Shown here in pieces: positions 1 to 64,000 of a stretch of 64,000 nucleotides of DNA (position 1 is the first letter of the stretch; each line of letters begins with the position of its first letter). The DNA comes from Treponema primitia ZAS-2 (GTDB lineage Bacteria > Spirochaetota > Spirochaetia > Treponematales > Breznakiellaceae). The stretch spans positions 1,736,001-1,800,000 of the forward strand of contig NC_015578.1 of assembly GCF_000214375.1 (NCBI RefSeq), read 5' to 3'. A program made the position numbers and the translations under genes. The notes under the pieces were generated by a model. It was not told where the DNA came from. It saw only the letters and a list, made by a program, of their open reading frames with translations, and did no database searches.

Positions 1-57
1 GCATTGGCGTATCATTCCGGTGAGCTCGGACACTGAAAGTTTTTTATCCTGATCCAT
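1..57 (-). CDS. xseA: Exodeoxyribonuclease VII large subunit, N-terminal fragment
   Basis: Only the first 19 codons are inside the window, read leftward from an ATG at 57. The peptide contains SVSELTGMIRQ, which resembles the conserved start of the XseA OB-fold (VSELxxxIxxLLE). XseA with XseB forms a nuclease that degrades single-stranded DNA in both directions. A TATACT hexamer lies on the minus strand at 69-64, only 6 nt before the ATG, so transcription may begin at or next to the start codon. The call rests on a short peptide and is tentative. Confidence 0.55.
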   Translation of the reverse strand, partial: MDQDKKLSVSELTGMIRQC

Positions 58-132
58 GGGTTTAGTATATAAAAAAATTAAAGAAAAACACATAGCCAGG
101 GGGCTTGAGAAAAACCAGGAAAATTGAAGATT

Positions 133-141
133 TGCTATAAA
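133..141 (+). promoter_or_regulatory. Possible extended -10 promoter for the 257-9054 gene run
   Basis: TGCTATAAA reads as an extended -10 (TGn followed by a TATAAT-like hexamer). No good -35 is seen at the proper distance. Transcription would start near 148 and give a leader of about 110 nt. The rest of 58-256 shows no gene that I can support. Confidence 0.3.
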
Positions 142-256
142 GATCGCAGAGGAGTCCGCAGAGTTCACACAAGTAAAATGAGGAAAATCCCCCTGCATTC
201 CTCACTCCTTCCTTATCCGGTATTGTCCGCCCTGCTATTTGCCGATAAACAAAAGT

Positions 257-1822
257 ATGAATGCCCTCACGGTTTTGTACGGCGCCCGCTTGTCCGCTGA
301 AGCTTTTGAGCCGGTTTTTGCCGGTAAGAGCGCCCTTTCTCTGGCTGTCGGCCGGGCCAAAAAATTTCCCGGAACCGGAAAGGTGCTGTTTTTGGGCGCT
401 GTCGGGGACGGGCTGGCGGCGGGAGTTGAACCGGCGGAAACCCTGTTGCGGCCCGATTGGACCCTGCGGTCCCTGCTGGAAGAGCTTTCCATCCGGTCTG
501 CGGGTTTTGACCTGATCTACTTTGCCTGGGCGGATTGCCCGCTGCTGGACCCGGCGCTTGCGGGGGCTCTGGCGGAGCGGCATCTGCGCTACGGGGCTGA
601 GTACTCCTATGCGGACGGCTGGCCCTACGGCCTGGCTCCGGAACTCCTGTCACCGGGAACCGCGGGGATACTGGCTAAGCTTGTCGCTGATGATGACGGG
701 CCGGTAGAGCGGGATGCCCTTTTTTCAGTCATACAAAAAGATATTAATGCCTTTGATATAGAAACTGAGATTTCTCCGGTGGATTTGCGCTACCACCGGC
801 TGAGCCTGGCGGCGGATTCCCGGCGGAATCTGCTGCTCCTGTCCCGGCTTATGGAGGCGGGGCTCCAGGGCGCTTCCGATGCGGAGAGGGTTATCGCAAG
901 CAGACCGGAACTGCTCCGCACCCTTCCGGCGTTTTACGGGATCCAGGTTTCAGGCCCCTGTCCCCAGGCTTGCTCCATCTGCCCTTACCCCCGGTTTGGC
1001 GGGGCGGGGAATGCGGTAACTGACCGGAAGGATTTTCTCGAACCGGATAGCTTCGCAAAACTTCTGGATAAGATCGCCGCTTTTTCCGGGGACGCGGTGA
1101 TCGATATTTCCCTCTGGGGGGAACTCTCCCTGCACCCGCAGCGGGAGAAGCTTATCCGCATGGTCCTTGCCAAGCCGGAACTTTCCTGCGTGATCGAAAG
1201 CTCGGGACTGGGCTGGAAAAAATCGGGCCTGGAAGCCCTAGCAGAGGCGGCCTCTGCTGCGGCGCCCCGGAAAAACCGTATGGAGCCCCTATCCTGGATA
1301 GTATCCCTGGATGCGGCGGACAGTAATCGGTACCGGGAAATCCGGGGGCCCGGCTATGCAGAGGCGACAGAGTGCGCAAAAACTCTGTCGGCCCTGTTTC
1401 CCGGGAATAGTTATGTACAGGCGGTGCGTATCAAGGGCGCCGAGGATGATACGGAACAGTTTTACCGGTCCTGGAAGGAAAGCGGGGCTGGGGTGATTAT
1501 CCAGAAATACGATGATTTTTGCGGGTTCCTCCCTAAGTTGCAGGCTTCGGACCTTTCCCCGGTACAGCGCCGGCCCTGCTGGCACCTTATGCGGGATATG
1601 GCGGTTCTCATTGACGGAAGGGTGCCCCTGTGCAGGGAAGTGCTGGGCGGAGGGCTGGAACTGGATCTGGGGAACGCCTTCACCGAGGACTTGGAAACAA
1701 TTTGGGACCGGGGGGCAGGTTTCTACCGGGAACAGGCCTCACCGGCGGGGACTGCTCCTGCGCTTGGGGAGTATAGGCAGCCATGTATGGGGTGTGATGA
1801 GTACTATACCTATAATTTTTAA
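257..1822 (+). CDS. Spiro-SPASM protein: SpsF-like domain fused to radical SAM/SPASM
   Basis: Predicted radical-SAM enzyme of 521 residues. The cluster motif CPQACSIC gives Cys235, Cys239 and Cys242 (CX3CX2C). A SPASM-like C-terminus has Cys in CWHLMRDMA, PLCREV and the final CMGCDEYY, expected to bind an auxiliary Fe-S cluster. The first ~200 residues resemble an SpsF/acylneuraminate cytidylyltransferase fold: ADCPLLDP and PYGLAPELLS correspond to the CPLIDP and GLDVEVFS positions of SpsF. This matches the architecture that I know as the spirochaete 'spiro-SPASM' family, of unknown function. The ATG at 257 is preferred over the in-frame TTG at 239; neither has a clear ribosome binding site. 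It is first in a tightly overlapping run of genes and overlaps the next by 26 nt. The substrate is unknown; the neighbours suggest a sugar or glycan. Confidence 0.8.
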   Translation: MNALTVLYGARLSAEAFEPVFAGKSALSLAVGRAKKFPGTGKVLFLGAVGDGLAAGVEPAETLLRPDWTLRSLLEELSIRSAGFDLIYFAWADCPLLDPALAGALAERHLRYGAEYSYADGWPYGLAPELLSPGTAGILAKLVADDDGPVERDALFSVIQKDINAFDIETEISPVDLRYHRLSLAADSRRNLLLLSRLMEAGLQGASDAERVIASRPELLRTLPAFYGIQVSGPCPQACSICPYPRFGGAGNAVTDRKDFLEPDSFAKLLDKIAAFSGDAVIDISLWGELSLHPQREKLIRMVLAKPELSCVIESSGLGWKKSGLEALAEAASAAAPRKNRMEPLSWIVSLDAADSNRYREIRGPGYAEATECAKTLSALFPGNSYVQAVRIKGAEDDTEQFYRSWKESGAGVIIQKYDDFCGFLPKLQASDLSPVQRRPCWHLMRDMAVLIDGRVPLCREVLGGGLELDLGNAFTEDLETIWDRGAGFYREQASPAGTAPALGEYRQPCMGCDEYYTYNF

Positions 1823-2933
1823 CGAATCCCTTCCCTCGTATACCGCTGTGGGGGGCTCAGTCCGGGGCGCTTCCACGGGAGTATCGGCGATACTCCTGAA
1901 CCGGGGGGGGCGCTATCCCCGGCGTACCCTCTTTAAAGAACTGGAAAAATCCGGGTTTGACTATATCATCTCCCTGGAGGGGCCCCATGACCGCTATGAT
2001 CTGGAGGAGTTGTCCGGGCGTTTCCCCTTTGTGCGCTTTATTCTCCTCAAGGATCAGGTAAGCCCCGGGGAACAGATCAACCTTGCAGTATCGGAATTAA
2101 ACAGCCCCCTCTTTTTTGTGCTCTGGAACGATCTGCGCATACTTCACGGCGGGGATGCCGCTAAAATCTCCGAATGGCTGCGCTTTTCCCGGGAAGAACT
2201 GCGGAAGGCTCCTTCCGGAACCCGCGCTTCCGGCGGGACCATACGGCGGCTCTGCACGGTTCCGGTGATGCAGAATTCGGGGATGGAAACCCTGCCCACC
2301 ATTATAACCCCGGCCTTTTTCCGGAGTACCGTTAAGCCCCTCCATTTTCCCCCCCACGGAGAAGCCCAGCCTTCCCTGTACCCCTTTGACGGGGTGGGCC
2401 TCTATGACCGGGACCGCTTTATCAAGTTAGGCGGGTTTGACAGTTCTATTAACAGTACCTACTACCAACTCCTGGACTTCGGATTCCGGGCCCACCTTTG
2501 GGGAGAGGAGATACGCAGTACCCAACTGATCCGGCTTTCCTACGATGGGGAAGCTGAAGCCGAGGATACCACCACGGATTCAAACTACCGGCGTTTTTAC
2601 CTAAAAAACCTGGCGCCGGTTTTCCACAGAGATTCAGCCCATATCCCCATAAGCCTTTTTCCCGCCTATTTTTTGAAAACCGGCGGGGAAATCGGGGCAG
2701 CCTGGGGTGAATTTAACCGGAACCGCCTTTGGGTGCGGGCAAACCGGTATCGATTCAGACGGGATGCCCGTATCCTCACCAGCCTCTGGGAGCACCCCGG
2801 GGGTATGGATGACCCGGGATATTTTCCCCCGGAAGACGAGTCCTTCCCGGGGCGGATTGAATTTCCCGGCAATAGTTCCGGCGCCGGTTTTAGCCGGGGA
2901 ACTCCCCACAGCCCCGGGGTTCCCAAACCATGA
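1797..2933 (+). CDS. GT2-like glycosyltransferase
   Basis: Predicted 378-residue glycosyltransferase. The region DRDRFIKLGGFD followed by LLDFGFRAHLWG matches the acceptor-side pattern common in GT-A family 2 enzymes (GGFDE, then a D-x-G-hydrophobic-R motif). FVLWNDLRI is near the position where the nucleotide-sugar/metal site is expected. The ATG at 1797 is chosen because it overlaps the end of the upstream gene; frame upstream of it overlaps that gene. A run of eight G at 1903-1910 (codons 36-38) and seven C at 2349-2355 lie inside the frame. Neighbours (cytidylyltransferase, PseG-like protein, ATP-grasp ligase) suggest it transfers an unusual sugar. Donor and acceptor cannot be read from the sequence. 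Confidence 0.7.
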   Translation: MSTIPIIFNESLPSYTAVGGSVRGASTGVSAILLNRGGRYPRRTLFKELEKSGFDYIISLEGPHDRYDLEELSGRFPFVRFILLKDQVSPGEQINLAVSELNSPLFFVLWNDLRILHGGDAAKISEWLRFSREELRKAPSGTRASGGTIRRLCTVPVMQNSGMETLPTIITPAFFRSTVKPLHFPPHGEAQPSLYPFDGVGLYDRDRFIKLGGFDSSINSTYYQLLDFGFRAHLWGEEIRSTQLIRLSYDGEAEAEDTTTDSNYRRFYLKNLAPVFHRDSAHIPISLFPAYFLKTGGEIGAAWGEFNRNRLWVRANRYRFRRDARILTSLWEHPGGMDDPGYFPPEDESFPGRIEFPGNSSGAGFSRGTPHSPGVPKP

Positions 2934-3691
2934 CCGCACTTATTCTGCAATGCCGGCTTGATTCCTCCAGGCTCCCCGGTAAGGCCCTGCTTCCCCTGGG
3001 GGAGAAGCCCATGGTACTGCGGGTCATGGAAGCCCTTAAACAGTTTCCCTGCGATACCCATATCCTTGCCTGCTCCGATGACAGTAGTACTGCACTTGGG
3101 CCCCTGGCAAAGGAAGCCGGATTTGCCCTGGTTCCCGGGCCTAAAAACGATGTGCTCCGCCGTTTCTGCATCGCCCTGGAACAATGCCTCCCGGGGAGCA
3201 CCCCGTCTTCCGCGGGAAGCTTCGCTGGATGTTCCGCGGGAAGCTTCGCTGGATATTCCGGGGATTGGGTCATTCGGGCTACTGCGGATAATCCTTTTGT
3301 GTTTACCGACGCCGCAGAGGCCCTTTATAAGGAAGCGTTGGAACGTAAGGCGGATTATGCAGGCTACAGCGGCCTGCCCTACGGCGCAGGGGTTGAGGTA
3401 ATCAATGCCCAAGCCCTGTTCCGCTCGGATAAAGAGGCTTCTGATGAGGAGGACCGGGAACACGTTTGCCCCTACCTCTACAAGCACCCGGAATTGTTCC
3501 GCCTCCACCGTCCCCTGGCACCGTTATACTGGCAGGGACCGGAGATCCGGCTTACCGTGGATACCCCGGCGGATTATGAAACAGCCCAGCTGCTTTACAA
3601 CGCCCTGATCACTGAAAAAACGAAAAAACGCAACCAGGGGGAATTGGTCATTACGGAATTCAGGAAAACTTTTCAAAGGGTAAACCCATGA
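2930..3691 (+). CDS. SpsF-like cytidylyltransferase
   Basis: Predicted 253-residue nucleotidyltransferase that would activate a sugar acid as its CMP derivative. The N-terminus contains the nucleotide-binding signature QCRLDSSRLPGKALLPLG, and later DNPFVFTDAA and LTVDTPADYETAQ match the SpsF/KdsB/NeuA pattern. It overlaps the glycosyltransferase by 4 nt and the next gene by an ATGA overlap. An insertion of about 25 residues just before the conserved WVIRATADNPF segment is made of two near-identical 24-bp repeats (3208-3255), encoding Ser-Ala-Gly-Ser-Phe-Ala-Gly twice. This part looks like an added element rather than family core. Which sugar is activated is unknown. Confidence 0.75.
   Translation: MTALILQCRLDSSRLPGKALLPLGEKPMVLRVMEALKQFPCDTHILACSDDSSTALGPLAKEAGFALVPGPKNDVLRRFCIALEQCLPGSTPSSAGSFAGCSAGSFAGYSGDWVIRATADNPFVFTDAAEALYKEALERKADYAGYSGLPYGAGVEVINAQALFRSDKEASDEEDREHVCPYLYKHPELFRLHRPLAPLYWQGPEIRLTVDTPADYETAQLLYNALITEKTKKRNQGELVITEFRKTFQRVNP
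3208..3255 (+). repeat. In-frame 24-bp tandem repeat inside the SpsF-like gene
   Basis: Two copies (3208-3231 and 3232-3255) differ at one of 24 bases. Each contains the 8-bp palindrome GAAGCTTC and the palindrome CCGCGG. The repeat keeps the reading frame open and sits in a linker before the conserved DNPF motif. A weaker relative (14 of 18 matching bases to 3213-3230) is at 4201-4218 in the next gene. Confidence 0.8.
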
Positions 3692-5652
3692 AATCCCCAG
3701 AAAGTCCCGGGTCCCTCTTGGTGGTTCCTTTGATTGAAAAAAACCGGGGCGGCGGCCACCTGGTCCGTTCTGCTGCCCTGGTCCGCGCCCTCCGTACCGC
3801 GGGCCGGGAGGCCTTTCTCTTTCTCCCCGAAGTCTCCGGTGAACACCCGCCTGATGATATATTCCGGATCGCCGGCCTGTTCGTGGAAAACACCTGTGAA
3901 CCCTGGGTACTTCAGGAGGATCCCCGTAAACCCCGGCGCTCAGGAGCAGACAGGGCGAATACAGGCTTCCCGGATTTCCCCCCCTGGGATTTTATAATCC
4001 TGGACCAGTTTCAGACGCTCCCGGAAGAAGCCGCCTCCTGGGCTGCCCTGGCCCCGCTGATCGGCATTGATGAAGGCGGCCCTGCCCGAAGTGACTTTGA
4101 TTTTCTTATCGATCTCCTCCCGAACTTTAATCGCCTCACCCCCAATGTAAGCGCCCCATCCTTGCTCCCTCTGCCGAAAAACCGCCGCCCATCCTTCTTT
4201 CGGGATGCTTCGTTTGAGGGGTCTCCTGTTCCCCCTGCGGGGGGACCTAGCTTGCGGGTACTTATCAGTTTCGGCGCCGAGGACCCCGGGGAACTGGGTT
4301 TCCCGGCTGCTATGAGCTTGGCCCGCCGGGCGCTGCCGGAACAGTTTAAAATCACCCTTGTCGCCCCCGGGCTGCCGGAAGACAAGGCGGCGATACTGGA
4401 GGCGGCTTTTGTCCGGGTCACCAGGGGGGCGCCGGAACTCAGGGAGCAGTTAGCGGATTACGATTTGCTGATTACCCATTTCGGCCTTACCGCCTTTGAA
4501 GCCATCCATGCCCGGCTTCCGGTGATCCTGGTTTCTCCCGGCCCCTACCATGAAAAACTCGCCCGGAATGCCGGTTTTTTTTCCGCCGGTATTGGCCCCG
4601 GCGCGGCGAGCCGCATTGGCCGACTCTTTTTTCCCTATAAGAAGGGCCTCAGCGGTGATTTTTTGCATTCCCTCAGCGCCCGCTGCAGAAACATCGCTAA
4701 GCGCTATGGCCTTGAGGAGCCTACCGGTGAATTGGGTTCCATCCTGGCGGAATATAGCCCCCAGGGTTCCCGGAGCTGCCCAGTATGTGGAGACCCCCAG
4801 CGGGGCAGCGTAACCCTGGCCCGTTTTCCCGGCCGGAGCTACCGCCGTTGCAGCCACTGCGGTATGGTTTATTTATTCGCTTCCACCCCCTCTCCAGTGG
4901 AATATGAGACCGATTATTTTTTTAGTTTCTATAAAGAGCAGTACGGTAAAACCTACTTGGAGGATTTTCCTAACCTGGTATTGGCAGGGCAAAAACGGCT
5001 TTGTATTATTAAAGCCCTCCTTCGCGGGAGTTCCGGCAAAATTTCCCGAAACGCGGACAGAACCGGTGAAAACCCGAGGCTCCTGGACATAGGCTGCGCC
5101 TACGGTCCCTTTCTGGCAGCGGCCCGGGATCAGGGATTTTCACCCCAGGGCATGGATCCCGCAGAGGGTGCGGTTCGTTATGTCCGGGAAGAACTGGGTA
5201 TTTCCGCCCAGAGGGGTATGTTCCCGGATCTTTCCCGGGATAGTTTAGCCGCAGGGAGTTTTACCGTGGTCTCCCTCTGGTATGTGATCGAGCATTTTAT
5301 GAATCTTAACCCTGTATTGAGGGAAATCAACCGGCTCCTCAGGGTCGGAGGGATTCTGGCCTTTTCAACCCCTTCCTTCCGGGGCATTTCCGGGAGAAAG
5401 TCAATCTGTAATTTTCTGGAAAAAAGTCCCCGGGATCACTGGACTGTCTGGGAGCCTGGTATTTGTAAAAAAGTCCTGGCCAGGTACGGGTTTGCCTTGA
5501 AAAAGATCGTAATTACCGGCCATCATCCTGAACGTTTTTTTAAGGGCCTCAAAAAAGGCGGATTATCCTGGAATTTTGTCTTTTTTCTTAGCCGTTTATT
5601 CGGTCTGGGGGACACATTTGAATGTTATGCGATAAAAAAGAGGGACCTATAA
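3688..5652 (+). CDS. PseG-like hydrolase/glycosyltransferase fused to methyltransferase
   Basis: A 654-residue fusion. Residues ~1-330 resemble PseG, the UDP-sugar hydrolase of pseudaminic acid synthesis: a glycine-rich start GGGHLVRS, then VLISFGAEDP (compare SFGGSDP) and DLLITHFGLTAFEA. Residues ~360-395 form a zinc-ribbon-like pair, CPVC and CSHC. The C-terminal third is a class I methyltransferase with the SAM motif LLDIGCAYGPF near residue 465 and VVSLWYVIEHF for motif IV. It starts by ATGA overlap with the preceding gene. The catalytic His of PseG has a plausible counterpart in GGGH, but activity on a UDP sugar is inferred from family and context only. The region around 4201-4250 (residues 172-188) looks like an inserted linker. 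Confidence 0.7.
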   Translation: MKSPESPGSLLVVPLIEKNRGGGHLVRSAALVRALRTAGREAFLFLPEVSGEHPPDDIFRIAGLFVENTCEPWVLQEDPRKPRRSGADRANTGFPDFPPWDFIILDQFQTLPEEAASWAALAPLIGIDEGGPARSDFDFLIDLLPNFNRLTPNVSAPSLLPLPKNRRPSFFRDASFEGSPVPPAGGPSLRVLISFGAEDPGELGFPAAMSLARRALPEQFKITLVAPGLPEDKAAILEAAFVRVTRGAPELREQLADYDLLITHFGLTAFEAIHARLPVILVSPGPYHEKLARNAGFFSAGIGPGAASRIGRLFFPYKKGLSGDFLHSLSARCRNIAKRYGLEEPTGELGSILAEYSPQGSRSCPVCGDPQRGSVTLARFPGRSYRRCSHCGMVYLFASTPSPVEYETDYFFSFYKEQYGKTYLEDFPNLVLAGQKRLCIIKALLRGSSGKISRNADRTGENPRLLDIGCAYGPFLAAARDQGFSPQGMDPAEGAVRYVREELGISAQRGMFPDLSRDSLAAGSFTVVSLWYVIEHFMNLNPVLREINRLLRVGGILAFSTPSFRGISGRKSICNFLEKSPRDHWTVWEPGICKKVLARYGFALKKIVITGHHPERFFKGLKKGGLSWNFVFFLSRLFGLGDTFECYAIKKRDL

Positions 5653-7259
5653 TGAACGAATTTTCCGGTGAGCGGATCCTTATACTGGGCGCCGGTGTCA
5701 TGCAAGGCCCCGCCATCTCTATAGCCCGGGACCTGGGGCTTTTTACCGTGGTGGTGGATGGGGATCCAAATGCGCCGGAAGTTTCAAAGGCGGACCGTTT
5801 TGAATGTATCGACCTCAAGGATAAAGAAGGCATAGCCGATCTGGGCCTGTCCCTGCAATCCAATGGCGGACTTGGGGGCATCATGACCGCCGGAACCGAT
5901 TTTTCCGCGACCGTGGCCTGGGCCGCGGAAAAACTCGGCCTTCCGGGCATCCCCTATGAAGCGGCCCTCAACGCCTCCGACAAGGACCGTATGCGCCGTT
6001 GTTTTGAGGCTGCAGGGGTTCCTTCTCCCCAGTTTACGGTTTTCACAGGCGAAACCCTGAAAGGGAAACTCCCGGCATTGCCCTTTAGCTACCCCGCGGT
6101 AGTAAAGCCCGTGGACAATATGGGCGCCCGGGGCTGCCGCCGGGTAGACACCCCGGAAGAATTGACCGCCGCCTTGGAAGATGCCCTAGGCTTTTCCCGT
6201 TCCGGCCGGGCTATCGTGGAAGAATATATGGACGGCCCGGAATTTTCCGTGGACGCCATCGTATATAAGGATGAAATTCATGTTTGCGGTTTTGCGGATC
6301 GGCATATTTTCTTCCCCCCTTATTTCATTGAGATGGGCCATACCATGCCTAGTAATCTGGGTAAAAAGGAAACAGCATCCCTTATGGAAGCTTTTTTCGC
6401 CGGCATTCGGGCCCTGGGAATCAGCGGCGGGGTAGGGGCCGCCAAGGGGGACCTGAAGCTTACCCCTCGGGGACCCATGATCGGGGAAATTGCCGCCCGC
6501 CTTTCCGGGGGCTATATGTCCGGCTGGACCTACCCCTACGCCTCCGGAGTGGACCTGACCCGGCTGGCCATTCTCACCGCCATGGGACGCCGTCCTGTGA
6601 ATTTTGGCCCCCTCCACCACTGGACCAGCGCCGAGCGGGCTTTCATCTCCATCCCCGGCAAAGTCCGCTCCATCCAGGGCCTGGATCAGGCCCGGAACAC
6701 CCCTCTGGTCAAGGATGTTTTCCTCCGGGCCGCCCCGTCTTCCCTTGTCCGCTTCCCTGAAAACAATGTCTCCAAATGCGGCAACGTCCTCAGCGCCGCC
6801 CCTGACCGGGGGGGTGCAATCGCCGCCGCAGAAGGCGCCGCCTGTTCGGTGCTTATACGCCTTGAGGCTCCCAACCCTGAAACCGCCGCCTTCCTGACCG
6901 CCACCGCCGCCTTCCCGCCGGGGGCCTATACTCCGGACGCCGCAATTTTGGCCGCCTTGAACCGGTTACCAGACCCCCCGGAAACCCATTTTCTAAAACT
7001 ATCTACTATAAATATAATCCCCTTTCCTGAATTTACCGGTTCCTCTCTGATGGATTACATGGGGAGAAGCCCGGAGGAAAGCCTGGAAGCGGTGCGGTCC
7101 ATCACCGGTCTGGCCCTGCCCATAAAAGACTCGGGGGATACGATCACCCTGGGCCGCCGTTTCTGGGCCGCCCTGATACGGGGAGGCTACCAGGGCGGGG
7201 CTTATTTTGTCGATACTATAAACAACCAAACAGAGCAGGGAGAAGGGAAAAAAATATGA
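5652..7259 (+). CDS. ATP-grasp ligase
   Basis: Predicted 535-residue ATP-grasp enzyme. A Rossmann-like N-terminus (ILILGAGVMQGP) is followed by an ATP-grasp core with FSYPAVVKPVDNMGARGC, AIVEEYMDGPEFSVD and metal-site residues in MIGEIAARLSGG. These features match carbamoyl-phosphate-synthase-like or L-amino-acid-ligase-like members, which form amide bonds through an acyl-phosphate. An extra C-terminal ~190 residues have no motif that I recognise. The ATG at 5652 overlaps the preceding stop codon (TAATG) and is preceded by GAGGGA. In this operon an amide-forming step on a sugar or a linked amino acid would fit; that is inference. Confidence 0.7.
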   Translation: MNEFSGERILILGAGVMQGPAISIARDLGLFTVVVDGDPNAPEVSKADRFECIDLKDKEGIADLGLSLQSNGGLGGIMTAGTDFSATVAWAAEKLGLPGIPYEAALNASDKDRMRRCFEAAGVPSPQFTVFTGETLKGKLPALPFSYPAVVKPVDNMGARGCRRVDTPEELTAALEDALGFSRSGRAIVEEYMDGPEFSVDAIVYKDEIHVCGFADRHIFFPPYFIEMGHTMPSNLGKKETASLMEAFFAGIRALGISGGVGAAKGDLKLTPRGPMIGEIAARLSGGYMSGWTYPYASGVDLTRLAILTAMGRRPVNFGPLHHWTSAERAFISIPGKVRSIQGLDQARNTPLVKDVFLRAAPSSLVRFPENNVSKCGNVLSAAPDRGGAIAAAEGAACSVLIRLEAPNPETAAFLTATAAFPPGAYTPDAAILAALNRLPDPPETHFLKLSTINIIPFPEFTGSSLMDYMGRSPEESLEAVRSITGLALPIKDSGDTITLGRRFWAALIRGGYQGGAYFVDTINNQTEQGEGKKI

Positions 7260-8485
7260 ATAGGCAAATCAGTACCGGGCGTTTCAGCCTATGCAGAAAA
7301 TTTTGGGTCTTGATCATTTTCATTTCGCTGCCCTCCGCCGGGCTTTTTTCCCAGGAAAGCGTGGCGTCGGCGGGATCTGCGGATTCGCAGCCGCTCGCCA
7401 TGGAAATTTCGGCGGAAAATGCCGGTCTGGCTCAAGCTGCCCCCGCAGAATCCCCGGTGCAGCCGGAACCGGCGGAGGCAGCCACTCCCCCGGCTCACAA
7501 ACCCTTTCCTTTGGATGAAGCCCTGGCTGTGCTTGGGGCGGAACTCCGCTGGGACCCCCTGTTCCGGGCCGGGGTTTTAGCCGCATCCGGACACTATCTG
7601 GCCTTCCAGGCCGGCAACTCTGGGGCGCAAAGCCTTTCCCTAATGGATAACAAGGACCTATTCAAGCTGCCTGCTCCCTATCTGGATGGTGGAAACCTGT
7701 ATTTTCCCGGTGAATTTGTATCCTTCCTAAAAAATACCCTGGATAACTACCGGGAAACAGAACTTTCCCGGTTCCGCATTGCCGCGATTATCGTTGATCC
7801 CGGCCACGGTGGCAAGGATCAGGGCGCATCAGGGACCCATACGGTCAAAGGCAAGCAGTTTACCCTGGTGGAAAAGGACGTCACCCTCAGGGTTTCCCGG
7901 GATCTCTACAGCATGCTTCGGACGGCCTACCCGGACAAGCAGGTGCTCATGACCCGTACCGGAGATACCTTCCCCACCCTGGAAGACCGGGTGGTTATCG
8001 CCAATTCGGTGCCCCTCAAGGAAAATGAAGCCATAGTATTTATCTCCGTCCACGCCAACGCATCTTTTAATAAGGCTGCCCGGGGCTACGAAGTCTGGTA
8101 CCTCAGTCCCAATTACCGGCGTACTGTGATCGACGAGTCAAAATATGCAGATTCTCAGGAGGTTCTCCACATCCTCAACGATATGCTGGAGGAGGAATTT
8201 ACAACCGAAAGCATAGTCATGGCTCAGCTTATCATGAACCAATTTAAGGAGAATTTAGGGTCCCTCATCCCCGGCCGGGGTATCAAGGAGGAAGAATGGT
8301 TTGTGGTGAAGAATGCCCGTATGCCCTCGGTCCTGGTGGAACTGGGCTTTGTTACCAATGAAACTGACGCCCTGCTTATGACCGACGAGAACTACTTGCA
8401 AAAACTCTCCCAGACATTATATAAAGGTATAAACCAGTTTGTGACCATGTTTGAACGGTCCGGAGGATTTACAGCCATAGAATGA
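7256..8485 (+). CDS. N-acetylmuramoyl-L-alanine amidase (Amidase_3)
   Basis: Exported peptidoglycan amidase of 409 residues that would cut the bond between N-acetylmuramic acid and the peptide stem. A hydrophobic N-terminal segment ending near LPSAGLFSQ looks like a signal peptide; an Ala/Pro-rich linker follows. The catalytic domain shows the zinc ligands in IVDPGHGGKDQGA (His), LVEKDVTL (Glu) and ISVHANA (His), plus the catalytic Glu in VLVELGFVTNETD. It overlaps the ATP-grasp gene by ATGA and the GerMN gene by 4 nt, so it is probably co-transcribed. AmiA/B/C-type enzymes act in cell separation and, in flagellated cells, in wall remodelling. Confidence 0.9.
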   Translation: MNRQISTGRFSLCRKFWVLIIFISLPSAGLFSQESVASAGSADSQPLAMEISAENAGLAQAAPAESPVQPEPAEAATPPAHKPFPLDEALAVLGAELRWDPLFRAGVLAASGHYLAFQAGNSGAQSLSLMDNKDLFKLPAPYLDGGNLYFPGEFVSFLKNTLDNYRETELSRFRIAAIIVDPGHGGKDQGASGTHTVKGKQFTLVEKDVTLRVSRDLYSMLRTAYPDKQVLMTRTGDTFPTLEDRVVIANSVPLKENEAIVFISVHANASFNKAARGYEVWYLSPNYRRTVIDESKYADSQEVLHILNDMLEEEFTTESIVMAQLIMNQFKENLGSLIPGRGIKEEEWFVVKNARMPSVLVELGFVTNETDALLMTDENYLQKLSQTLYKGINQFVTMFERSGGFTAIE

Positions 8486-9054
8486 GCGATTTATACAGGG
8501 AATCCCCGGCGGTATATACCAGTGAAGCTTCCGAAGCCTTAATACCCTCCGCCCGGAAAAGCTTGCCCCGAATTCTTCGGGACAAGCCAAAACGTCGTTT
8601 ATTGTACCTTTGCCTTCTGGGAGTCCTGGCTCTTGCAGAATTTTTTATTTTAGGGCTTGTCAGGCGGACCTTTGTATTTTATTCTATTGATAACGGGAAT
8701 TTGGTAGTTGAGGACCGTATGGTTTCAAAAACCGGTTCCCGGGAAAAGGATATAGCCCGGTATGTGGAAGAAGTCCTGTTAGGGCCTGTTTCACTGGATT
8801 CTTCGCCGCTTTTCCCCAAGGAAACCCGGCTTGAATCTTTATTGTACCGGGATGGAGTAGTGTACGCCGGGCTTTCGGAGTCAGCGGCCTTACCCTCCGG
8901 GTATGGGAGGGATGTTTTTACCGGTTTATACACCCTTAACGGCGGTATTAAACGGAATTTTTATTATGTGAAGGATGTCCTGATATTCATTAACGGGCAT
9001 GAATCATATTCTGAAAAAATTCGCGAAATATTAGCTGGTATTGCCGATAATTAA
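8482..9054 (+). CDS. Membrane-anchored GerMN-domain protein
   Basis: A 190-residue protein with a cytoplasmic stretch, one membrane helix at about residues 41-60 (LLYLCLLGVLALAEFFILGL), and an outer domain. The pattern DIARYVEEVLLGP followed by a strand-rich region resembles GerMN domains. Such domains are often found near amidases and are thought to bind envelope components. It overlaps the amidase by 4 nt. Its specific role is unknown; pairing with the amidase suggests that it recruits or regulates it. Confidence 0.65.
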   Translation: MSDLYRESPAVYTSEASEALIPSARKSLPRILRDKPKRRLLYLCLLGVLALAEFFILGLVRRTFVFYSIDNGNLVVEDRMVSKTGSREKDIARYVEEVLLGPVSLDSSPLFPKETRLESLLYRDGVVYAGLSESAALPSGYGRDVFTGLYTLNGGIKRNFYYVKDVLIFINGHESYSEKIREILAGIADN

Positions 9055-9065
9055 CCGTTAGAGCG

Positions 9066-9093
9066 TTGACAAAAAAGTGCCATCTTGTATACT
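9066..9093 (+). promoter_or_regulatory. Sigma-70-type promoter for flaA
   Basis: TTGACA at 9066-9071 and TATACT at 9088-9093 are separated by 16 bp. The leader is about 35 nt and carries AAAGGAG upstream of the ATG at 9135. The perfect -35 suggests strong vegetative transcription rather than a sigma-28 promoter. Confidence 0.8.
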
Positions 9094-9134
9094 TTTGGTA
9101 TGTATTGCATGATCAATATTGAAAGGAGCAGTGA

Positions 9135-10157
9135 ATGAAAAGGATCTTCATTCTTATCACCGTAGCGTTTATTGCCGTTGGGGCCATATTTGCCGATGAA
9201 GCCGTATTAATCGACTTTACCAAACTTACGGCAGATATTACAGTTAATAGTGATGGCGGCCCTAACCAGAACCGCAGGACCATGATGGACTACGGAGCCG
9301 TAGCCGGCGGCAGTTTCACCACCGAACAAAAACAGGTGATGAAAACCTCCCTGGCCATCGCAAACTGGGAAATTCTGCTTGCGTCGTCCTCCAGGACCGT
9401 GGGGAACGCAACCCGCAGCTATACCTCAGAGGCCCCCTCTAAGCAGTGGGGTACCGTAATGGGCGCCAGGATACATTTCCCTGTGGAACCATTTAATTCC
9501 TGGGCAAGAATAGTTCCCCCTTTTGAAATCCCCGCCTATGAAGCGCCTGCTGAAGTTGATGATGACGGAAACATCCAGCCTTCCGACGATAGCAGCTTTA
9601 CCGGCCCTTCCCGGTTTGAAGACGGATACGGCATTGTAAAGAATGTTGGAACCATTAAGTCCGTGGCAGTTGATGCCTACGGCCTTAATTTTCCTCACGG
9701 CCTTTCTACTATCCTCATTGATCCCCAGGGAACTGAAAAAACCATATTCATGGGTTACCTGAGCTACGATGGCTGGGGCGAACTCCGCTGGGATAATCCC
9801 CAGTATATCCAGGCCGTCCGGAACCGTGAACTGCGGATTTATCCCCTTTATCCTGAGGCTACCCCCTTTGTGAAGTTCGGTGGATTCCTGATCCAGCGGG
9901 ATGCTGCTAAGGAAGGCGGTGATTATATCGGTTATTTCAGGGATGTAAAGATCATCTACGATAAAGCAGTTCTGGATACCGATCGCGATATCGACGACGA
10001 ATCGCTTTGGGGCATCATTCGGACCCGGGAAACCGCAAAGAAGGTATACGAGATGGAGCAGTTCGGGCATGATCAGGTACTGCGGTATCTTGATTCCCAG
10101 AAGCAGGCTACTGAGAATTCCTTCACCCCTGCGGCTGATACCGGTACTCAGCAGTAA
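9135..10157 (+). CDS. flaA: Flagellar filament outer layer (sheath) protein FlaA
   Basis: A 340-residue exported protein of the spirochaete periplasmic flagellum, forming the sheath around the FlaB core filament. The signal peptide is clear (MKRIFILITVAFIAVGAIFA, cleaved before DEA). The region WGTVMGARIHFPVEPFNSW and the aromatic FIGYFRD-like segment near the C-terminus are typical of treponemal FlaA. It has its own promoter, a good ribosome binding site (AAAGGAG) and a strong terminator, so it is a single-gene unit downstream of the amidase genes. Confidence 0.9.
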   Translation: MKRIFILITVAFIAVGAIFADEAVLIDFTKLTADITVNSDGGPNQNRRTMMDYGAVAGGSFTTEQKQVMKTSLAIANWEILLASSSRTVGNATRSYTSEAPSKQWGTVMGARIHFPVEPFNSWARIVPPFEIPAYEAPAEVDDDGNIQPSDDSSFTGPSRFEDGYGIVKNVGTIKSVAVDAYGLNFPHGLSTILIDPQGTEKTIFMGYLSYDGWGELRWDNPQYIQAVRNRELRIYPLYPEATPFVKFGGFLIQRDAAKEGGDYIGYFRDVKIIYDKAVLDTDRDIDDESLWGIIRTRETAKKVYEMEQFGHDQVLRYLDSQKQATENSFTPAADTGTQQ

Positions 10158-10188
10158 AACGCTTGGGTTAGCCAGGTTTAGAAACTAC

Positions 10189-10232
10189 GGCTGTCCGGAA
10201 AATCCTAAGGATTTTTCAGACAGCCTTTTTTT
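10189..10232 (+). terminator. Intrinsic terminator of flaA
   Basis: GGCTGTC pairs with GACAGCC, extended by GGAAAATCC with GGATTTTTC around a short loop, followed by seven T. The next gene starts at 10254, only 21 nt later. Confidence 0.9.
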
Positions 10233-10253
10233 GTCACACCCCGGGATACCAGG

Positions 10254-11513
10254 ATGAATAACAGAAAGCTTCCGGATCAACAGGCTCTTCAAATTAGATA
10301 TGAAGGATACTCTGAAGCAAGGCTTGCCATTGCCAAGGAATTGCAGGAGCTCATTGAACATTCGGTTCAGGAGTTGCCATCTCCCCTCATGGTAAAGGTC
10401 AGGTCTAAGGATTTTGTCAGTTTTTTTAAAAAATATATACGAATCCTCAATAGCGGTTCCCCGGAACTGATAGGTAAGGATGGCTCTCCCCGCATTACGG
10501 ATATTATCGGTGTTCGCATTATATGCCCCTTCCTTGAAGAAATTGATATGGTGGAGCTCATACTCGCCAGGGTTTTTGAGATAGTTGAAGTTGAAAAAAA
10601 GGGGGCCAACTATTCTTTTAAGGAATTTGGCTATGAGTCAATCCATATCCTGGTTAAAATCCCTGCCAGTTTAATCGAAAAGCACGGAGCCTGCGGTTGT
10701 GACGTGGCCGAAGTGCAAATCCGCACCATACTTCAGAATGCCTGGGCCGAGGTTGAGCATGAACTGGTCTATAAGGCTGAATTTAATCCCTTTGGGGAGC
10801 CCATGAAGCGGAAACTGGCGGCGATTAATGCCAACCTTTTCCTGGCGGATGTTATTTTTGAAGAAATCAGGACCTACCAACGCCAGTTGAACGGTGAGCT
10901 GGGAAAGCGCCGGCATTCTTTTTTCAAAAAGGTCGAAGATGCCACTGATGCCCTGTTGTTCAACCCCGAAGAACCGGAAGAACCTGAAGAAAGGCTTGAT
11001 GGGCTTCCTATGGAATTCATCCTTGGGACAAAGGAAAATTCCTCCATGGATGATCTCCTTCTGGAAGCCCTTTCCGCCCACAATAAGAGCCAGTTTAACG
11101 AGGCCATCTATTTTTACAGCCGTATCCTGGAAATGAACCCCGACAATTCGGTTCGCGCCCTGGTATACAAACACCGGGGCATGGCAAATTTTGCCCGGTC
11201 TCATTACGAAGAAGCTCTGAAGGACTTCTCCAATTCCCTGAAATTGGATCAAACATCCTATAAATCGGCCTATTACCGGGGCCTGGTCCGGGCGGTGCTC
11301 CAGCAGTACTCAGAGGCCATAGAGGATTTTACCCTTTCTGTACAGATAAACCCCTACCAGCACTTCTGTCTGTGCCGCCGGGGCCAAGCTTATTACCACC
11401 TGGGTGATTACCCCCAGGCTTTGGCGGACTGTGAAGCCGCTCTTGTACTGGACCCGTCTTCTCAAACCGCCCTGCAATTCCGAGACCTGCTCCGGGAAAA
11501 ATTGAAAATGTAA
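10254..11513 (+). CDS. RelA/SpoT-type alarmone synthetase domain with TPR repeats
   Basis: A 419-residue protein. Residues ~45-175 form a RelA/SpoT nucleotidyltransferase domain, with SPRITDIIGVRIICPF, FGYESIHILVKIP and EVQIRTILQNAWAEVEHELVYK matching the (p)ppGpp synthetase core motifs. There is no HD hydrolase domain and no TGS/ACT region. An acidic linker (Glu/Pro-rich, ~235-250) leads to at least three TPR units covering ~265-415, such as ALVYKHRGMANFARSHYEEA. The TPR region is likely a protein-interaction module that may control synthesis. It should make (p)ppGpp, but activity is inferred from the motifs. Confidence 0.8.
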   Translation: MNNRKLPDQQALQIRYEGYSEARLAIAKELQELIEHSVQELPSPLMVKVRSKDFVSFFKKYIRILNSGSPELIGKDGSPRITDIIGVRIICPFLEEIDMVELILARVFEIVEVEKKGANYSFKEFGYESIHILVKIPASLIEKHGACGCDVAEVQIRTILQNAWAEVEHELVYKAEFNPFGEPMKRKLAAINANLFLADVIFEEIRTYQRQLNGELGKRRHSFFKKVEDATDALLFNPEEPEEPEERLDGLPMEFILGTKENSSMDDLLLEALSAHNKSQFNEAIYFYSRILEMNPDNSVRALVYKHRGMANFARSHYEEALKDFSNSLKLDQTSYKSAYYRGLVRAVLQQYSEAIEDFTLSVQINPYQHFCLCRRGQAYYHLGDYPQALADCEAALVLDPSSQTALQFRDLLREKLKM

Positions 11514-11517
11514 GATG

Positions 11518-11789
11518 CGGGTTCGACTCCCGCCACTTTATTATTGGAGGTGGCGGGAGTCGGGCTGGGGCTTTTGTCACTAGGACCCCCCTGCGGCCCT
11601 ACGCACCTGCTTGGGCCTTAGGGGGCTGGACAGGGGTTCGATTCCAATTTGTTCGGAAAATTAAAAATTTGGAGGTGAGGGGAATCGAACTGTTGGCCTT
11701 TGTGGCGTAGGACCCTCCCTACGGTCCTACGCTCTTGCTTGGACCGTAGGGAGGGCTGGACGCGGGTTCGACTCCCGCCACTTTATTAT
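11518..11789. repeat. Tandem inverted-repeat array abutting the ssrA 3' end
   Basis: The 3' end of ssrA is echoed in this stretch. The sequence TGGAGGTG (the end of the acceptor stem in complement) recurs at 11545, 11670 and 11790, so the period is 120-125 bp. Each unit pairs a T-arm-like sequence with its inverted copy. The copy at 11757-11781/11795-11819 is a perfect 25-bp inverted repeat that includes the functional T-arm. Between units lie further hairpins: CCCTCCCTACGGTCC with GGACCGTAGGGAGGG, perfect over 15 bp, at about 11711-11755, and a less perfect version at 11585-11630. No tRNA D-arm or anticodon arm is present. It lies between two converging transcripts, so it may terminate both. 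Confidence 0.75.
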
Positions 11790-12134
11790 TGGAGGTGGCG
11801 GGAGTCGAACCCGCGTCCAAATACGCGAAGCACAAGCGTCTACAGGTTTAGCCGTGAATTGAATTGTCGGGACTGGCTTGGCTTCTCGGCGCGCGGCCTG
11901 TCCGTATTCCGGGAGTTTCTCGCCGCCCCCCGTCCGGAACCGGGGTTTGGCCAGCCTTGATTGCGACGGAAAGCCGGCCCCTCAAGGCGGCGGGGCCGGG
12001 TTCCGCGCTCTACTGCTTACGCAGCGAAAGCGTAACTGTCATTGTTGGCAGTTAAAATTTTGCCGAATCAGGAGATCGGCACTCCACCTGCAGCTTGTAC
12101 TCCGAACCGTACCTGTCGAAACCGGTGCACCCCC
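11790..12134 (-). ncRNA. ssrA: Transfer-messenger RNA (tmRNA)
   Basis: tmRNA rescues stalled ribosomes and tags the unfinished protein. The 5' acceptor strand GGGGGTG (12134-12128) pairs with CACCTCC (11797-11791). The T-arm is GCGGG-TTCGACT-CCCGC. The tag frame at 12049-12017 encodes ANNDSYAFAA followed by TAA, a typical tag ending in Ala-Ala. CCA is not encoded after the discriminator A, so it would have to be added after transcription. The 3' end adjoins the inverted-repeat array described separately. Confidence 0.95.
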
Positions 12135-12178
12135 AGAGTCTTGTAAAGTATACACTTTTTTTGCCGGTTTTGCAAACC

Positions 12179-13240
12179 CTATTGGTTGTTCTTGGAGATT
12201 TCCGCAAACTGGTCCTGAACCTGCACCACCGCATCGGTGAGTACCGGGTCAAACTGGGTGCCCCGGCCATCCACGATGATATCTATGGCAACACTGAAAG
12301 GCATGGCGGATTTGTAGACCCGGGCGCAAACCAGGGCGTCGTAGACATCCGCTAGGGAGGCGAGGCGGGCGGCCAGGGGGATATCAGTCCCCGACAGGCC
12401 CCGGGGGTAGCCTTTACCGTCAAAGCGTTCGTGGTGGCCGTAACAGATATCCTCGCAGTGTTTGAGGTAGAGGGAGGAGTTTACATCCCCCAATTCGCCG
12501 ATAATCTCTTTGCCATGGGTGGTGTGGGTCTTCATGATCTCGAATTCCTCCGGGTCAAGCCTGCCGGGCTTGAGGAGTATCCGATCGGGGATGGCAATCT
12601 TTCCAACATCGTGGAGGGCCATGGATTTAACAATGATATCCGGCTTTAAGGCCAGAAAATCTTCGGCATATTCCAGGTTATTGTGTATAATATGATCCAT
12701 CAGGGCTTTGACAAAAAGCTGGGTGCGCTTAACGTGCTCCCCGGACTCCAAATCCCGGTGTTCAATGACATTTGCCAGCCCCTGTAGGGCGCTGTCCAGG
12801 GTTGCGGTGGCCTCGGCGGTCTTTTCCGCCACCATTTCTTCCAGGCTGTCGCTGTAATTCTTCAGCTCAATCTGGTTCATCACCCTAAGCTTGACTATTT
12901 CAGGCAGGAAAGGTTTGGAAATAAAATCCACTGCTCCCGCAGAGAGGGCATCGCTTTCTGAATCCGATGTGGTTATAAAGATAACCGGAATACGCTTGAG
13001 GGTGGCATCGGATTTCATCACTTCCAGCATTTCATAGCCATTCATTTCGGGCATAAAAACATCCAGGAGGATGATTTTGGGGAGAACCTCCGCCTTATGC
13101 AGCTTTTCCAGGGCATCTACCCCATTGCTGGCGGTCATAATCTTGTAGCTGTCCTTGAGTATTTCCTCAAGGATCATAACGTTCATATCAACATCGTCAA
13201 CAACTAATACTGTTGGAACGTTATTGGTATTATCCGGCAT
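12179..13240 (-). CDS. Response regulator with HD-GYP output domain
   Basis: A 353-residue two-component regulator. An N-terminal receiver domain has the phospho-acceptor Asp in IILLDVFMPEMNG and the conserved Lys in FISKPF. A short coiled linker joins it to an HD-GYP domain with ALHDVGK, HHERFDGKGYPRGL and LADVYDAL. All key HD and GYP residues are present, so it is a likely cyclic-di-GMP phosphodiesterase switched by phosphorylation. The ATG at 13240 is preferred over an in-frame TTG at 13249; it overlaps the HPt gene by 11 nt, so the two are translated together. No kinase is encoded next to them on this strand. Confidence 0.9.
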   Translation of the reverse strand: MPDNTNNVPTVLVVDDVDMNVMILEEILKDSYKIMTASNGVDALEKLHKAEVLPKIILLDVFMPEMNGYEMLEVMKSDATLKRIPVIFITTSDSESDALSAGAVDFISKPFLPEIVKLRVMNQIELKNYSDSLEEMVAEKTAEATATLDSALQGLANVIEHRDLESGEHVKRTQLFVKALMDHIIHNNLEYAEDFLALKPDIIVKSMALHDVGKIAIPDRILLKPGRLDPEEFEIMKTHTTHGKEIIGELGDVNSSLYLKHCEDICYGHHERFDGKGYPRGLSGTDIPLAARLASLADVYDALVCARVYKSAMPFSVAIDIIVDGRGTQFDPVLTDAVVQVQDQFAEISKNNQ

Positions 13241-13601
13241 ACTGCTCAATCACCTTTGTTACAAGGATAATGGTCTCTGCAAAACATTTCTCTATCGAAT
13301 CCTGGGTTTCCGGGGACAAAGAACCGGCCTTTATCTGGGCTTCCGCTTCCAGGGTCTGCTTGTACAGCTCTGTCAGGGATAAATTAGCGGCAATCCCCTT
13401 GAGGGTGTGGATAGCCATCTTGGCCTTCTCCTGGTCTCCGGCTTGTACGGCGGCAATGGCATCGGCCAACAGAGTAGCGTTGTCGGTCTTGAATTTACCC
13501 AGCATTTTCGCGAAGAACTTAGGATTATTCATCATCCTTTTAAGCCCTTCGTCCATATTAATATAGACGGCGCCGTTAGCGCCTATGACATCATCTGCCA
13601 T
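13230..13601 (-). CDS. Histidine phosphotransfer (HPt) protein
   Basis: A 123-residue helical protein with the HPt signature AIHTLKGIAANL; the phospho-accepting His is about residue 65. HPt proteins carry phosphate between the receiver of a hybrid kinase and a final response regulator. The ATG at 13601 is chosen because GGGAG sits 6 nt upstream; an ATG at 13607 would touch that site. It is co-transcribed with the HD-GYP regulator, its probable target. The hybrid kinases at 17128 and 56616 both lack an HPt domain and are candidate donors. Confidence 0.85.
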   Translation of the reverse strand: MADDVIGANGAVYINMDEGLKRMMNNPKFFAKMLGKFKTDNATLLADAIAAVQAGDQEKAKMAIHTLKGIAANLSLTELYKQTLEAEAQIKAGSLSPETQDSIEKCFAETIILVTKVIEQYAG

Positions 13602-13649
13602 GCCCATCTCCCAATTAACCCTTCTCGGGTGATATTACTTAATGAATCC

Positions 13650-13678
13650 CTTATAGTGTAACCTTTCTTTGCGGGCAA
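13650..13678 (-). promoter_or_regulatory. Promoter of the HPt/HD-GYP pair
   Basis: On the minus strand TTGCCC (13678-13673) and TATAAG (13655-13650) are spaced by 17 bp. The leader to the ATG at 13601 is about 40 nt. Confidence 0.6.
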
Positions 13679-13757
13679 GTCCAGACCTGAATACCGGTTC
13701 TCACACTTTCTTGGGTTTGAAATCTTTTGCGGATAGCCCACTTGTTTTTTTTTCCTA

Positions 13758-13763
13758 TATAAT
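13758..13763 (+). promoter_or_regulatory. Likely -10 box of gap
   Basis: A perfect TATAAT lies 41 nt upstream of the gap ATG. No good -35 is seen 16-18 bp upstream. A run of nine T (13745-13753) occupies the spacer region. GGAGG lies just before the start codon. Confidence 0.5.
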
Positions 13764-13774
13764 CTATCGTTTGA

Positions 13775-14863
<1,089 letters not shown>

Positions 14864-14885
14864 ACCCCGTTGTCTAACGGCTAAA

Positions 14886-14917
14886 GGCTCCGACCCGCGA
14901 CGGGCGGGGCCTTTTTT
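14886..14917 (+). terminator. Terminator or attenuator between gap and pgk
   Basis: GC-rich arms GGCTCCGACCCG and CGGGCGGGGCC surround a 3-nt loop and are followed by six T. It lies 23 nt before the pgk start, so it probably lowers rather than abolishes read-through. Confidence 0.8.
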
Positions 14918-14939
14918 AGTATGAAGTAAGGAGAAAAAA

Positions 14940-16202
14940 ATGATTAAAACCGTAAAAGATGTGGACCTGAAGGGCAAACGGGTCATCATGCGGGTGGACT
15001 TCAATGTCCCCATGAAGGACGGGGTTATCCAGGACGACACCCGTATCACTGCGGCCATTCCCACTATCAAATACATTCTGGACCAGGGAGTAAAGACCCT
15101 GACCCTGATGAGCCATCTGGGGGACCCATCCAAGGACGCCAAGTCTGCCAAAGAAAAGGCCGAAAAAGGCGGCAAGAGCTTTGACGAAGCGGCCTATATC
15201 AAGGGCAAGCACCGGATAGCCCCGGTGGCTGCGTACCTGGAAAAGAAGCTGGGAAAGCCGGTGATTTTTGCCGGGGAAGATTCGGATTACGGCAAGAAGG
15301 CCTTTATCGATTCCCAGCCCGCCGGTTCCGTGATCATGCTGGAGAATACCCGGTTTCACAAAGAGGAGACCGCCAAGGAAGCTGCGGACCGGGACAAGTT
15401 GGCAAAAGAGCTGGCTACCTACGGGGATATCTTTGTGAACGATGCCTTTGGCACCGCCCACCGGGACCACGCCTCCACGGCCTCCATAGCGAAATTTGTG
15501 CCCGTGTCTGTGGCAGGTTTCCTCATGGAAAAAGAAGTGAACTACCTGGAACCCATTGTGACCAGCCCCAAGAAACCCCTGGTGGCCATCATCGGGGGCG
15601 CCAAGGTTTCCTCCAAGATTGCGGTCCTGGAGAGCCTTTTAAAGAACGCCTCAGCCCTGGTCATAGGCGGCGGCATGGCCTTTACCTTCCTTAAAGCCCA
15701 GGGCCACAAGGTAGGGAAGTCCCTGGTGGAGGACGATCAGATCGACACCGCTAAAAAAATTATCGAAGCCGCCAAAAAAGCCGGGGCGGAAATCGTCCTG
15801 CCGGTAGATCATGTGGGGGCCGAAGCTTTTGACGCCAACGCAAAGCCTGTAACGGTGGACGGCATCGACCTGCCGGATAATCTCATGGGCTTGGACGTGG
15901 GCCCCAAGACCGTAGCCAAATACAAAGAAGTGCTTGCCAAGGCCAAGACCATAGTCTGGAACGGCCCGGTGGGTGTCTTTGAATTTGACGCCTTTGCCAA
16001 AGGCACTGAAGAGGTGGCCAAACTGGTAGCGGAAGCCACCGGCAAGGGGGCCATCACCGTGGTAGGCGGCGGCGACTCAGTGGCGGCGGTAAACAAGTTC
16101 GGCCTGGCCGACAAGATGAGCCACGTTTCCACCGGCGGCGGTGCCTCCCTGGAACTTCTGGAAGGGAAGAAATTACCCGGTATCGAAGTAACTCGTGGAT
16201 AA
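14940..16202 (+). CDS. pgk: Phosphoglycerate kinase
   Basis: A 420-residue enzyme making ATP and 3-phosphoglycerate from 1,3-bisphosphoglycerate. The N-terminal substrate site appears as KRVIMRVDFNVPM, and the C-terminal nucleotide site as IVWNGPVGVFE and AITVVGGGDSVAAVNK. AAGGAG lies just upstream of the ATG. The length is normal for the family. It lies between gap and tpiA, as in many bacteria. Confidence 0.97.
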   Translation: MIKTVKDVDLKGKRVIMRVDFNVPMKDGVIQDDTRITAAIPTIKYILDQGVKTLTLMSHLGDPSKDAKSAKEKAEKGGKSFDEAAYIKGKHRIAPVAAYLEKKLGKPVIFAGEDSDYGKKAFIDSQPAGSVIMLENTRFHKEETAKEAADRDKLAKELATYGDIFVNDAFGTAHRDHASTASIAKFVPVSVAGFLMEKEVNYLEPIVTSPKKPLVAIIGGAKVSSKIAVLESLLKNASALVIGGGMAFTFLKAQGHKVGKSLVEDDQIDTAKKIIEAAKKAGAEIVLPVDHVGAEAFDANAKPVTVDGIDLPDNLMGLDVGPKTVAKYKEVLAKAKTIVWNGPVGVFEFDAFAKGTEEVAKLVAEATGKGAITVVGGGDSVAAVNKFGLADKMSHVSTGGGASLELLEGKKLPGIEVTRG

Positions 16203-16219
16203 AAAAGGGAAGATATAGA

Positions 16220-16285
16220 AACCACGAAGGGCACAAAGGATTAAGAAATTAATATTTGATAAAAACCTTTGTGTCCTTGGTGGTT
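16220..16285. repeat. Intergenic palindromic repeat between pgk and tpiA
   Basis: The arms 16220-16239 and 16266-16285 are complementary at 18 of 20 positions (ACCACGAAGGGCACAAAGG type). Similar CACAGAGGGCACAG-type palindromes occur at 22131-22179 and 45984-46054, which points to a dispersed intergenic family. It could also act as an mRNA hairpin. Confidence 0.75.
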
Positions 16286-16319
16286 AAAATCGTTAGTATT
16301 AGTATTATAAGGAGCAATC

Positions 16320-17072
16320 ATGAGCAGATCATATTACATTGCGGGTAATTGGAAGATGCACAAAACCCGTGCAGAAGCAGCGGAACTTGCCAAGGCCCTG
16401 GTGGCCCAGCTTAAAGACGGCAAGCACAAGTACCTGGTGGCCCCGAGTTTCACCAGCCTGGAAACCGTGGGCGCCATTGTCAAGGGGACCAATATACGCT
16501 TGGGCGCCCAGAACATGGCCGCCGAGGAAATTGGCGCCCATACCGGGGAAGTGTCGGTGCTGCAGCTTAAAGACCTGGGGGTACAGACCGTGATCCTGGG
16601 GCATAGCGAAAGGCGGCATAACTACAAGGAAGATAACGCCCTGATCAATAAAAAGGTAAAGCTTGCCCTGCAGCACGGCCTTGAGGTGATACTCTGCGTG
16701 GGGGAACTCCTGGAAGAACGGGAAGCAGGTAAAGCAGAATCGGTCTGCGAAACCCAGACCGTAAAGGGCCTGGAGGGGGTTCCCGCTTCGGAACTTGGTA
16801 AGATTGTTATCGCCTATGAGCCGGTTTGGGCCATCGGCACCGGCAAGACCGCTACCCCCGAGGACGCCGACGCCATCCACGCATATATCAGAAAGGTTGT
16901 GGGGAAGCTTTACGGAGACGCCGCTGCGGAGAATATTATTATCCAGTATGGCGGGTCCGTAAAGGCGGAAAATGCAGCCCAGCTTATGGGGAAAGAAAAC
17001 ATCGACGGTGCCCTGGTGGGTGGCGCGGCACTTAAGGCAGATACCTTTGTGCCCATTGCCAAGTTCGGCTGA
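16320..17072 (+). CDS. tpiA: Triosephosphate isomerase
   Basis: A 250-residue TIM-barrel enzyme interconverting dihydroxyacetone phosphate and glyceraldehyde-3-phosphate. It shows the start IAGNWKMHK with the catalytic Lys, the His of ILGHSERR, the catalytic Glu of AYEPVWAIGTGK and the phosphate loop IQYGGSVK. AAGGAG precedes the ATG. It completes the gap-pgk-tpiA cluster. Confidence 0.97.
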   Translation: MSRSYYIAGNWKMHKTRAEAAELAKALVAQLKDGKHKYLVAPSFTSLETVGAIVKGTNIRLGAQNMAAEEIGAHTGEVSVLQLKDLGVQTVILGHSERRHNYKEDNALINKKVKLALQHGLEVILCVGELLEEREAGKAESVCETQTVKGLEGVPASELGKIVIAYEPVWAIGTGKTATPEDADAIHAYIRKVVGKLYGDAAAENIIIQYGGSVKAENAAQLMGKENIDGALVGGAALKADTFVPIAKFG

Positions 17073-17089
17073 ATTTAAATTGGAAGAAC

Positions 17090-17116
17090 AGGAAGAACAG
17101 AAATACTGTTCTTCCT
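17090..17116. other. Perfect hairpin just before the hybrid kinase start
   Basis: AGGAAGAACAG and CTGTTCTTCCT form an 11-bp perfect stem with a 5-nt loop. It is preceded by a 10-bp direct repeat (GGAAGAACAG twice). No T tract follows, and the kinase ATG at 17128 is 11 nt downstream with no normal ribosome binding site between. It may regulate translation or be a relic terminator of tpiA. Confidence 0.6.
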
Positions 17117-17127
17117 GATGAATAATA

Positions 17128-19923
17128 ATGTTGTTGAATAAGATAAAAACGGTTTTTCAAAACAATATCGCAGTGGCGTTCTTTTCTATTGCCGCAGTGC
17201 TGGTACTGGTTGTTGGTATATACACCAGCGTACTGATCAGTTCTTTTTCGTCTTATCTGCGGGAAAGTATTGAGGAACGGCTTAAAGCTACTGGCCGGGA
17301 AGCAGCATCCTTAATAAGTCCGGAAGAGCTGGCTGAGCTGGTTGTTCCCGAGGATATGGAAAAACCACTCTTTGCCGAGATCCGGCAGCGGCTTATCCGA
17401 TATGCCAACAAAACGAATGTTCTTTTTGTGTACTTCTATCGGATAACTGATGCGGGTGTTATGCAGCCCATTGTAGATAATGATGAAACCGACGAGGCAT
17501 ATAACCTGGATAGCGAGCCCCTTGAAATGGAACCCATGGTTTTACTGGCATATGAAGAGGGTGTTACGGTTACTACGCCTTTGGGCAATTATTCAGCCGG
17601 TTTTGACGGGCTCCTTTCGGCATTTACCCCCATGCAGGACAAGGATGGGAATATTATCGGTATTGCCGGGGTGGACATTCCTGATACACGACTGCTCAGG
17701 ACCAGAGGTCAAACCATAATCCTCTCTTGTCTGCTCCTGGTTTCCATGGCCTTTCTCATTGCTGCAGGATTTTTAAGTTTTATTATTTATAAGCGGAAGG
17801 AAAACGCCTTCTCTGACCGGTTCAAGCAGCAGTCCCTTATGACACAGCTGACCCAGAATTTTATTTCTTCCCAGGACCTGGGTTCCCTGATTAACGACGC
17901 ACTGCGTATCACCGGGGAATTTCTCAAGGTTACCCGCATACTGGTAGGCGTTGCCGAAACCGATACGGCGGTAAGCCACGCAGCGTACCTGTGGTCAACC
18001 GGAGAGGTGGTTACTGCCCCCTCCAAGGAAGGGCTTAACGATATTATCAATAGCTTTCCCCGGGAACAGCCTTCAGGCGGTATTGCCCCCCTTATCTACT
18101 GCGATGATATACGGCAGGATAAACGGTACGCGGCAATGGAGATGGTGGGGGTTAAGTCCTTTATGATGCTCCCCCTCTACGTAGATGGCAAATATTGGGC
18201 GGTACTTTCGGTTGAGGAATGTTTTACGCTCCGGCGCTGGACTGAAAGTGACCGGCAGCTTATCATCACCATGAGCAGTGTTATTGCCGGGGCTGTCGGC
18301 CGGGATCGCCGGGAACAGGAACGGGATGCTGCCCTGGAACAGGCGGAGAACGCCAGTAAGGCAAAGACCAGTTTTCTTGCAAATATGAGCCATGAGATAC
18401 GTACCCCCATGAATGCGATTATCGGTATGACTTCTATTGCACAATCTTCCTCAGATTTGGAAAAAAAGGATTACTGTTTAAGTAAAATCGAAGAAGCTTC
18501 AAACCATCTCCTGGGGGTCATCAACGATATCCTGGATATGTCAAAGATTGAGGCTAATAAGTTTGACCTTTCTCTGGATGATTTTGATTTTGAAAAGATG
18601 ATCCGGAAGGTGGTAAGTGTTAACAACTTCCGAGTGGAAGAAAAAAATCAGATTTTATCGGTCCATATTGACAGGGATATTCCCCGCTCCCTCCACGGTG
18701 ATGATCAGCGTTTATCCCAGGTGATAACAAACCTGCTTTCCAATGCAGTCAAATTCACCCCCGAATCGGGAAGCATTCACCTGGAAACCCGTCTGGAAAA
18801 GAAAGAGGGTGATCTTTGTACCCTTAGAATAAGTGTCACCGATTCAGGTATAGGAATCAGCCCGGAACAGCAGGGTAGGCTTTTTTCCTCTTTTGAGCAG
18901 GCTGATTCAAGCACTTCCCGAAAATTCGGAGGTACCGGCCTGGGGCTTGCCATTTCAAAACGCATCGTGGAAATGATGGGAGGGACTATTTGGCTGGAAA
19001 GCGAACTGGGGAAGGGCGCGGCCTTTATCTTTACTGTGCAGGTGGAGTTGGGGCCGGAAAAACAGGAAAGCCTCCTCAGCCCGGGCATCAACTGGAAGAA
19101 CATCCGGGTATTGGCTGTTGATGACGATGGGGATGTGCGTTCCTATTTTGCCGAATTGGCAGAACAGCTGGGCTTTGCCTGTGAAACCGCCGCCTCCGGA
19201 GAGGACGCCATAAACCTTATCAATAAAAATGGGCCCTATGATTTATACTTTGTGGATTGGAAGATGCCCGGCATGAACGGCGTGGAATTATCCCGGTGGA
19301 TTAAAGAACATAAACCGCTCACTGATACATCTTCTGTATTGCCTGTAAAATCCGTAGTTATCATGATCTCAGCCACCGAGTGGAATGTTATTGAGACAGA
19401 GGCGAAACAGGCTGGAGTTGATAAATTTTTACCCAAACCCCTGTTCCCTTCCAGCCTTGCGGACTGCATAAACCAGTGCTTGGGAAGCAATACCACTGCT
19501 TCATCTTCCAAAAAAAAGGATGATGAACCGGATGATTTCAGCGGTCGCCACATACTTCTGGCGGAGGATGTGGAAATTAACCAGGAGATCCTTATTGCCC
19601 TTCTGGAACCGACATCAATTATGATTGACTGTGCCGGAAACGGAGCAGAGGCGCTTCGTATCTTTAAAGACCAGCCGGATAAATACGATATTATTTTTAT
19701 GGATGTCCAGATGCCTGAGATGGACGGCTATGAGGCAACCCGGGGCATCCGAAGTTCCGGCATTCCCAAGGCAAAGGAAATCCCTATCATTGCCATGACC
19801 GCCAATGTGTTCCGGGAGGATATTGAAAAATGTCTGGCAGCGGGGATGAACGATCACCTGGGCAAGCCTCTGGATTTTGATGACGTGCTTTCCAAGCTGC
19901 GGCAGTACCTGCCAAAACGATAG
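17128..19923 (+). CDS. Membrane hybrid sensor histidine kinase (periplasmic sensor, GAF, HisKA, HATPase, two receivers)
   Basis: A 931-residue sensor kinase. An N-terminal membrane helix (~15-37), a periplasmic region of ~160 residues and a second helix (~195-217) form the sensor. A GAF-like domain follows (~245-395). The dimerisation domain carries His422 in [14 protein letters not shown]. The ATPase domain shows the N, G1 and G2 boxes ([25 protein letters not shown]). Two receiver domains follow, with [11 protein letters not shown] and [14 protein letters not shown] as Asp sites. There is no HPt domain, so phosphate must leave through a separate HPt protein; one is encoded at 13230-13601. 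The kinase core is very similar to that of the kinase at 56616. Confidence 0.92.
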
Positions 19924-20047
19924 CATCATTAGAAGCGTAGTTTTAGTGATGCTGTCACATCGCAATAACTTATCCTAGTATTTAATGGGCGCCTGAACGG
20001 TAAGGTTCAAGGTTATTCCCTGAAAAATATCGTATCCAGCCGGGATA

Positions 20048-20076
20048 TTGAATAAAGATTCAGAATAAGGTATTGT
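20048..20076 (+). promoter_or_regulatory. Possible promoter of gltA
   Basis: TTGAAT (20048-20053) and TATTGT (20071-20076) are spaced 17 bp and would give a leader of about 19 nt containing CGGAGG. An alternative TATAAA at 20081 would place the start inside the ribosome binding site. Confidence 0.4.
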
Positions 20077-20101
20077 TTTGTATAAATATACGGAGGTGGC
20101 A

Positions 20102-21445
20102 ATGCAGAATACTAAGGAATACCTATCGAAGGTGACGGGGAATGACTATATCGATATTGAACTTTTCAATAAATTCAATGTTAAACGGGGTCTCCGTAAT
20201 GCCGATGGGACCGGGGTATTAGTAGGCCTTACCAGGGTAGGAGACGTTCATGGGTATATCATGGACGAAGGGGAAAAAACCCCTGTGGACGGCAAACTCT
20301 TCTACCGGGGCATTAATGTGGAGGACCTTGTTGCCGCCGCTGCCGCCGAAGGCCGTTTCGGCTTTGAGGAAGTCGTCTACCTTCTGATGTTCGGGGTGCT
20401 TCCCAACAAGGAACAACTGGACAATTTCAGCTCTCTTATAGGGGAAAAACGATCCCTGCCCCCGAATTTTGCCGAGGACAGCATCATGAAAGCCCCTTCC
20501 CGGGATATCATGAATAAGCTTGCCCGGTCGGTGCTGACCCTTTATTCCTGGGACGATGATCCGGAAAACCAGTCCCCGGAAAATGTGCTGCGCCAGTGCC
20601 TTGAACTTATAGCCCGGTTTCCTACCATTGTTGCCTACTCCTATATGGCGAAAAAGCACTATTACGATAATGAAAGCCTGATCATTCACCTGCCCCCCCC
20701 TTCCTGTTCCACCGCAGAGACTCTGCTGTCCCTGATCCGGCCGGATCAGCAGTTCACTAAGCTGGAAGCGGAAATCCTGGACCTAGCCCTGATTCTCCAT
20801 GCTGAGCACGGAGGTGGGAACAACTCCACCTTTGCGGTACACCTGGTTTCTTCCGCTGACACCGATACCTACGCCGCCCTGACCACGGGGATCAACTCCC
20901 TCAAGGGCGCCAAGCACGGCGGGGCCAATATCCAGGTGGTGGGTATGGTCGAAGACATCAAGAAACACGTAAAGCGCTGGGACAATGTGGGGGAAGTGGC
21001 GGACTATCTTTTGGACATACTCCGGGGGGAAGCCTACGATCATTCCGGGCTGATCTACGGTCAGGGCCACCCGGTTTATACCAAATCGGATCCCCGGGCA
21101 GTCCTCCTGCGGAGCAAGGCGGCAACCCTGGCGGTGGAAAAAAATCGTGTGGAAGAATTTGAACTCTACCGCCTGATTGAACGGCTGACTCCGGAAGTGT
21201 TCAAAAAGTTCAATGGTTCCGGCAAGGACATGTGCACCAACGTGGATTTCTACTCCGGCTTTGTCTACGGCATGCTGGGAATCCCCACGGAGCTTTATAC
21301 CCCCATCTTTGCCATAAGCCGGGTTGCCGGCTGGGCAGCCCACCGCATGGAGGAAATCGTCGCCGGCGGCCGAATCATACGCCCGGCCTATAAATGCGTC
21401 CAGAAGCGGCTGGATTACACGCCTCTTGCTTCTCGGGAGGAGTAG
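20102..21445 (+). CDS. gltA: Citrate synthase
   Basis: A 447-residue enzyme condensing acetyl-CoA and oxaloacetate. The active-site pattern is present: LHAEHGGGNNSTF, SLKGAKHGGAN and GQGHPVYTKSDPRA, with the late Asp in NVDFYSGFVYGMLG. The ATG at 20102 is chosen because GGAGG lies 6 nt upstream; frame upstream to a TTG at 20078 has no support. No other TCA-cycle gene is in the window. In an anaerobe it probably feeds glutamate synthesis. A run of eight C (20693-20700) lies in the frame. Confidence 0.93.
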   Translation: MQNTKEYLSKVTGNDYIDIELFNKFNVKRGLRNADGTGVLVGLTRVGDVHGYIMDEGEKTPVDGKLFYRGINVEDLVAAAAAEGRFGFEEVVYLLMFGVLPNKEQLDNFSSLIGEKRSLPPNFAEDSIMKAPSRDIMNKLARSVLTLYSWDDDPENQSPENVLRQCLELIARFPTIVAYSYMAKKHYYDNESLIIHLPPPSCSTAETLLSLIRPDQQFTKLEAEILDLALILHAEHGGGNNSTFAVHLVSSADTDTYAALTTGINSLKGAKHGGANIQVVGMVEDIKKHVKRWDNVGEVADYLLDILRGEAYDHSGLIYGQGHPVYTKSDPRAVLLRSKAATLAVEKNRVEEFELYRLIERLTPEVFKKFNGSGKDMCTNVDFYSGFVYGMLGIPTELYTPIFAISRVAGWAAHRMEEIVAGGRIIRPAYKCVQKRLDYTPLASREE

Positions 21446-21466
21446 GGTTATTCTGATATTTGTGCC

Positions 21467-21503
21467 AAAAAATTGCGCCTAAAAGAAATTAGGCGTAATT
21501 TTT
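21467..21503 (+). terminator. Terminator of gltA
   Basis: AAAAATTGCGCCTAA and TTAGGCGTAATTTTT form a 15-bp stem with one mismatch. The T-rich right arm serves as the U tract. The flanking A and T runs make it potentially bidirectional. Confidence 0.8.
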
Positions 21504-21539
21504 CCACTATTGAAAGTAATATATTGTAGGAGAATTAAA

Positions 21540-22055
21540 ATGGATAAAAAATATTTTGAATTATTGGGAAATTATAATAAAGGGGCAAATGAGAAAATGA
21601 ATACTATCATAAAAACCCTTTCTGAAGAAGAATGGGATAAAGCATTTGCCGGATATTATAAATCTATACATGAACTATGTTCCCATTTATTTATTGGAGA
21701 TTATAATTGGTTAACCCGTTTTAGATCAGCTAAAAATTTTAAAAGCCTTAAAGACGAATATTTTACTAAAAATTATAGCCCTAAAGAAGCCGTGTTTAAA
21801 ACTATAGATGAATATATAAACATGAGAATGGAATTGGATAAAATTATAATTGATTTAATAAATGAAATAGCAATAGAAGATATTAAGTTACTATTAAAAT
21901 GGACCAATGCAAAAAAAACAACCTTTGAAAAAAGCATTGGAACATGTTTAATACATTTATCCAATCATGAAACGCATCATAGGGCAATGATTTCATTGTA
22001 TTTGGATATGCTTGGAAAAGAAAACGATTATAGCAATTTATACCCATATGGATAA
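21540..22055 (+). CDS. DinB-family protein
   Basis: A 171-residue four-helix protein of the DinB/YfiT-like superfamily. Candidate metal ligands are His in SIHELCSHLFIGDYNW and in LSNHETHHRAM, which correspond to the usual three-His site. Family members include thiol-dependent transferases, but the substrate is unknown here. The ATG at 21540 has AGGAG 8 nt upstream. The gene is strikingly AT-rich compared with both neighbours, with many AAA, ATA and TTA codons. It is bounded by a terminator on one side and a palindromic repeat on the other, so recent transfer is likely. Confidence 0.75.
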   Translation: MDKKYFELLGNYNKGANEKMNTIIKTLSEEEWDKAFAGYYKSIHELCSHLFIGDYNWLTRFRSAKNFKSLKDEYFTKNYSPKEAVFKTIDEYINMRMELDKIIIDLINEIAIEDIKLLLKWTNAKKTTFEKSIGTCLIHLSNHETHHRAMISLYLDMLGKENDYSNLYPYG

Positions 22056-22130
22056 AAATACTTTTGAAATAGGGATAATAAGCTCAAGAAAGATAGCGAG
22101 GATGTGTGCTTAGCAGAAAACAGAGGAATT

Positions 22131-22179
22131 ACACAGAGGGCACAGAGAATATAAAGTCGAGCCTCCGTGTCCTCTGTGT
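22131..22179. repeat. Intergenic palindromic repeat (CACAGAGGGCAC family)
   Basis: ACACAGAGGGCAC (22131-22143) and GTGTCCTCTGTGT (22167-22179) are complementary with one mismatch. The same family is seen at 45984-46054 and, more loosely, at 16220-16285. A second perfect hairpin, GGAGTTTGGC/GCCAAACTCC, lies at 22192-22214. Confidence 0.7.
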
Positions 22180-22217
22180 CCTCCTTTTCCTGGAGTTTGG
22201 CAAAGCCAAACTCCTTA

Positions 22218-22259
22218 AAGAAGAAGAATAAAAAACTTTAGTTTTTTATTCTTCTTCTT
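22218..22259 (-). terminator. Hairpin overlapping the end of the EF-G-like gene
   Basis: Two 19-nt arms (22218-22236 and 22241-22259) are perfectly complementary around a 4-nt loop. One arm contains the last Glu codons and the stop codon of the EF-G-like gene. The other arm is U-rich in the minus-strand transcript, which would help termination. Confidence 0.6.
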
Positions 22260-24333
22260 CCTTCACTCTGAATGCCTCAGACGCCTTAATCACATCCTCG
22301 GCGATGCGCCCGGAAATGGGCGCATAGTGGTCGAATTCCACGCTGAAAGACCCGGTCCCGCTGGTGATAGAACGCAGGTCTATGGAATAGCGCAGTAATT
22401 CTGCCATAGGGACCTGGGCGCGTATTTCTTCAATGCCGCCGCCAACAGAGTCCTGGCCCAGGATCTTGCCCCGCTTGCCTGAAAGGTCAGACATGACATC
22501 CCCCAGGTACTTGTCTTCCACAAAAACAGTAAGGTTGTTGACGGGTTCCAAAAGGGTAGGGGAGGCCTGTCGCATGGCTTCCCGGAAAGCGTTCCGGGCT
22601 GCTAGCTTGAAGGCCAGTTCCGAGGAATCTACCGGGTGGTACTTACCGTCTACCACCTTTACTTCTACATCCACCACTGGGTAGCCTGCCATGGTGCCTG
22701 CGGCCATCCCTTCCAGGACGCCTTTTTCTACACCGGGGATATAATTCTTGGGGATGGAGCCGCCGAAAATGGCGTTGATGAACTGGTAGTTTTCCCCCCG
22801 CTTGAGGGGGGCTATTTCCAGGAGCACCTTGCCGTATTGACCGTGGCCGCCGGTCTGTTTTTTATGGGTGTATTCGGCGGCGGCTTTTTTCGTAATGGTT
22901 TCGCGGTAGGCGATCCGGGGTACGTGGGTTTCCACTTCGATTTTTTGGGTTGCCTTTACCTTGTCCAGGATGATGTTCACCTGAAGTTCCCCCATGCCGG
23001 AAATTACTGTTTCCTTGGTTTCGCCGTTGAACTGGTACCGGAAGGTTTTGTCCTCCTCCGCCGCCCGGACAAGGAATTCCCCGAGCTTGTCATCGTCTTT
23101 TTTCGCCGCCGCATTGACCGCCACGGAATGGACCGGCTCGGGAAGGCGCAGGGGCAGGAACCTGAGGCTTGAGTCCCCGGCAGTGATAGTATCGTTGGTT
23201 CTTAAGGTAGCCGACTTGGAAATGATCCCTACATCCCCGGCGTAGAGTTCCTTGACCTCTTCCAGCTTTTTGCCCTGGCAAATGTAGAGCTTGCCTATGC
23301 GTTCCTTTTTATTTTCCGAAACATTCTGGGCATCTGATTCGGCGGCCAGTTTGCCTGTAATGATCTTGACCCAGGATAGTTTCCCCGAGAATTGGTCATA
23401 GGCAGTTTTGATAACCAGGGCGGAAAGGGGCTTTCCGGGATCGATGGGCACATCTTTTTGGTTTCCCTCCCCATCCAGGGCTATATCTTTGGCAGTATTG
23501 GGGGTAGGGACGATTTCTGCGGCAAAGTCCAGGAAAGGGATGAGGCCGGAGTTTTTGATGGCCGAACCGGCAAACACGGGGATTGTCTTGTGTTCCGCCA
23601 GGGCTTCAATAAGCCCCTTGTAAATTTCCTCCGCTTCCAGGGAGCCCTTGTCAATATAATGCTCCATTAAAGTATCGTCCCCTTCGGCGGCGGCTTCTAT
23701 GAGCTTTTCCCGGGCGGCGTCCACGGCGGCCTTAAACTCCGCCGGGATAGGGCCTTCCTTTTCCAGCCCCCCGGCGCTGTCTATGGAATAGGCCTTTTCG
23801 TGCAGCACATCAATGACCCCGGCAAAGGAGGGGCCGGCCCCCATGGGTATGGTAAGCGGGATAGGGTCAATCTTGAATTTTTCCTTTAAATCATCCAAAA
23901 CCTTGTTAAAGTCCGCCCGCTCTTCATCCAGTTTGGTGACGAATATGCCCCGTGGCTTCTTGCGGCCTTCCAGGTTGCGCCAGAGTTTGATGGTCTCGAT
24001 CTGGATTCCTGTACGGCCGTCCACGGTAAGGAGGGCAAATTCTGAGGATCGGAAGGTTAGAATCACATCCCCGGTAAAGTCCGATGATCCGGGGGTATCA
24101 AAAATATTGATTTTTTTGCTATTGCGCTCAATATGAGCCAGGGCGGCATGGATGGAAATTTTCCGCTCTATCTCTTCGGGGCTTGAATCTCCCACGGTCT
24201 TACCGGATTCTACGGTTTCGGGCTTGGAAATTGACCCCCCCGCAAAGAGCAGCCGCTCAAAGAGGGTTGTTTTGCCGGTTCCCCCATGACCGGCTATGCT
24301 AACATTTTTGACTAGGTCTGTGGTGAAACTCAT
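22246..24333 (-). CDS. EF-G-like translational GTPase (EF-G2 type)
   Basis: A 695-residue protein with the full EF-G domain order: GTPase, domain II, III, the domain IV segment KKQTGGHGQYGKV, and the C-terminal fold. Several GTPase motifs differ from normal EF-G. The P loop is GHGGTGKTT, the G3 motif is DTPGSSDF (Ser where EF-G has the catalytic His), and G4 is TKLD instead of NKxD. These changes resemble the EF-G2 paralogue group, whose role is not settled, so the main EF-G is expected elsewhere. The ATG at 24333 is chosen because AAGGAG lies just upstream. The protein ends in a run of Glu. Confidence 0.88.
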   Translation of the reverse strand: MSFTTDLVKNVSIAGHGGTGKTTLFERLLFAGGSISKPETVESGKTVGDSSPEEIERKISIHAALAHIERNSKKINIFDTPGSSDFTGDVILTFRSSEFALLTVDGRTGIQIETIKLWRNLEGRKKPRGIFVTKLDEERADFNKVLDDLKEKFKIDPIPLTIPMGAGPSFAGVIDVLHEKAYSIDSAGGLEKEGPIPAEFKAAVDAAREKLIEAAAEGDDTLMEHYIDKGSLEAEEIYKGLIEALAEHKTIPVFAGSAIKNSGLIPFLDFAAEIVPTPNTAKDIALDGEGNQKDVPIDPGKPLSALVIKTAYDQFSGKLSWVKIITGKLAAESDAQNVSENKKERIGKLYICQGKKLEEVKELYAGDVGIISKSATLRTNDTITAGDSSLRFLPLRLPEPVHSVAVNAAAKKDDDKLGEFLVRAAEEDKTFRYQFNGETKETVISGMGELQVNIILDKVKATQKIEVETHVPRIAYRETITKKAAAEYTHKKQTGGHGQYGKVLLEIAPLKRGENYQFINAIFGGSIPKNYIPGVEKGVLEGMAAGTMAGYPVVDVEVKVVDGKYHPVDSSELAFKLAARNAFREAMRQASPTLLEPVNNLTVFVEDKYLGDVMSDLSGKRGKILGQDSVGGGIEEIRAQVPMAELLRYSIDLRSITSGTGSFSVEFDHYAPISGRIAEDVIKASEAFRVKEEEE

Positions 24334-24367
24334 GGTATGCTCCTTAGGTGTTTCGTGAAATATATTC

Positions 24368-24419
24368 ATCATGAATCGGTCTGGGCGGATTGTCAAGAAA
24401 AATGTCTTTAGCGTATAGT
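24368..24419. promoter_or_regulatory. Divergent promoters sharing one -35 site
   Basis: Rightward: TTGTCA (24390-24395), 18-bp spacer, TATAGT (24414-24419). Leftward: TTGACA (24396-24391), 17-bp spacer, CATGAT (24373-24368). The two -35 elements overlap in the sequence TTGTCAA. The rightward -10 ends 6 nt before the ATG at 24426, so that transcript would be leaderless. Confidence 0.55.
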
Positions 24420-24425
24420 AAAAAC

Positions 24426-25556
24426 ATGGATGAACGGAAAAAAACGATTCGGGAGCTGGAAGAAAAACGCAGGGAAGTCCAAAGTTCCATAGACGGCATA
24501 TTACAAGCCCTGGGGAAAAATCTTTTGGTCCGGCTGGATGGGGAAAACAGTGGAGCTTTTGCCCAGGAATTAGGTGAATACCGCCGTATTCTGGGGGATA
24601 TTAAAGAGTCAGAAGAGAGTATCAGGGAAATAGAGGCGGATACCCTTCATGTGAAGGATCTGGAAGGAGAAATTAACCGGAAAGAACAGGGGAATCTGGA
24701 GAAAAACAAGGAGCTGTCAGAACTATACACCCATTTAGGCGGAATACTTCTGGAAAAAGGGGAATTTGCGAGTTTTGACGCCCCGTACCGGCACCAGGCG
24801 GAAGCCCTGGTTCAGAAAATTCAGTCCCTGGATGAACGGATCGGGGAGCTTGATGGGGCAAAGAACGCCAATATTTTTGCCTGGATTGGTAAAAGTACCC
24901 AGGGCATGGTTCTACGTTCCCTTTTGACTAAAAGCCAGGCGGGTTTATCAAAGCTTTATACTGCCGCAGGGGAAAAGTTTGCCTCCTTGAATAATCAGGT
25001 ACTGGACAATCCGGCATTGCAGGATATTATGGAAACCGTGCTCCGTGTCAGGGCGGAAGCTGCCGAGCTGGGGGAGGCCCTGGCTAAACTGCGGAGTGAA
25101 CACCGGGAAATCGGGGAAGCCCTGGGGCAGGACGGAAGCCCGGCGAAAAAAACCCAGGAACTGGAGCGGCATATAAGCCATGCCCGGGGGCAGCTGGCAG
25201 CCCTGTTTTTGCGTGTGGGCGGTCTTATGGCCGCTAAAAAACCTGGCGGGGAAATTTCTGAAGGGGAATCCCTCTCATTAAGTGTCGATGATATGGGCGC
25301 CCTGGATAAAGTGGGAACACTCCGGGGTGAAATTGCCGAATACGAGGGGTGTATAGAAAAACTTAAGGCATCCCTTGCCATTGATGCGGCAAGAGAGGAA
25401 ATTGAGAAGATGGAAAAGTCTATCACAGGTCACAGGCAGCGGATTCGGGCCAGCGAAGAGGCCATAGCCGATTTGGAAAAACGTATTGATGAATCAAACC
25501 AGCATATTCAGAAGCTGATGAACATGGAGTACAATAAAACCCCGAGTGGTTTTTAA
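24426..25556 (+). CDS. Coiled-coil protein of unknown function
   Basis: A 376-residue protein that I do not recognise. It is rich in Glu, Lys, Leu and Ala with long heptad-like stretches at ~1-95 and ~270-370, such as KKTIRELEEKRREVQSSIDG near the start. A less helical middle segment is near 150-200. There is no signal peptide or membrane helix, so it is probably cytoplasmic and possibly structural. The ATG at 24426 is chosen because a promoter -10 ends 6 nt before it; in-frame ATG 24402 and TTG 24390 lie inside the promoter. It precedes the topoisomerase B-subunit gene by about 60 nt. Confidence 0.65.
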   Translation: MDERKKTIRELEEKRREVQSSIDGILQALGKNLLVRLDGENSGAFAQELGEYRRILGDIKESEESIREIEADTLHVKDLEGEINRKEQGNLEKNKELSELYTHLGGILLEKGEFASFDAPYRHQAEALVQKIQSLDERIGELDGAKNANIFAWIGKSTQGMVLRSLLTKSQAGLSKLYTAAGEKFASLNNQVLDNPALQDIMETVLRVRAEAAELGEALAKLRSEHREIGEALGQDGSPAKKTQELERHISHARGQLAALFLRVGGLMAAKKPGGEISEGESLSLSVDDMGALDKVGTLRGEIAEYEGCIEKLKASLAIDAAREEIEKMEKSITGHRQRIRASEEAIADLEKRIDESNQHIQKLMNMEYNKTPSGF

Positions 25557-25617
25557 TAAGAGAATCTCTGAAAACTTTAATTTTTAAAGAATACCGTTTG
25601 AAATAGGATAATATTGA

Positions 25618-27690
25618 ATGGCAGTAAAAAAAGAACAAACCACGGGCAATGCTAAGGGCAAGGGCCTGGCAGCCAAGGCGACGGAAATAAAGGCCAAGGC
25701 CGCCGCTTCCGCAAAGGCAAAGACGGTCAAAACAGTTAAAGCCGGGACAAAAAAAACTGCCGGGGCAAAGGTTTCCAGGGCGGCTAAGGTCGCCGGACCC
25801 GCTAAGGCGGCTAAGGCGGCAAGTTCCGCCAAGACAGCGATCGCCCCGGCTAAACCGGCCGCATCTAAATCATCGGGATCGGCTGTCTACGATGAATCCA
25901 AGATAAAGACCCTTTCCTCTCTGGAACACATCAGGCTCAGGACCGGTATGTACATAGGCCGCCTGGGGGACGGATCAAACCCCGATGACGGCATCTATGT
26001 GCTCCTCAAGGAGATAATAGATAACGGCATTGATGAATTCATCATGGGGAACGGGAAGCATATCGAAATAGCGGTAAAGGACGGGACCGCCAAGGTCCGG
26101 GACTTTGGCCGGGGCATACCCCTAGGGAAGCTCGTGGAGTGCGTGTCGGTGATCAACACCGGAGCCAAGTACAACGACGATGTGTTTCAGTTTTCCGTGG
26201 GCCTCAACGGGGTGGGGACCAAGGCGGTGAACGCCCTGTCCTCTCATTTCCGGGTGCTCGCCTTCAGGAATGGGGAATACGCCGAAGCGGTCTTTACACG
26301 GGGTGGGCTTGTTTCCCAGAAAAAGGGAAAGCTCAAAGAAAAGATGAAGGACGGCACCTATGTTGAATTTACTCCCGATGCGGATATTTTCGGGGAGTAC
26401 CAGTTCAACCTGGAATTTATTGAAAAGCGCATCCAGAACTACGCCTACCTCAACACCGGGTTAAACCTCCACTTCAACGGCAAATCCTATGTGTCCCAGC
26501 ATGGGCTCTTCGATCTGCTTTCAGAAGAAATAGGGGAGGACGGGATCTACCCCACCGGGTACTATAAGGGTGAGCACCTTGAATTCGCCTTTACCCATAC
26601 TTCCGGGGACAAGCACTACGGGGAGGAATACTTTTCCTTTGTAAACGGCCAGTTCACCTCCGATGGGGGGACCCATCTTTCAGCCTACAAAGAAGGGTTT
26701 CTCAAGGGGGTCCAGACCTTTTTCAAAAAAGACTACCGCAGTGAGGATATCCGGGAGGGGATCACCGCGGCGGTGGCGGTAAAACTTAAAAACCCAGTTT
26801 TTGAAAGCCAGACCAAGAACAAGCTGGGAAACTCGGATATCAGGACCTGGATAGTGCAGGAAGTTAAGGATGCTGTGGAGGACTGGCTCCATAAAAACCA
26901 GGAGGCGGCAAAAAAACTGGAAATAAAGATCATTTCCAACGAAAAACTCAGGACCGAGCTTAATGCAGTTAAAAAGGAAGCCCGGGAGGCCGCCAAAAAG
27001 ATCGCCCTTAAGATACCCAAACTCAAGGACTGCAAGTACCATCTGGAGGATGGAATTTTCGGGGACAAGTCCACCATATTTATTACCGAAGGAGATTCCG
27101 CTTCGGGGTCCATGGTTTCCAGCCGGGATGTGATGACCCAGGCCCTGTTTTCCCTGCGTGGCAAGATCGAAAACATGTACGGTAAAAAACGGGCGGCGAT
27201 CTACAAAAACGAGGAACTCTACAATATGATGATGGCCCTGGGCATTGAAAACGATACCCAGGGCCTCCGCTACGCCCGGATCGTCATCGCCACGGATGCG
27301 GACTTTGACGGTTTCCATATACGGAACCTGCTGCTCACTTTTTTCCTCTCCTACTTTGAGGAGCTGGTTACCTCAGGCCGGGTCTTTATCCTGGAAACCC
27401 CCCTGTTCCGGGTGCGTACGAAAAAAGATACTCTCTATTGCTACAATGAAAAGGAGCGGGATCAGGCGGTGACAAACTTGGGCAACCAGAGCGAAGTGAC
27501 CCGCTTCAAGGGCCTGGGAGAGATAAGCCCCAAGGAGTTCGGCCAGTTTATCGGTGAGGATATACGGCTGGTTCCTGTATCGATTAGCGTTCTCAAGGCG
27601 GTGCCCCAGGTACTGACTTTTTACATGGGCAAAAACACCCCGGAGCGCCGGGACTATATCATGAAAAATCTGATCGACGATGCGGGCTAA
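25618..27690 (+). CDS. parE: Type IIA topoisomerase subunit B (topoisomerase IV-like) with histone-like tail
   Basis: A 690-residue ATPase subunit of a DNA topoisomerase. The ATP-binding GHKL motifs are clear: EIIDNGIDE, RDFGRGIP and VGLNGVGTKAVNAL. The TOPRIM domain shows ITEGDSASGS (~490) and DADFDGFHIRNLLL (~560). The first ~90 residues are an extension made almost entirely of Lys, Ala, Thr, Ser, Gly and Pro. It resembles the C-terminal tail of histone H1 or bacterial H1-like proteins and would be disordered and bind DNA. The catalytic part (~600 residues) fits ParE or short GyrB. The A-subunit partner at 31503 lacks a GyrA box, which favours topoisomerase IV. AGGA lies 9 nt before the ATG. 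Confidence 0.85.
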   Translation: MAVKKEQTTGNAKGKGLAAKATEIKAKAAASAKAKTVKTVKAGTKKTAGAKVSRAAKVAGPAKAAKAASSAKTAIAPAKPAASKSSGSAVYDESKIKTLSSLEHIRLRTGMYIGRLGDGSNPDDGIYVLLKEIIDNGIDEFIMGNGKHIEIAVKDGTAKVRDFGRGIPLGKLVECVSVINTGAKYNDDVFQFSVGLNGVGTKAVNALSSHFRVLAFRNGEYAEAVFTRGGLVSQKKGKLKEKMKDGTYVEFTPDADIFGEYQFNLEFIEKRIQNYAYLNTGLNLHFNGKSYVSQHGLFDLLSEEIGEDGIYPTGYYKGEHLEFAFTHTSGDKHYGEEYFSFVNGQFTSDGGTHLSAYKEGFLKGVQTFFKKDYRSEDIREGITAAVAVKLKNPVFESQTKNKLGNSDIRTWIVQEVKDAVEDWLHKNQEAAKKLEIKIISNEKLRTELNAVKKEAREAAKKIALKIPKLKDCKYHLEDGIFGDKSTIFITEGDSASGSMVSSRDVMTQALFSLRGKIENMYGKKRAAIYKNEELYNMMMALGIENDTQGLRYARIVIATDADFDGFHIRNLLLTFFLSYFEELVTSGRVFILETPLFRVRTKKDTLYCYNEKERDQAVTNLGNQSEVTRFKGLGEISPKEFGQFIGEDIRLVPVSISVLKAVPQVLTFYMGKNTPERRDYIMKNLIDDAG

Positions 27691-27764
27691 ATGAGGTTTT
27701 TACTATATAAATATTTTTGTAGCTTTTTTCAAATTCACCGTTTATACTGTCCATAGGAGGAATT

Positions 27765-29882
27765 ATGGACGAACGGTTTTTTATATTAGTGCCAATTGGT
27801 TCCGTCATTGCGTTGATTTTTGCATTTATCCAGGGCCGCAAGGTCCTGGGTTTTTCTGAGGGCAGCGAGCTTATGCAGAAGATATCCCGCTCAATCCGCC
27901 AGGGGGCCAATGCCTACCTGAAGCGGCAGTACACCGGGGTATTGCTGTTTTTCGTGGTTATGTTTGTGGTTCTGGGGATCATGGCCTTTGCGGGGTTCCT
28001 TACCCCCTTTGTGCCCTTTGCCTTTGTTACCGGGGGTTTCTTTTCCGGCCTTTCCGGCTTTGTGGGTATGAAGATAGCCACTGCCGCCAATTCCCGGACC
28101 ACCCAGGCTTCTTCGGAAAGTCTGGACCGGGGCCTCAGGGTGGCGTTCTCTTCCGGTACCGTCATGGGCTTTACCGTGGTGGGCCTGGGGCTCCTGGACC
28201 TGTCGATATGGTTTTTCCTTTTGAAGTATGTGTTTTATGCAAATTTGGCGGCTGACCCCGCGGAACAGGTACGGGCCATTTCTGCGGCCATGCTGACCTT
28301 CGGCATGGGCGCTTCCAGCATGGCCCTCTTCGCCCGGGTCGGGGGCGGTATCTTTACCAAGGCCGCCGATGTGGGCGCCGACCTGGTCGGCAAGGTCGAG
28401 GCGGGCATCCCCGAGGATGATCCCCGGAACCCGGCGGTTATCGCGGATAATGTGGGTGACAACGTGGGTGACGTGGCCGGCATGGGCGCGGATCTTTACG
28501 AATCCTATGTAGGTTCCATTGTGGCCACCATCGCCCTGGCGGTTGCCGCGGGGTATGACTATGGCGGTGCTGCGGTTCCCATGATCATCGCATCCGTGGG
28601 GATCGTGGCTTCCCTGATCGGGACCTTCTTTGTGCGCTGCAAGGAAAACACGGATCAGAAGGTCCTGCTGGCAGCCCTCCGAAAGGGGACCTATGTTTCT
28701 TCGGCGATCATCATCCTGGCGGCCTACCCAATCATTTATTATTTCCTGGACTGCGCCAAGCATCCGGAACGGATCGGGGTGTATTTTGCCATCCTTTCCG
28801 GACTTATCGCCGGGGTGCTCATCGGCTTCTTTACCGAATACTTCACCTCCCAGACCTATAAGCCCACCAAGGAACTTGCAGGTAGCAGCCTTACCGGGTC
28901 GGCCACCATCATCATCGGGGGTATTTCCCTGGGCATGATGTCCACGGTTCTCCCGGCGATCATCGTGGGGGTTTCAGTACTGGTAAGCTTCTTTTGTTCC
29001 AACGGCGCCCAGAGCTTTGCCCAGGGCCTGTACGGGGTGGGCATTTCCGCAGTGGGAATGCTTTCCACCCTGGGTATAACCCTGGCCACCGACGCCTACG
29101 GCCCTGTGGCTGACAACGCCGGAGGTATCGCCGAAATGGCCCACCTGCCCGCAGAAGTCCGGGAAAGGACCGACGCCCTGGATTCCCTGGGAAATACCAC
29201 CGCTGCCACGGGCAAGGGCTTTGCCATAGGTTCAGCGGCCCTCACCGCCCTTGCCCTTATAGTAGCCTATACGGATGAGGTGGCGATCAAGGCGCCTGAC
29301 TTTATCTTCAACCTTAACATCACCAATCCTCCGGTACTGATCGGCCTCTTTGTGGGGGCCATGCTGCCATTCCTCTTCTCTGCCATGACCATGCGAGCCG
29401 TGGGCCGGGCAGCCCAGAACATCGTGGTGGAAGTCCGCCGCCAGTTCAGGGAGATTAAGGGCCTCATGGAAGGGACCGCGGATGCAGATTATGCTACCTG
29501 CGTGGATATCTGTACCAAGGGCGCCCAGAAAGAGATGATTGCCCCGGCCTTAACGGGAATTATCTCCCCCATTGCGGTGGGGCTCATCCTGGGGGTGAAC
29601 GGCGTGGTGGGAATGCTCGCCGGGGCCACCACCACAGGCTTTGTGCTGGCGGTGATGATGGCCAATTCCGGGGGCGCCTGGGATAACGCCAAAAAGTACA
29701 TCGAAGAGGGCAACTACGGCGGCAAGGGCTCGGATGCCCACAAGGCCGCAGTGGTAGGCGATACCGTGGGGGACCCCTTTAAGGACACCTCCGGGCCGTC
29801 GATCAACATTTTGATCAAGCTGCTTTCCATGGTTTCCATTGTGTTTGCCGGGCTGATTATCCGGTTTGCGTTGTTTAAGTAA
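27765..29882 (+). CDS. hppA: Membrane-bound ion-translocating pyrophosphatase
   Basis: A 705-residue integral membrane enzyme with many hydrophobic helices. It hydrolyses pyrophosphate and pumps H+ or Na+ out of the cytoplasm. The substrate-binding motifs are intact: EAGIPEDDPRNPAVIADNVGDNVGD, split here as DDPRNPAVIADNVGD and GDNVGDVAGMGADL, and the late VGDTVGDPFKDTSGPS. The segment GNTTAATGKGFAIGSA has Ala and Gly at positions that mark the K+-dependent subfamily. Whether it pumps Na+ or H+ cannot be told by eye. A good ribosome binding site (AGGAGG) precedes the ATG. It lies between the two topoisomerase subunit genes. Confidence 0.95.
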   Translation: MDERFFILVPIGSVIALIFAFIQGRKVLGFSEGSELMQKISRSIRQGANAYLKRQYTGVLLFFVVMFVVLGIMAFAGFLTPFVPFAFVTGGFFSGLSGFVGMKIATAANSRTTQASSESLDRGLRVAFSSGTVMGFTVVGLGLLDLSIWFFLLKYVFYANLAADPAEQVRAISAAMLTFGMGASSMALFARVGGGIFTKAADVGADLVGKVEAGIPEDDPRNPAVIADNVGDNVGDVAGMGADLYESYVGSIVATIALAVAAGYDYGGAAVPMIIASVGIVASLIGTFFVRCKENTDQKVLLAALRKGTYVSSAIIILAAYPIIYYFLDCAKHPERIGVYFAILSGLIAGVLIGFFTEYFTSQTYKPTKELAGSSLTGSATIIIGGISLGMMSTVLPAIIVGVSVLVSFFCSNGAQSFAQGLYGVGISAVGMLSTLGITLATDAYGPVADNAGGIAEMAHLPAEVRERTDALDSLGNTTAATGKGFAIGSAALTALALIVAYTDEVAIKAPDFIFNLNITNPPVLIGLFVGAMLPFLFSAMTMRAVGRAAQNIVVEVRRQFREIKGLMEGTADADYATCVDICTKGAQKEMIAPALTGIISPIAVGLILGVNGVVGMLAGATTTGFVLAVMMANSGGAWDNAKKYIEEGNYGGKGSDAHKAAVVGDTVGDPFKDTSGPSINILIKLLSMVSIVFAGLIIRFALFK

Positions 29883-29931
29883 AAACAAAGAGAGAGAAGA
29901 GTAACCACTTTTAAATACGGCTGCTGAAGTG

Positions 29932-29957
29932 ACTCCCCGGTGATCCCGGGGAGTTTT
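29932..29957. terminator. Bidirectional terminator between hppA and the GntP permease
   Basis: ACTCCCCGG and CCGGGGAGT form a 9-bp perfect stem with a 5-nt loop and a T run after it on the plus strand. It lies between two converging genes. Confidence 0.8.
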
Positions 29958-29961
29958 CGTT

Positions 29962-31353
29962 CTAGTGAAGGATCAGGGAGAGGATAAATACCCCCGCCAT
30001 ACCGCAGAGGCCTTCAATGAGGGTCGCAGTGGTTTGGGTTTTATAGCCCTGCTCAGGGGTCATACCGCCGAAGTTAGTAACCACCCAGAAGTAGGAATCG
30101 TTGGCGTGGGATACCGTCATGGCGCCGGCGCCTATGGCAATTACCGTCAGGGCTGCCCGGGCCGGGGAATCCAGATTCAGAACCCCCAGGAGGGGCGCCA
30201 CAATACCGGCGGTGGTGGTTAGGGCTACGGTTGAAGAACCCTGGGCGGTCTTGAGAATCGCCGACAGGAGGAAGGGGAAGAAGATGCCCACGGCGGCCAG
30301 GGCTTGAGAATTAGTGGTAATAAACCTGACAATATCCGTAGATGCGATAACCCTGCCCAGGACGCCGCCCGCAGCGGTGATGAAGAGTATGGGGCCCACA
30401 ACTTTGAGGGTCTCGTTGGTGATATCGTAGAATTTATCCAGCTTATTTGCGGTAATAAGCTGCCAGACTGCAAAGAGAACCCCTACCGCCAGGGCGATAA
30501 TGGGGGTTCCCAGGAAGGTGCTGATTTGGAAGGCAGAACCTGCCCATTTTGCCATGGAGGCAATTGAACCCAGTGCCATGAGGATGATGGGGACAATAAT
30601 CGGCGCCAGGGAGATAGCGCCGTTGGGGAGCTTGCCGTAACCGGCGACAATTTCTTCGTAGGTCTTGGTCACTCCGCCAATATCAATGTCTTCCTTGGAT
30701 TTTACCTTTTTCCCAATGTATTGGGCAAACACTGTGGAACCTATCAATGCGGGGATAGATACCAGGACGCCGAGTCCCATAACGAGGAGCAGGTTATTTC
30801 CCACCCCCAGGGTATTGGCTGCCGCAATGGGGCCGGGAGTCGGAGGGATAAAGACATGGGATGCATAGAGGCCCGTGGACAGGGCCACGCTCATGGCCAC
30901 ACTGCTTACCTTAGTACGTTTAACCAGGGCCTTGCGGATGGGGTCCAGGATAACAAAGCCGGAATCGCAGAATACGGGGATGGAAACCACCCAACCCATG
31001 AGCTGCATAGCCAGAACCGGATGTTTGGGGCCAACCACCTTGATGACCATATCAGCCAGTTTAAAAGCCGCCCCGGTTGCCTCCAGCACGGTGCCTACCA
31101 GAGCGCCCAGGATGATCACGATACCGATGCTGGTAAAGGTTCCCGAGAACCCCGCTCCGATAACATTGGCAATCCCCTGTACGACACTCTTGTCTTCCCG
31201 GGTGACATTCACCAGGGGGATTCCCCCAATCAATCCAAAAAGAAGAGAGATCGCCATAATCGCAAGAAAAGGGTGAATCTTCAGTTTGGAGATAGCGAGG
31301 ATCATCACGATAATTGCGATGATAAAAACGATAATAAGTCCGATGCCTGTCAT
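29962..31353 (-). CDS. GntP-family gluconate/sugar-acid permease
   Basis: A 463-residue membrane transporter with about 12-14 hydrophobic helices. The features FIPPTPGPIAAA and SHANDSYFWVV are characteristic of GntP/GntT symporters, which bring in gluconate or related sugar acids with H+. AGGAGG lies 8 nt upstream of the ATG. No gluconate kinase or sugar-acid dehydrogenase gene is next to it, so the substrate remains open. It is transcribed against its neighbours and ends at a shared terminator. Confidence 0.9.
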   Translation of the reverse strand: MTGIGLIIVFIIAIIVMILAISKLKIHPFLAIMAISLLFGLIGGIPLVNVTREDKSVVQGIANVIGAGFSGTFTSIGIVIILGALVGTVLEATGAAFKLADMVIKVVGPKHPVLAMQLMGWVVSIPVFCDSGFVILDPIRKALVKRTKVSSVAMSVALSTGLYASHVFIPPTPGPIAAANTLGVGNNLLLVMGLGVLVSIPALIGSTVFAQYIGKKVKSKEDIDIGGVTKTYEEIVAGYGKLPNGAISLAPIIVPIILMALGSIASMAKWAGSAFQISTFLGTPIIALAVGVLFAVWQLITANKLDKFYDITNETLKVVGPILFITAAGGVLGRVIASTDIVRFITTNSQALAAVGIFFPFLLSAILKTAQGSSTVALTTTAGIVAPLLGVLNLDSPARAALTVIAIGAGAMTVSHANDSYFWVVTNFGGMTPEQGYKTQTTATLIEGLCGMAGVFILSLILH

Positions 31354-31479
31354 TATTAGACCTCCTGAATAAGTATTGTATCATTACAGCGGATTTGCAA
31401 CAAAAATTTACGGCTATGAGCCTCGGTAAATCTTCTAAGACAATCTGTCCCCGGGGTATTACCCCGCCCCTTCCTTTTA

Positions 31480-31488
31480 TGCTATAAT
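31480..31488 (+). promoter_or_regulatory. Extended -10 promoter for the topoisomerase A subunit
   Basis: TGCTATAAT is a perfect extended -10. The predicted transcript would start near 31495, only about 8 nt before the ATG, leaving no room for a ribosome binding site. Confidence 0.6.
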
Positions 31489-31502
31489 AACCCAATAAAA
31501 TT

Positions 31503-33419
31503 ATGGCATACGTTAAAAATCTATTCGACCGGAATTTTCTGGAATACGCCTCCTATGTTATCAAAGACCGGGCCATTCCTGATTTGGAGGACGGCCTTAA
31601 GCCGGTCCAGCGGCGCATACTCCACTCGCTTTTCGAGATGGACGACGGGAAGTACCACAAGGTAGCCAATGTGGTGGGTCACTGTATGCAGTATCACCCC
31701 CACGGGGACGCTTCCATCGGGTCCGCCCTGGTGGTTTTGGCCAATAAGGACTTCTTTATCGACCGTCAAGGGAACTTCGGGAATATCCTCACCGGGGATG
31801 ATGCTTCAGCGCCCCGGTACATCGAGTGCCGGAATACACCCCTGGCAAAGGATATCTTTTACAACCCCAAACTGACCCCCATGGCGGACTCCTACGACGG
31901 CCGGAAAAAGGAGCCCATCCTCTTCCCCGCAAAGATCCCTGTGGTCCTGGTCATGGGCGCCGAGGGGATTGCGGTGGGTATGTCCACCAAAATCCTGCCC
32001 CACAATATCATTGAGGTGCTGGAAGCGGAAAAGGCCTGCCTTTCGGGGAAGAAGTTCGAGCTTTTTCCGGACTTTCCTTCCGGGGGCATGGTGGATGTAT
32101 CGGAATACCGGGATGGGAATGGCAAGGTCCTGGTCCGGGCCAAGCTGGACACCTCGGACCCCAAACGCATTGTCATCCGGGAACTGCCCTTTGGCTCCAC
32201 CACTGAAAGCCTGATCAACAGCGTTGAAACCGCTGCTAAAGCCGGGCGGATCAAGATACAGTCCATCAATGATTTTACTACCAGCGCAGTGGAGATCGAG
32301 GTCAAGCTCGCCCGTGGAGTTTACTCCGAAGAAACCGTAAACGCACTTTTTGCTTTTACCGAATGCGAGCAGTCCATATCGATAAACCTCCTGGTGATCA
32401 AGGACAATTATCCTGTGGTGATGACCGTCACCGAGGTGATAAAGCACCATGCCAAACAGTTAGTAAAAGTGCTCACCCGGGAACTGGAGTTGGAAAAAAA
32501 GGAACTCCAGGATAAGCTCCACCTGCGTACCCTGGAGCGCATCTTTATTGAAGAGCGGATTTACAAGGGCATAGAAAAAATGAAAACCGCCGAGGGGGTT
32601 ACCAAGGCGGTGATCGACGGGTTCAAGCCCTTCCTCAAGGAAATCGGATCCCGGGGGGTGAGCCCGGAAGATGTGGAACACCTGCTGCGTATCCCCATAC
32701 GCCGCATATCACTTTATGATATTAACAAAGCCCGGGCGGAAATGTCGGAGATCCAGGCGCGTATCAAGGAAATTAACAATCACCTTAAAAACATTACCGC
32801 CTATGCCTTAGGCTTTCTGGACAGTATTATTGCCAAGGTCAAGGCTAACGAGGAGCTGGGCAAGGGGGCGCGGAAAACCAGGGTGGGCAAATTTGACAAG
32901 GTTGATGTGAAGGAAATTGTTAAAAAGGATCTGGAGCTCAAGTACGACAAGGGATCGGGTTACCTGGGAACCGCTGTAACCGGAGAAGTCGCCGCAGAGG
33001 TCTCCCCCTTTGACCGGATCCTTACCCTTAAAAATAACGGTTCCTGGTCTGTAACGGACCTGCCTGAAAAAGCCTTCGTGGGTCCCGGCGCATGGTGGAT
33101 TGGGGTTGCTGAAAAGGAAATTCTTTCCGCCATTGTGTTTACCGTTATTTACAAGGATACTGACGGCCACCCCTGCATCAAACGCTGCGTCATTGAGGGG
33201 TGGATTATGAACAAAGACTATTCCCTGGTCCCCGAAGGCGCCCAGGTGCTGCATATCGACACCAGGGAAAAATTTGTCTTTACCCTGCATTATGTACCCA
33301 GGCCCCGGCTCAAGATATTGACTGAAGTTTTTAAGGCCCAAAATTATGCGGTCCGGGGCCTCAAGGCCGGGGGGATACGGCTTTCTTCCAAGGAAGTGAA
33401 AAAGGCAGAGGTCAAATAA
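31503..33419 (+). CDS. parC: Type IIA topoisomerase subunit A (topoisomerase IV-like)
   Basis: A 638-residue DNA-cleaving subunit. The winged-helix region has DGLKPVQRRIL and the QYHPHGDASIG segment of the quinolone-resistance region. The catalytic Tyr is residue 106 in SAPRYIECRN. A long coiled region follows (~330-430). The C-terminal part is short (~190 residues) and shows no GyrA box (QRRGGKG type), so wrapping-type gyrase activity is unlikely. Partner subunit B is at 25618, separated by hppA and the GntP permease. Confidence 0.87.
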   Translation: MAYVKNLFDRNFLEYASYVIKDRAIPDLEDGLKPVQRRILHSLFEMDDGKYHKVANVVGHCMQYHPHGDASIGSALVVLANKDFFIDRQGNFGNILTGDDASAPRYIECRNTPLAKDIFYNPKLTPMADSYDGRKKEPILFPAKIPVVLVMGAEGIAVGMSTKILPHNIIEVLEAEKACLSGKKFELFPDFPSGGMVDVSEYRDGNGKVLVRAKLDTSDPKRIVIRELPFGSTTESLINSVETAAKAGRIKIQSINDFTTSAVEIEVKLARGVYSEETVNALFAFTECEQSISINLLVIKDNYPVVMTVTEVIKHHAKQLVKVLTRELELEKKELQDKLHLRTLERIFIEERIYKGIEKMKTAEGVTKAVIDGFKPFLKEIGSRGVSPEDVEHLLRIPIRRISLYDINKARAEMSEIQARIKEINNHLKNITAYALGFLDSIIAKVKANEELGKGARKTRVGKFDKVDVKEIVKKDLELKYDKGSGYLGTAVTGEVAAEVSPFDRILTLKNNGSWSVTDLPEKAFVGPGAWWIGVAEKEILSAIVFTVIYKDTDGHPCIKRCVIEGWIMNKDYSLVPEGAQVLHIDTREKFVFTLHYVPRPRLKILTEVFKAQNYAVRGLKAGGIRLSSKEVKKAEVK

Positions 33420-34199
33420 GTGCCTGAATGGTTTGAGGACGGGCATTTCTGGGAGCACTACGGCCCGATCATGTTTGACCGCAAGCGCTGGGACGAAGTG
33501 CCCCTGGTAGCCGATGGGCTTACCCGGATGGCGCGGCTTGATCTCTATCACAGGGATACTACCGGAAGCAGTAACACTGAGCAAGGCCCCAGGGTGCTGG
33601 ATCTTTGCTGCGGCTTCGGGCGCATTGCCCTGGAGCTGGCCCGGCGGGGCTTTTCCGTTACCGGGGTGGACATCACCGAAACCTACCTGAATACCGGCCG
33701 CGAGGATGCCTCTTATGAAAAACTGGATGTGGAATTTGTCAAAGGCGATGTGCGGGATTTCAAGCGCTCCGGCTTTTTTGATCTTGCACTGAACCTGTAC
33801 ATATCCTTTGGCTATTTTGAAAATCCCGCAGATGATCTGCTCTTTGCCCGTAATGCCTGTGAAGCCCTCAAGCCCGGGGGCAGTTTTATTATTGAAACCC
33901 TGGGCAAGGAGATCGCCGTCAGGGATTTTGTAGAAGCCGAGTGGTTTGAGAGGGCAGGGTACACGGTCCTGACCGAGTACGCCCCGGCGGATTCCTGGGC
34001 GGGCCTGAAAAACCGGTGGATACTCATCAAAGGCGGGGAGCGGATCGAGAAAGTTTTTACCCAGCGGCTTTACGCGGGTTCAGAAATCAGGCGGCTCCTC
34101 TTTGACGCGGGGTTTTCTTCTGTGGAACTCTACGGCAGCTGGGATGAGGCGCCCTACGATCACCGGGCGGAAGTTCTTATTGCGGTGGGACGAAAATAA
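33420..34199 (+). CDS. Class I SAM-dependent methyltransferase
   Basis: A 259-residue methyltransferase. Motif I is VLDLCCGFGRIALELA, and an acidic residue at VTGVDITETYL ends the second strand. Motif IV-like FFDLALNLYISFGYF follows. The substrate is unknown. The start is GTG immediately after the topoisomerase stop codon, with no spacing, so translation is coupled. An AT-rich hairpin overlaps its stop. Confidence 0.8.
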   Translation: MPEWFEDGHFWEHYGPIMFDRKRWDEVPLVADGLTRMARLDLYHRDTTGSSNTEQGPRVLDLCCGFGRIALELARRGFSVTGVDITETYLNTGREDASYEKLDVEFVKGDVRDFKRSGFFDLALNLYISFGYFENPADDLLFARNACEALKPGGSFIIETLGKEIAVRDFVEAEWFERAGYTVLTEYAPADSWAGLKNRWILIKGGERIEKVFTQRLYAGSEIRRLLFDAGFSSVELYGSWDEAPYDHRAEVLIAVGRK

Positions 34200-34230
34200 T
34201 ACTATATATATGTATAGTATTTTAATATTT
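34198..34230 (+). terminator. AT-rich hairpin after the methyltransferase
   Basis: AATACTATA and TATAGTATT form a perfect 9-bp stem with a 6-nt loop, then a T-rich tail. The stem has little GC, so it would be a weak terminator. It overlaps the stop codon. Confidence 0.45.
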
Positions 34231-34282
34231 TTGAATTCATGGATTTTTTAAAAAAGGGTGATATACTTGAACTGGTGTAATT

Positions 34283-34753
34283 TTGAAACAAACTGCCCCA
34301 GAGCCGCGTATTTGTTTTTTGCTCGCCACTCTTTTCGTGCTTTTCATAAGCGGGGGGAAAATCTATGCCCAGACTGCTGCGGAAATTGACCGAATTCTGG
34401 AAAGCCCGGAAATAAGCAGCGCCCAGGCCGCAGGTTTTGTACAGATGGCGGCGGGATTGCTTCCGGATTCCGATTTTCTTTCAATCGCGGGTTCCCGGAC
34501 CCCTATCAAATTGGGGGAACTGTGCTTTCTCATTATGAAATCCTTTAACCTGAAGGGGAGTTTTTTGTACACCCTTTTTCCGGGCCCCCGCTATAGCTAC
34601 CGGGAATTGCGGTATATGCGGCTGCTGCCGGAACCGAGTGATCCGGCTATGAGGGTAAGCGGTTTACAACTCATGCAGATTGTGGAACGGGTATTGAATT
34701 ATCTTGAAAGTGATGAAAAAGCAGCTTTGGCCTTGAATCGGGGGGCGAAGTGA
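34283..34753 (+). CDS. Small exported protein of unknown function
   Basis: A 156-residue protein with a signal peptide (hydrophobic residues ~11-25, probable cleavage after YAQ). The mature part has no motif that I know. The start is TTG at 34283; no ATG is available before the signal sequence. A TATACT at 34262-34267 would give a very short leader. It overlaps the next gene by GTGA and is first in the surface-protein block up to the adenylate cyclase. Confidence 0.6.
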   Translation: MKQTAPEPRICFLLATLFVLFISGGKIYAQTAAEIDRILESPEISSAQAAGFVQMAAGLLPDSDFLSIAGSRTPIKLGELCFLIMKSFNLKGSFLYTLFPGPRYSYRELRYMRLLPEPSDPAMRVSGLQLMQIVERVLNYLESDEKAALALNRGAK

Positions 34754-35997
34754 GGATCATGGGACGGCGTAAAACAGCTGTTTTTTGGGAACTGATCCTG
34801 ATTTTTTGCGCATCCGGGGGGTTTGGGGCGGACTTTGGGGTGGTGGTGAAAACGGAACCGGAATATGGATCAGGCTCGGAGAACTTCACCCTTACCGGAA
34901 GCGTCAATCCCTGGGTTTCCGCGCTTTTTAGCCCCGCCTTTAACCTGTATGTATCCGCTGGGGCGTATGCGGAATATACCGAACAGTCGCTACCCTTCAG
35001 CCGGGAAGGGTTTCCCCTTTTGATTGAACTGGAGCGTTTGGAATTGAATTGGCGGCCGGTTCCCACAGTGTCTTTTCAGCTGGGCCGGCAGCAGTATGGG
35101 GACCCGGCGGGACTTATCATGGCCGGGTTATTCGACGGGCTCCATGGGTCCTGGGGTTTTGAGAGGCTTCGTTTTTCCCTGGGGGCTTTGTATACAGGAT
35201 TACTGTACAAAAAAACGGCGAATATCGCTATGACCGCCCATGATTTGGAAAGCTATGCCGCCGGAACGGATTACCGTGATATGACAAGTTATTTTGCTTC
35301 CAAACGGATTCTGGTCCCGGTTATGGTGGAATTTTCCGATTTGAGTCCCCGGTCTTCCCTGGCGCTTAGCGTTATTGCCCAATTTGATATGAACCGTAGT
35401 GATATTGAGGACGACGAGGCGCCCCTTCACAGCCAATATCTGGAAATTCAATACCTTATAGAGCCCCGGGAACCGCTGCACATCACCTTTGCCGCCAGTG
35501 CGGGGCTAGTGGAGTATGGAAAACCGCAAATGGGTTTTGCCGCCATGGTAGGGGCGGACTATGAACCGCCTCAGGCGGTGAAGGATTTACTTTCTTTTCA
35601 GATGCGTTGGTCAAGCGGGAGGATGGATAGTTTTTTTGCCCCCTTTTTCCCGGTGAGTAATATTGCGGTGGGGGAAATTTTTACTCCCCGCTTAACGGGT
35701 TTGATGCAGCTCAAGGCTGCTTATAGCATACGGCCCCATACTAATTTTAGTGCCGAGGCGGGAGCGGGTTATTTTATCAGAACCGATTTAGAAACCCTGC
35801 AGGATGCAAATTTGGATCCTGCTTTAGATTCCCGGTTTTTAGGCGGGGAGCTTTACTGTTCGTTAATATGGGCACCCCAATCGACGCTCAGGCTGACAGC
35901 CGGGGGCGGTGCTTTTTTTCCGGGATTGGGAGGGGCCTTTGCTTCTGATACCGGAATTAGATGGAAAGCCTCATTAGGGCTTATGGTTTCTTTGTAA
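34750..35997 (+). CDS. Predicted outer-membrane beta-barrel protein
   Basis: A 415-residue exported protein. After a signal peptide (~residues 12-27) it has many short amphipathic strands with alternating hydrophobic residues and aromatic belts, for example FSLGALYTGLLY and LRLTAGGGAFF, and it ends in LGLMVSL. This is the look of a large beta-barrel in the outer membrane, but no named family is recognised. GTG at 34750 overlaps the previous stop; an ATG at 34759 is an alternative. Its place before FecR and lipoprotein genes supports an envelope role. Confidence 0.55.
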   Translation: MRIMGRRKTAVFWELILIFCASGGFGADFGVVVKTEPEYGSGSENFTLTGSVNPWVSALFSPAFNLYVSAGAYAEYTEQSLPFSREGFPLLIELERLELNWRPVPTVSFQLGRQQYGDPAGLIMAGLFDGLHGSWGFERLRFSLGALYTGLLYKKTANIAMTAHDLESYAAGTDYRDMTSYFASKRILVPVMVEFSDLSPRSSLALSVIAQFDMNRSDIEDDEAPLHSQYLEIQYLIEPREPLHITFAASAGLVEYGKPQMGFAAMVGADYEPPQAVKDLLSFQMRWSSGRMDSFFAPFFPVSNIAVGEIFTPRLTGLMQLKAAYSIRPHTNFSAEAGAGYFIRTDLETLQDANLDPALDSRFLGGELYCSLIWAPQSTLRLTAGGGAFFPGLGGAFASDTGIRWKASLGLMVSL

Positions 35998-36024
35998 AGG
36001 CGAGTAGAAAGATTGGAGATTGTT

Positions 36025-36750
36025 ATGAAAAAGTATCCGGCAAGCCTGTTGTTTATCTGGGTTTTAGCGGTTCCGTCCATGGGGCTTTGGGCTCAGAATG
36101 GGGCGGTATCCAAGGCGCGGGAAACTACGTCGCAAGCAGCGTTTATTCAGGAGATTAGCGGGAAGGTGGAAACCAAGGCTCCGGGCTCAGACTGGGTTAG
36201 CGCCGTTGAAGGCCAAATGATAGAAAATGGGACCATGATTTCCACGGGCTTTAAGGGTGTAGCCCTGATAGCATTGGGAAATTCAGTTTTGACCGTGCGG
36301 CCTTTAACCAGGCTGACCTTACGGGAAATTCGGGAAAACGCCGGGAATGAACAGGTACGATTGGATATGGAAACAGGCAGGATACGGGCGGATGTGTCCC
36401 CTCCGGCAGGGGGCAGGACGGATTTTATGGTCCGCAGCCCCATCACAACAGCTTCAGTGCGGGGGACATCCTTTGAGTTTGATGGGACGATCCTGATAGT
36501 CGCCCAGGGGCAGGTACGCTTTACCGGCGGGGATAGTACATCGGTATATGTAAGCGCAGGCCATAGGGTTACCATAAATTCAATGTCCGGGGAACCCATC
36601 CTGGTTGCAGAAATGATACGGGAAGAAATGAAACCGGATTTACCCGCAGGGATGAGCGCAGCTGCGCGGGGGAAGGAAATAAATCCATGGAAGGGTACAG
36701 ATTTGTCAGCGGAGGGAACCGTGTATGTCGGTACGAAATGGGTTGAATGA
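36025..36750 (+). CDS. FecR-domain protein, exported
   Basis: A 241-residue protein with a signal peptide (MKKYPASLLFIWVLAVPSMG region) and a FecR domain at ~30-165. Typical features are the ISGKVETK start, GTMISTGFKGVALIALGNS, and the strand pattern with TTASVRGTSFEF. In other bacteria FecR domains pass signals across the envelope; in spirochaetes they are often found near CHASE2 adenylate cyclases, as here (41521). The ATG at 36025 follows GGAG by 7 nt. The end overlaps the next gene by 26 nt. Confidence 0.8.
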   Translation: MKKYPASLLFIWVLAVPSMGLWAQNGAVSKARETTSQAAFIQEISGKVETKAPGSDWVSAVEGQMIENGTMISTGFKGVALIALGNSVLTVRPLTRLTLREIRENAGNEQVRLDMETGRIRADVSPPAGGRTDFMVRSPITTASVRGTSFEFDGTILIVAQGQVRFTGGDSTSVYVSAGHRVTINSMSGEPILVAEMIREEMKPDLPAGMSAAARGKEINPWKGTDLSAEGTVYVGTKWVE

Positions 36751-37690
36751 ATTGAAGAAGGCCATAATGGGATTGGCCGTTTTGTTATTTTTGGCTTCCT
36801 GTGATTTCTTAATGGGCCCCCCTGTGGAGCAGGGGAATGTAACAATCCATACCGGCCGCAATGGAAGAGCTGCCCTGACCCACGATATTACCGATCAGTT
36901 TCAGTACACGTTTATTTTTACCGGGCCGGAGCAGCATTTTGAATGGACCCCTGCTCCGGGAGTGTCTTCACGAACCCTGGCCTTAGATATGGGAGAATGG
37001 CTTGTTGAAGTCAGCGCTTTTAACGGGAACATAGTTGTTGGAGAGGGGAAAGAACGTTTTACGGTTGTGCGGGGAGATAATCCGGTTGAAGTACTGATGC
37101 GGGAGACTTCCAGGAGCATAAAAATTTTTAACATCACTAGCCCGGTTAGCGCAGTGGGGATCGTGGATGAGGCCGCCCATACCGTTGCCATCAATGTGCC
37201 TTACGGAACGGATGTAATGAATATGGTTACTTCAATCACCCATACCGGAGCGTCCATACGTCCTGAATCCGGGACGGAGCAGGACTTTACCGATGCGGTG
37301 CTTTATACGGTAACTGCAGCGAATGGTTCAACCCAGGAATATGAGGTACGCGTAGTAATACTGGACCGTCAGGAAATAAGTATTACCTTTACCGATCCTA
37401 TGGATACAAACGTTGGCCTTACGGTTAGTGGTATGGGTCTGACCTATGATGATCCAACGGATACGTATACGCTTCTCTGGCTTCCCCCGAGCGTTTTAAG
37501 GCTGACCGCAGCGGGAGGTCTCGAATACCAGTGGCACGTGGATGGGATCGATAGTACCGGCTGGGTCGCCACGGCCAGCTATGATCGTCAAGGTAATTCA
37601 TTTGCTCTGGGGCAGCATCAGATCATGGTCAAGATCAGGACTTCAGCAGGGGCAGTGTACTCGGAGACGGTTAATTTTATTGTAGACTGA
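36725..37690 (+). CDS. Lipoprotein with DUF5018-like domain
   Basis: A 321-residue lipoprotein. The lipobox LFLASC gives a lipidated Cys near residue 27. Residues ~130-215 resemble the DUF5018/Ig-like units of treponemal surface proteins, with the pattern in VPYGTDVMNMVTSITHTGASI and YTVTAANGSTQEYEVRV. The rest is strand-rich. The function is unknown. It overlaps the FecR gene and is followed 19 nt later by the large beta-helix lipoprotein. Confidence 0.6.
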   Translation: MSVRNGLNELKKAIMGLAVLLFLASCDFLMGPPVEQGNVTIHTGRNGRAALTHDITDQFQYTFIFTGPEQHFEWTPAPGVSSRTLALDMGEWLVEVSAFNGNIVVGEGKERFTVVRGDNPVEVLMRETSRSIKIFNITSPVSAVGIVDEAAHTVAINVPYGTDVMNMVTSITHTGASIRPESGTEQDFTDAVLYTVTAANGSTQEYEVRVVILDRQEISITFTDPMDTNVGLTVSGMGLTYDDPTDTYTLLWLPPSVLRLTAAGGLEYQWHVDGIDSTGWVATASYDRQGNSFALGQHQIMVKIRTSAGAVYSETVNFIVD

Positions 37691-37709
37691 GTGTGAAAAG
37701 GATGGATGT

Positions 37710-40700
37710 ATGAAAAATATGAATGAGCGGAATGATAATAGAAAACCGAACAGGTTTGGGATACGAAATTTTTCGGGCCCGGCCCTGAAGGTTTCCCTTT
37801 CCGCATTTATACTTCCCGTCATATTGGCAGCCTGTCTTAACCCGGTTCAAGATGCCAAGCCCCCGGTTTTGGGGCGGGTACTGGTGTCCCTTGGGGATGG
37901 AGGGGGGAGAAGTTTGCTGCCCCCAACTACTGATTTTACCAAATTTACCCTCGTTTTTAGTTCCGGAGAAAAAACAGTAACAATGGATCTTACCGGTGAT
38001 GATTCCAAAACCATTAGCGCCGGTGGGTACGGGGTGGACCTGGAGCTGGGAACCTGGAATTTAACTGTTAGCGCTTATACCGGGACCGCTCCGGATTATA
38101 CGCTCACTGCGGAGAGTGCAGAAGCGGTAGAAATTGTAGTTAGCTGGGGCAGTATCAGTGTGCAAAAAATATGGCTCATCCCTGTAACGGTGGGCAATGG
38201 TACTTTTTCATGGGATATCAGTTTTCCTATTACCATGGGTACTTTCATTAACGATGTTGCGACGCTGGAATTAAAAAAACCGGACGGCGCTATTGCAGTC
38301 CACCAGGACCTATTAGCCGCTAATCTTACGAATACGGCCACAGAAAAAGTGTCGAAGGGATCGGTCGATATTCCTGTTGAATACTATGATGTGGTTATCA
38401 GGCTGCAAAAAGATGAAAAGCTTGCGGGGCGGGCTGAGCTGGCGCGTATTTTCCCGGGGCTGACCACAGATGCGGTCTTTAGCTTTACTGAGGATGATTT
38501 TGTGAGTCAGAAGTACCTGATGGGGGAAATTCAAGACCCTGCCAATACTTCCGGTCTAACCCTGTCAGATGTCAGGATAACTGCTTTTGACAGCGACCCC
38601 CGGGTCGCCGGAAACCCGATTTCCGACCCGGTTACGGTTACTGAGGGCAGATGGGCGTTGAAAGTTCCGGTTGATACTTCCAGCGCCTATTTTAAGGTGG
38701 AATTCCACCTGAGCGGTAATACTCCCGGAGTTTACGAAACAATCGAAGGCCCATTTAACACCACGGTAACTAACGAAGGCGCCTTAACCGAACCCATTCC
38801 CCCGGCAGCCATCATCCCTTTTCAGGCGCAGGTGGACGACATACTTTATTTCACCCTTGAGGATGCCATAGAAGCAGCAAAAAACATATCCGCAACTAAA
38901 TCTGCGTCTAACCCGGTTATTGTAACCCTGCTTGAGGATATATCTCTAAGCAGCCCAATAACCATTTCAACCGGAACCTTTGTAAAACTTGTTTCCCGTC
39001 CCGCCAGTGGAGCCGGCGAAGGGAAGACCTTAAGCCGGGCTACGACTGACAGTCTTTTTACGGTGGAAACCGGCGGATACCTGGAATTGGGTGGCGATGC
39101 GACCCTTACCATTAATGGTGAAAAAGGGACTTATAGTGCTGTGACCAGCGCCTTGATTACCGTAGATGGCGGCGCCTTTACCATGACAAGCAGTTCTATC
39201 CGTGAGAACCATGACCACGGGGTGTATGTAGAGAGCGGCACCTTTACCATGTCGGGGGGGTCCATCACCGGAAACGAAAACAGCGGGGTGGGAATGCTTG
39301 ATGGTACATTTACCCTGAAAGGCGGAAACATAGGCGGCGAACTCATCGAAGGAAATACCGCTGTAAGCGGCGGCGGGGTGCTCATGTCCGGCGGTATCTT
39401 TGAAATGTCAGGCGGTTCGATATCCGGAAATGCGTCGTCCGGCGTTGCCAGTACTGATGGTACCGGTGGCGGGGTGGCCGTGCATGGTGGTACGTTTACC
39501 ATGTCGGGTGGTTCAATCCGCAATAATACTGCCTTTAGCCTTTCTGGCGGATCCGGCGGCGGTGTGTATGTGAGTGCCGGCGATTTTGATATGCAAGGCG
39601 GCTCCATCACCGGGAATAAAGCCCGGACCCTGTCAGCAAACGACGGTTATGGCGGCGGGGTGTATAAGGACGGCAACGGTAAGTTTGAAATGAAAGGCAG
39701 CGCTTCCATTGCCTCGAATGAGGCTGGTGACGGCGGCGGGGTATATGTGGCAGCCGGCGGATTTGATATGCAAGGCGGTTCTATAGCTGAAAATAAAGCC
39801 AACTTTAGTGCAGTAAACAACGGTAATGGCGGCGGGGTGTATGTGAAAAACGGTAGATTTTATATGCAGAATAATTCTTCCATCAAAGAAAATGAAGCTA
39901 TGCAAGATGGCGGTGGGGTGTATATGGAAAATGGAGCGTTTACCATGGATCCCGGTACTTCTATTGCTTCTAACAGTGCTGGTCAAGATGGCGGCGGAAT
40001 GTTGTTGTACTCATCTTCTAATAAAGAATTCAAAATACAGGGTTCCATCACCGGCAATAGTGCTCAAAACGGTGGTGGAATGTTTGTAGAGCTCTCTAAT
40101 GCTAACACGCTTTATTTCGCTGGAATTATAGGAGGTGACGATCCCGGCAAGGGGAATACTGCTGTAATGGGTGGAGGGATGTATATAAAAAATTATAGGT
40201 TAACCATGAACCTAATTTCTAATACCAGCGGTTTTATCACTGGGAATACTGCTTCCACCAATGGCGGCGGGGTGTATGTAGATGCCGTGTCATTTACCGT
40301 GAAAGGCGCCACCGCCATCACTGGGAATACCGCGACCGGAACCGGCGGTGTGCCTGGCCTTGGCGGCGGGGTGTATGTGAATGGCGGTACTTTTAATATG
40401 CAGGATACTTCCTCCATCAAAGAGAATGAGGCTGGTCAAGATGGCGGCGGGGTGTATGTAGCTAACGCCGGGATATTTACTATGTATAGTACTTCTTTCA
40501 TCAAAGAAAATGAGGCTGGTCAAGATGGCGGCGGGGTGTATGTGAATGCCGGTACTTTTAATATGCAGGATACTTCCTCCATCAAAGAGAATGAGGCTGG
40601 TCAATATGGCGGCGGGGTTTATGTAGCGAATGCCGGGTCGTTTGCCATGATGCATACTTCCTTCATGAAAAAGAATGAGGCTGGTCAAGATGGCGGCGGT

Positions 40701-41471
40701 GTGTATGTGGTGAATGCCGGGTCGTTTGTCATGGAAGGCGCCACCGCCATCACCTGGAATACTGCCTCCATCAATGGCGGCGGGGTGTATGTGGATGCGG
40801 GGTCGTTTAATATGCTGAATACTTCTTTAATCGAAAAGAATATGGCTGGTCAAGATGGCGGCGGTGTGTATGTGGCTGATGGGAATTTTGACATGGGAAC
40901 CTACAGTAGCGACAGCCCCTCCATTTCCGAAAATACCGCCAGTGATGGAGGAGGAATTTATGTGGCGAACCCTGGTACTGTTAACTTCAATCAAGGTTCT
41001 ATCACCGGGAATACCGCCTCCACCAATGGCGGCGGGGTGTATGTGGATGCGGGGTCGTTTACTATGGGAGGCAACAGTGCCATCACCGGGAATACTGCCT
41101 CCACCAATGGCGGCGGGGTGTATGTGGATGCGGGGTCGTTTACCATGGAAGGCAACAGTGCCATCACCGGAAATATCGCCTCCACCAATGGCGGTGGGGT
41201 GTATGTGGATGCGGGGAATTTTAAGATTGGATACAGCTTAAGCGACAACACCTCCATTTTCGAAAACACCGCAATAAATGGGGGAGGAATGTATGTGGCA
41301 AATCCTTCTGGTACTGTTACCTTCCTTTATGGTTCCATCACCGGAAATACCGCGACCGGAACCGGCGGTGTGCTTGGCCTTGGCGGCGGCGTTTATAGCA
41401 AAAAAACTCTCGCTAATACTAGCTTAGTAGTAGATAATACTCCCGACAACTATATATACATATCACCCTAA
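37710..41471 (+). CDS. Large beta-helix repeat lipoprotein
   Basis: A 1253-residue predicted surface lipoprotein with lipobox VILAAC near residue 42. Residues ~50-370 are strand-rich, Ig-like segments. From ~400 to the end it is a repetitive right-handed beta-helix. The unit is about 27 residues and carries GGGVYV, then FxM, SxI and GNTA or ENEA motifs. These resemble chlamydial Pmp (GGAI/FxxN) and treponemal beta-helix proteins. There is no autotransporter barrel at the C-terminus, so display must depend on the lipid anchor or a partner. Some units are nearly identical at the DNA level (40400-40700 and 41001-41230), which would allow recombination between them. Likely adhesin or substrate-binding function, inferred. 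Confidence 0.75.
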   Translation: MKNMNERNDNRKPNRFGIRNFSGPALKVSLSAFILPVILAACLNPVQDAKPPVLGRVLVSLGDGGGRSLLPPTTDFTKFTLVFSSGEKTVTMDLTGDDSKTISAGGYGVDLELGTWNLTVSAYTGTAPDYTLTAESAEAVEIVVSWGSISVQKIWLIPVTVGNGTFSWDISFPITMGTFINDVATLELKKPDGAIAVHQDLLAANLTNTATEKVSKGSVDIPVEYYDVVIRLQKDEKLAGRAELARIFPGLTTDAVFSFTEDDFVSQKYLMGEIQDPANTSGLTLSDVRITAFDSDPRVAGNPISDPVTVTEGRWALKVPVDTSSAYFKVEFHLSGNTPGVYETIEGPFNTTVTNEGALTEPIPPAAIIPFQAQVDDILYFTLEDAIEAAKNISATKSASNPVIVTLLEDISLSSPITISTGTFVKLVSRPASGAGEGKTLSRATTDSLFTVETGGYLELGGDATLTINGEKGTYSAVTSALITVDGGAFTMTSSSIRENHDHGVYVESGTFTMSGGSITGNENSGVGMLDGTFTLKGGNIGGELIEGNTAVSGGGVLMSGGIFEMSGGSISGNASSGVASTDGTGGGVAVHGGTFTMSGGSIRNNTAFSLSGGSGGGVYVSAGDFDMQGGSITGNKARTLSANDGYGGGVYKDGNGKFEMKGSASIASNEAGDGGGVYVAAGGFDMQGGSIAENKANFSAVNNGNGGGVYVKNGRFYMQNNSSIKENEAMQDGGGVYMENGAFTMDPGTSIASNSAGQDGGGMLLYSSSNKEFKIQGSITGNSAQNGGGMFVELSNANTLYFAGIIGGDDPGKGNTAVMGGGMYIKNYRLTMNLISNTSGFITGNTASTNGGGVYVDAVSFTVKGATAITGNTATGTGGVPGLGGGVYVNGGTFNMQDTSSIKENEAGQDGGGVYVANAGIFTMYSTSFIKENEAGQDGGGVYVNAGTFNMQDTSSIKENEAGQYGGGVYVANAGSFAMMHTSFMKKNEAGQDGGGVYVVNAGSFVMEGATAITWNTASINGGGVYVDAGSFNMLNTSLIEKNMAGQDGGGVYVADGNFDMGTYSSDSPSISENTASDGGGIYVANPGTVNFNQGSITGNTASTNGGGVYVDAGSFTMGGNSAITGNTASTNGGGVYVDAGSFTMEGNSAITGNIASTNGGGVYVDAGNFKIGYSLSDNTSIFENTAINGGGMYVANPSGTVTFLYGSITGNTATGTGGVLGLGGGVYSKKTLANTSLVVDNTPDNYIYISP
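41001..41220 (+). repeat. 81-bp tandem repeats inside the beta-helix gene
   Basis: Copies begin at 41001, 41082 and 41163. The first two are almost identical; the third is identical over its first ~55 bases apart from a few changes. A second family of 81- or 84-bp units lies at about 40410-40690. The period equals 27 or 28 residues, one helical coil with its loop. Confidence 0.85.
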
Positions 41472-41482
41472 CAGAAAAACTG

Positions 41483-41554
41483 CGGAGACCAGAAATGCCT
41501 GAACCTAACAGAGGAGACACATCATCACTATACATAAAACATCGGCCCTGGTAG
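41483..41554 (+). other. Upstream start and probable frameshift of the cyclase gene
   Basis: An ATG at 41495 has CGGAG 7 nt upstream and encodes MPEPNRGDTSSLYIK, then stops at 41552-41554. The cyclase frame, clearly coding from 41521, is in the -1 frame relative to it and has no ATG, GTG or TTG before 41638. One extra A in the AAAA run at 41536-41539, or a -1 slip there, would join the two. A second option is a non-standard start (ATC at 41524) behind GAGGAG at 41511. Confidence 0.6.
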
Positions 41555-44277
41555 CCCTGGGGTCAAGCGTCATATTTTTTCTCCTCTCCCTGACCCCCTT
41601 TTTCCAGCAGGGGGAAAACAAGGTCTACGATAGTTTCTTGCGGTTCAGGCCCAAGCGGGAACGGATAGACAATGTAGTTTTTCTGGATGTGGATGATCTG
41701 TCGGTGGCGCATATCGGGGTGTTTCCCTGGCCGCGCTCGATAATGGCCGACGGGCTGCTCAGGCTTAAAGAATACGGGGCGGACGCGGCGATATTCGATA
41801 TCGAGTATATCGATAAAAGCCCTACCCAGGTGGACGAGGTGTATTTGCGGGATGGGCTGCGGGCCGACTATAACCGGCGCTTCTCTCAAATAGGGGCCAA
41901 TGTGGCGGAGCTGCTCAATGCGGTCGGCGCAGGGTATATACCGGTGAAGGAGGCTCCGGCGTATATCGGCGACATGATGGACCTCATCGCCGACGAGCGG
42001 GACGGCCTCTACAGGGATACCCTGGCCATCACCAGGGATAATGATGAGTACCTTGCCCAGGCTGCGGCCCTGTTCGGAAAAGCCTGGGGAACACTAAACC
42101 TGCAGGATGAATTTCCCCTCACCGGGGAACAGGCGGAACGGCGGCCCCTGGCGGAACAGCGCTTTTCCTATCCACTTACTGCGGATGAGGATGTTCCTGT
42201 GGGTAATAATATTGATATTCTCGCCGCAATTCCGTCTTTTATGTCGGCTGTCCGTGGAGCGGGATTTACCAATGTGGAAATTGACAGCGATGGTATCAGG
42301 CGGCGCATATTTCTGACCAGGAAGGTCGGGGATCACTGGTATCTTCAGCTTGCCTTTGCGCCCTTGATGGAATATCTGGGATACCCTTCAATTGAACTGC
42401 ATCCCCGCAAGCTCATCATAAAAGGCGCCGAAGCCGGGGATAGGGTTATTCCCCTGGACAGCGCCGGAGCAATGCTGCTGGATTGGCCTACCGCAAGCTA
42501 CCGGGATAGTTACTCCCATATTTCATTTTTACGGTTTTCCCTGCTGACCGAATACGAGGCCCATATTGAACAGTACCTGGACGCCCTTCTTTTTGCGGAC
42601 CGGCATTTGTTTCCCCATATTGTAGAAAACTCAGGAACCCTTGCCGCAATTCTTAATAATGCCAATGACGAGCGTTCCCGTGCGGTGGAAGGGACCGACG
42701 AGGCTAGCTTTGCAAAATACATGGTTTTGCGGGATCAGGGTCTGGTTCAATTAGAGGAATTTCTTGACGGCGCCGGGGATTACCTTGAAACTGAAACCCT
42801 GGGATTTTTGGAAAACCCGGGGGGGCTGGATCCTGAGTATATCAGGCAGGAAGCAGAGTACTGTCAAAACCTGCTTGAGTATCTGCAAACCGAGTTAAAG
42901 GCCCTGGAAGAGACCCGGGGCTATTTGCGGGAAAACCTTGCAGGAAAATTGTGCATCATCGGGCGGGTTGATACAGGAACCACGGATATCGGGGTCAACC
43001 CCTTTCACGGGGAATACGTTAATGTGGGTACCCACGCGGTGGTGCTGGATACCATACTGTCTTCTTCTTTTATCACCCCCCTGCCATCTTTCTGGAGTAT
43101 ACTAATACTGTTTCTGCTGGGCCCCCTTGTTATTATAAGTATTTCAAATGTTACTCCTGGATTACGTTTCCTCCTGGGTATTTCCGCAGATTTGCTGTTT
43201 TTTATTTTCAGCTTCTGCCTCTTTTATTTCAAGGGCATCTTCCTGGCACCCCTGAATCCAGCGCTTGCCCTGATCACGGCCCTTGTTTTGCGGGAAACCC
43301 TCGCCTATGTGGGAACCGAAAAGGAAAAAAAGTTTATCCGCTCCGCCTTCTCCCGGTACCTTGCCCCCAAGGTTATTGAGCAGATCATTGCGGACCCTTC
43401 CAAATTGCAGCTCGGCGGCCAGAAGCGGGAAATGACCGCCATGTTTACGGATATCCGCAGTTTTTCTACCATTTCGGAAGCCTTAGGCGATCCGGCCATG
43501 CTGGTGCAGCTCCTCAATTTCTACTTGACCCGGATGAGCAACATTGTCATGGAACACCAGGGGACCATCGACAAATACGAAGGGGACGCGATTATTGCCT
43601 TTTTCGGCGCGCCTTTGGAACTGCCTAACCATGCGGTTATGGCCTGCCGTTCCGCCGTTGAGATGAAAAAAGCAGAGCTGGCAATCAACAGGGATGCCAT
43701 AAGCGAGGGCCTAGTAACCGAAGCTGCCATAGAAGCGCTGCTGAAAAAGGGCATCATAACGGAAAGCGGCAGATCGGAACCGGTTTTTACCCGCATCGGC
43801 CTCAACACCGGGGACATGGTGGTGGGGAACATGGGGACCCCGAACAAGATGGACTACACCATCATGGGCGACGCAGTGAACCTGGCGGCCCGGCTTGAAG
43901 GGGTAAACAAGCAGTACAATACCCGGGGCATTCTTATCAGCGAATACACCCGCGCCCAAATCGGGGAAGAATTCCTTTTGCGCCGCCTTGACCGGGTCCG
44001 GGTGGTGGGGAAAAACGAGCCCATACGCCTGTACGAAATTGTGGACATGGCGGATGCCGCTTCCGCTGAGGATGCCAAAAGGGTAGGGCTCTTTAATGCC
44101 GCCCTGGACTTTTTTGAAAACCGGGACTGGGCTGCGGCGGACGAGGGCTTTCAGGCGGTCCTGGAAATGGCGCCCCTGGACGGGCCTGGGCTCATATACC
44201 GGAAACGATGCGCCGCATTCAGGAAAAAAACTGCGGACGACAACTGGGACGGGGTATTTAACTTGGATGAAAAATAG
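41521..44277 (+). CDS. CHASE2-domain adenylate cyclase
   Basis: A membrane receptor cyclase making cyclic AMP. In-frame coding is clear from 41521: a membrane helix (ALVALGSSVIFFLLSL), then QQGENKVYDSFLRFRP, the usual beginning of CHASE2. The sensor domain extends to about residue 525, followed by three membrane helices. A class III cyclase domain (~635-830) has both metal Asp residues (AMFTDIRSF and KYEGDAI) and the Lys and Asp of adenine specificity (DKYEGD, IMGDAVNLAARLEG). The first in-frame standard start is TTG at 41638, which would cut off the helix, so the true start is upstream (see 41483-41554). The link with the FecR protein suggests that envelope status controls cAMP. Confidence 0.85.
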   Translation: MITIHKTSALVALGSSVIFFLLSLTPFFQQGENKVYDSFLRFRPKRERIDNVVFLDVDDLSVAHIGVFPWPRSIMADGLLRLKEYGADAAIFDIEYIDKSPTQVDEVYLRDGLRADYNRRFSQIGANVAELLNAVGAGYIPVKEAPAYIGDMMDLIADERDGLYRDTLAITRDNDEYLAQAAALFGKAWGTLNLQDEFPLTGEQAERRPLAEQRFSYPLTADEDVPVGNNIDILAAIPSFMSAVRGAGFTNVEIDSDGIRRRIFLTRKVGDHWYLQLAFAPLMEYLGYPSIELHPRKLIIKGAEAGDRVIPLDSAGAMLLDWPTASYRDSYSHISFLRFSLLTEYEAHIEQYLDALLFADRHLFPHIVENSGTLAAILNNANDERSRAVEGTDEASFAKYMVLRDQGLVQLEEFLDGAGDYLETETLGFLENPGGLDPEYIRQEAEYCQNLLEYLQTELKALEETRGYLRENLAGKLCIIGRVDTGTTDIGVNPFHGEYVNVGTHAVVLDTILSSSFITPLPSFWSILILFLLGPLVIISISNVTPGLRFLLGISADLLFFIFSFCLFYFKGIFLAPLNPALALITALVLRETLAYVGTEKEKKFIRSAFSRYLAPKVIEQIIADPSKLQLGGQKREMTAMFTDIRSFSTISEALGDPAMLVQLLNFYLTRMSNIVMEHQGTIDKYEGDAIIAFFGAPLELPNHAVMACRSAVEMKKAELAINRDAISEGLVTEAAIEALLKKGIITESGRSEPVFTRIGLNTGDMVVGNMGTPNKMDYTIMGDAVNLAARLEGVNKQYNTRGILISEYTRAQIGEEFLLRRLDRVRVVGKNEPIRLYEIVDMADAASAEDAKRVGLFNAALDFFENRDWAAADEGFQAVLEMAPLDGPGLIYRKRCAAFRKKTADDNWDGVFNLDEK

Positions 44278-44315
44278 CCTATACTATAAGCAATTCACTC
44301 ATCAAAGGAGTTCCC

Positions 44316-45971
44316 GTGGTAGAAGCCCTTAAAAAGAATCCGGCCTGGAAAGGACGGAAAGGTCCCGTGGTGCTGGTCATCATGGACGGCGTAGGATACG
44401 GCAAGTACAAAGAAGGCGATGCGGTCGCCGATTCCAAGATGTACCATCTTGATGCAATCCGGGCAAAAAGCCCCAATACCAAACTCAAGGCCCACGGCAA
44501 GGCGGTAGGCCTCCCCTCGGACGAGGATATGGGCAACAGCGAAGTGGGCCACAATGCCATGGGCTGCGGCCGGGTCTTTAACCAGGGGGCAGCCCTGGTG
44601 TCCACGTCCATCGAAACCGGCGCCCTATTCCAAGGCCATGCCTGGAAAGAGGTTGCCGCCACCAAGGGAACCCTGCACTTTATCGGCCTTTTTTCCGACG
44701 GCAACGTGCACAGCCACCTGGACCACCTGAAGGCCATGATCAAGCAGGCCAAGGCGGATGGAGTAAAGAAAGTCCGGGTCCACACCCTTTTTGACGGCCG
44801 GGACGTGGGGGAAACCAGCGCCCTGGAATACATTGATCCCTTTGAAGCATTCCTTAAGGAACAAAGTACCGGCGGATTTGATGCCCGGATCGCTTCCGGG
44901 GGCGGGCGTATGTGGATCACCATGGACCGCTACGGCGCTGACTGGTCTATGGTGGAGCGGGGCTGGAAAGTCCATGTCCACGGCGAAGGCCGGCAATTCG
45001 CCAGCGCCCGGGAAGCCGTGGAAAGCTACCGCAAGGAAATCCCCGGAATTATCGACCAGGACCTCAAGGAATTCGTCATCGCCGACGGCGGTAAACCCAT
45101 CGGCGCCATTCAGGACGGGGACTCGGTAGTCTACTTCAACTTCCGGGGGGATCGCTCCCTGGAAATCACCGCCGCCTTCGAGGACGACAAATTTGACAAA
45201 TTCGACCGGGGCCGCAGGCCCGCCGTTACCTATGCGGGGATGATGGAATACGATGGGGACCTCCACGCGCCCAAGCGCTACCTGGTGAGCCCTCCTTCCA
45301 TCGACCGGACCATGGGGGAATACCTGGCTGCCACCGGGGTCCGGACTCTTGCGATTTCGGAAACCCAGAAGTACGGCCATGTGACCTACTTTTTCAACGG
45401 CAACCGCACCGGCAAATTTGACGACAAGCTTGAAGACTTTGTGGAGATCAAGAGCGATGTACTCCCCTTTGAACAGCGACCCTGGATGAAGTGCGCCGAA
45501 ATCACCGACCGGATCCTGGAAGCCATCCCCTCGGGCAAATACGACTTTATCCGGCTCAACTTCCCCAACGGTGACATGGTCGGCCACACCGGGGTCTACC
45601 AGGCGGTAATCTGCTCCATGGAAGCCATGGACCTCCAACTGGGCCGCATCGCCAAGGCAGTTGACGAAGCCGGTGCAGTCCTGGTGATCACCGCCGACCA
45701 CGGCAACTCCGACGACATGTTCGAACACGACAAAAAAACCGGCGCCGTGTCCCGTAAAGCCGACGGCAGTCCCAAGGCCAAAACCAGCCACAGCCTCAAC
45801 CCCGTGCCCTGCATCATCTACGATCCGGGATACCAGGGCGAATACAAGCGGGAACCCCATGAGGGATCCTTGGTTGAAGGGCTGGGAATCAGCTCCATTG
45901 CGGCGACCTGCATAGAGCTGCTGGGCTATACGCCCCCTGAGGACTACGATAAGCCGGTAATAACCCGGTAA
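44316..45971 (+). CDS. gpmI: 2,3-bisphosphoglycerate-independent phosphoglycerate mutase
   Basis: A 551-residue Mn-dependent enzyme that interconverts 3- and 2-phosphoglycerate. The alkaline-phosphatase-like metal site is seen in VIMDGVGYG and MGNSEVGHNAMG (catalytic Ser), and later in NGDMVGHTG and VITADHGNSDDM. The start is GTG at 44316 with AAAGGAG 6 nt upstream. The length is slightly above the usual ~510 residues. It continues the glycolytic sequence begun by gap-pgk-tpiA elsewhere in the window. Confidence 0.95.
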   Translation: MVEALKKNPAWKGRKGPVVLVIMDGVGYGKYKEGDAVADSKMYHLDAIRAKSPNTKLKAHGKAVGLPSDEDMGNSEVGHNAMGCGRVFNQGAALVSTSIETGALFQGHAWKEVAATKGTLHFIGLFSDGNVHSHLDHLKAMIKQAKADGVKKVRVHTLFDGRDVGETSALEYIDPFEAFLKEQSTGGFDARIASGGGRMWITMDRYGADWSMVERGWKVHVHGEGRQFASAREAVESYRKEIPGIIDQDLKEFVIADGGKPIGAIQDGDSVVYFNFRGDRSLEITAAFEDDKFDKFDRGRRPAVTYAGMMEYDGDLHAPKRYLVSPPSIDRTMGEYLAATGVRTLAISETQKYGHVTYFFNGNRTGKFDDKLEDFVEIKSDVLPFEQRPWMKCAEITDRILEAIPSGKYDFIRLNFPNGDMVGHTGVYQAVICSMEAMDLQLGRIAKAVDEAGAVLVITADHGNSDDMFEHDKKTGAVSRKADGSPKAKTSHSLNPVPCIIYDPGYQGEYKREPHEGSLVEGLGISSIAATCIELLGYTPPEDYDKPVITR

Positions 45972-45983
45972 GTTTCGCCGGAA

Positions 45984-46054
45984 GATTTATCACAGAGACA
46001 CAGAGGGCACAGTGGAAGAAAAAGTATCCTCCTCTGCTGTCTCTGTGGTAAATC
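45984..46054. repeat. Intergenic palindromic repeat (CACAGAGACACAGAGGG family)
   Basis: Arms 45984-46000 (GATTTATCACAGAGACA) and 46038-46054 (TGTCTCTGTGGTAAATC) match with one mismatch. The inner part CACAGAGGGCACAG is shared with the repeat at 22131-22179. It lies between gpmI and the first binding-protein gene and might also act as a terminator-like hairpin. Confidence 0.75.
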
Positions 46055-46154
46055 TTTATCTTGCTCCCTCCGCTCGTTTTTTCATTTGCCCCTAGTTTTT
46101 TATTTTTAAATATTTCATTATAAACGATACTCATTTCATTTAAGGAGGAGAAAA

Positions 46155-47702
46155 ATGAAAAAAGGATTTCTTTTGGTTCTGGTCATAGCCCTGGGCTTAC
46201 AGGGGCTCTATGCCGGAGGCAGCAAGCAGGGGGGCACGGCAAGCAGCGCCAAGACCGTTACCATCGGGTGTAATGTTAACACCCCCTACGGCACCCTAGA
46301 CCCGGTCCACGAAGACGGCACCATCCTGTGGATTATCGAACTGGCTTTTGAAGGCCTGGTGGATACCGTTGAGACAGCTGGTGGCGGGGTAGCCCTGGCC
46401 CCGGCCCTGGCGGACAGCTGGGAGATAAGCGCCGACGGGCTTTTCTACACCTTCCATTTAAAACCCGGGGTCAAGTTTGCGGACGGAACTCCGGTAACAA
46501 CTGCTGATTGGATTTGGTCCTTTGAGCGGGCCCGGGATACCCCGGAAAGCCCCTGGGCGTCCTATGCGGAACCCATCAAGGCAATCACGGCGCCCAACGC
46601 CAATACCTTGGTCATAGAACTGAAGCGGCTCAATGCTCCCTTCCTGTCCATGCTGGCGGTACACAACTTCAGTGTCCAGAGCAAAGCCCGGTTTGACAAA
46701 CTGGGGGCTGATGAGTATTTTAAACACCCCCTGGGAACCGGTCCCTTCTACTTTACCGATTGGGGGCTTCATGAATACTATCGGCTGGAAAAGAACCCCT
46801 ACTACTACGGTGGGGTATCCAAGGTTGATGTGCTCCAGTTCAATGTGGTGGAGGATGACAATACCCGGATAATGCAGCTCCAGGCAGGGGATATCGATGT
46901 TTGCCTCAACCCTCCCGCCAACCGCATCGCCGAACTCCAGGCCGACAAGAATATCGATGTTGAAATCGTCAATTCAACCGAACAGCGGTATGTGAACTTC
47001 AACACCACCAAGCCCAATCTGAACAACGCTACTGTACGTCGGGCGCTCAGGATGGCTACCAATAAAAACGAGATCATCAAAATGGCCGTATTCGGCTATG
47101 GAGAACCTACTTATATTGTGTACCCCCGGATTATCGGCGAATTTTTTAACACCGATATTGTGGATGAAGGGTACGATCCGGTCAAAGCCAAGGCGCTGCT
47201 GACCCAGGCGGGGTTTCCCAACGGCTTTACCACGGAGATCAGCTACTCCAACGGCAATTCCGTGGTTGAAGGGATTGCCACCCTGCTCAAGGCCCAGTGG
47301 GCCCAGATCGGGGTTACCCTGAACCTGACCCCCATGGAAGGCGCCGCCCTGAGCGAACAGTTTGATACTCTGAACCATACCATCACCATGCTGCGCTGGT
47401 CCGAGGATACCAACGATCCTGCGGGGCTCACGGATTTTATCGCCGTCTACGATCAGAGCCACGGTTTCCACACCGGATTCAAGAACAGCCGCATGACCGA
47501 ATTGGCCGAGATAGCTGCGGGTACCGTGGATACGGCAAAACGGGCTGCGGCATACAAGGAAATTCAGAAGATTCTCTACGACGAAGCGCCTCTTTTCCCG
47601 GTGTATCAGGCATCCTATTTCCTGGCAACCAGAAAGAACATTTCGGGGTTCAAACAGCTCTCCCTGGGCCAATATGACCTTTCGGAGCTTGTTAAAAACT
47701 GA
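46155..47702 (+). CDS. oppA: Oligopeptide ABC transporter, substrate-binding protein 1
   Basis: A 515-residue family 5 solute-binding protein. It has a signal peptide (MKKGFLLVLVIALGLQGLYA) with no lipobox Cys, so it is periplasmic or anchored in another way. Family features include TFHLKPGVKFADGTPV, the WIWSFERARD region and LGTGPFYFTDW. A strong ribosome binding site (AAGGAGGAG) precedes the ATG. It is followed by a close paralogue and by the matching permease and ATPase genes. Peptide binding is the most likely role; other family members bind nickel or glutathione. Confidence 0.92.
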   Translation: MKKGFLLVLVIALGLQGLYAGGSKQGGTASSAKTVTIGCNVNTPYGTLDPVHEDGTILWIIELAFEGLVDTVETAGGGVALAPALADSWEISADGLFYTFHLKPGVKFADGTPVTTADWIWSFERARDTPESPWASYAEPIKAITAPNANTLVIELKRLNAPFLSMLAVHNFSVQSKARFDKLGADEYFKHPLGTGPFYFTDWGLHEYYRLEKNPYYYGGVSKVDVLQFNVVEDDNTRIMQLQAGDIDVCLNPPANRIAELQADKNIDVEIVNSTEQRYVNFNTTKPNLNNATVRRALRMATNKNEIIKMAVFGYGEPTYIVYPRIIGEFFNTDIVDEGYDPVKAKALLTQAGFPNGFTTEISYSNGNSVVEGIATLLKAQWAQIGVTLNLTPMEGAALSEQFDTLNHTITMLRWSEDTNDPAGLTDFIAVYDQSHGFHTGFKNSRMTELAEIAAGTVDTAKRAAAYKEIQKILYDEAPLFPVYQASYFLATRKNISGFKQLSLGQYDLSELVKN

Positions 47703-47745
47703 TGGCGCATCAGTACTATTGAACATGAATAAAAAGGAGAAAACA

Positions 47746-49296
47746 GTGAAAAGATATTTTGGTTTGTTGGCTTTGATTCTGGTTATCGGTTTACAGGGAC
47801 TCTACGCAGGAGGCAATAGCCAGTCTTCCCGTAATGCCGCCAATGCGGCGAATACTATTACAATTGGATGCAATATTGATAGCAGTACCTTGGATCCGGT
47901 TCTTGAAGGGGGGACTATCCTCTGGATTATTGAATTGGGATTTGAGACTCTGGTGAATATTGAAGAAACTTCAGACGGGGGAATGGAATTGGTTCCGGTC
48001 CTGGCGGACAGTTGGGAAATAAGCGATGATGGCCTGTTTTACACCTTCCACCTGAAGCCTGGGGTAAAATTTGCGGACGGCTCCCCGGTCACCATTGCTG
48101 ACTGGATATGGACCCTGGAACGCGCCCGGGATACCCCGGAAAGCCCTTGGGCTTCCTATGCCGAACCTATTAAAAACATTAGCTCCCCGGGCGCCAATAC
48201 CCTGGTTATTGAATTAAAACGGCTCTATGCGCCGTTCCTGAATATGCTTGCGGTGCATAATTTTAGTGTCCAGAGTAAAACCCTGTATGACAAAGTAGGC
48301 CCTGAAGCTTACTTTAAAAAACCTTTGGGAACCGGCCCCTTCTACTTTACCGACTGGGATATGCATGAGTCCTATCGTCTCCAGAAGAACCCCTACTATC
48401 ATGGTAAGGCCCCTAAGGTTGATACGCTTCAATTCAATGTCGTTCAGGATGATAATACCCGGATTATGCAGCTCCAGGCAGGGGACATTGATGTATGTCT
48501 CGGTATCCCTTCAAACCGCGTCACCCAACTTCAGTCGGATCCAAACCTGAAGGTCGATATCGTAGATTCCTCTGAACAGCGTTACGTTAATTTTAATGTT
48601 ACTAAAGCGCCGCTGAATAATGTCAAGGTACGTCAGGCTTTGCGGATGGCCACCAATAAAGATGAGATCGTCAAAATGGTCTTATTTGGCTTCGGCGAAC
48701 CCACCTATTTGGTATATCCCCGTATTATTGGACAGTACTTCAATACTGCCATAAAGGATGATGGGTTTGATCCCGTCAAAGCAAAAGCTTTGCTGGCGGA
48801 AGCGGGGTTTCCCAACGGTTTTACTACCGAAATCAGTTATTCTAATGGCAATACGATTCTGGAAAACATCTCCACCCTGTTAAAAGCCCATTGGGCTCAA
48901 ATAGGGGTTACCCTGAATCTGGTTCCCCTGGAAAGCGCCGCCTTGTCTGAGCAGTTTAATAGTCTGAATCACACGATAACCATGCTGCGATGGGCCGAAG
49001 ACACCAACGATCCCGCAGGGTTTACGGATTTTATCGCAATTTATAATCAAAGCCATGGTTTCCATACGGGTTTCAGAAATACCCGGCTCACGGAATTGGC
49101 AGGTATTGCCGCCGGTACAGTAGATACCTCAAAACGGGCTGCTGCATACAAAGAAATACAGCAGATCCTATACGACGAGGTTCCGATGTTCCCGGTTTTT
49201 CAGACAGCCTATTTTGTGGTTACCCGTAAAAATGTTTCCGGATTTAAATTGAATTCCTTAGGCAATTACGATTTGTCGGAACTCACCAAAAATTAA
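47746..49296 (+). CDS. oppA: Oligopeptide ABC transporter, substrate-binding protein 2
   Basis: A 516-residue paralogue of the gene before it, very similar along the whole length, with signal peptide MKRYFGLLALILVIGLQGLYA. The GTG at 47746 is chosen over the ATG at 47725 because AAGGAG is 6 nt upstream of the GTG. The DNA is noticeably more AT-rich at wobble positions than the first copy, so the duplication is not recent. Two receptors feeding one permease would broaden or tune the peptide range. Confidence 0.92.
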   Translation: MKRYFGLLALILVIGLQGLYAGGNSQSSRNAANAANTITIGCNIDSSTLDPVLEGGTILWIIELGFETLVNIEETSDGGMELVPVLADSWEISDDGLFYTFHLKPGVKFADGSPVTIADWIWTLERARDTPESPWASYAEPIKNISSPGANTLVIELKRLYAPFLNMLAVHNFSVQSKTLYDKVGPEAYFKKPLGTGPFYFTDWDMHESYRLQKNPYYHGKAPKVDTLQFNVVQDDNTRIMQLQAGDIDVCLGIPSNRVTQLQSDPNLKVDIVDSSEQRYVNFNVTKAPLNNVKVRQALRMATNKDEIVKMVLFGFGEPTYLVYPRIIGQYFNTAIKDDGFDPVKAKALLAEAGFPNGFTTEISYSNGNTILENISTLLKAHWAQIGVTLNLVPLESAALSEQFNSLNHTITMLRWAEDTNDPAGFTDFIAIYNQSHGFHTGFRNTRLTELAGIAAGTVDTSKRAAAYKEIQQILYDEVPMFPVFQTAYFVVTRKNVSGFKLNSLGNYDLSELTKN

Positions 49297-49310
49297 TAGT
49301 CTTGAAAGCT

Positions 49311-49353
49311 AAGAACCCCCTTCCCATACCATTTCCGGTGGGAAGGGGTTCTT
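49311..49353 (+). terminator. Hairpin between binding protein and permease genes
   Basis: AAGAACCCC plus TTCCC pairs with GGGAA plus GGGGTTCTT, with one bulged base. Only a short T/C tail follows. It would partly stop transcription or protect the upstream mRNA, giving more binding protein than permease. Confidence 0.65.
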
Positions 49354-49387
49354 CCTGGATCATTCGTTCTTACCGGGAGGCAATGCC

Positions 49388-50329
49388 TTGAACAGGCTTA
49401 ACTATATCCTGAAACGGCTGCTGCAAATGATCCCCGTATTGTTTGTTATCACGGTCGTTGTTTTTCTGTTAATTCATTTTATCCCCGGGGATCCCGCACG
49501 GCTGCTCCTGGGTGAACGGGCGCCTATTTCTAGCGTGGAAGCCATGCGTGAAAAACTGGGACTCAATCAGCCTCTGATAGTGCAGTACGGTATTTTTATG
49601 CACAACCTGGCCCATTTCGATCTGGGGGTTTCCATTAAATACCATACCCCGGTGATGGAACTTCTGGGCCGGCGTCTCTCCCTGACCGTTGCTCTTACCC
49701 TGCTGTCCTGCCTTTTCGCAGCCCTGGTCTCCCTGCCCCTGGGGTATATCGCGGCGGTCAACAAGGATAAGCTGCCTGACCAGATCATCCGGGGTGGCGC
49801 CCTGATCGCCCTGTCGGTGCCCACCTTTTGGATAGCCCTGCTGCTCCTCATTGTGTTTGCCCTACGGATCAGGATTTTTCCCATCGGGGGCTGGGGCAGC
49901 ACCCCTCTGGAACACCTGCGGGGGCTCATACTCCCGGCGTTTACCCTATCCCTGTCAACTTCTGCCCTCATCATGCGCAATGCCCGCAATAATATTGTGG
50001 ATACCGCCCGCAGCGATTTTGTCGATTTTGCCCGCAGCAAGGGGCTTAAAAATAATACTGTGCGTATGCGTCATATCATACGCAACGGGCTTGTTTCCAG
50101 CGTTACTCTCCTTTCTATGCAGGTGGCTGCCATGATCGGTGGCAGCGCCATTACGGAAACGGTTTTCAACCTGCCGGGGATAGGCAAGCTGATGGTGGAG
50201 TCCATCTTTGGCAGGGATTATCCGGTGGTCCAGGGCACCCTGCTGGTCACTTCGTTTCTTATTATGTCGGTGAATCTTCTCACGGATATTCTGTATTCCG
50301 CGCTTGACCCGCGGGTTACCCTGGATTAG
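49388..50329 (+). CDS. oppB: Oligopeptide ABC transporter permease OppB-like
   Basis: A 313-residue membrane permease with six predicted helices. The first helix is followed by FIPGDPARLLLGERAP, as in DppB/OppB, and the EAA loop is seen around FVDFARSKGLKNNTV. The start is TTG at 49388 with GGGAGG about 7 nt upstream; nearby ATG at 49383 is closed in its frame. It is in an operon with oppC, oppD and oppF. Confidence 0.93.
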   Translation: MNRLNYILKRLLQMIPVLFVITVVVFLLIHFIPGDPARLLLGERAPISSVEAMREKLGLNQPLIVQYGIFMHNLAHFDLGVSIKYHTPVMELLGRRLSLTVALTLLSCLFAALVSLPLGYIAAVNKDKLPDQIIRGGALIALSVPTFWIALLLLIVFALRIRIFPIGGWGSTPLEHLRGLILPAFTLSLSTSALIMRNARNNIVDTARSDFVDFARSKGLKNNTVRMRHIIRNGLVSSVTLLSMQVAAMIGGSAITETVFNLPGIGKLMVESIFGRDYPVVQGTLLVTSFLIMSVNLLTDILYSALDPRVTLD

Positions 50330-50339
50330 GAGGAAGGCC

Positions 50340-51212
50340 ATGGGAATTACCCTTGCGGATATACGGGAAGCAGGATTGCGGCGGAAGAAGCCCCTGAGCC
50401 CGGCGCTGCGCAACACTAATATTGTCATCGGTGGGGTCATCGTGCTTGTCATGGTGTTCATCGCCTTGTTTCCCGGCCTCGTGGCCTCCCATGACCCCCT
50501 GGCGTACAGCGCGGATCTGATGCTGCGCCCCCCGTCGGCGGAGCATATCTTCGGCACGGATCACCTAGGCAGGGATATTTTTTCCCGGGTTATTTGGGGT
50601 GCCCGGATAGACCTTATGATGGGGGTGGTGGCGGTGATCACCCCCTTCATCCTGGGGACCCTAATCGGCCTTCTGGCGGGCTATTACGGCGGCTTCATGG
50701 ACAGCCTCATGATGCGGGCCTGCGATATTTTTATGGCTTTCCCTTTTACCCTCATCGTTATTGTGGTGGTTACCGTTACCGGCCCCAGCATTACTAACCT
50801 TTTTATCGCCATGTGGCTGGTCAGCTGGATGCACTATGCCCGGCTGGTGCGGGGTGAAGTGCTGGTGGCAAAAAACGCAGAATATATACAGGCCGCCCGG
50901 GTGCTGGGGTATACCAATATCCGTCTGTTACTGCGACACCTCCTCCCCAATGTGATTAGCGGGTGTGTGGTATACGCCGCCTCGGATATTGTGATGTGCA
51001 TGCTCGCCGGGGCGTCCATGAGTTTCCTCGGTCTGGGCATACAGCCCCCAACCCCGGAGTGGGGTGCCATTATCGAAGGCGGCAGGGCGTATATTTCCAA
51101 CGCCTGGTGGATAGCCGCCTTTCCGGGCCTGTTCCTGGCAGTTACCGGTACCGGTTTTAGCCTCATCGGGGACGGCCTTTCGGATCTGCTGCGGACCCGG
51201 GGGAGGGCATAA
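50340..51212 (+). CDS. oppC: Oligopeptide ABC transporter permease OppC-like
   Basis: A 290-residue permease partner of OppB. Typical motifs are HIFGTDHLGRDIFSRVIWG and the EAA loop around YIQAARVLGYTN. The ATG at 50340 has GGAGGAAGG upstream and lies 10 nt after oppB. Confidence 0.94.
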   Translation: MGITLADIREAGLRRKKPLSPALRNTNIVIGGVIVLVMVFIALFPGLVASHDPLAYSADLMLRPPSAEHIFGTDHLGRDIFSRVIWGARIDLMMGVVAVITPFILGTLIGLLAGYYGGFMDSLMMRACDIFMAFPFTLIVIVVVTVTGPSITNLFIAMWLVSWMHYARLVRGEVLVAKNAEYIQAARVLGYTNIRLLLRHLLPNVISGCVVYAASDIVMCMLAGASMSFLGLGIQPPTPEWGAIIEGGRAYISNAWWIAAFPGLFLAVTGTGFSLIGDGLSDLLRTRGRA

Positions 51213-51213
51213 G

Positions 51214-52230
51214 ATGGAAGAATTGCTGCGGGTACAAAATCTGTGCACCTCCTTCTTCTCTGGCGGGGCGGTAATAAAAGCGGTAAACGACGTTAGTTTT
51301 ACGGTGATGCAGGGAGAAACCTTCGGCCTGGTGGGGGAAAGCGGCTGCGGCAAAAGCGCCATCTGCCGGTCAATTTCCCGGCTTATCCGGGACCCGGGAA
51401 AGATCATGGGCGGACAGATAATCTACCGGGGGACCGATATCATGGGCCTGCAAAGCGAAGCCATGCGCCTGCTCAGGGGCCGGGAGATAAGCATGATTTT
51501 CCAGGAGCCCATGACGGCCCTGAACCCGGTGATACCCATCAAGACCCAGATTTACGAAACCCTGGATCCGGCCCTTTCGGGGAATGAAAAACGGGATCGC
51601 ACCATAGAATTACTGCGCCTAGTGGGCATTCCCCATCCGGAAAAACGTATGCACGAGTACATCCACCAGTTTTCAGGGGGCATGCGCCAGCGGGTGATGA
51701 TCGCCATTGCCCTGGCCAGCAATCCAAAACTGCTCCTGGCCGATGAGCCGACCACTGCCCTGGATGTAACCATCCAGAACCAGATCATGGAACTGATAAA
51801 CAGCCTCCGGGAAAAACTGGGGATGAGCCTAATCCTGGTGACCCATGATCTCAGCGTGGTTTCCCAGATGTGCGATTTTGTGGCGGTGATGTACGCCGGG
51901 CGCATCATGGAACTCTGCGATACCGTAACTCTTTTTACTGCCCCCCGACACCCCTACACCTACGGGCTGCTCAATTCCATACCCAGCAATGCTTCTGTGC
52001 GGCTGGAACCCATTGCCGGCTCGCCCCCTAACCTGGCGGACCCGCCCCCGGGCTGCCCCTTTGCGCCGCGCTGCAAATTTAAAGAGGATATCTGTGATAC
52101 AACGGTCCCGGAACTCCTGGAAATCGAAAGCCGCCACAGTGTGCGCTGCCATTTCAGCCAAAAGCTTGAGGGTTTAAGCGGGCTCATTGAAACAGAAAAA
52201 AGCGCGGAACAGGAGGGCCCTGAAGCATGA
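51214..52230 (+). CDS. oppD: Oligopeptide ABC transporter ATPase OppD-like
   Basis: A 338-residue ATPase. Walker A is GESGCGKSAICRS, the signature is QFSGGMRQRVM, and Walker B is LLLADEPTTALD. The C-terminal oligopeptide-transporter extension has the Cys-rich pattern GCPFAPRCKFKEDICD, which in some relatives binds an iron-sulphur cluster. It begins one base after the oppC stop and overlaps oppF by 4 nt. Confidence 0.95.
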   Translation: MEELLRVQNLCTSFFSGGAVIKAVNDVSFTVMQGETFGLVGESGCGKSAICRSISRLIRDPGKIMGGQIIYRGTDIMGLQSEAMRLLRGREISMIFQEPMTALNPVIPIKTQIYETLDPALSGNEKRDRTIELLRLVGIPHPEKRMHEYIHQFSGGMRQRVMIAIALASNPKLLLADEPTTALDVTIQNQIMELINSLREKLGMSLILVTHDLSVVSQMCDFVAVMYAGRIMELCDTVTLFTAPRHPYTYGLLNSIPSNASVRLEPIAGSPPNLADPPPGCPFAPRCKFKEDICDTTVPELLEIESRHSVRCHFSQKLEGLSGLIETEKSAEQEGPEA

Positions 52231-53246
52231 ACAGCAATACTCTGATAAGCGTCCGGGGACTCAAAAAATATTTTCCCCTGAAGCGGCAGATCCTTGACGC
52301 CTTGGCAGGGAAACCCCTGGAATCACTCCGGGCGGTGGATGGGGTGGACCTGGATATACAGGAGGGCGAAACCCTGGGACTGGTGGGGGAAAGCGGCTGC
52401 GGCAAAAGCACCCTGGCTCGGACTATCATCAGGCTCTACAAACCCGACGAAGGGGATATTATTTTCAGGGGAGTAAACCTGGCGAGGCTGGGTGAACGGT
52501 CCCTGCGCCCCCACCGGAAAAATTTACAGATGATCTTTCAAGATCCCTATTCTTCCTTGAACCCCCGCATGTCAGTCCATGACACCCTGGCGGAGGCGAT
52601 ACTGTTTCACAAAATCTGCGCTAAGGATCAGATGGAAGCAAAAATACGGGAAGTGATGGACATGGTGGGCCTTACCCAGGATGCGGCAGAACGGCTTCCC
52701 AGTGAATTTTCCGGGGGCCAGCGGCAGCGCATAGGCATAGCCCGGGCAGTCATCCTGAACCCTCAGATGATCATCGCCGACGAACCGGTGTCCGCTCTGG
52801 ATGTCTCCATCCAGGCCCAGGTGATCAACCTGCTTTCAGACCTCCAGAGCCGGCTGAACCTGACCATGCTTTTTATTTCCCACGATCTGCGGGTGGTGCG
52901 GCATATCACCGGAAAGGTAGCGGTAATGTACATGGGCAGGATCGTTGAACTTTCCTCCACCAAGGGGCTCTTTGAAAAACCCTTGCACCCCTACAGCGAT
53001 GTGCTGCTCCGGGCCGAACCGGGGCTTGATCCGCGGCTGCGTACCCGGGAGATCGTTATCAAAGGCGAACCGCCGAGCCCCATTAATCTGCCCCGGGGCT
53101 GCCGTTTCCATCCTCGCTGCAAATTCCGGCAGAAAGAATGCCAGGAGCGGGAACCCTCCCTGGCGGAAGCTGCGCCGGGCCGCATGGTAGCCTGCCATTA
53201 CCCCCTGAATATTCAAGGAAGTTTTCCCTATCAGCATGTTTATTGA
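52227..53246 (+). CDS. oppF: Oligopeptide ABC transporter ATPase OppF-like
   Basis: A 339-residue ATPase partner of OppD. Walker A is GESGCGKSTLART, the signature is EFSGGQRQRIG, and Walker B is MIIADEPVSALD. The C-terminal Cys motif is GCRFHPRCKFRQKECQ. It starts by ATGA overlap with oppD and is followed 13 nt later by the first M42 peptidase gene. Confidence 0.95.
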   Translation: MNSNTLISVRGLKKYFPLKRQILDALAGKPLESLRAVDGVDLDIQEGETLGLVGESGCGKSTLARTIIRLYKPDEGDIIFRGVNLARLGERSLRPHRKNLQMIFQDPYSSLNPRMSVHDTLAEAILFHKICAKDQMEAKIREVMDMVGLTQDAAERLPSEFSGGQRQRIGIARAVILNPQMIIADEPVSALDVSIQAQVINLLSDLQSRLNLTMLFISHDLRVVRHITGKVAVMYMGRIVELSSTKGLFEKPLHPYSDVLLRAEPGLDPRLRTREIVIKGEPPSPINLPRGCRFHPRCKFRQKECQEREPSLAEAAPGRMVACHYPLNIQGSFPYQHVY

Positions 53247-53259
53247 AGGAACAGAAACA

Positions 53260-54291
53260 ATGGATATACAGAAAACACTGTTTGAACTGTGCCGCCTCTG
53301 GGGGCCCTCGGGATTTGAAGAAAAGGTGAGCGCCCATTGCGCAGCTATTCTGGGTGAATACACCCGGGATGTCAAAACGGATCGCCTGGGCAATGTGCTG
53401 GCCTCCATCCCCTGTGGAAAAACCGGGGCCAGGAAGGTGCTTGTAGATGCCCATGTGGATGAAATCGGCATGATAGTCTCAGGGATAGAAGAGGGGTTCC
53501 TGAAGTTTGAAACCATAGGCGGGGTGGACCCCCGTATGCTGCCCGGCCGGGAAGTAGTGATACTAACTGAGGATCCTCTGTTCGGGGTTGTCTCCTGCCT
53601 CCCTCCCCATGTGCTTACGGCGGAGCAAATGGAAAAACCCATCCCCGTGAAGGACATGTTTATTGATGCAGGCTTCTCGGATGAGGAGGCAAGGAAACGC
53701 ATCCCTATCGGCACCCCTGTGGTATACCGCGACGAACCCCGGGCCCTGGAAAACCGCATACTCAGCGGCAAGGCCATGGATGACCGGGCCGGCTTTGTTG
53801 CCCTGGTACAGACCCTGGAACTCCTTAAGGGCAGAGCACTGGGGGTAGATCTTCTGGTTGCTGCGGGCGCCCAGGAAGAGGTGGGTATGCGGGGGGCAGG
53901 CCCCCTGGCCTACGCGGTTTCCCCGGATTACGCGGTCATCGTGGATGTGAGCCATGCTCACACCCCGGACAGTAAAGGCCAAACTTCCTGCAAATTTGGC
54001 GGCGGCCCCTCAATAGGCATTGGACCTAATACGGATCGCCGCTTTACCCAGTACATACGGGACACCGCAGTGTCACGGGATATTCCCCACCAGCTGACGG
54101 TTCATACCCGTAATTCCGGTACCAACGCCTTTCCGGTTCAGGTAGCCCGGGCAGGGGTCATCACCGCCATGGTGGAAATACCCACCCGGTATATGCATTC
54201 GCCGGTGGAATGCCTCATGATCGACGATATCGAAAACACCGCCAAGTTAATTGCCGCAGTATTGGAAGGCATGGACGGGGAAGGATTTTAA
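53260..54291 (+). CDS. M42-family aminopeptidase 1
   Basis: A 343-residue cytosolic metallo-aminopeptidase of the M42 (FrvX/TET) family, which forms large tetrahedral complexes and removes N-terminal residues from peptides. Metal ligands and catalytic residues are in place: His in VDAHVDEIGMI, Asp in KAMDDRAGF, Glu-Glu in GAQEEVGMRGA, Asp in VIVDVSHAH and His in TRYMHSPVE. The ATG at 53260 has AAGGA about 9 nt upstream; an ATG at 53236 lies inside oppF. It is directly downstream of the oligopeptide importer, so it probably digests imported peptides. Confidence 0.88.
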   Translation: MDIQKTLFELCRLWGPSGFEEKVSAHCAAILGEYTRDVKTDRLGNVLASIPCGKTGARKVLVDAHVDEIGMIVSGIEEGFLKFETIGGVDPRMLPGREVVILTEDPLFGVVSCLPPHVLTAEQMEKPIPVKDMFIDAGFSDEEARKRIPIGTPVVYRDEPRALENRILSGKAMDDRAGFVALVQTLELLKGRALGVDLLVAAGAQEEVGMRGAGPLAYAVSPDYAVIVDVSHAHTPDSKGQTSCKFGGGPSIGIGPNTDRRFTQYIRDTAVSRDIPHQLTVHTRNSGTNAFPVQVARAGVITAMVEIPTRYMHSPVECLMIDDIENTAKLIAAVLEGMDGEGF

Positions 54292-54292
54292 T

Positions 54293-55318
54293 ATGAGTAT
54301 AATTGCGTTGTTACGGGAACTGTGCACCCTGGATGGCGTTTCGGGGATGGAAGCTGAAGTTCGGGATTATATCATTAAAAAGGCCAAACCCCATGCAGAG
54401 GAACTGCAGGTTGACCCCCTGGGGAATGTGCTGGTGCTGCGCAAGGGAAAAAAGCGGCCTGAGAAGCGGGTGATGCTCTGCGCCCACATGGACGAGGTGG
54501 GCTTCATTATCAAGGATATTAGCCCCGAAGGGCTGCTTAAATTCAGCGCCCTGGGCGGGATAGACCGCCGGGTTATTTTGGGCAAGCGCCTCAAGGTGGG
54601 CCCCAAAAAACTCCCCGGGGTTCTTTCGATAAAGGCCTATCACCTGGTTGATAAAGAAGAAGAAAAAGTAAGCCCAAAAATCGACGACCTTTTCATTGAT
54701 ATCGGCGCCCAAAGCCGGGAGGAAGCTGAAAAGCTTGTATCCATCGGGGATATTTGTAGCTTTGACAGTGATTTTGTTGAATTTGGCAATGGCTTTGTAA
54801 AGGCCAAGGCCATAGATGACCGCATAGGCTGTGCCGTAATGCTGCGCCTCATTGAAGAGGAGCCGGCGGTGGACACCTGGTTTGCCTTTGTGACCCAGGA
54901 AGAGCTGGGCCTTAGGGGCAGCCCTGGGGCGGCCTTTGCCATTCATCCTGAAATTGCCCTTATCCTGGAGAGCACCACCGCCGCTGACCTGCCCAGTGTC
55001 GAAGGCCACCGCAAATCCTGTTCCCCTGGCAAGGGGGCGGTACTGCCCTTCATGGATAATTCCGCCATTTACGACCATGCAATGTTTGATGATCTGCGCC
55101 GTATTGCCATCGAAAAGGGCATACTATGGCAATACAAAACCATTGTCGCCGGGGGCACCGACGCAGGGAGCATACAGCGTAGCCATGAGGGGGTACAGGT
55201 TGCCGTGATAGCCGCGGCAGTTCGTTGCATACACAGCCCCATCTGCATAGCCTATGCCCCGGATTTTGAGGAAATCCTCAAACTGGCCCGTGCATATCTG
55301 GAATATTTAGGGGAATAA
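54293..55318 (+). CDS. M42-family aminopeptidase 2
   Basis: A 341-residue paralogue of the preceding gene, starting at the ATG one base after its stop. The site residues are His in CAHMDEVGFII, Asp in KAIDDRIGC, Glu-Glu in TQEELGLRG, an acidic Glu in LILESTTAADLP, and His in VRCIHSPIC. Use of Glu instead of Asp at the fourth position suggests a different specificity from the first enzyme. Mixed complexes of paralogous M42 subunits are known in some prokaryotes; whether these two mix is unknown. Confidence 0.88.
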   Translation: MSIIALLRELCTLDGVSGMEAEVRDYIIKKAKPHAEELQVDPLGNVLVLRKGKKRPEKRVMLCAHMDEVGFIIKDISPEGLLKFSALGGIDRRVILGKRLKVGPKKLPGVLSIKAYHLVDKEEEKVSPKIDDLFIDIGAQSREEAEKLVSIGDICSFDSDFVEFGNGFVKAKAIDDRIGCAVMLRLIEEEPAVDTWFAFVTQEELGLRGSPGAAFAIHPEIALILESTTAADLPSVEGHRKSCSPGKGAVLPFMDNSAIYDHAMFDDLRRIAIEKGILWQYKTIVAGGTDAGSIQRSHEGVQVAVIAAAVRCIHSPICIAYAPDFEEILKLARAYLEYLGE

Positions 55319-55411
55319 GAGATGGCGGGGAAGGGGGCTTGGAATTATTGCATATCCCAACCCATGCTTGTATTTATAGGTTTACTAGTTTAATATAGTA
55401 AAAATTCATTC

Positions 55412-55417
55412 TATAAT
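55412..55417 (+). promoter_or_regulatory. Likely -10 box for the FIST/kinase pair
   Basis: A perfect TATAAT lies 28 nt upstream of the FIST gene ATG. The -35 region is poor. Confidence 0.45.
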
Positions 55418-55445
55418 GATAAAAAAGGATAATGGACTATAAAAA

Positions 55446-56606
55446 ATGATAAAAATGCTAAATGCCAATACGGCGGAAATTGACGATGTTGACGCGGCGG
55501 TGGCGGAAATCCTTGAGCAGCTTGATTTATCGGGAAAACTGCTTAAAAATTCCGTGGGTATCATAGCCTGTTACCATGAATTTATCGAAACCGGGGTAGT
55601 CGAGGCGGTCTGCAAAAAATTGCCCTTCGACGTAGTGGGCTGTACCACCCTGGGTAATGCGGCCCTGGACAAGTGCGGCCTGGAGCTTTTGAGTCTTTCG
55701 GTCCTGACCAGTGATGATGTAAGCTTTTCCACCGCCATATCCGGGGAACTGGATCCCGCTGATATACGGCCTGCCATTACAGGGGTCTACAACCGGGCTT
55801 TGGCTTCCTTGGGCGGGGAGCCGGTGCTGATACTTTCTTACGCACCCATGATGAGTTCCGTAGGGGCCGCCCCTATTTTGGAAGAAATAAACAAACTGGG
55901 CCGGGGCATACCCGTATTCGGTACGATTTCTTGCGATTCAACCTCGGATCTCCATGAAAGCCATGTTATTCACAATGGTGTAGCCTCTAAAAACACTCTG
56001 GCCCTGGTCCTGGTGAAGGGGAATATCCGGCCCGGCTTCCATGTAAATTCCATCTCGGATGACAAGATCCAGAAATTAACCGCCGTTATTACTGAATCTG
56101 AAGGCTGCCTGTTGAAAAAGGTAAATGATATGCCCTTCCTGGATTACCTTGAAACCATAGGGATCCCCAAGGAACGGGTCATGGAGTCTCCCACTTCGTT
56201 TCCCATCATGGTAAACTACAATGATGGTACCAAGCCGGCAGGCCGGGGCATCTACGGTTTAAGCCCGGAAGGCTACGCTCTTTTGGGCGGAGAAGCGCCT
56301 CTGGGCGCCACGGTGGCTTTGGGAACCATGGACTATAAGGGGGTTCTGGAAACCGCCGAAACTGCCGTGAAAAAAGCTCTGGAGGACGGAACTATCAGCG
56401 GCCTCCTTTTGTACCCCTGCCTGACCAGGAACTTCATGCTTGGCCCCAATAGCGATGATGAAATGAAAAAGGTAATAGGGGTTTTAGGTGGGAAATACCC
56501 CTATCAAATATGTTATTCCGGCGGGGAAATTTGCCCATCTTCTACAGAGGATGGTAAGCTTTTAAACCGTGTGCATAATTTTACCTTTGTTATTTGCACT
56601 TTTTAA
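55446..56606 (+). CDS. FIST-domain sensor protein
   Basis: A 386-residue protein with both FIST halves. FIST_N (~30-195) shows VVGCTTLGNAAL and IPVFGTISCDST; FIST_C follows, with FPIMVNYNDG and LLYPCLTRNFML. FIST domains are predicted small-ligand sensors, perhaps for amino acids, and are often found with signalling proteins. There is no signal peptide, so it is cytoplasmic. It lies 9 nt before a hybrid kinase gene and is likely its input partner. Confidence 0.85.
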   Translation: MIKMLNANTAEIDDVDAAVAEILEQLDLSGKLLKNSVGIIACYHEFIETGVVEAVCKKLPFDVVGCTTLGNAALDKCGLELLSLSVLTSDDVSFSTAISGELDPADIRPAITGVYNRALASLGGEPVLILSYAPMMSSVGAAPILEEINKLGRGIPVFGTISCDSTSDLHESHVIHNGVASKNTLALVLVKGNIRPGFHVNSISDDKIQKLTAVITESEGCLLKKVNDMPFLDYLETIGIPKERVMESPTSFPIMVNYNDGTKPAGRGIYGLSPEGYALLGGEAPLGATVALGTMDYKGVLETAETAVKKALEDGTISGLLLYPCLTRNFMLGPNSDDEMKKVIGVLGGKYPYQICYSGGEICPSSTEDGKLLNRVHNFTFVICTF

Positions 56607-56615
56607 AGGAACATA

Positions 56616-58826
56616 ATGGATAGCTCTGCAATTAAAAACAGTCCAGAATCCGGCGCGGTAGAATCTCTGCCCCTTACTGTGGGGCAAACCCTGACTCCGG
56701 AAATACTTGAGTACATACGGAACCTTACCAGTGACAATACCCGGCTTTCCCGGCAGGCCCGCAGGCTCCAGGAAACCCTGGATCGCAATAAACGTGTTGC
56801 CCTGGCATCCACTAACTTAGAATCCCTGCGGACCCTGGAACAGGTGAAGCAGGAAAAGTATATGCGTCTGCTTCTGGAAAACAGCCCGGACATGATCATC
56901 CTCCTGAACCAGGAAAGCCGCTTTGTGTACTGTACCAATGCCTTTTTACGGGAAGCGAAGATAGAAGATTTTGGGCTTATCAACGGTCGGTTCTACCGGG
57001 ATGTGTTCGACAAATTCGCCAACTCCGAATGGGGGGCCATGCTCTACCAGATATTCACCACCGCCATGGAGGAACGGAAAACCCTGACCCTTCAGGAACG
57101 GGTGGACATCAGGGCAAGTGGCATACCCCGGCGTTATGTCATCCACTTTACCCCCATGATTTCCGAAGGGGATACCTTGGCGGGGGCCATGCTGATGCTC
57201 CACGATGTGGAGGAGCTTGCCCTGGCCAAGGAAGCGGCTGAAGCGGCCAGTTCCGCCAAGTCGGATTTCCTGGCCAATATGTCCCACGAGATTCGCACCC
57301 CCATGAACGCCATCATCGGCATGACCAATATTGCCAAGGCCTCCCATGAACTGGAAAAAAAGGATTACTGCTTGGGCAAGATCGAAAACGCCTCCACCCA
57401 CCTCCTGGGGGTCATCAACGATATTCTCGATATGTCCAAGATCGAGGCTAATAAATTTGAGCTTTCCTACACTGAATTTGACTTTGAAAAGATGCTCATG
57501 CGGGTTACCAATGTGGTGGAATTTAAGGTGGAGGAAAAAGCCCAGAATTTCTTTATCCATTGCGACGAGGATGTGCCGGACTTTATCATCTCCGACGAAC
57601 AGCGACTTTCCCAGGTCATCACCAACCTTCTTTCCAACGCCATTAAATTCACCCCCAATAATGGGAATATCACCCTGAATGTCCATAAGATTGGCGAAAA
57701 GGATGGACGCTGTATCCTTCAGCTTGAAGTTAGCGATACGGGGATAGGGGTCACGGAGGAGCAGAAATCCCAGCTTTTCCAGTCCTTTGTCCAGGCGGAC
57801 AACAGTATTTCCCGGAAATTCGGCGGCACTGGCCTGGGCCTGGCTATCTCAAAACGGATAGTGGAAATGATGGACGGCCAGATCTGGGTGGACTCGGAAT
57901 TTGGCCATGGGGCCACCTTCAAATTTTTCATCCATGCAGAGCGGGGCAGGGAGTCAAAAAAATCTTTGGCAAAAAAGAATGCCCTTAAAATAGAAACCCT
58001 GCGTGCCCTGGTGGTGGATGATTCTGAGGATCTGCGAGAATATTTCCTTGCCATGGCCCGGAAAATCGGCTTCATCTGCGATGCTGCGGAAAGCGGGCAG
58101 GAGGCAGCTAAATTCCTTGAGGAAGGTCGGCGTTACGATATCTTTTTTGTGGACTGGCGTATGCCCGGAATCAGCGGGATCGATCTAACCAAAACCATAC
58201 GGGAAACCGTGGGAGACAAGGCGATAGTGATCATGATCTCTGCGGTGGAATGGGCCCGGATTGAAGAGGAAGCCAAGTCCTCGGGGGTAAACGGTTTTAT
58301 TCCCAAACCCCTGTTCCCTTCCCTGGTGGTGGATTGCCTTAACCAGTACCTGGGGGCGCCGGAAACTGAAATTGCCGAAGGCCAGGGAGAGGACGACAAG
58401 TATCTGCAACTCAATGGTAAACGCGTTCTGGTGGCTGAGGATATTGAGATCAACCGGGAGATTGTGATGGCCGTTTTGGAACCCTACGGTCTCAGGATAA
58501 ACTGCGCGGAAAACGGCATTGAGGTGGTGAAGGAATTTAAGGCCCATCCCAATGACTACGATATCATCTTTATGGATGTTCATATGCCCGAGATGGATGG
58601 TTATGAAGCAACCCGTAAAATACGCGCTCTGGACGAGAGCCGAGCTAAAGAAATACCCATTATCGCCATGACCGCCAATGTTTTTGCAGAGGATATTGAG
58701 CGATGCAAATCCGCAGGCATGAACGATCACCTGGGAAAGCCCCTGGACATGGAGCAGGTTCTGGAAGTTTTAATGGAATATACCGGCCCGGAATACTGCG
58801 AAGAATTAAGCGCCGAAACTGAATGA
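56616..58826 (+). CDS. Soluble hybrid sensor histidine kinase (PAS, HisKA, HATPase, two receivers)
   Basis: A 736-residue kinase with no membrane helix. A coiled segment (~25-80) is followed by a PAS domain (~85-205, starting [14 protein letters not shown]). The dimerisation domain has His224 in [14 protein letters not shown], and the ATPase domain has [16 protein letters not shown] and GGTGLGLAI. Two receivers follow, with [11 protein letters not shown] and [14 protein letters not shown]. There is no HPt domain. The catalytic core and receivers are close relatives of the kinase at 17128, but the sensor is different. AAGGAAC lies just upstream of the ATG. It is co-transcribed with the FIST gene. 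Confidence 0.92.
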
Positions 58827-58833
58827 TAACAAG

Positions 58834-61158
58834 CTAAACGCAGATCCCTTTAAGCAGCAGACTCCGCCACTTCCAGAGTATCGGGCCCTTGGCGGCCCGG
58901 GTCTGAAGCATATCCCGGAGCTCCGAGAAGGCTTCTTCCCCCAGGGATTTGTAAATATAGCTCCCCCAGCTTGACTTTTCTTTATCAAACCACAGGGACA
59001 GGTCCTTTTCAGTAAGAAGCCGCTCTTCGCTCTGCTCCAGAACCGTGACAGTAATACTGAAATCTAGGTCAGTGCTTCCCTCTAAACTCCTCGCAGCAAA
59101 ACTATTTTCCAGGGTTTCCCTGTCCCAGGTCCAGCGCCCGGCCCCTTCTGCGGCAGCTTCGTTGAAAAAAGCTTCCTCTGCGACGGCAAGGCTGCGGATC
59201 AGATCAACAGAGCGGCCTTCTGAAGCCGGGTCTTCTTTAAGGATACGGGAGATGCGTTCCCCCAGTCGTGGCGGGGAAAGGAGCAGGACCAGGCTGCCCC
59301 CGGGAACCAGAAGTTGCCGGGCCGCAACAGCAAAGCCGGTAAAGGCCTCTTCCGGATCCGCGCCGCCAAAACCCCGCCGCCAAGGTTCCCGAGCAAGGAT
59401 GTGGTCGAATACCTTGCAATCAAACAAGGCCTCGGCTTCCTCCGGGCTGGGAAGGGGCGGCTTTTTTTTGACCGCCACCAGGGGCATTTCAGGCTCATCA
59501 AGACCCGAAGCGTAACGGAGCAGGGCATCCCGGGCGGTTTCGCTGTCCACCAGGGCGGCGGCCAGGCCTTCCGGAACCCGGCGCAGGCTTTCCCAGAGCA
59601 GGAGGCCGTCATTGGCTGCGGCGACCAGGATCCGGTGGTGCCGGGCAATAGCGCAGCACCCTAAAATTGCGTCCCGGTCCGCCAGGAGCAGCTTGCTCCG
59701 CCCGGATTCCAGGCGCTTGAACCAGCCTTCCCTACCCTTGGATGAAGCGGACCAGGAAAGAAATTCACCCTCTGCGGCTGATTCCGCCCCCGGGCTTTCC
59801 TGAGCGGCCCCCTGGATGTCTCCCATAATGACCGCCGCCTGGAGTTCCCGTTTCTGTAAAACCTCATCCCGGATTTTGCCCTCGTAGCCGATTCGGGAGG
59901 GGTTGTAAAAGGTTTTCCCCCGAAGCGCCGTGGGGAGGTACTGCTGGGCCGCCCAGTGGTCCCGGTAGGCATGGGGGTAAATGTAGCCGTCTCCGTGGCC
60001 GAAGCCTTCCTTGTCACGGCTGGCGTCCCTGAGGTGGTTGGGTACCTCCGCGTCTTCCCTGTCCACTTCGGCCAGTGCGTCGAAAAAGGCCATAGCGGAA
60101 TTAGACTTGGGCGCCGTAGCCAGGTAAAGGCAGGCGTGGGCCAGGGGGAAGTTTCCCTCTGGGAAGCCGATGCGGTCAAAGGACTGGGCGCAGGAAATTA
60201 CCACGTTTAGGGCCCCAGGATCTGCCAAGCCCACGTCCTCACTTGCCAGGATGATCATACGCCGGAATATAAAGGATGGGTCTTCCCCTGCCCGTACCAT
60301 TTTGGCAAGCCAGTACAGGGCCGCATCGGGATCGCTGCCCCGGACGCTTTTTATGAAGGCGCTGATAGTGTCGAAGTGGTAGTCCCCTTCTTTATCGTAG
60401 AGAACTGCCCGGCGCTGTATGCTTTCTTCAGCGGCCTCAAAGCTGACCTTGATTTCAGCGTCAACCGGAGGCGGCCAGGGCACGGATGTTTCGATGGCCA
60501 GTTCCAAGGCATTGAGGAGGCTCCGGGCATCTCCCCCGGCCACCTCCACAAGGTGCTCCAGTGCCCCTTCCTCAAAACTTACCCGCCATTTGCCATAGCC
60601 CCGTTCCCTATCTGCCAAGGCCTTATCCGCTGTTTCCCGGAGGTTTTCCGGGCTCAGGGGCTTTAGTTGGAAGATGCGGCTCCGGCTGACCAGGGCCCGG
60701 TTCACCTCAAAGAAAGGGTTTTCCGTGGTGGCCCCTATGAGAATCACCGTGCCGTTTTCTACCCAGGGGAGAAGGGCGTCCTGTTGAGCCTTGTTCCAGC
60801 GGTGGACCTCATCCACAAAGAGGATGGTCCGCTTGCCGTAGAGCCGGCGCCGTTCATCGGACCGGTCTATGGCTTCCCGTATATCCTTTATCCCCGCAAG
60901 GACGGCGTTGAGGCTTTCAAAGGTGCTTCTGGTAGTATTGGCGATAACCCGGGCTAGGCTGGTTTTCCCCGTACCCGGGGGCCCGTAAAAAATAACTGAA
61001 GAAAGGCGATCCGCCTGTATGGCCCGCCTGAGAAGCCGCCCGGGACCGACAATGTGATCCTGGCCCACCACATCGTCCAGGATCCGGGGGCGCATACGGT
61101 CGGCTAAGGGGCTTTGGTCCCCGGGACCCGCTCCCTGGACGGTAAAAAGATCAGCCAA
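58834..61158 (-). CDS. rarA: RarA (MgsA) AAA+ ATPase fused to a C-terminal domain
   Basis: A 774-residue protein. The first ~430 residues are RarA, a replication-recombination ATPase acting at stalled forks. Walker A is GPPGTGKTSLARV, Walker B FVDEVHRW, sensor 1 GATTENPFF, and SRSRIFQL and NALELAIE follow. The C-terminal region (SNSAMAFFDALAEV, PNHLRDAS, YPHAY) is also typical of the RarA family. The last ~320 residues resemble a degenerate methyltransferase fold (VLVAAANDGLLLWE, GSLVLLLSPPRLGERIS). Such RarA fusions are known from other lineages under the description 'RarA/unknown domain fusion'. The role of the extra domain is not known. It ends 7 nt from the converging kinase gene. Confidence 0.88.
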   Translation of the reverse strand: MADLFTVQGAGPGDQSPLADRMRPRILDDVVGQDHIVGPGRLLRRAIQADRLSSVIFYGPPGTGKTSLARVIANTTRSTFESLNAVLAGIKDIREAIDRSDERRRLYGKRTILFVDEVHRWNKAQQDALLPWVENGTVILIGATTENPFFEVNRALVSRSRIFQLKPLSPENLRETADKALADRERGYGKWRVSFEEGALEHLVEVAGGDARSLLNALELAIETSVPWPPPVDAEIKVSFEAAEESIQRRAVLYDKEGDYHFDTISAFIKSVRGSDPDAALYWLAKMVRAGEDPSFIFRRMIILASEDVGLADPGALNVVISCAQSFDRIGFPEGNFPLAHACLYLATAPKSNSAMAFFDALAEVDREDAEVPNHLRDASRDKEGFGHGDGYIYPHAYRDHWAAQQYLPTALRGKTFYNPSRIGYEGKIRDEVLQKRELQAAVIMGDIQGAAQESPGAESAAEGEFLSWSASSKGREGWFKRLESGRSKLLLADRDAILGCCAIARHHRILVAAANDGLLLWESLRRVPEGLAAALVDSETARDALLRYASGLDEPEMPLVAVKKKPPLPSPEEAEALFDCKVFDHILAREPWRRGFGGADPEEAFTGFAVAARQLLVPGGSLVLLLSPPRLGERISRILKEDPASEGRSVDLIRSLAVAEEAFFNEAAAEGAGRWTWDRETLENSFAARSLEGSTDLDFSITVTVLEQSEERLLTEKDLSLWFDKEKSSWGSYIYKSLGEEAFSELRDMLQTRAAKGPILWKWRSLLLKGICV

Positions 61159-61188
61159 GGCGGCGGTCTTTCAAAAATAAGCAGAAGC

Positions 61189-62415
61189 TCAGGGATATTC
61201 TTCTTCGGCGTTCCATTGCCAACCCCCGGAGGACCGGTTTCGGTAAGAAAAGAGCCCGTTCCGTTGGGTAGATGCAAAAATAACGCCATCGCTGCTCACC
61301 TGGAGGAAGTTTACCGGGTTCCTTCCCAGGGATGCGTTATATTTTGCATAACTATCATCATTCCCGTTAGCCTGGATGCTACTGGGAGAGAACTTGCCCG
61401 GATCCCGTAAGCTGTTATCAACTACCCCTGTTGTCAGGGTAATTCCCATTTCCCGGTATCCATGGTTATAGGAACCGTTACCGTTTTTTACCCCTATGAG
61501 GAGTAAGAAATTCGACTCCATGACCGCAAGACCGCCGGTAAAGGTATAATTAAATGTAGCTGAAACATGAGAATCAACCGTAGGAAGGACAGGAGGAATA
61601 TCAGTAGGAATACCAGGGTCATAGGAAAGGCTTATAATCCGGCCGCTGTTGGAGCCGTCTACACTGGATGCGATAATGAGATCCCCGGTCTGGATAAGGC
61701 CGCTGATATTAGATGGGATGGGGTCGCCGGAAATAGTGCTAGCGGTAACGGGTATAAATGAACCAGAACCATTATCTTCTATCTGCATTATACCGCTTTT
61801 TGTGGTGCTAAGGTAGTAGACCGCAGATGCTCCGGTTCCAAAAACACCTGCCCCGGTAAGAAGGCCGGGTTCAGACCCGGTTGGTAGCGGCGTAAAAGAG
61901 TTTTCATTCGGCTTTTTATATAAAATCGCGTATGAACCATTATTAGTACTCGGGGCTGCCCCGGCAAATAGGATGTCTCCAGCGCCGAAGATACTCTGTA
62001 TAAAGGGATATTCCGTGGGATTCCCGACCTCTACCCAACCGACTCCATACACCTTGGTATTCGTACCGGAACCGGTAAAAGACAGGGCATACAGGGTGTC
62101 ATCAGTGCCTTCTTTGGTAACAGCCAGATCAGTCACAAATTTACCAGGATTACTGTACCATAGCCAGCGGCTCCCTGCATATCTGTAAATAGCGTTACCG
62201 TTAGCTATATATAGATCCTTGTTCGAACCCTTGACAACCATTTTAGAAGGGGTTCCGCGAATAAAAGGCTTCGTAGGGATCACTTCATTGGAAATATAAT
62301 CAAAGATCGAATCCTGCTGGCACCCTGAGATTCCCGAAAGCAGGGAAATAAGCAGAATAATTAATAGAGAAACCCTGATACGCAAGGGTACTATTTTCAT
62401 CTTCATCATCCTCAT
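61189..62415 (-). CDS. Lipoprotein of unknown function
   Basis: A 408-residue predicted lipoprotein; lipobox LLSGISGC places the lipidated Cys near residue 32. The mature part has repeated short strand motifs with aromatic and Gly residues (DLYIANGNAIYRYAG, DDTLYALSFTG, DLIIASSVDG, DGVIFASTQRNGLFSYRN). These suggest a beta-propeller, but no family is assigned. The start is placed at 62415 because the ATG overlaps the preceding stop (TAATG); ATG at 62400 with GAGG upstream is an alternative. It is co-transcribed with the outer-membrane barrel gene before it. Confidence 0.6.
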   Translation of the reverse strand: MRMMKMKIVPLRIRVSLLIILLISLLSGISGCQQDSIFDYISNEVIPTKPFIRGTPSKMVVKGSNKDLYIANGNAIYRYAGSRWLWYSNPGKFVTDLAVTKEGTDDTLYALSFTGSGTNTKVYGVGWVEVGNPTEYPFIQSIFGAGDILFAGAAPSTNNGSYAILYKKPNENSFTPLPTGSEPGLLTGAGVFGTGASAVYYLSTTKSGIMQIEDNGSGSFIPVTASTISGDPIPSNISGLIQTGDLIIASSVDGSNSGRIISLSYDPGIPTDIPPVLPTVDSHVSATFNYTFTGGLAVMESNFLLLIGVKNGNGSYNHGYREMGITLTTGVVDNSLRDPGKFSPSSIQANGNDDSYAKYNASLGRNPVNFLQVSSDGVIFASTQRNGLFSYRNRSSGGWQWNAEEEYP

Positions 62416-63047
62416 TAAAAATGATACCGCGCCGAAACGGTCAGTTCCAGAAAATTCCCATAAGATGTTTTGTCCGCCCATTGTGGGACCCACCAATAAG
62501 CAGCATTGATCCCGAAGGACCAGTCAGGGTTAAAACGCCAGAAAACGGATGCCTGGGGCTTCATAAAAAATCCGAAGTAATCATAGTCCTGATACTTCTC
62601 CGGCGCAAAACCCACCATAAGGGAAAGGGGAAACTCAAATCGCCAAACTATGAATTGATACCCGACCCTCAAGCCAATGGGTACCAGGAAAAGAGTACCT
62701 TCGCTTATGGTTGGGGCGAACATCCCCCCCAGCTCCCCGCCGAAAAATATGTGGCTGGTAAAGAAATAGTTATAGGACAGGGAACCGGCGCCGCCGACCC
62801 CCACATTATTGGCATTCCCGGTTACCCCGGCAAAAAACAGGGGGAGTATGGTCCCCAGGGTAATGGTAAAGGTTTTATCCCCTCGGGAGTAAAGTTCCGG
62901 CGCTACCCCCGACCAGTCGGACTCCAAGGGAAGCTCATTATCCCCTTCGTCATCATTGTCATCATCAAAATCCTGCGCCGCCAGGGGAAACGACAACACC
63001 CCAAGAAGCATCAAAAAACACAGGAACCAGCCCTTAGCTGCGGCCAT
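62415..63047 (-). CDS. Small outer-membrane beta-barrel candidate
   Basis: A 210-residue exported protein. A signal peptide (residues ~1-24, ending LSFPLAAQ) is followed by an acidic stretch (~26-42) and about eight amphipathic strands. It ends in Tyr-His-Phe, a terminal aromatic residue as in proteins inserted by the BAM machinery. The length fits an eight-stranded barrel of the OmpW/OmpA-like size. The specific family is not recognised. GAGGGG lies upstream of the ATG. Confidence 0.6.
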   Translation of the reverse strand: MAAAKGWFLCFLMLLGVLSFPLAAQDFDDDNDDEGDNELPLESDWSGVAPELYSRGDKTFTITLGTILPLFFAGVTGNANNVGVGGAGSLSYNYFFTSHIFFGGELGGMFAPTISEGTLFLVPIGLRVGYQFIVWRFEFPLSLMVGFAPEKYQDYDYFGFFMKPQASVFWRFNPDWSFGINAAYWWVPQWADKTSYGNFLELTVSARYHF

Positions 63048-63147
63048 GCACTAACCCCTCACTGAAAACATACTTAAGTCATAATATACTATTATAATCA
63101 TTAATTACAACAACCCAGATGCCGGATGGGTTACCCTTCTTTAAACA

Positions 63148-63939
63148 CTAAGGCTTGGGCATAGCCAGGTATTGGAGCAGTACCGGATACCTGGTCAGCA
63201 GCTCACCGTACTTTTCAAGCTCATCAAAACGGAACAGGGAGTTGATATTCCGTTCCGCCTGGCCGGCGATTTCGGTTTTCAACAGTTCCTGCTGGGAATT
63301 CAGATACTCTTTATAGACCGAGCGGGCCATGGAGTAAAGGGCCAAATCGGGAAGTCGGGCCCGGGTAATTACACAGGAGAGGTTTTCAATATCCGGAAAT
63401 TCCCGGAGTATTTCCCCCTCCAGCCGGGATGCGGCAGGGCTTTTCAGGATCCCCTCCAGGGCGTTTTCCTCGGCAGAATAAGCTTCAAGCCGCTGCATGG
63501 CAAAGGCTTCAATATTCCGGCCCAGTTCCTTTTCATAGACTTCCAGAGACTCCTGGTCCGTGAGTCCCCGTTCCTGCACCAGGGATGGCAGGGAAGCGGC
63601 CTTAATGGTAAAGGAAAGGGTCCCACTAATCTCATAGGAAAAATCAGCCCCAAGCCCCGCCGCTGCCGCATAGGTTTCCCCCTGAGGGAGGCTCCCGGTC
63701 AGAGCCAGTTCCCGGGTAACCGGAGCTGGCTTAAAAACCAGGGTTACCGCATTAGTGGGGATGAGCTTATACCATATCCACCGGAATTCCCCTTCCCGGA
63801 TCGGAGCAGCGTCTACCCCGTGGGTTTTCGAACGCAAAACCCCGTAGGAACCGGGAGCCACAGGAAGCTGAGCCCATCCGAAAAAAAAGGCCGCCCCCGC
63901 AAGAATCAATAGTAAAAAAAAGCCAATTATTTTCTTCAT
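63148..63939 (-). CDS. Anchored protein of unknown function, faintly SPFH-like
   Basis: A 263-residue protein with one N-terminal membrane helix (~4-24) and a long outer or periplasmic part. The order of a membrane anchor, PGSYGVLRSKTHGV, strand-rich middle, and a helical Ala/Glu-rich second half (~120-245) is faintly like SPFH/prohibitin proteins, but key motifs cannot be confirmed. The helical half could form oligomers. A TATATT-like -10 lies upstream near 63960. Confidence 0.5.
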   Translation of the reverse strand: MKKIIGFFLLLILAGAAFFFGWAQLPVAPGSYGVLRSKTHGVDAAPIREGEFRWIWYKLIPTNAVTLVFKPAPVTRELALTGSLPQGETYAAAAGLGADFSYEISGTLSFTIKAASLPSLVQERGLTDQESLEVYEKELGRNIEAFAMQRLEAYSAEENALEGILKSPAASRLEGEILREFPDIENLSCVITRARLPDLALYSMARSVYKEYLNSQQELLKTEIAGQAERNINSLFRFDELEKYGELLTRYPVLLQYLAMPKP

Positions 63940-64000
63940 GGCGCCATCCTGATCTATATATTAATATAGTAATATGATAAGCTGAAAACAAGCTTTCTAG

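Follow-up and report, generated by a model that had tools for sequence, protein, structure and literature searches.

The 3′ ends of tRNA genes are among the commonest landing sites of mobile DNA in bacteria, and occupants of these sites that carry no genes have hardly been described. Islands of the T-loop class cross over within the T-loop, restore the 3′ end of the tRNA and leave a direct repeat behind; a T-loop junction with a restored tRNA 3′ end is likewise the trace of tRNA-targeting tyrosine integrases. Behind the tyrT gene of Escherichia coli tandem repeats are found (RtT RNA, RF00391), each unit of which contains a copy of the tRNA 3′ end; to our knowledge neither an inverted arm nor a conserved core has been described for them. 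The attC sites of integrons are non-coding palindromes of 57-142 nt, in which structure is conserved over sequence and which act as folded single-stranded DNA (PMC2727003). REP and REPIN sequences are short, imperfect, non-autonomous DNA palindromes present in many copies, with RAYT (TnpA-REP) proteins as their transposases (PMC8266576, PMC3116915, PMC3733652). In this work we have analyzed the repeats downstream of ssrA in Treponema primitia ZAS-2, which look like a divergent branch of a family of tiny DNA hairpins, non-coding and apparently undescribed, at tRNA 3′ ends. We read the array, with a probability of about two in three, as a tandem pile of miniature, non-coding, palindromic, site-specific DNA-hairpin cassettes.

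The window, i.e. the whole stretch of 64,000 nucleotides that was analyzed, corresponds to bases 1736001-1800000 of the T. primitia ZAS-2 genome (4,059,867 bp, single contig). The tmRNA gene has been located on its minus strand (11787/11790-12134; ARAGORN, Rfam), and the array occupies the full interval between it and the convergent RelA/SpoT-TPR gene, ending one base short of the stop codon of the latter (11511-11513; Table 1). The original prediction that the ssrA 3′ end is echoed three times, each time with an inverted partner, was confirmed (11514-11819) by a repeat search. In it the direct 3′-end copies came out at 11544, 11669 (125 further on) and 11789 (another 120), together with a 49-nt direct repeat (11514/11759, 98%). 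The perfect 25-bp inverted repeat expected next to the gene is present (a′ against ssrA: 25 nt, 100%, 13-nt gap), and the further hairpins noted earlier are real, e.g. the 15-bp arms (100%) of the unit 1 palindrome. Read on the minus strand, the sequence runs from the tmRNA (... TGGACGCGGGTTCGACTCCCGCCACCTCCA) through ATAATAAA, GTGGCGGGAGTCGAACCCGCGTCCA and a palindrome to ..GTTCGATTCCCCTCACCTCCA, followed by a spacer, an inverted arm, a palindrome, ..CGACTCCCGCCACCTCCA, ATAATAAA and an inverted arm. In the middle copy (B) the allele differs, its sequence GTTCGATTCCCCTCACCTCCA being that of the tmRNA end in the congeners G001 and G002. From the array and the neighbour gene together ARAGORN calls a second, permuted-type tmRNA (11317-11879, minus strand, tag AASQSAKAWG), which is almost certainly spurious.

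Table 1 Organization of the ssrA array of T. primitia ZAS-2 (positions within the window)
Feature	Position	Strand	Source
ssrA (tmRNA), host gene, tag ANNDSYAFAA	11790..12134	-	ARAGORN, Rfam
Copy A, functional tmRNA 3′ end, T-loop C56 to discriminator, CGACTCCCGCCACCTCCA	11790..11807	-	
Short A+T spacer from copy A to the inverted partner, without terminator	11782..11789	-	
a′, T-arm copy in inverted orientation, perfect complement (25 bp) of ssrA 11795-11819	11757..11781	+	repeat search
Core palindrome of unit 1, arms 11713-11727 / 11741-11755	11713..11755	.	repeat search
Copy B, direct 3′-end copy, tmRNA allele of congeners, GTTCGATTCCCCTCACCTCCA	11670..11690	-	
b′, inverted T-arm partner of copy B, allele as in B, TGGACAGGGGTTCGATTCC	11627..11645	+	repeat search
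Core palindrome of unit 2 with hairpin AAGCAGGTGCGTAGG, arms nearly perfect (11586-11599 and 11613-11625)	11586..11625	.	
Copy C, direct 3′-end copy, match from C56 at 11545-11562	11545..11565	-	repeat search
c′, inverted partner of copy C, truncated at the stop codon of the convergent gene	11514..11536	+	repeat search
Convergent neighbour gene, RelA/SpoT domain and TPR repeats, stop codon at the distal end of the array	10254..11513	+	

A pattern of a T-loop followed by an inverted T-loop within ~90 bases matched 74 of the 149 genomes of the order and, when reversed as a control, hardly any. In the recurring unit the tRNA 3′ end is followed by a spacer, in many cases a terminator, then by an inverted T-arm with the end TTCGAACCGGAG, by ~100-130 bases of core and finally by a direct copy of the tRNA 3′ end starting from the T-loop. 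A covariance model, R2, was built from 12 compact units (the E-values of such home-made models are rough) and detected the family in 96 of 149 genomes, among them all five families of the order, most of the genomes being drafts in which tandem arrays are collapsed and the units within one genome not being independent. Four genomes from other orders or classes of the phylum also have R2 units, again beside tRNAs. T. primitia ZAS-2 has 20 of them, located at Ser, Glu, Gln, Arg, Met, Trp, Thr, Pro, Gly and other tRNAs, and the core is common to units at some 20 kinds of tRNA gene. Of 95 distinct units, 90 are situated directly 3′ of a tRNA or tmRNA gene or of the previous unit, two at contig edges and three behind a tRNA-like sequence unnamed by ARAGORN. 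A core-only model without the tRNA-derived arms returned the same 20 places in T. primitia ZAS-2, and 29 of the 30 matches fetched with it adjoin a tRNA or tmRNA; therefore the location beside tRNAs is not a product of the model. When the pattern was scanned against the genomes of 84,980 species, true members appeared in spirochaete records only, a lower bound because the scan pattern was strict. Pattern matches in Acidobacteria (L219, L221) and in three IMG/VR contigs have no model match, are apparently coding and were rejected as chance.

Searching the window and 20 loci with the 4227 covariance models of Rfam gave only tRNA, tmRNA and SRP above gathering scores; sub-threshold matches in the window were tmRNA pieces and unrelated families, and RtT (RF00391) had no match there. 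The family is absent from Rfam 15 and from the literature searched, which covered few subscription papers and makes this absence weak evidence. Some individual arrangements were recorded as well. At G000:C1:3458945-3459073 (L142) a full-type unit is located behind a tRNA-like sequence that ARAGORN misses, ~2 kb from a Y1-transposase ORF. In HGW-Spirochaetae-7 (L212, unit at 6602-6678) a partial second copy of the 3′ half of tRNA-Pro(GGG) lies between the tRNA and the cassette. Locus L091 (tRNA-Pro CGG, at about 708 kb of its own genome) has at least two units of another core type with a AAAAGGCGATTCAATGAGCCTTTT hairpin, and a similar hairpin is present in the tRNA-Pro(GGG) unit of G113 (L059).

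The window ssrA units have no match to R2. A whole-genome search with the array and the 3′-end pattern revealed one other place, a second array (3542852-3543164) beside tRNA-Ala(GGC), and a separate model, R1, joins the ssrA units to it. The second array consists of two units of the ssrA-type layout whose inverted arms match tRNA-Ala instead; one of the two scores weakly with R2 (22 bits). Both arrays share the order tRNA 3′ end, spacer, inverted T-arm, palindromic core and direct 3′-end copy, and in both the inverted arms are longer than in R2 units. A 12-base hairpin, AGCAGGTGCGTA, is common to this subtype and an R2 unit (L079), and R2-type units occupy the corresponding place behind the tmRNA in G022 and G031. 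It is thus highly probable, on the strength of the layout, the sister array at tRNA-Ala, the tmRNA units of G022 and G031 and the shared hairpin rather than of the R2 score, that the ssrA and tRNA-Ala(GGC) units represent a divergent short subtype (R1) of the hairpin-cassette family.

The flank of ssrA differs among relatives: G004 has one unit, with arms that follow the T-loop variant of G004 itself (TTCAATT in place of TTCGACT), and G001, G002 and G005 have none there. Two other tmRNA flanks were seen to carry repeats. Those of L038 (G013), two repeats of 50 bp, each consist of an inverted T-arm copy joined to a direct one with no core between them (GCGGGAGTTG / CCAACTCCCGCCACCTCCA), and may be core-less cassettes or deletions. 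In L037 (G011) tandem units ATATCGCTTTCGCGATACTGGACCTCCA, each with an end resembling the tmRNA 3′ terminus, have a different hairpin and a similar echo.

In the R2 units the inverted arm pairs with the direct copy to give helix P1, which encloses first CC-GGA and then helix P2, comprising a small CC-GA-NN-loop-NN-GA-GG hairpin and a second one with the loop AGGAU or AGGGAU; P2 is followed by GGA-GG and by P3, which has symmetric GGA/GGA and GA/GA loops and the loop AGGAN. GNA-type loops and GCGAAGC/GCGAAAGC mini-hairpins, which are unusually stable in DNA, recur in the units. Among 94 distinct units standard pairs make up 95.1% of the paired cells, double changes occur at 35 of 38 pairs, and covariation reaches 0.706 vs 0.171 for shuffled and at most 0.103 for slid controls, in an alignment fitted to the structure. 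For the 12-sequence seed, aligned by MAFFT without structure and provided with a structure drawn by hand afterwards from single-sequence folds, covariation was 0.641 vs 0.200. The 3471 cells of the element helices contain 44 G-U (1.3%) and 30 A-C (0.9%), and G-U is about seven times commoner (9.2% of stem pairs) in 153 tRNAs from those loci. Since an A-C pair of one strand appears as G-U in the opposite strand, neither strand behaves like RNA. To judge from base pairing, the near-pure Watson-Crick, covarying helices point to folded single-stranded DNA, not RNA, and look selected or corrected as DNA.

Very strong covariation would also be expected of a structured non-coding RNA downstream of tRNAs, a three-way junction closed by P1 and co-transcribed or processed with the tRNA. 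The GA and GGA loops are purine-rich on the tRNA strand only, in an RNA-like manner, and as this fits a structured RNA as well as a DNA strand that folds on that side, the RNA alternative keeps some weight; the units, moreover, often finish with a copied terminator. We nevertheless consider an RNA unlikely in view of G-U pairs as scarce as A-C and far below their level in tRNA stems of the same loci, the lack of any Rfam family match, and a terminator-like T-run (T5 or longer) which separates the tRNA from the element in 33 of 83 units.

The junction of the cassettes with their host genes is base-exact. Identity between the direct copy and the host tRNA, compared over 83 units, is 0.05 at T55 and 0.95 at C56, and the first nine bases from C56 match the host at 0.94-0.99. 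The inverted arm (82 units) agrees with its own host at 0.93-0.99 for nine bases, from C56 to position 64; agreement drops to 0.65 at the next base and is nearly random further on. Over 16 nt its mean identity with the own host is 0.74, and shuffling of the hosts gives 0.53 (maximum 0.57). At different tRNAs, such as Gln in G017 and Arg in G159, cores can be up to 90% alike, and in T. primitia ZAS-2 the Arg and Trp units have cores 79% alike with arms 33% alike. Alike cores combined with unlike arms suggest that cores move and that arms follow the new host.

Twenty R2 units in T. primitia ZAS-2 stand against none in five congeners (four drafts 69-78% complete, the fifth 90%). At tRNA-Glu(CTC) and tRNA-Gln(CTG), which carry two and four tandem units here, the congener flanks, where found, consist of unrelated sequence and have no units. 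Such absence is what lineage-specific insertion followed by amplification predicts, and it may also reflect loss in the congeners. Local tandem duplication with quasi-palindrome correction, brought about by template switching at tRNA terminators, would account for such structures with no mobile element at all. It would agree with direct repeats that reach into the spacer (34 of 83 units), with stems that are almost perfectly Watson-Crick and with the large single palindrome often formed by a terminator and the flanking tRNA end, and some arrays are explicable by tandem duplication alone. The common core, helices and loops at some 20 kinds of tRNA gene in all five families, a left junction fixed at C56 everywhere and orthologous congener sites that lack copies argue against it, and we hold local duplication to be rather improbable as the origin of the family. 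Inserted cassettes remain our preferred reading; it counts against them that, had the foreign allele at present in copy B arrived with a new cassette, the T-stem of the tmRNA would have been mismatched in the meantime.

The search for an enzyme did not associate any candidate with the family. Y1 transposases (PF01797) are encoded by 48 of the 96 genomes that carry the family and by 21 of the 53 that lack it. The family is present in 30 of the 49 genomes with IntI over the cut-off and in 66 of the 100 others; neither tally over the 149 genomes, uncorrected for phylogeny, indicates an association. One Y1 ORF lies 2 kb from a T. primitia unit, yet given the tally Y1 was rejected as the driver; the complete genome G042 has seven units and no Y1. 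No IntI over the cut-off is present in T. primitia ZAS-2. An IntI-like recombinase of ~400 aa looked promising because it neighbours a unit in G041, and was dismissed after 18 of 20 loci proved to be without a unit nearby and the gene of L232 to have sites of its own. The latter locus (L232:4210-9500, about 2031210-2036500 in its own genome) exemplifies tyrosine recombinases of ~390-440 aa with an extra N-terminal stretch, similar ORFs being found in L233-L250. They match the integron integrase model on both sides of, and not across, positions about 177-234, which are probably the IntI-specific insert. In L232 the recombinase ORF is followed by repeated attC-like sites (TGCGCATAAC...GTTATGTGCA), and the locus may be an integron-like system with a non-IntI integrase.

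Beside the units no neighbour gene, integrase, recombinase or island border recurs; the only recurrent neighbours are syntenic housekeeping genes and spurious ORFs spanning the repeats. The idea of repeated insertion that keeps the attachment site intact has held in general, as judged from the sharp T55/C56 junction, the restored 3′ end, the tandem growth and the empty congener sites. Nothing of this is peculiar to ssrA, the family being present at the 3′ ends of most tRNA kinds, and neither an island nor an integrase is attached to the array, so ordinary island excision is not the explanation. In principle the units could be remnants of the attachment sites of ordinary phages or islands with tRNA T-loops as their targets, whose tyrosine integrases would leave just such a T55/C56 junction and restored 3′ end. 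This is very improbable. Conservation and covariation of the palindromic core speak against it, as do the lack of recurrent integrases or island borders next to the units and the lack of any match in phage and plasmid records, the IMG/VR pattern matches being chance.

As mobile cassettes, the units would each lie in the T-loop of a tRNA or tmRNA gene, with the junction between T55 and C56. Such a cassette would be made up of a replacement 3′ end that reaches from C56 to the discriminator, a spacer, which in many cases is a terminator, the 3′ half of the host T-arm copied in inverted orientation, and the structured core. Entry at T55/C56 would restore the gene and leave the tRNA functional, and the displaced old 3′ end would thereby come to mark the distal end. 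Arrays would arise by repeated insertion or later unequal exchange. In single-stranded DNA the inverted arm and the direct copy would pair as P1, and the core would form two more helices, interrupted by G-A and GGA internal loops. A recombinase would probably act on this folded strand and recognize it by P1, by analogy with attC sites (PMC2727003) and with REP and IS200 hairpins (PMC8266576, PMC6006769). The arm may be re-matched after a jump, perhaps, as we prefer to guess, when one arm of the palindrome serves as the template for the other in replication. Whether the family amounts to a categorically new mobile element, a gene-less hairpin that enters T55/C56 as folded single-stranded DNA and rewrites its arm for each new host, is a more tentative matter, to which we give somewhat less than even chances.

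Like integron cassettes, the units form tandem arrays by a primary site which is restored on insertion (PMC2727003). The family differs from attC sites in lacking the R′ and R″ boxes (GTTRRRY/RYYYAAC): the elements end in TTCGAAC and GGAAGG/CGA, and GTTCGA departs from GTTRRRY at position 4. It also targets the T-loop of tRNAs (T55/C56), has arms that match the host tRNA, is scattered over many tRNAs and shows no IntI association. With REP and REPIN sequences it shares short palindromes in many copies; in the consensus GGAG precedes both core hairpins, which recalls the GTAG/CGTC (or GGAG) tag below the palindrome of REPs and can also be read within the symmetric GGA/GGA loops. Unlike REPs, the units are strictly confined to tRNA 3′ ends, have host-derived arms, a length of about 110-150 nt and three helices, and are not tracked by Y1 transposases. 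The tyrT repeats resemble the family in their tandem units behind a tRNA with a 3′-end copy in each. Islands of the T-loop class are similar in the direct repeat from the T-loop (C56) that restores the tRNA 3′ end, as seen in 83 units, whereas the family carries neither cargo nor an integrase gene, the repeats enclosing just ~100-150 bp of core, stays under about 250 bp and has an inverted, host-matched arm.

The inverted partner had been suspected of competing with correct folding of the tmRNA. In thermodynamic terms, and with the tail included, the suspicion is supported: for the tmRNA plus 95 nt the partner-paired fold is predicted at -229.0 vs -205.3 kcal/mol for the fold with the mature acceptor and T-arm, which is thus ~24 kcal/mol worse, and the 25-bp hairpin of the T-arm with its inverted partner is predicted at -55.5 kcal/mol. 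A terminator-like site was looked for between ssrA and the inverted partner and none was found. By these calculations the hairpin is predicted to beat the mature fold provided that transcription continues beyond the tmRNA end.

Where a covarying structure has hardly any G-U pairs, selection or correction at the level of folded DNA is cleanly indicated, and with 20 copies in one complete genome T. primitia ZAS-2 offers a natural system for the movement of single-stranded DNA hairpins and for the matching of palindrome arms. For annotation the family is a warning that ARAGORN and Rfam can take cassette arms for pieces of tRNA or tmRNA. The arrays also raise the question of whether they serve as decoy attachment sites that shield tRNA genes from integrases. 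If the proposed mode of entry and arm rewriting is true, one small family could occupy most tRNA species of a genome, harmlessly.
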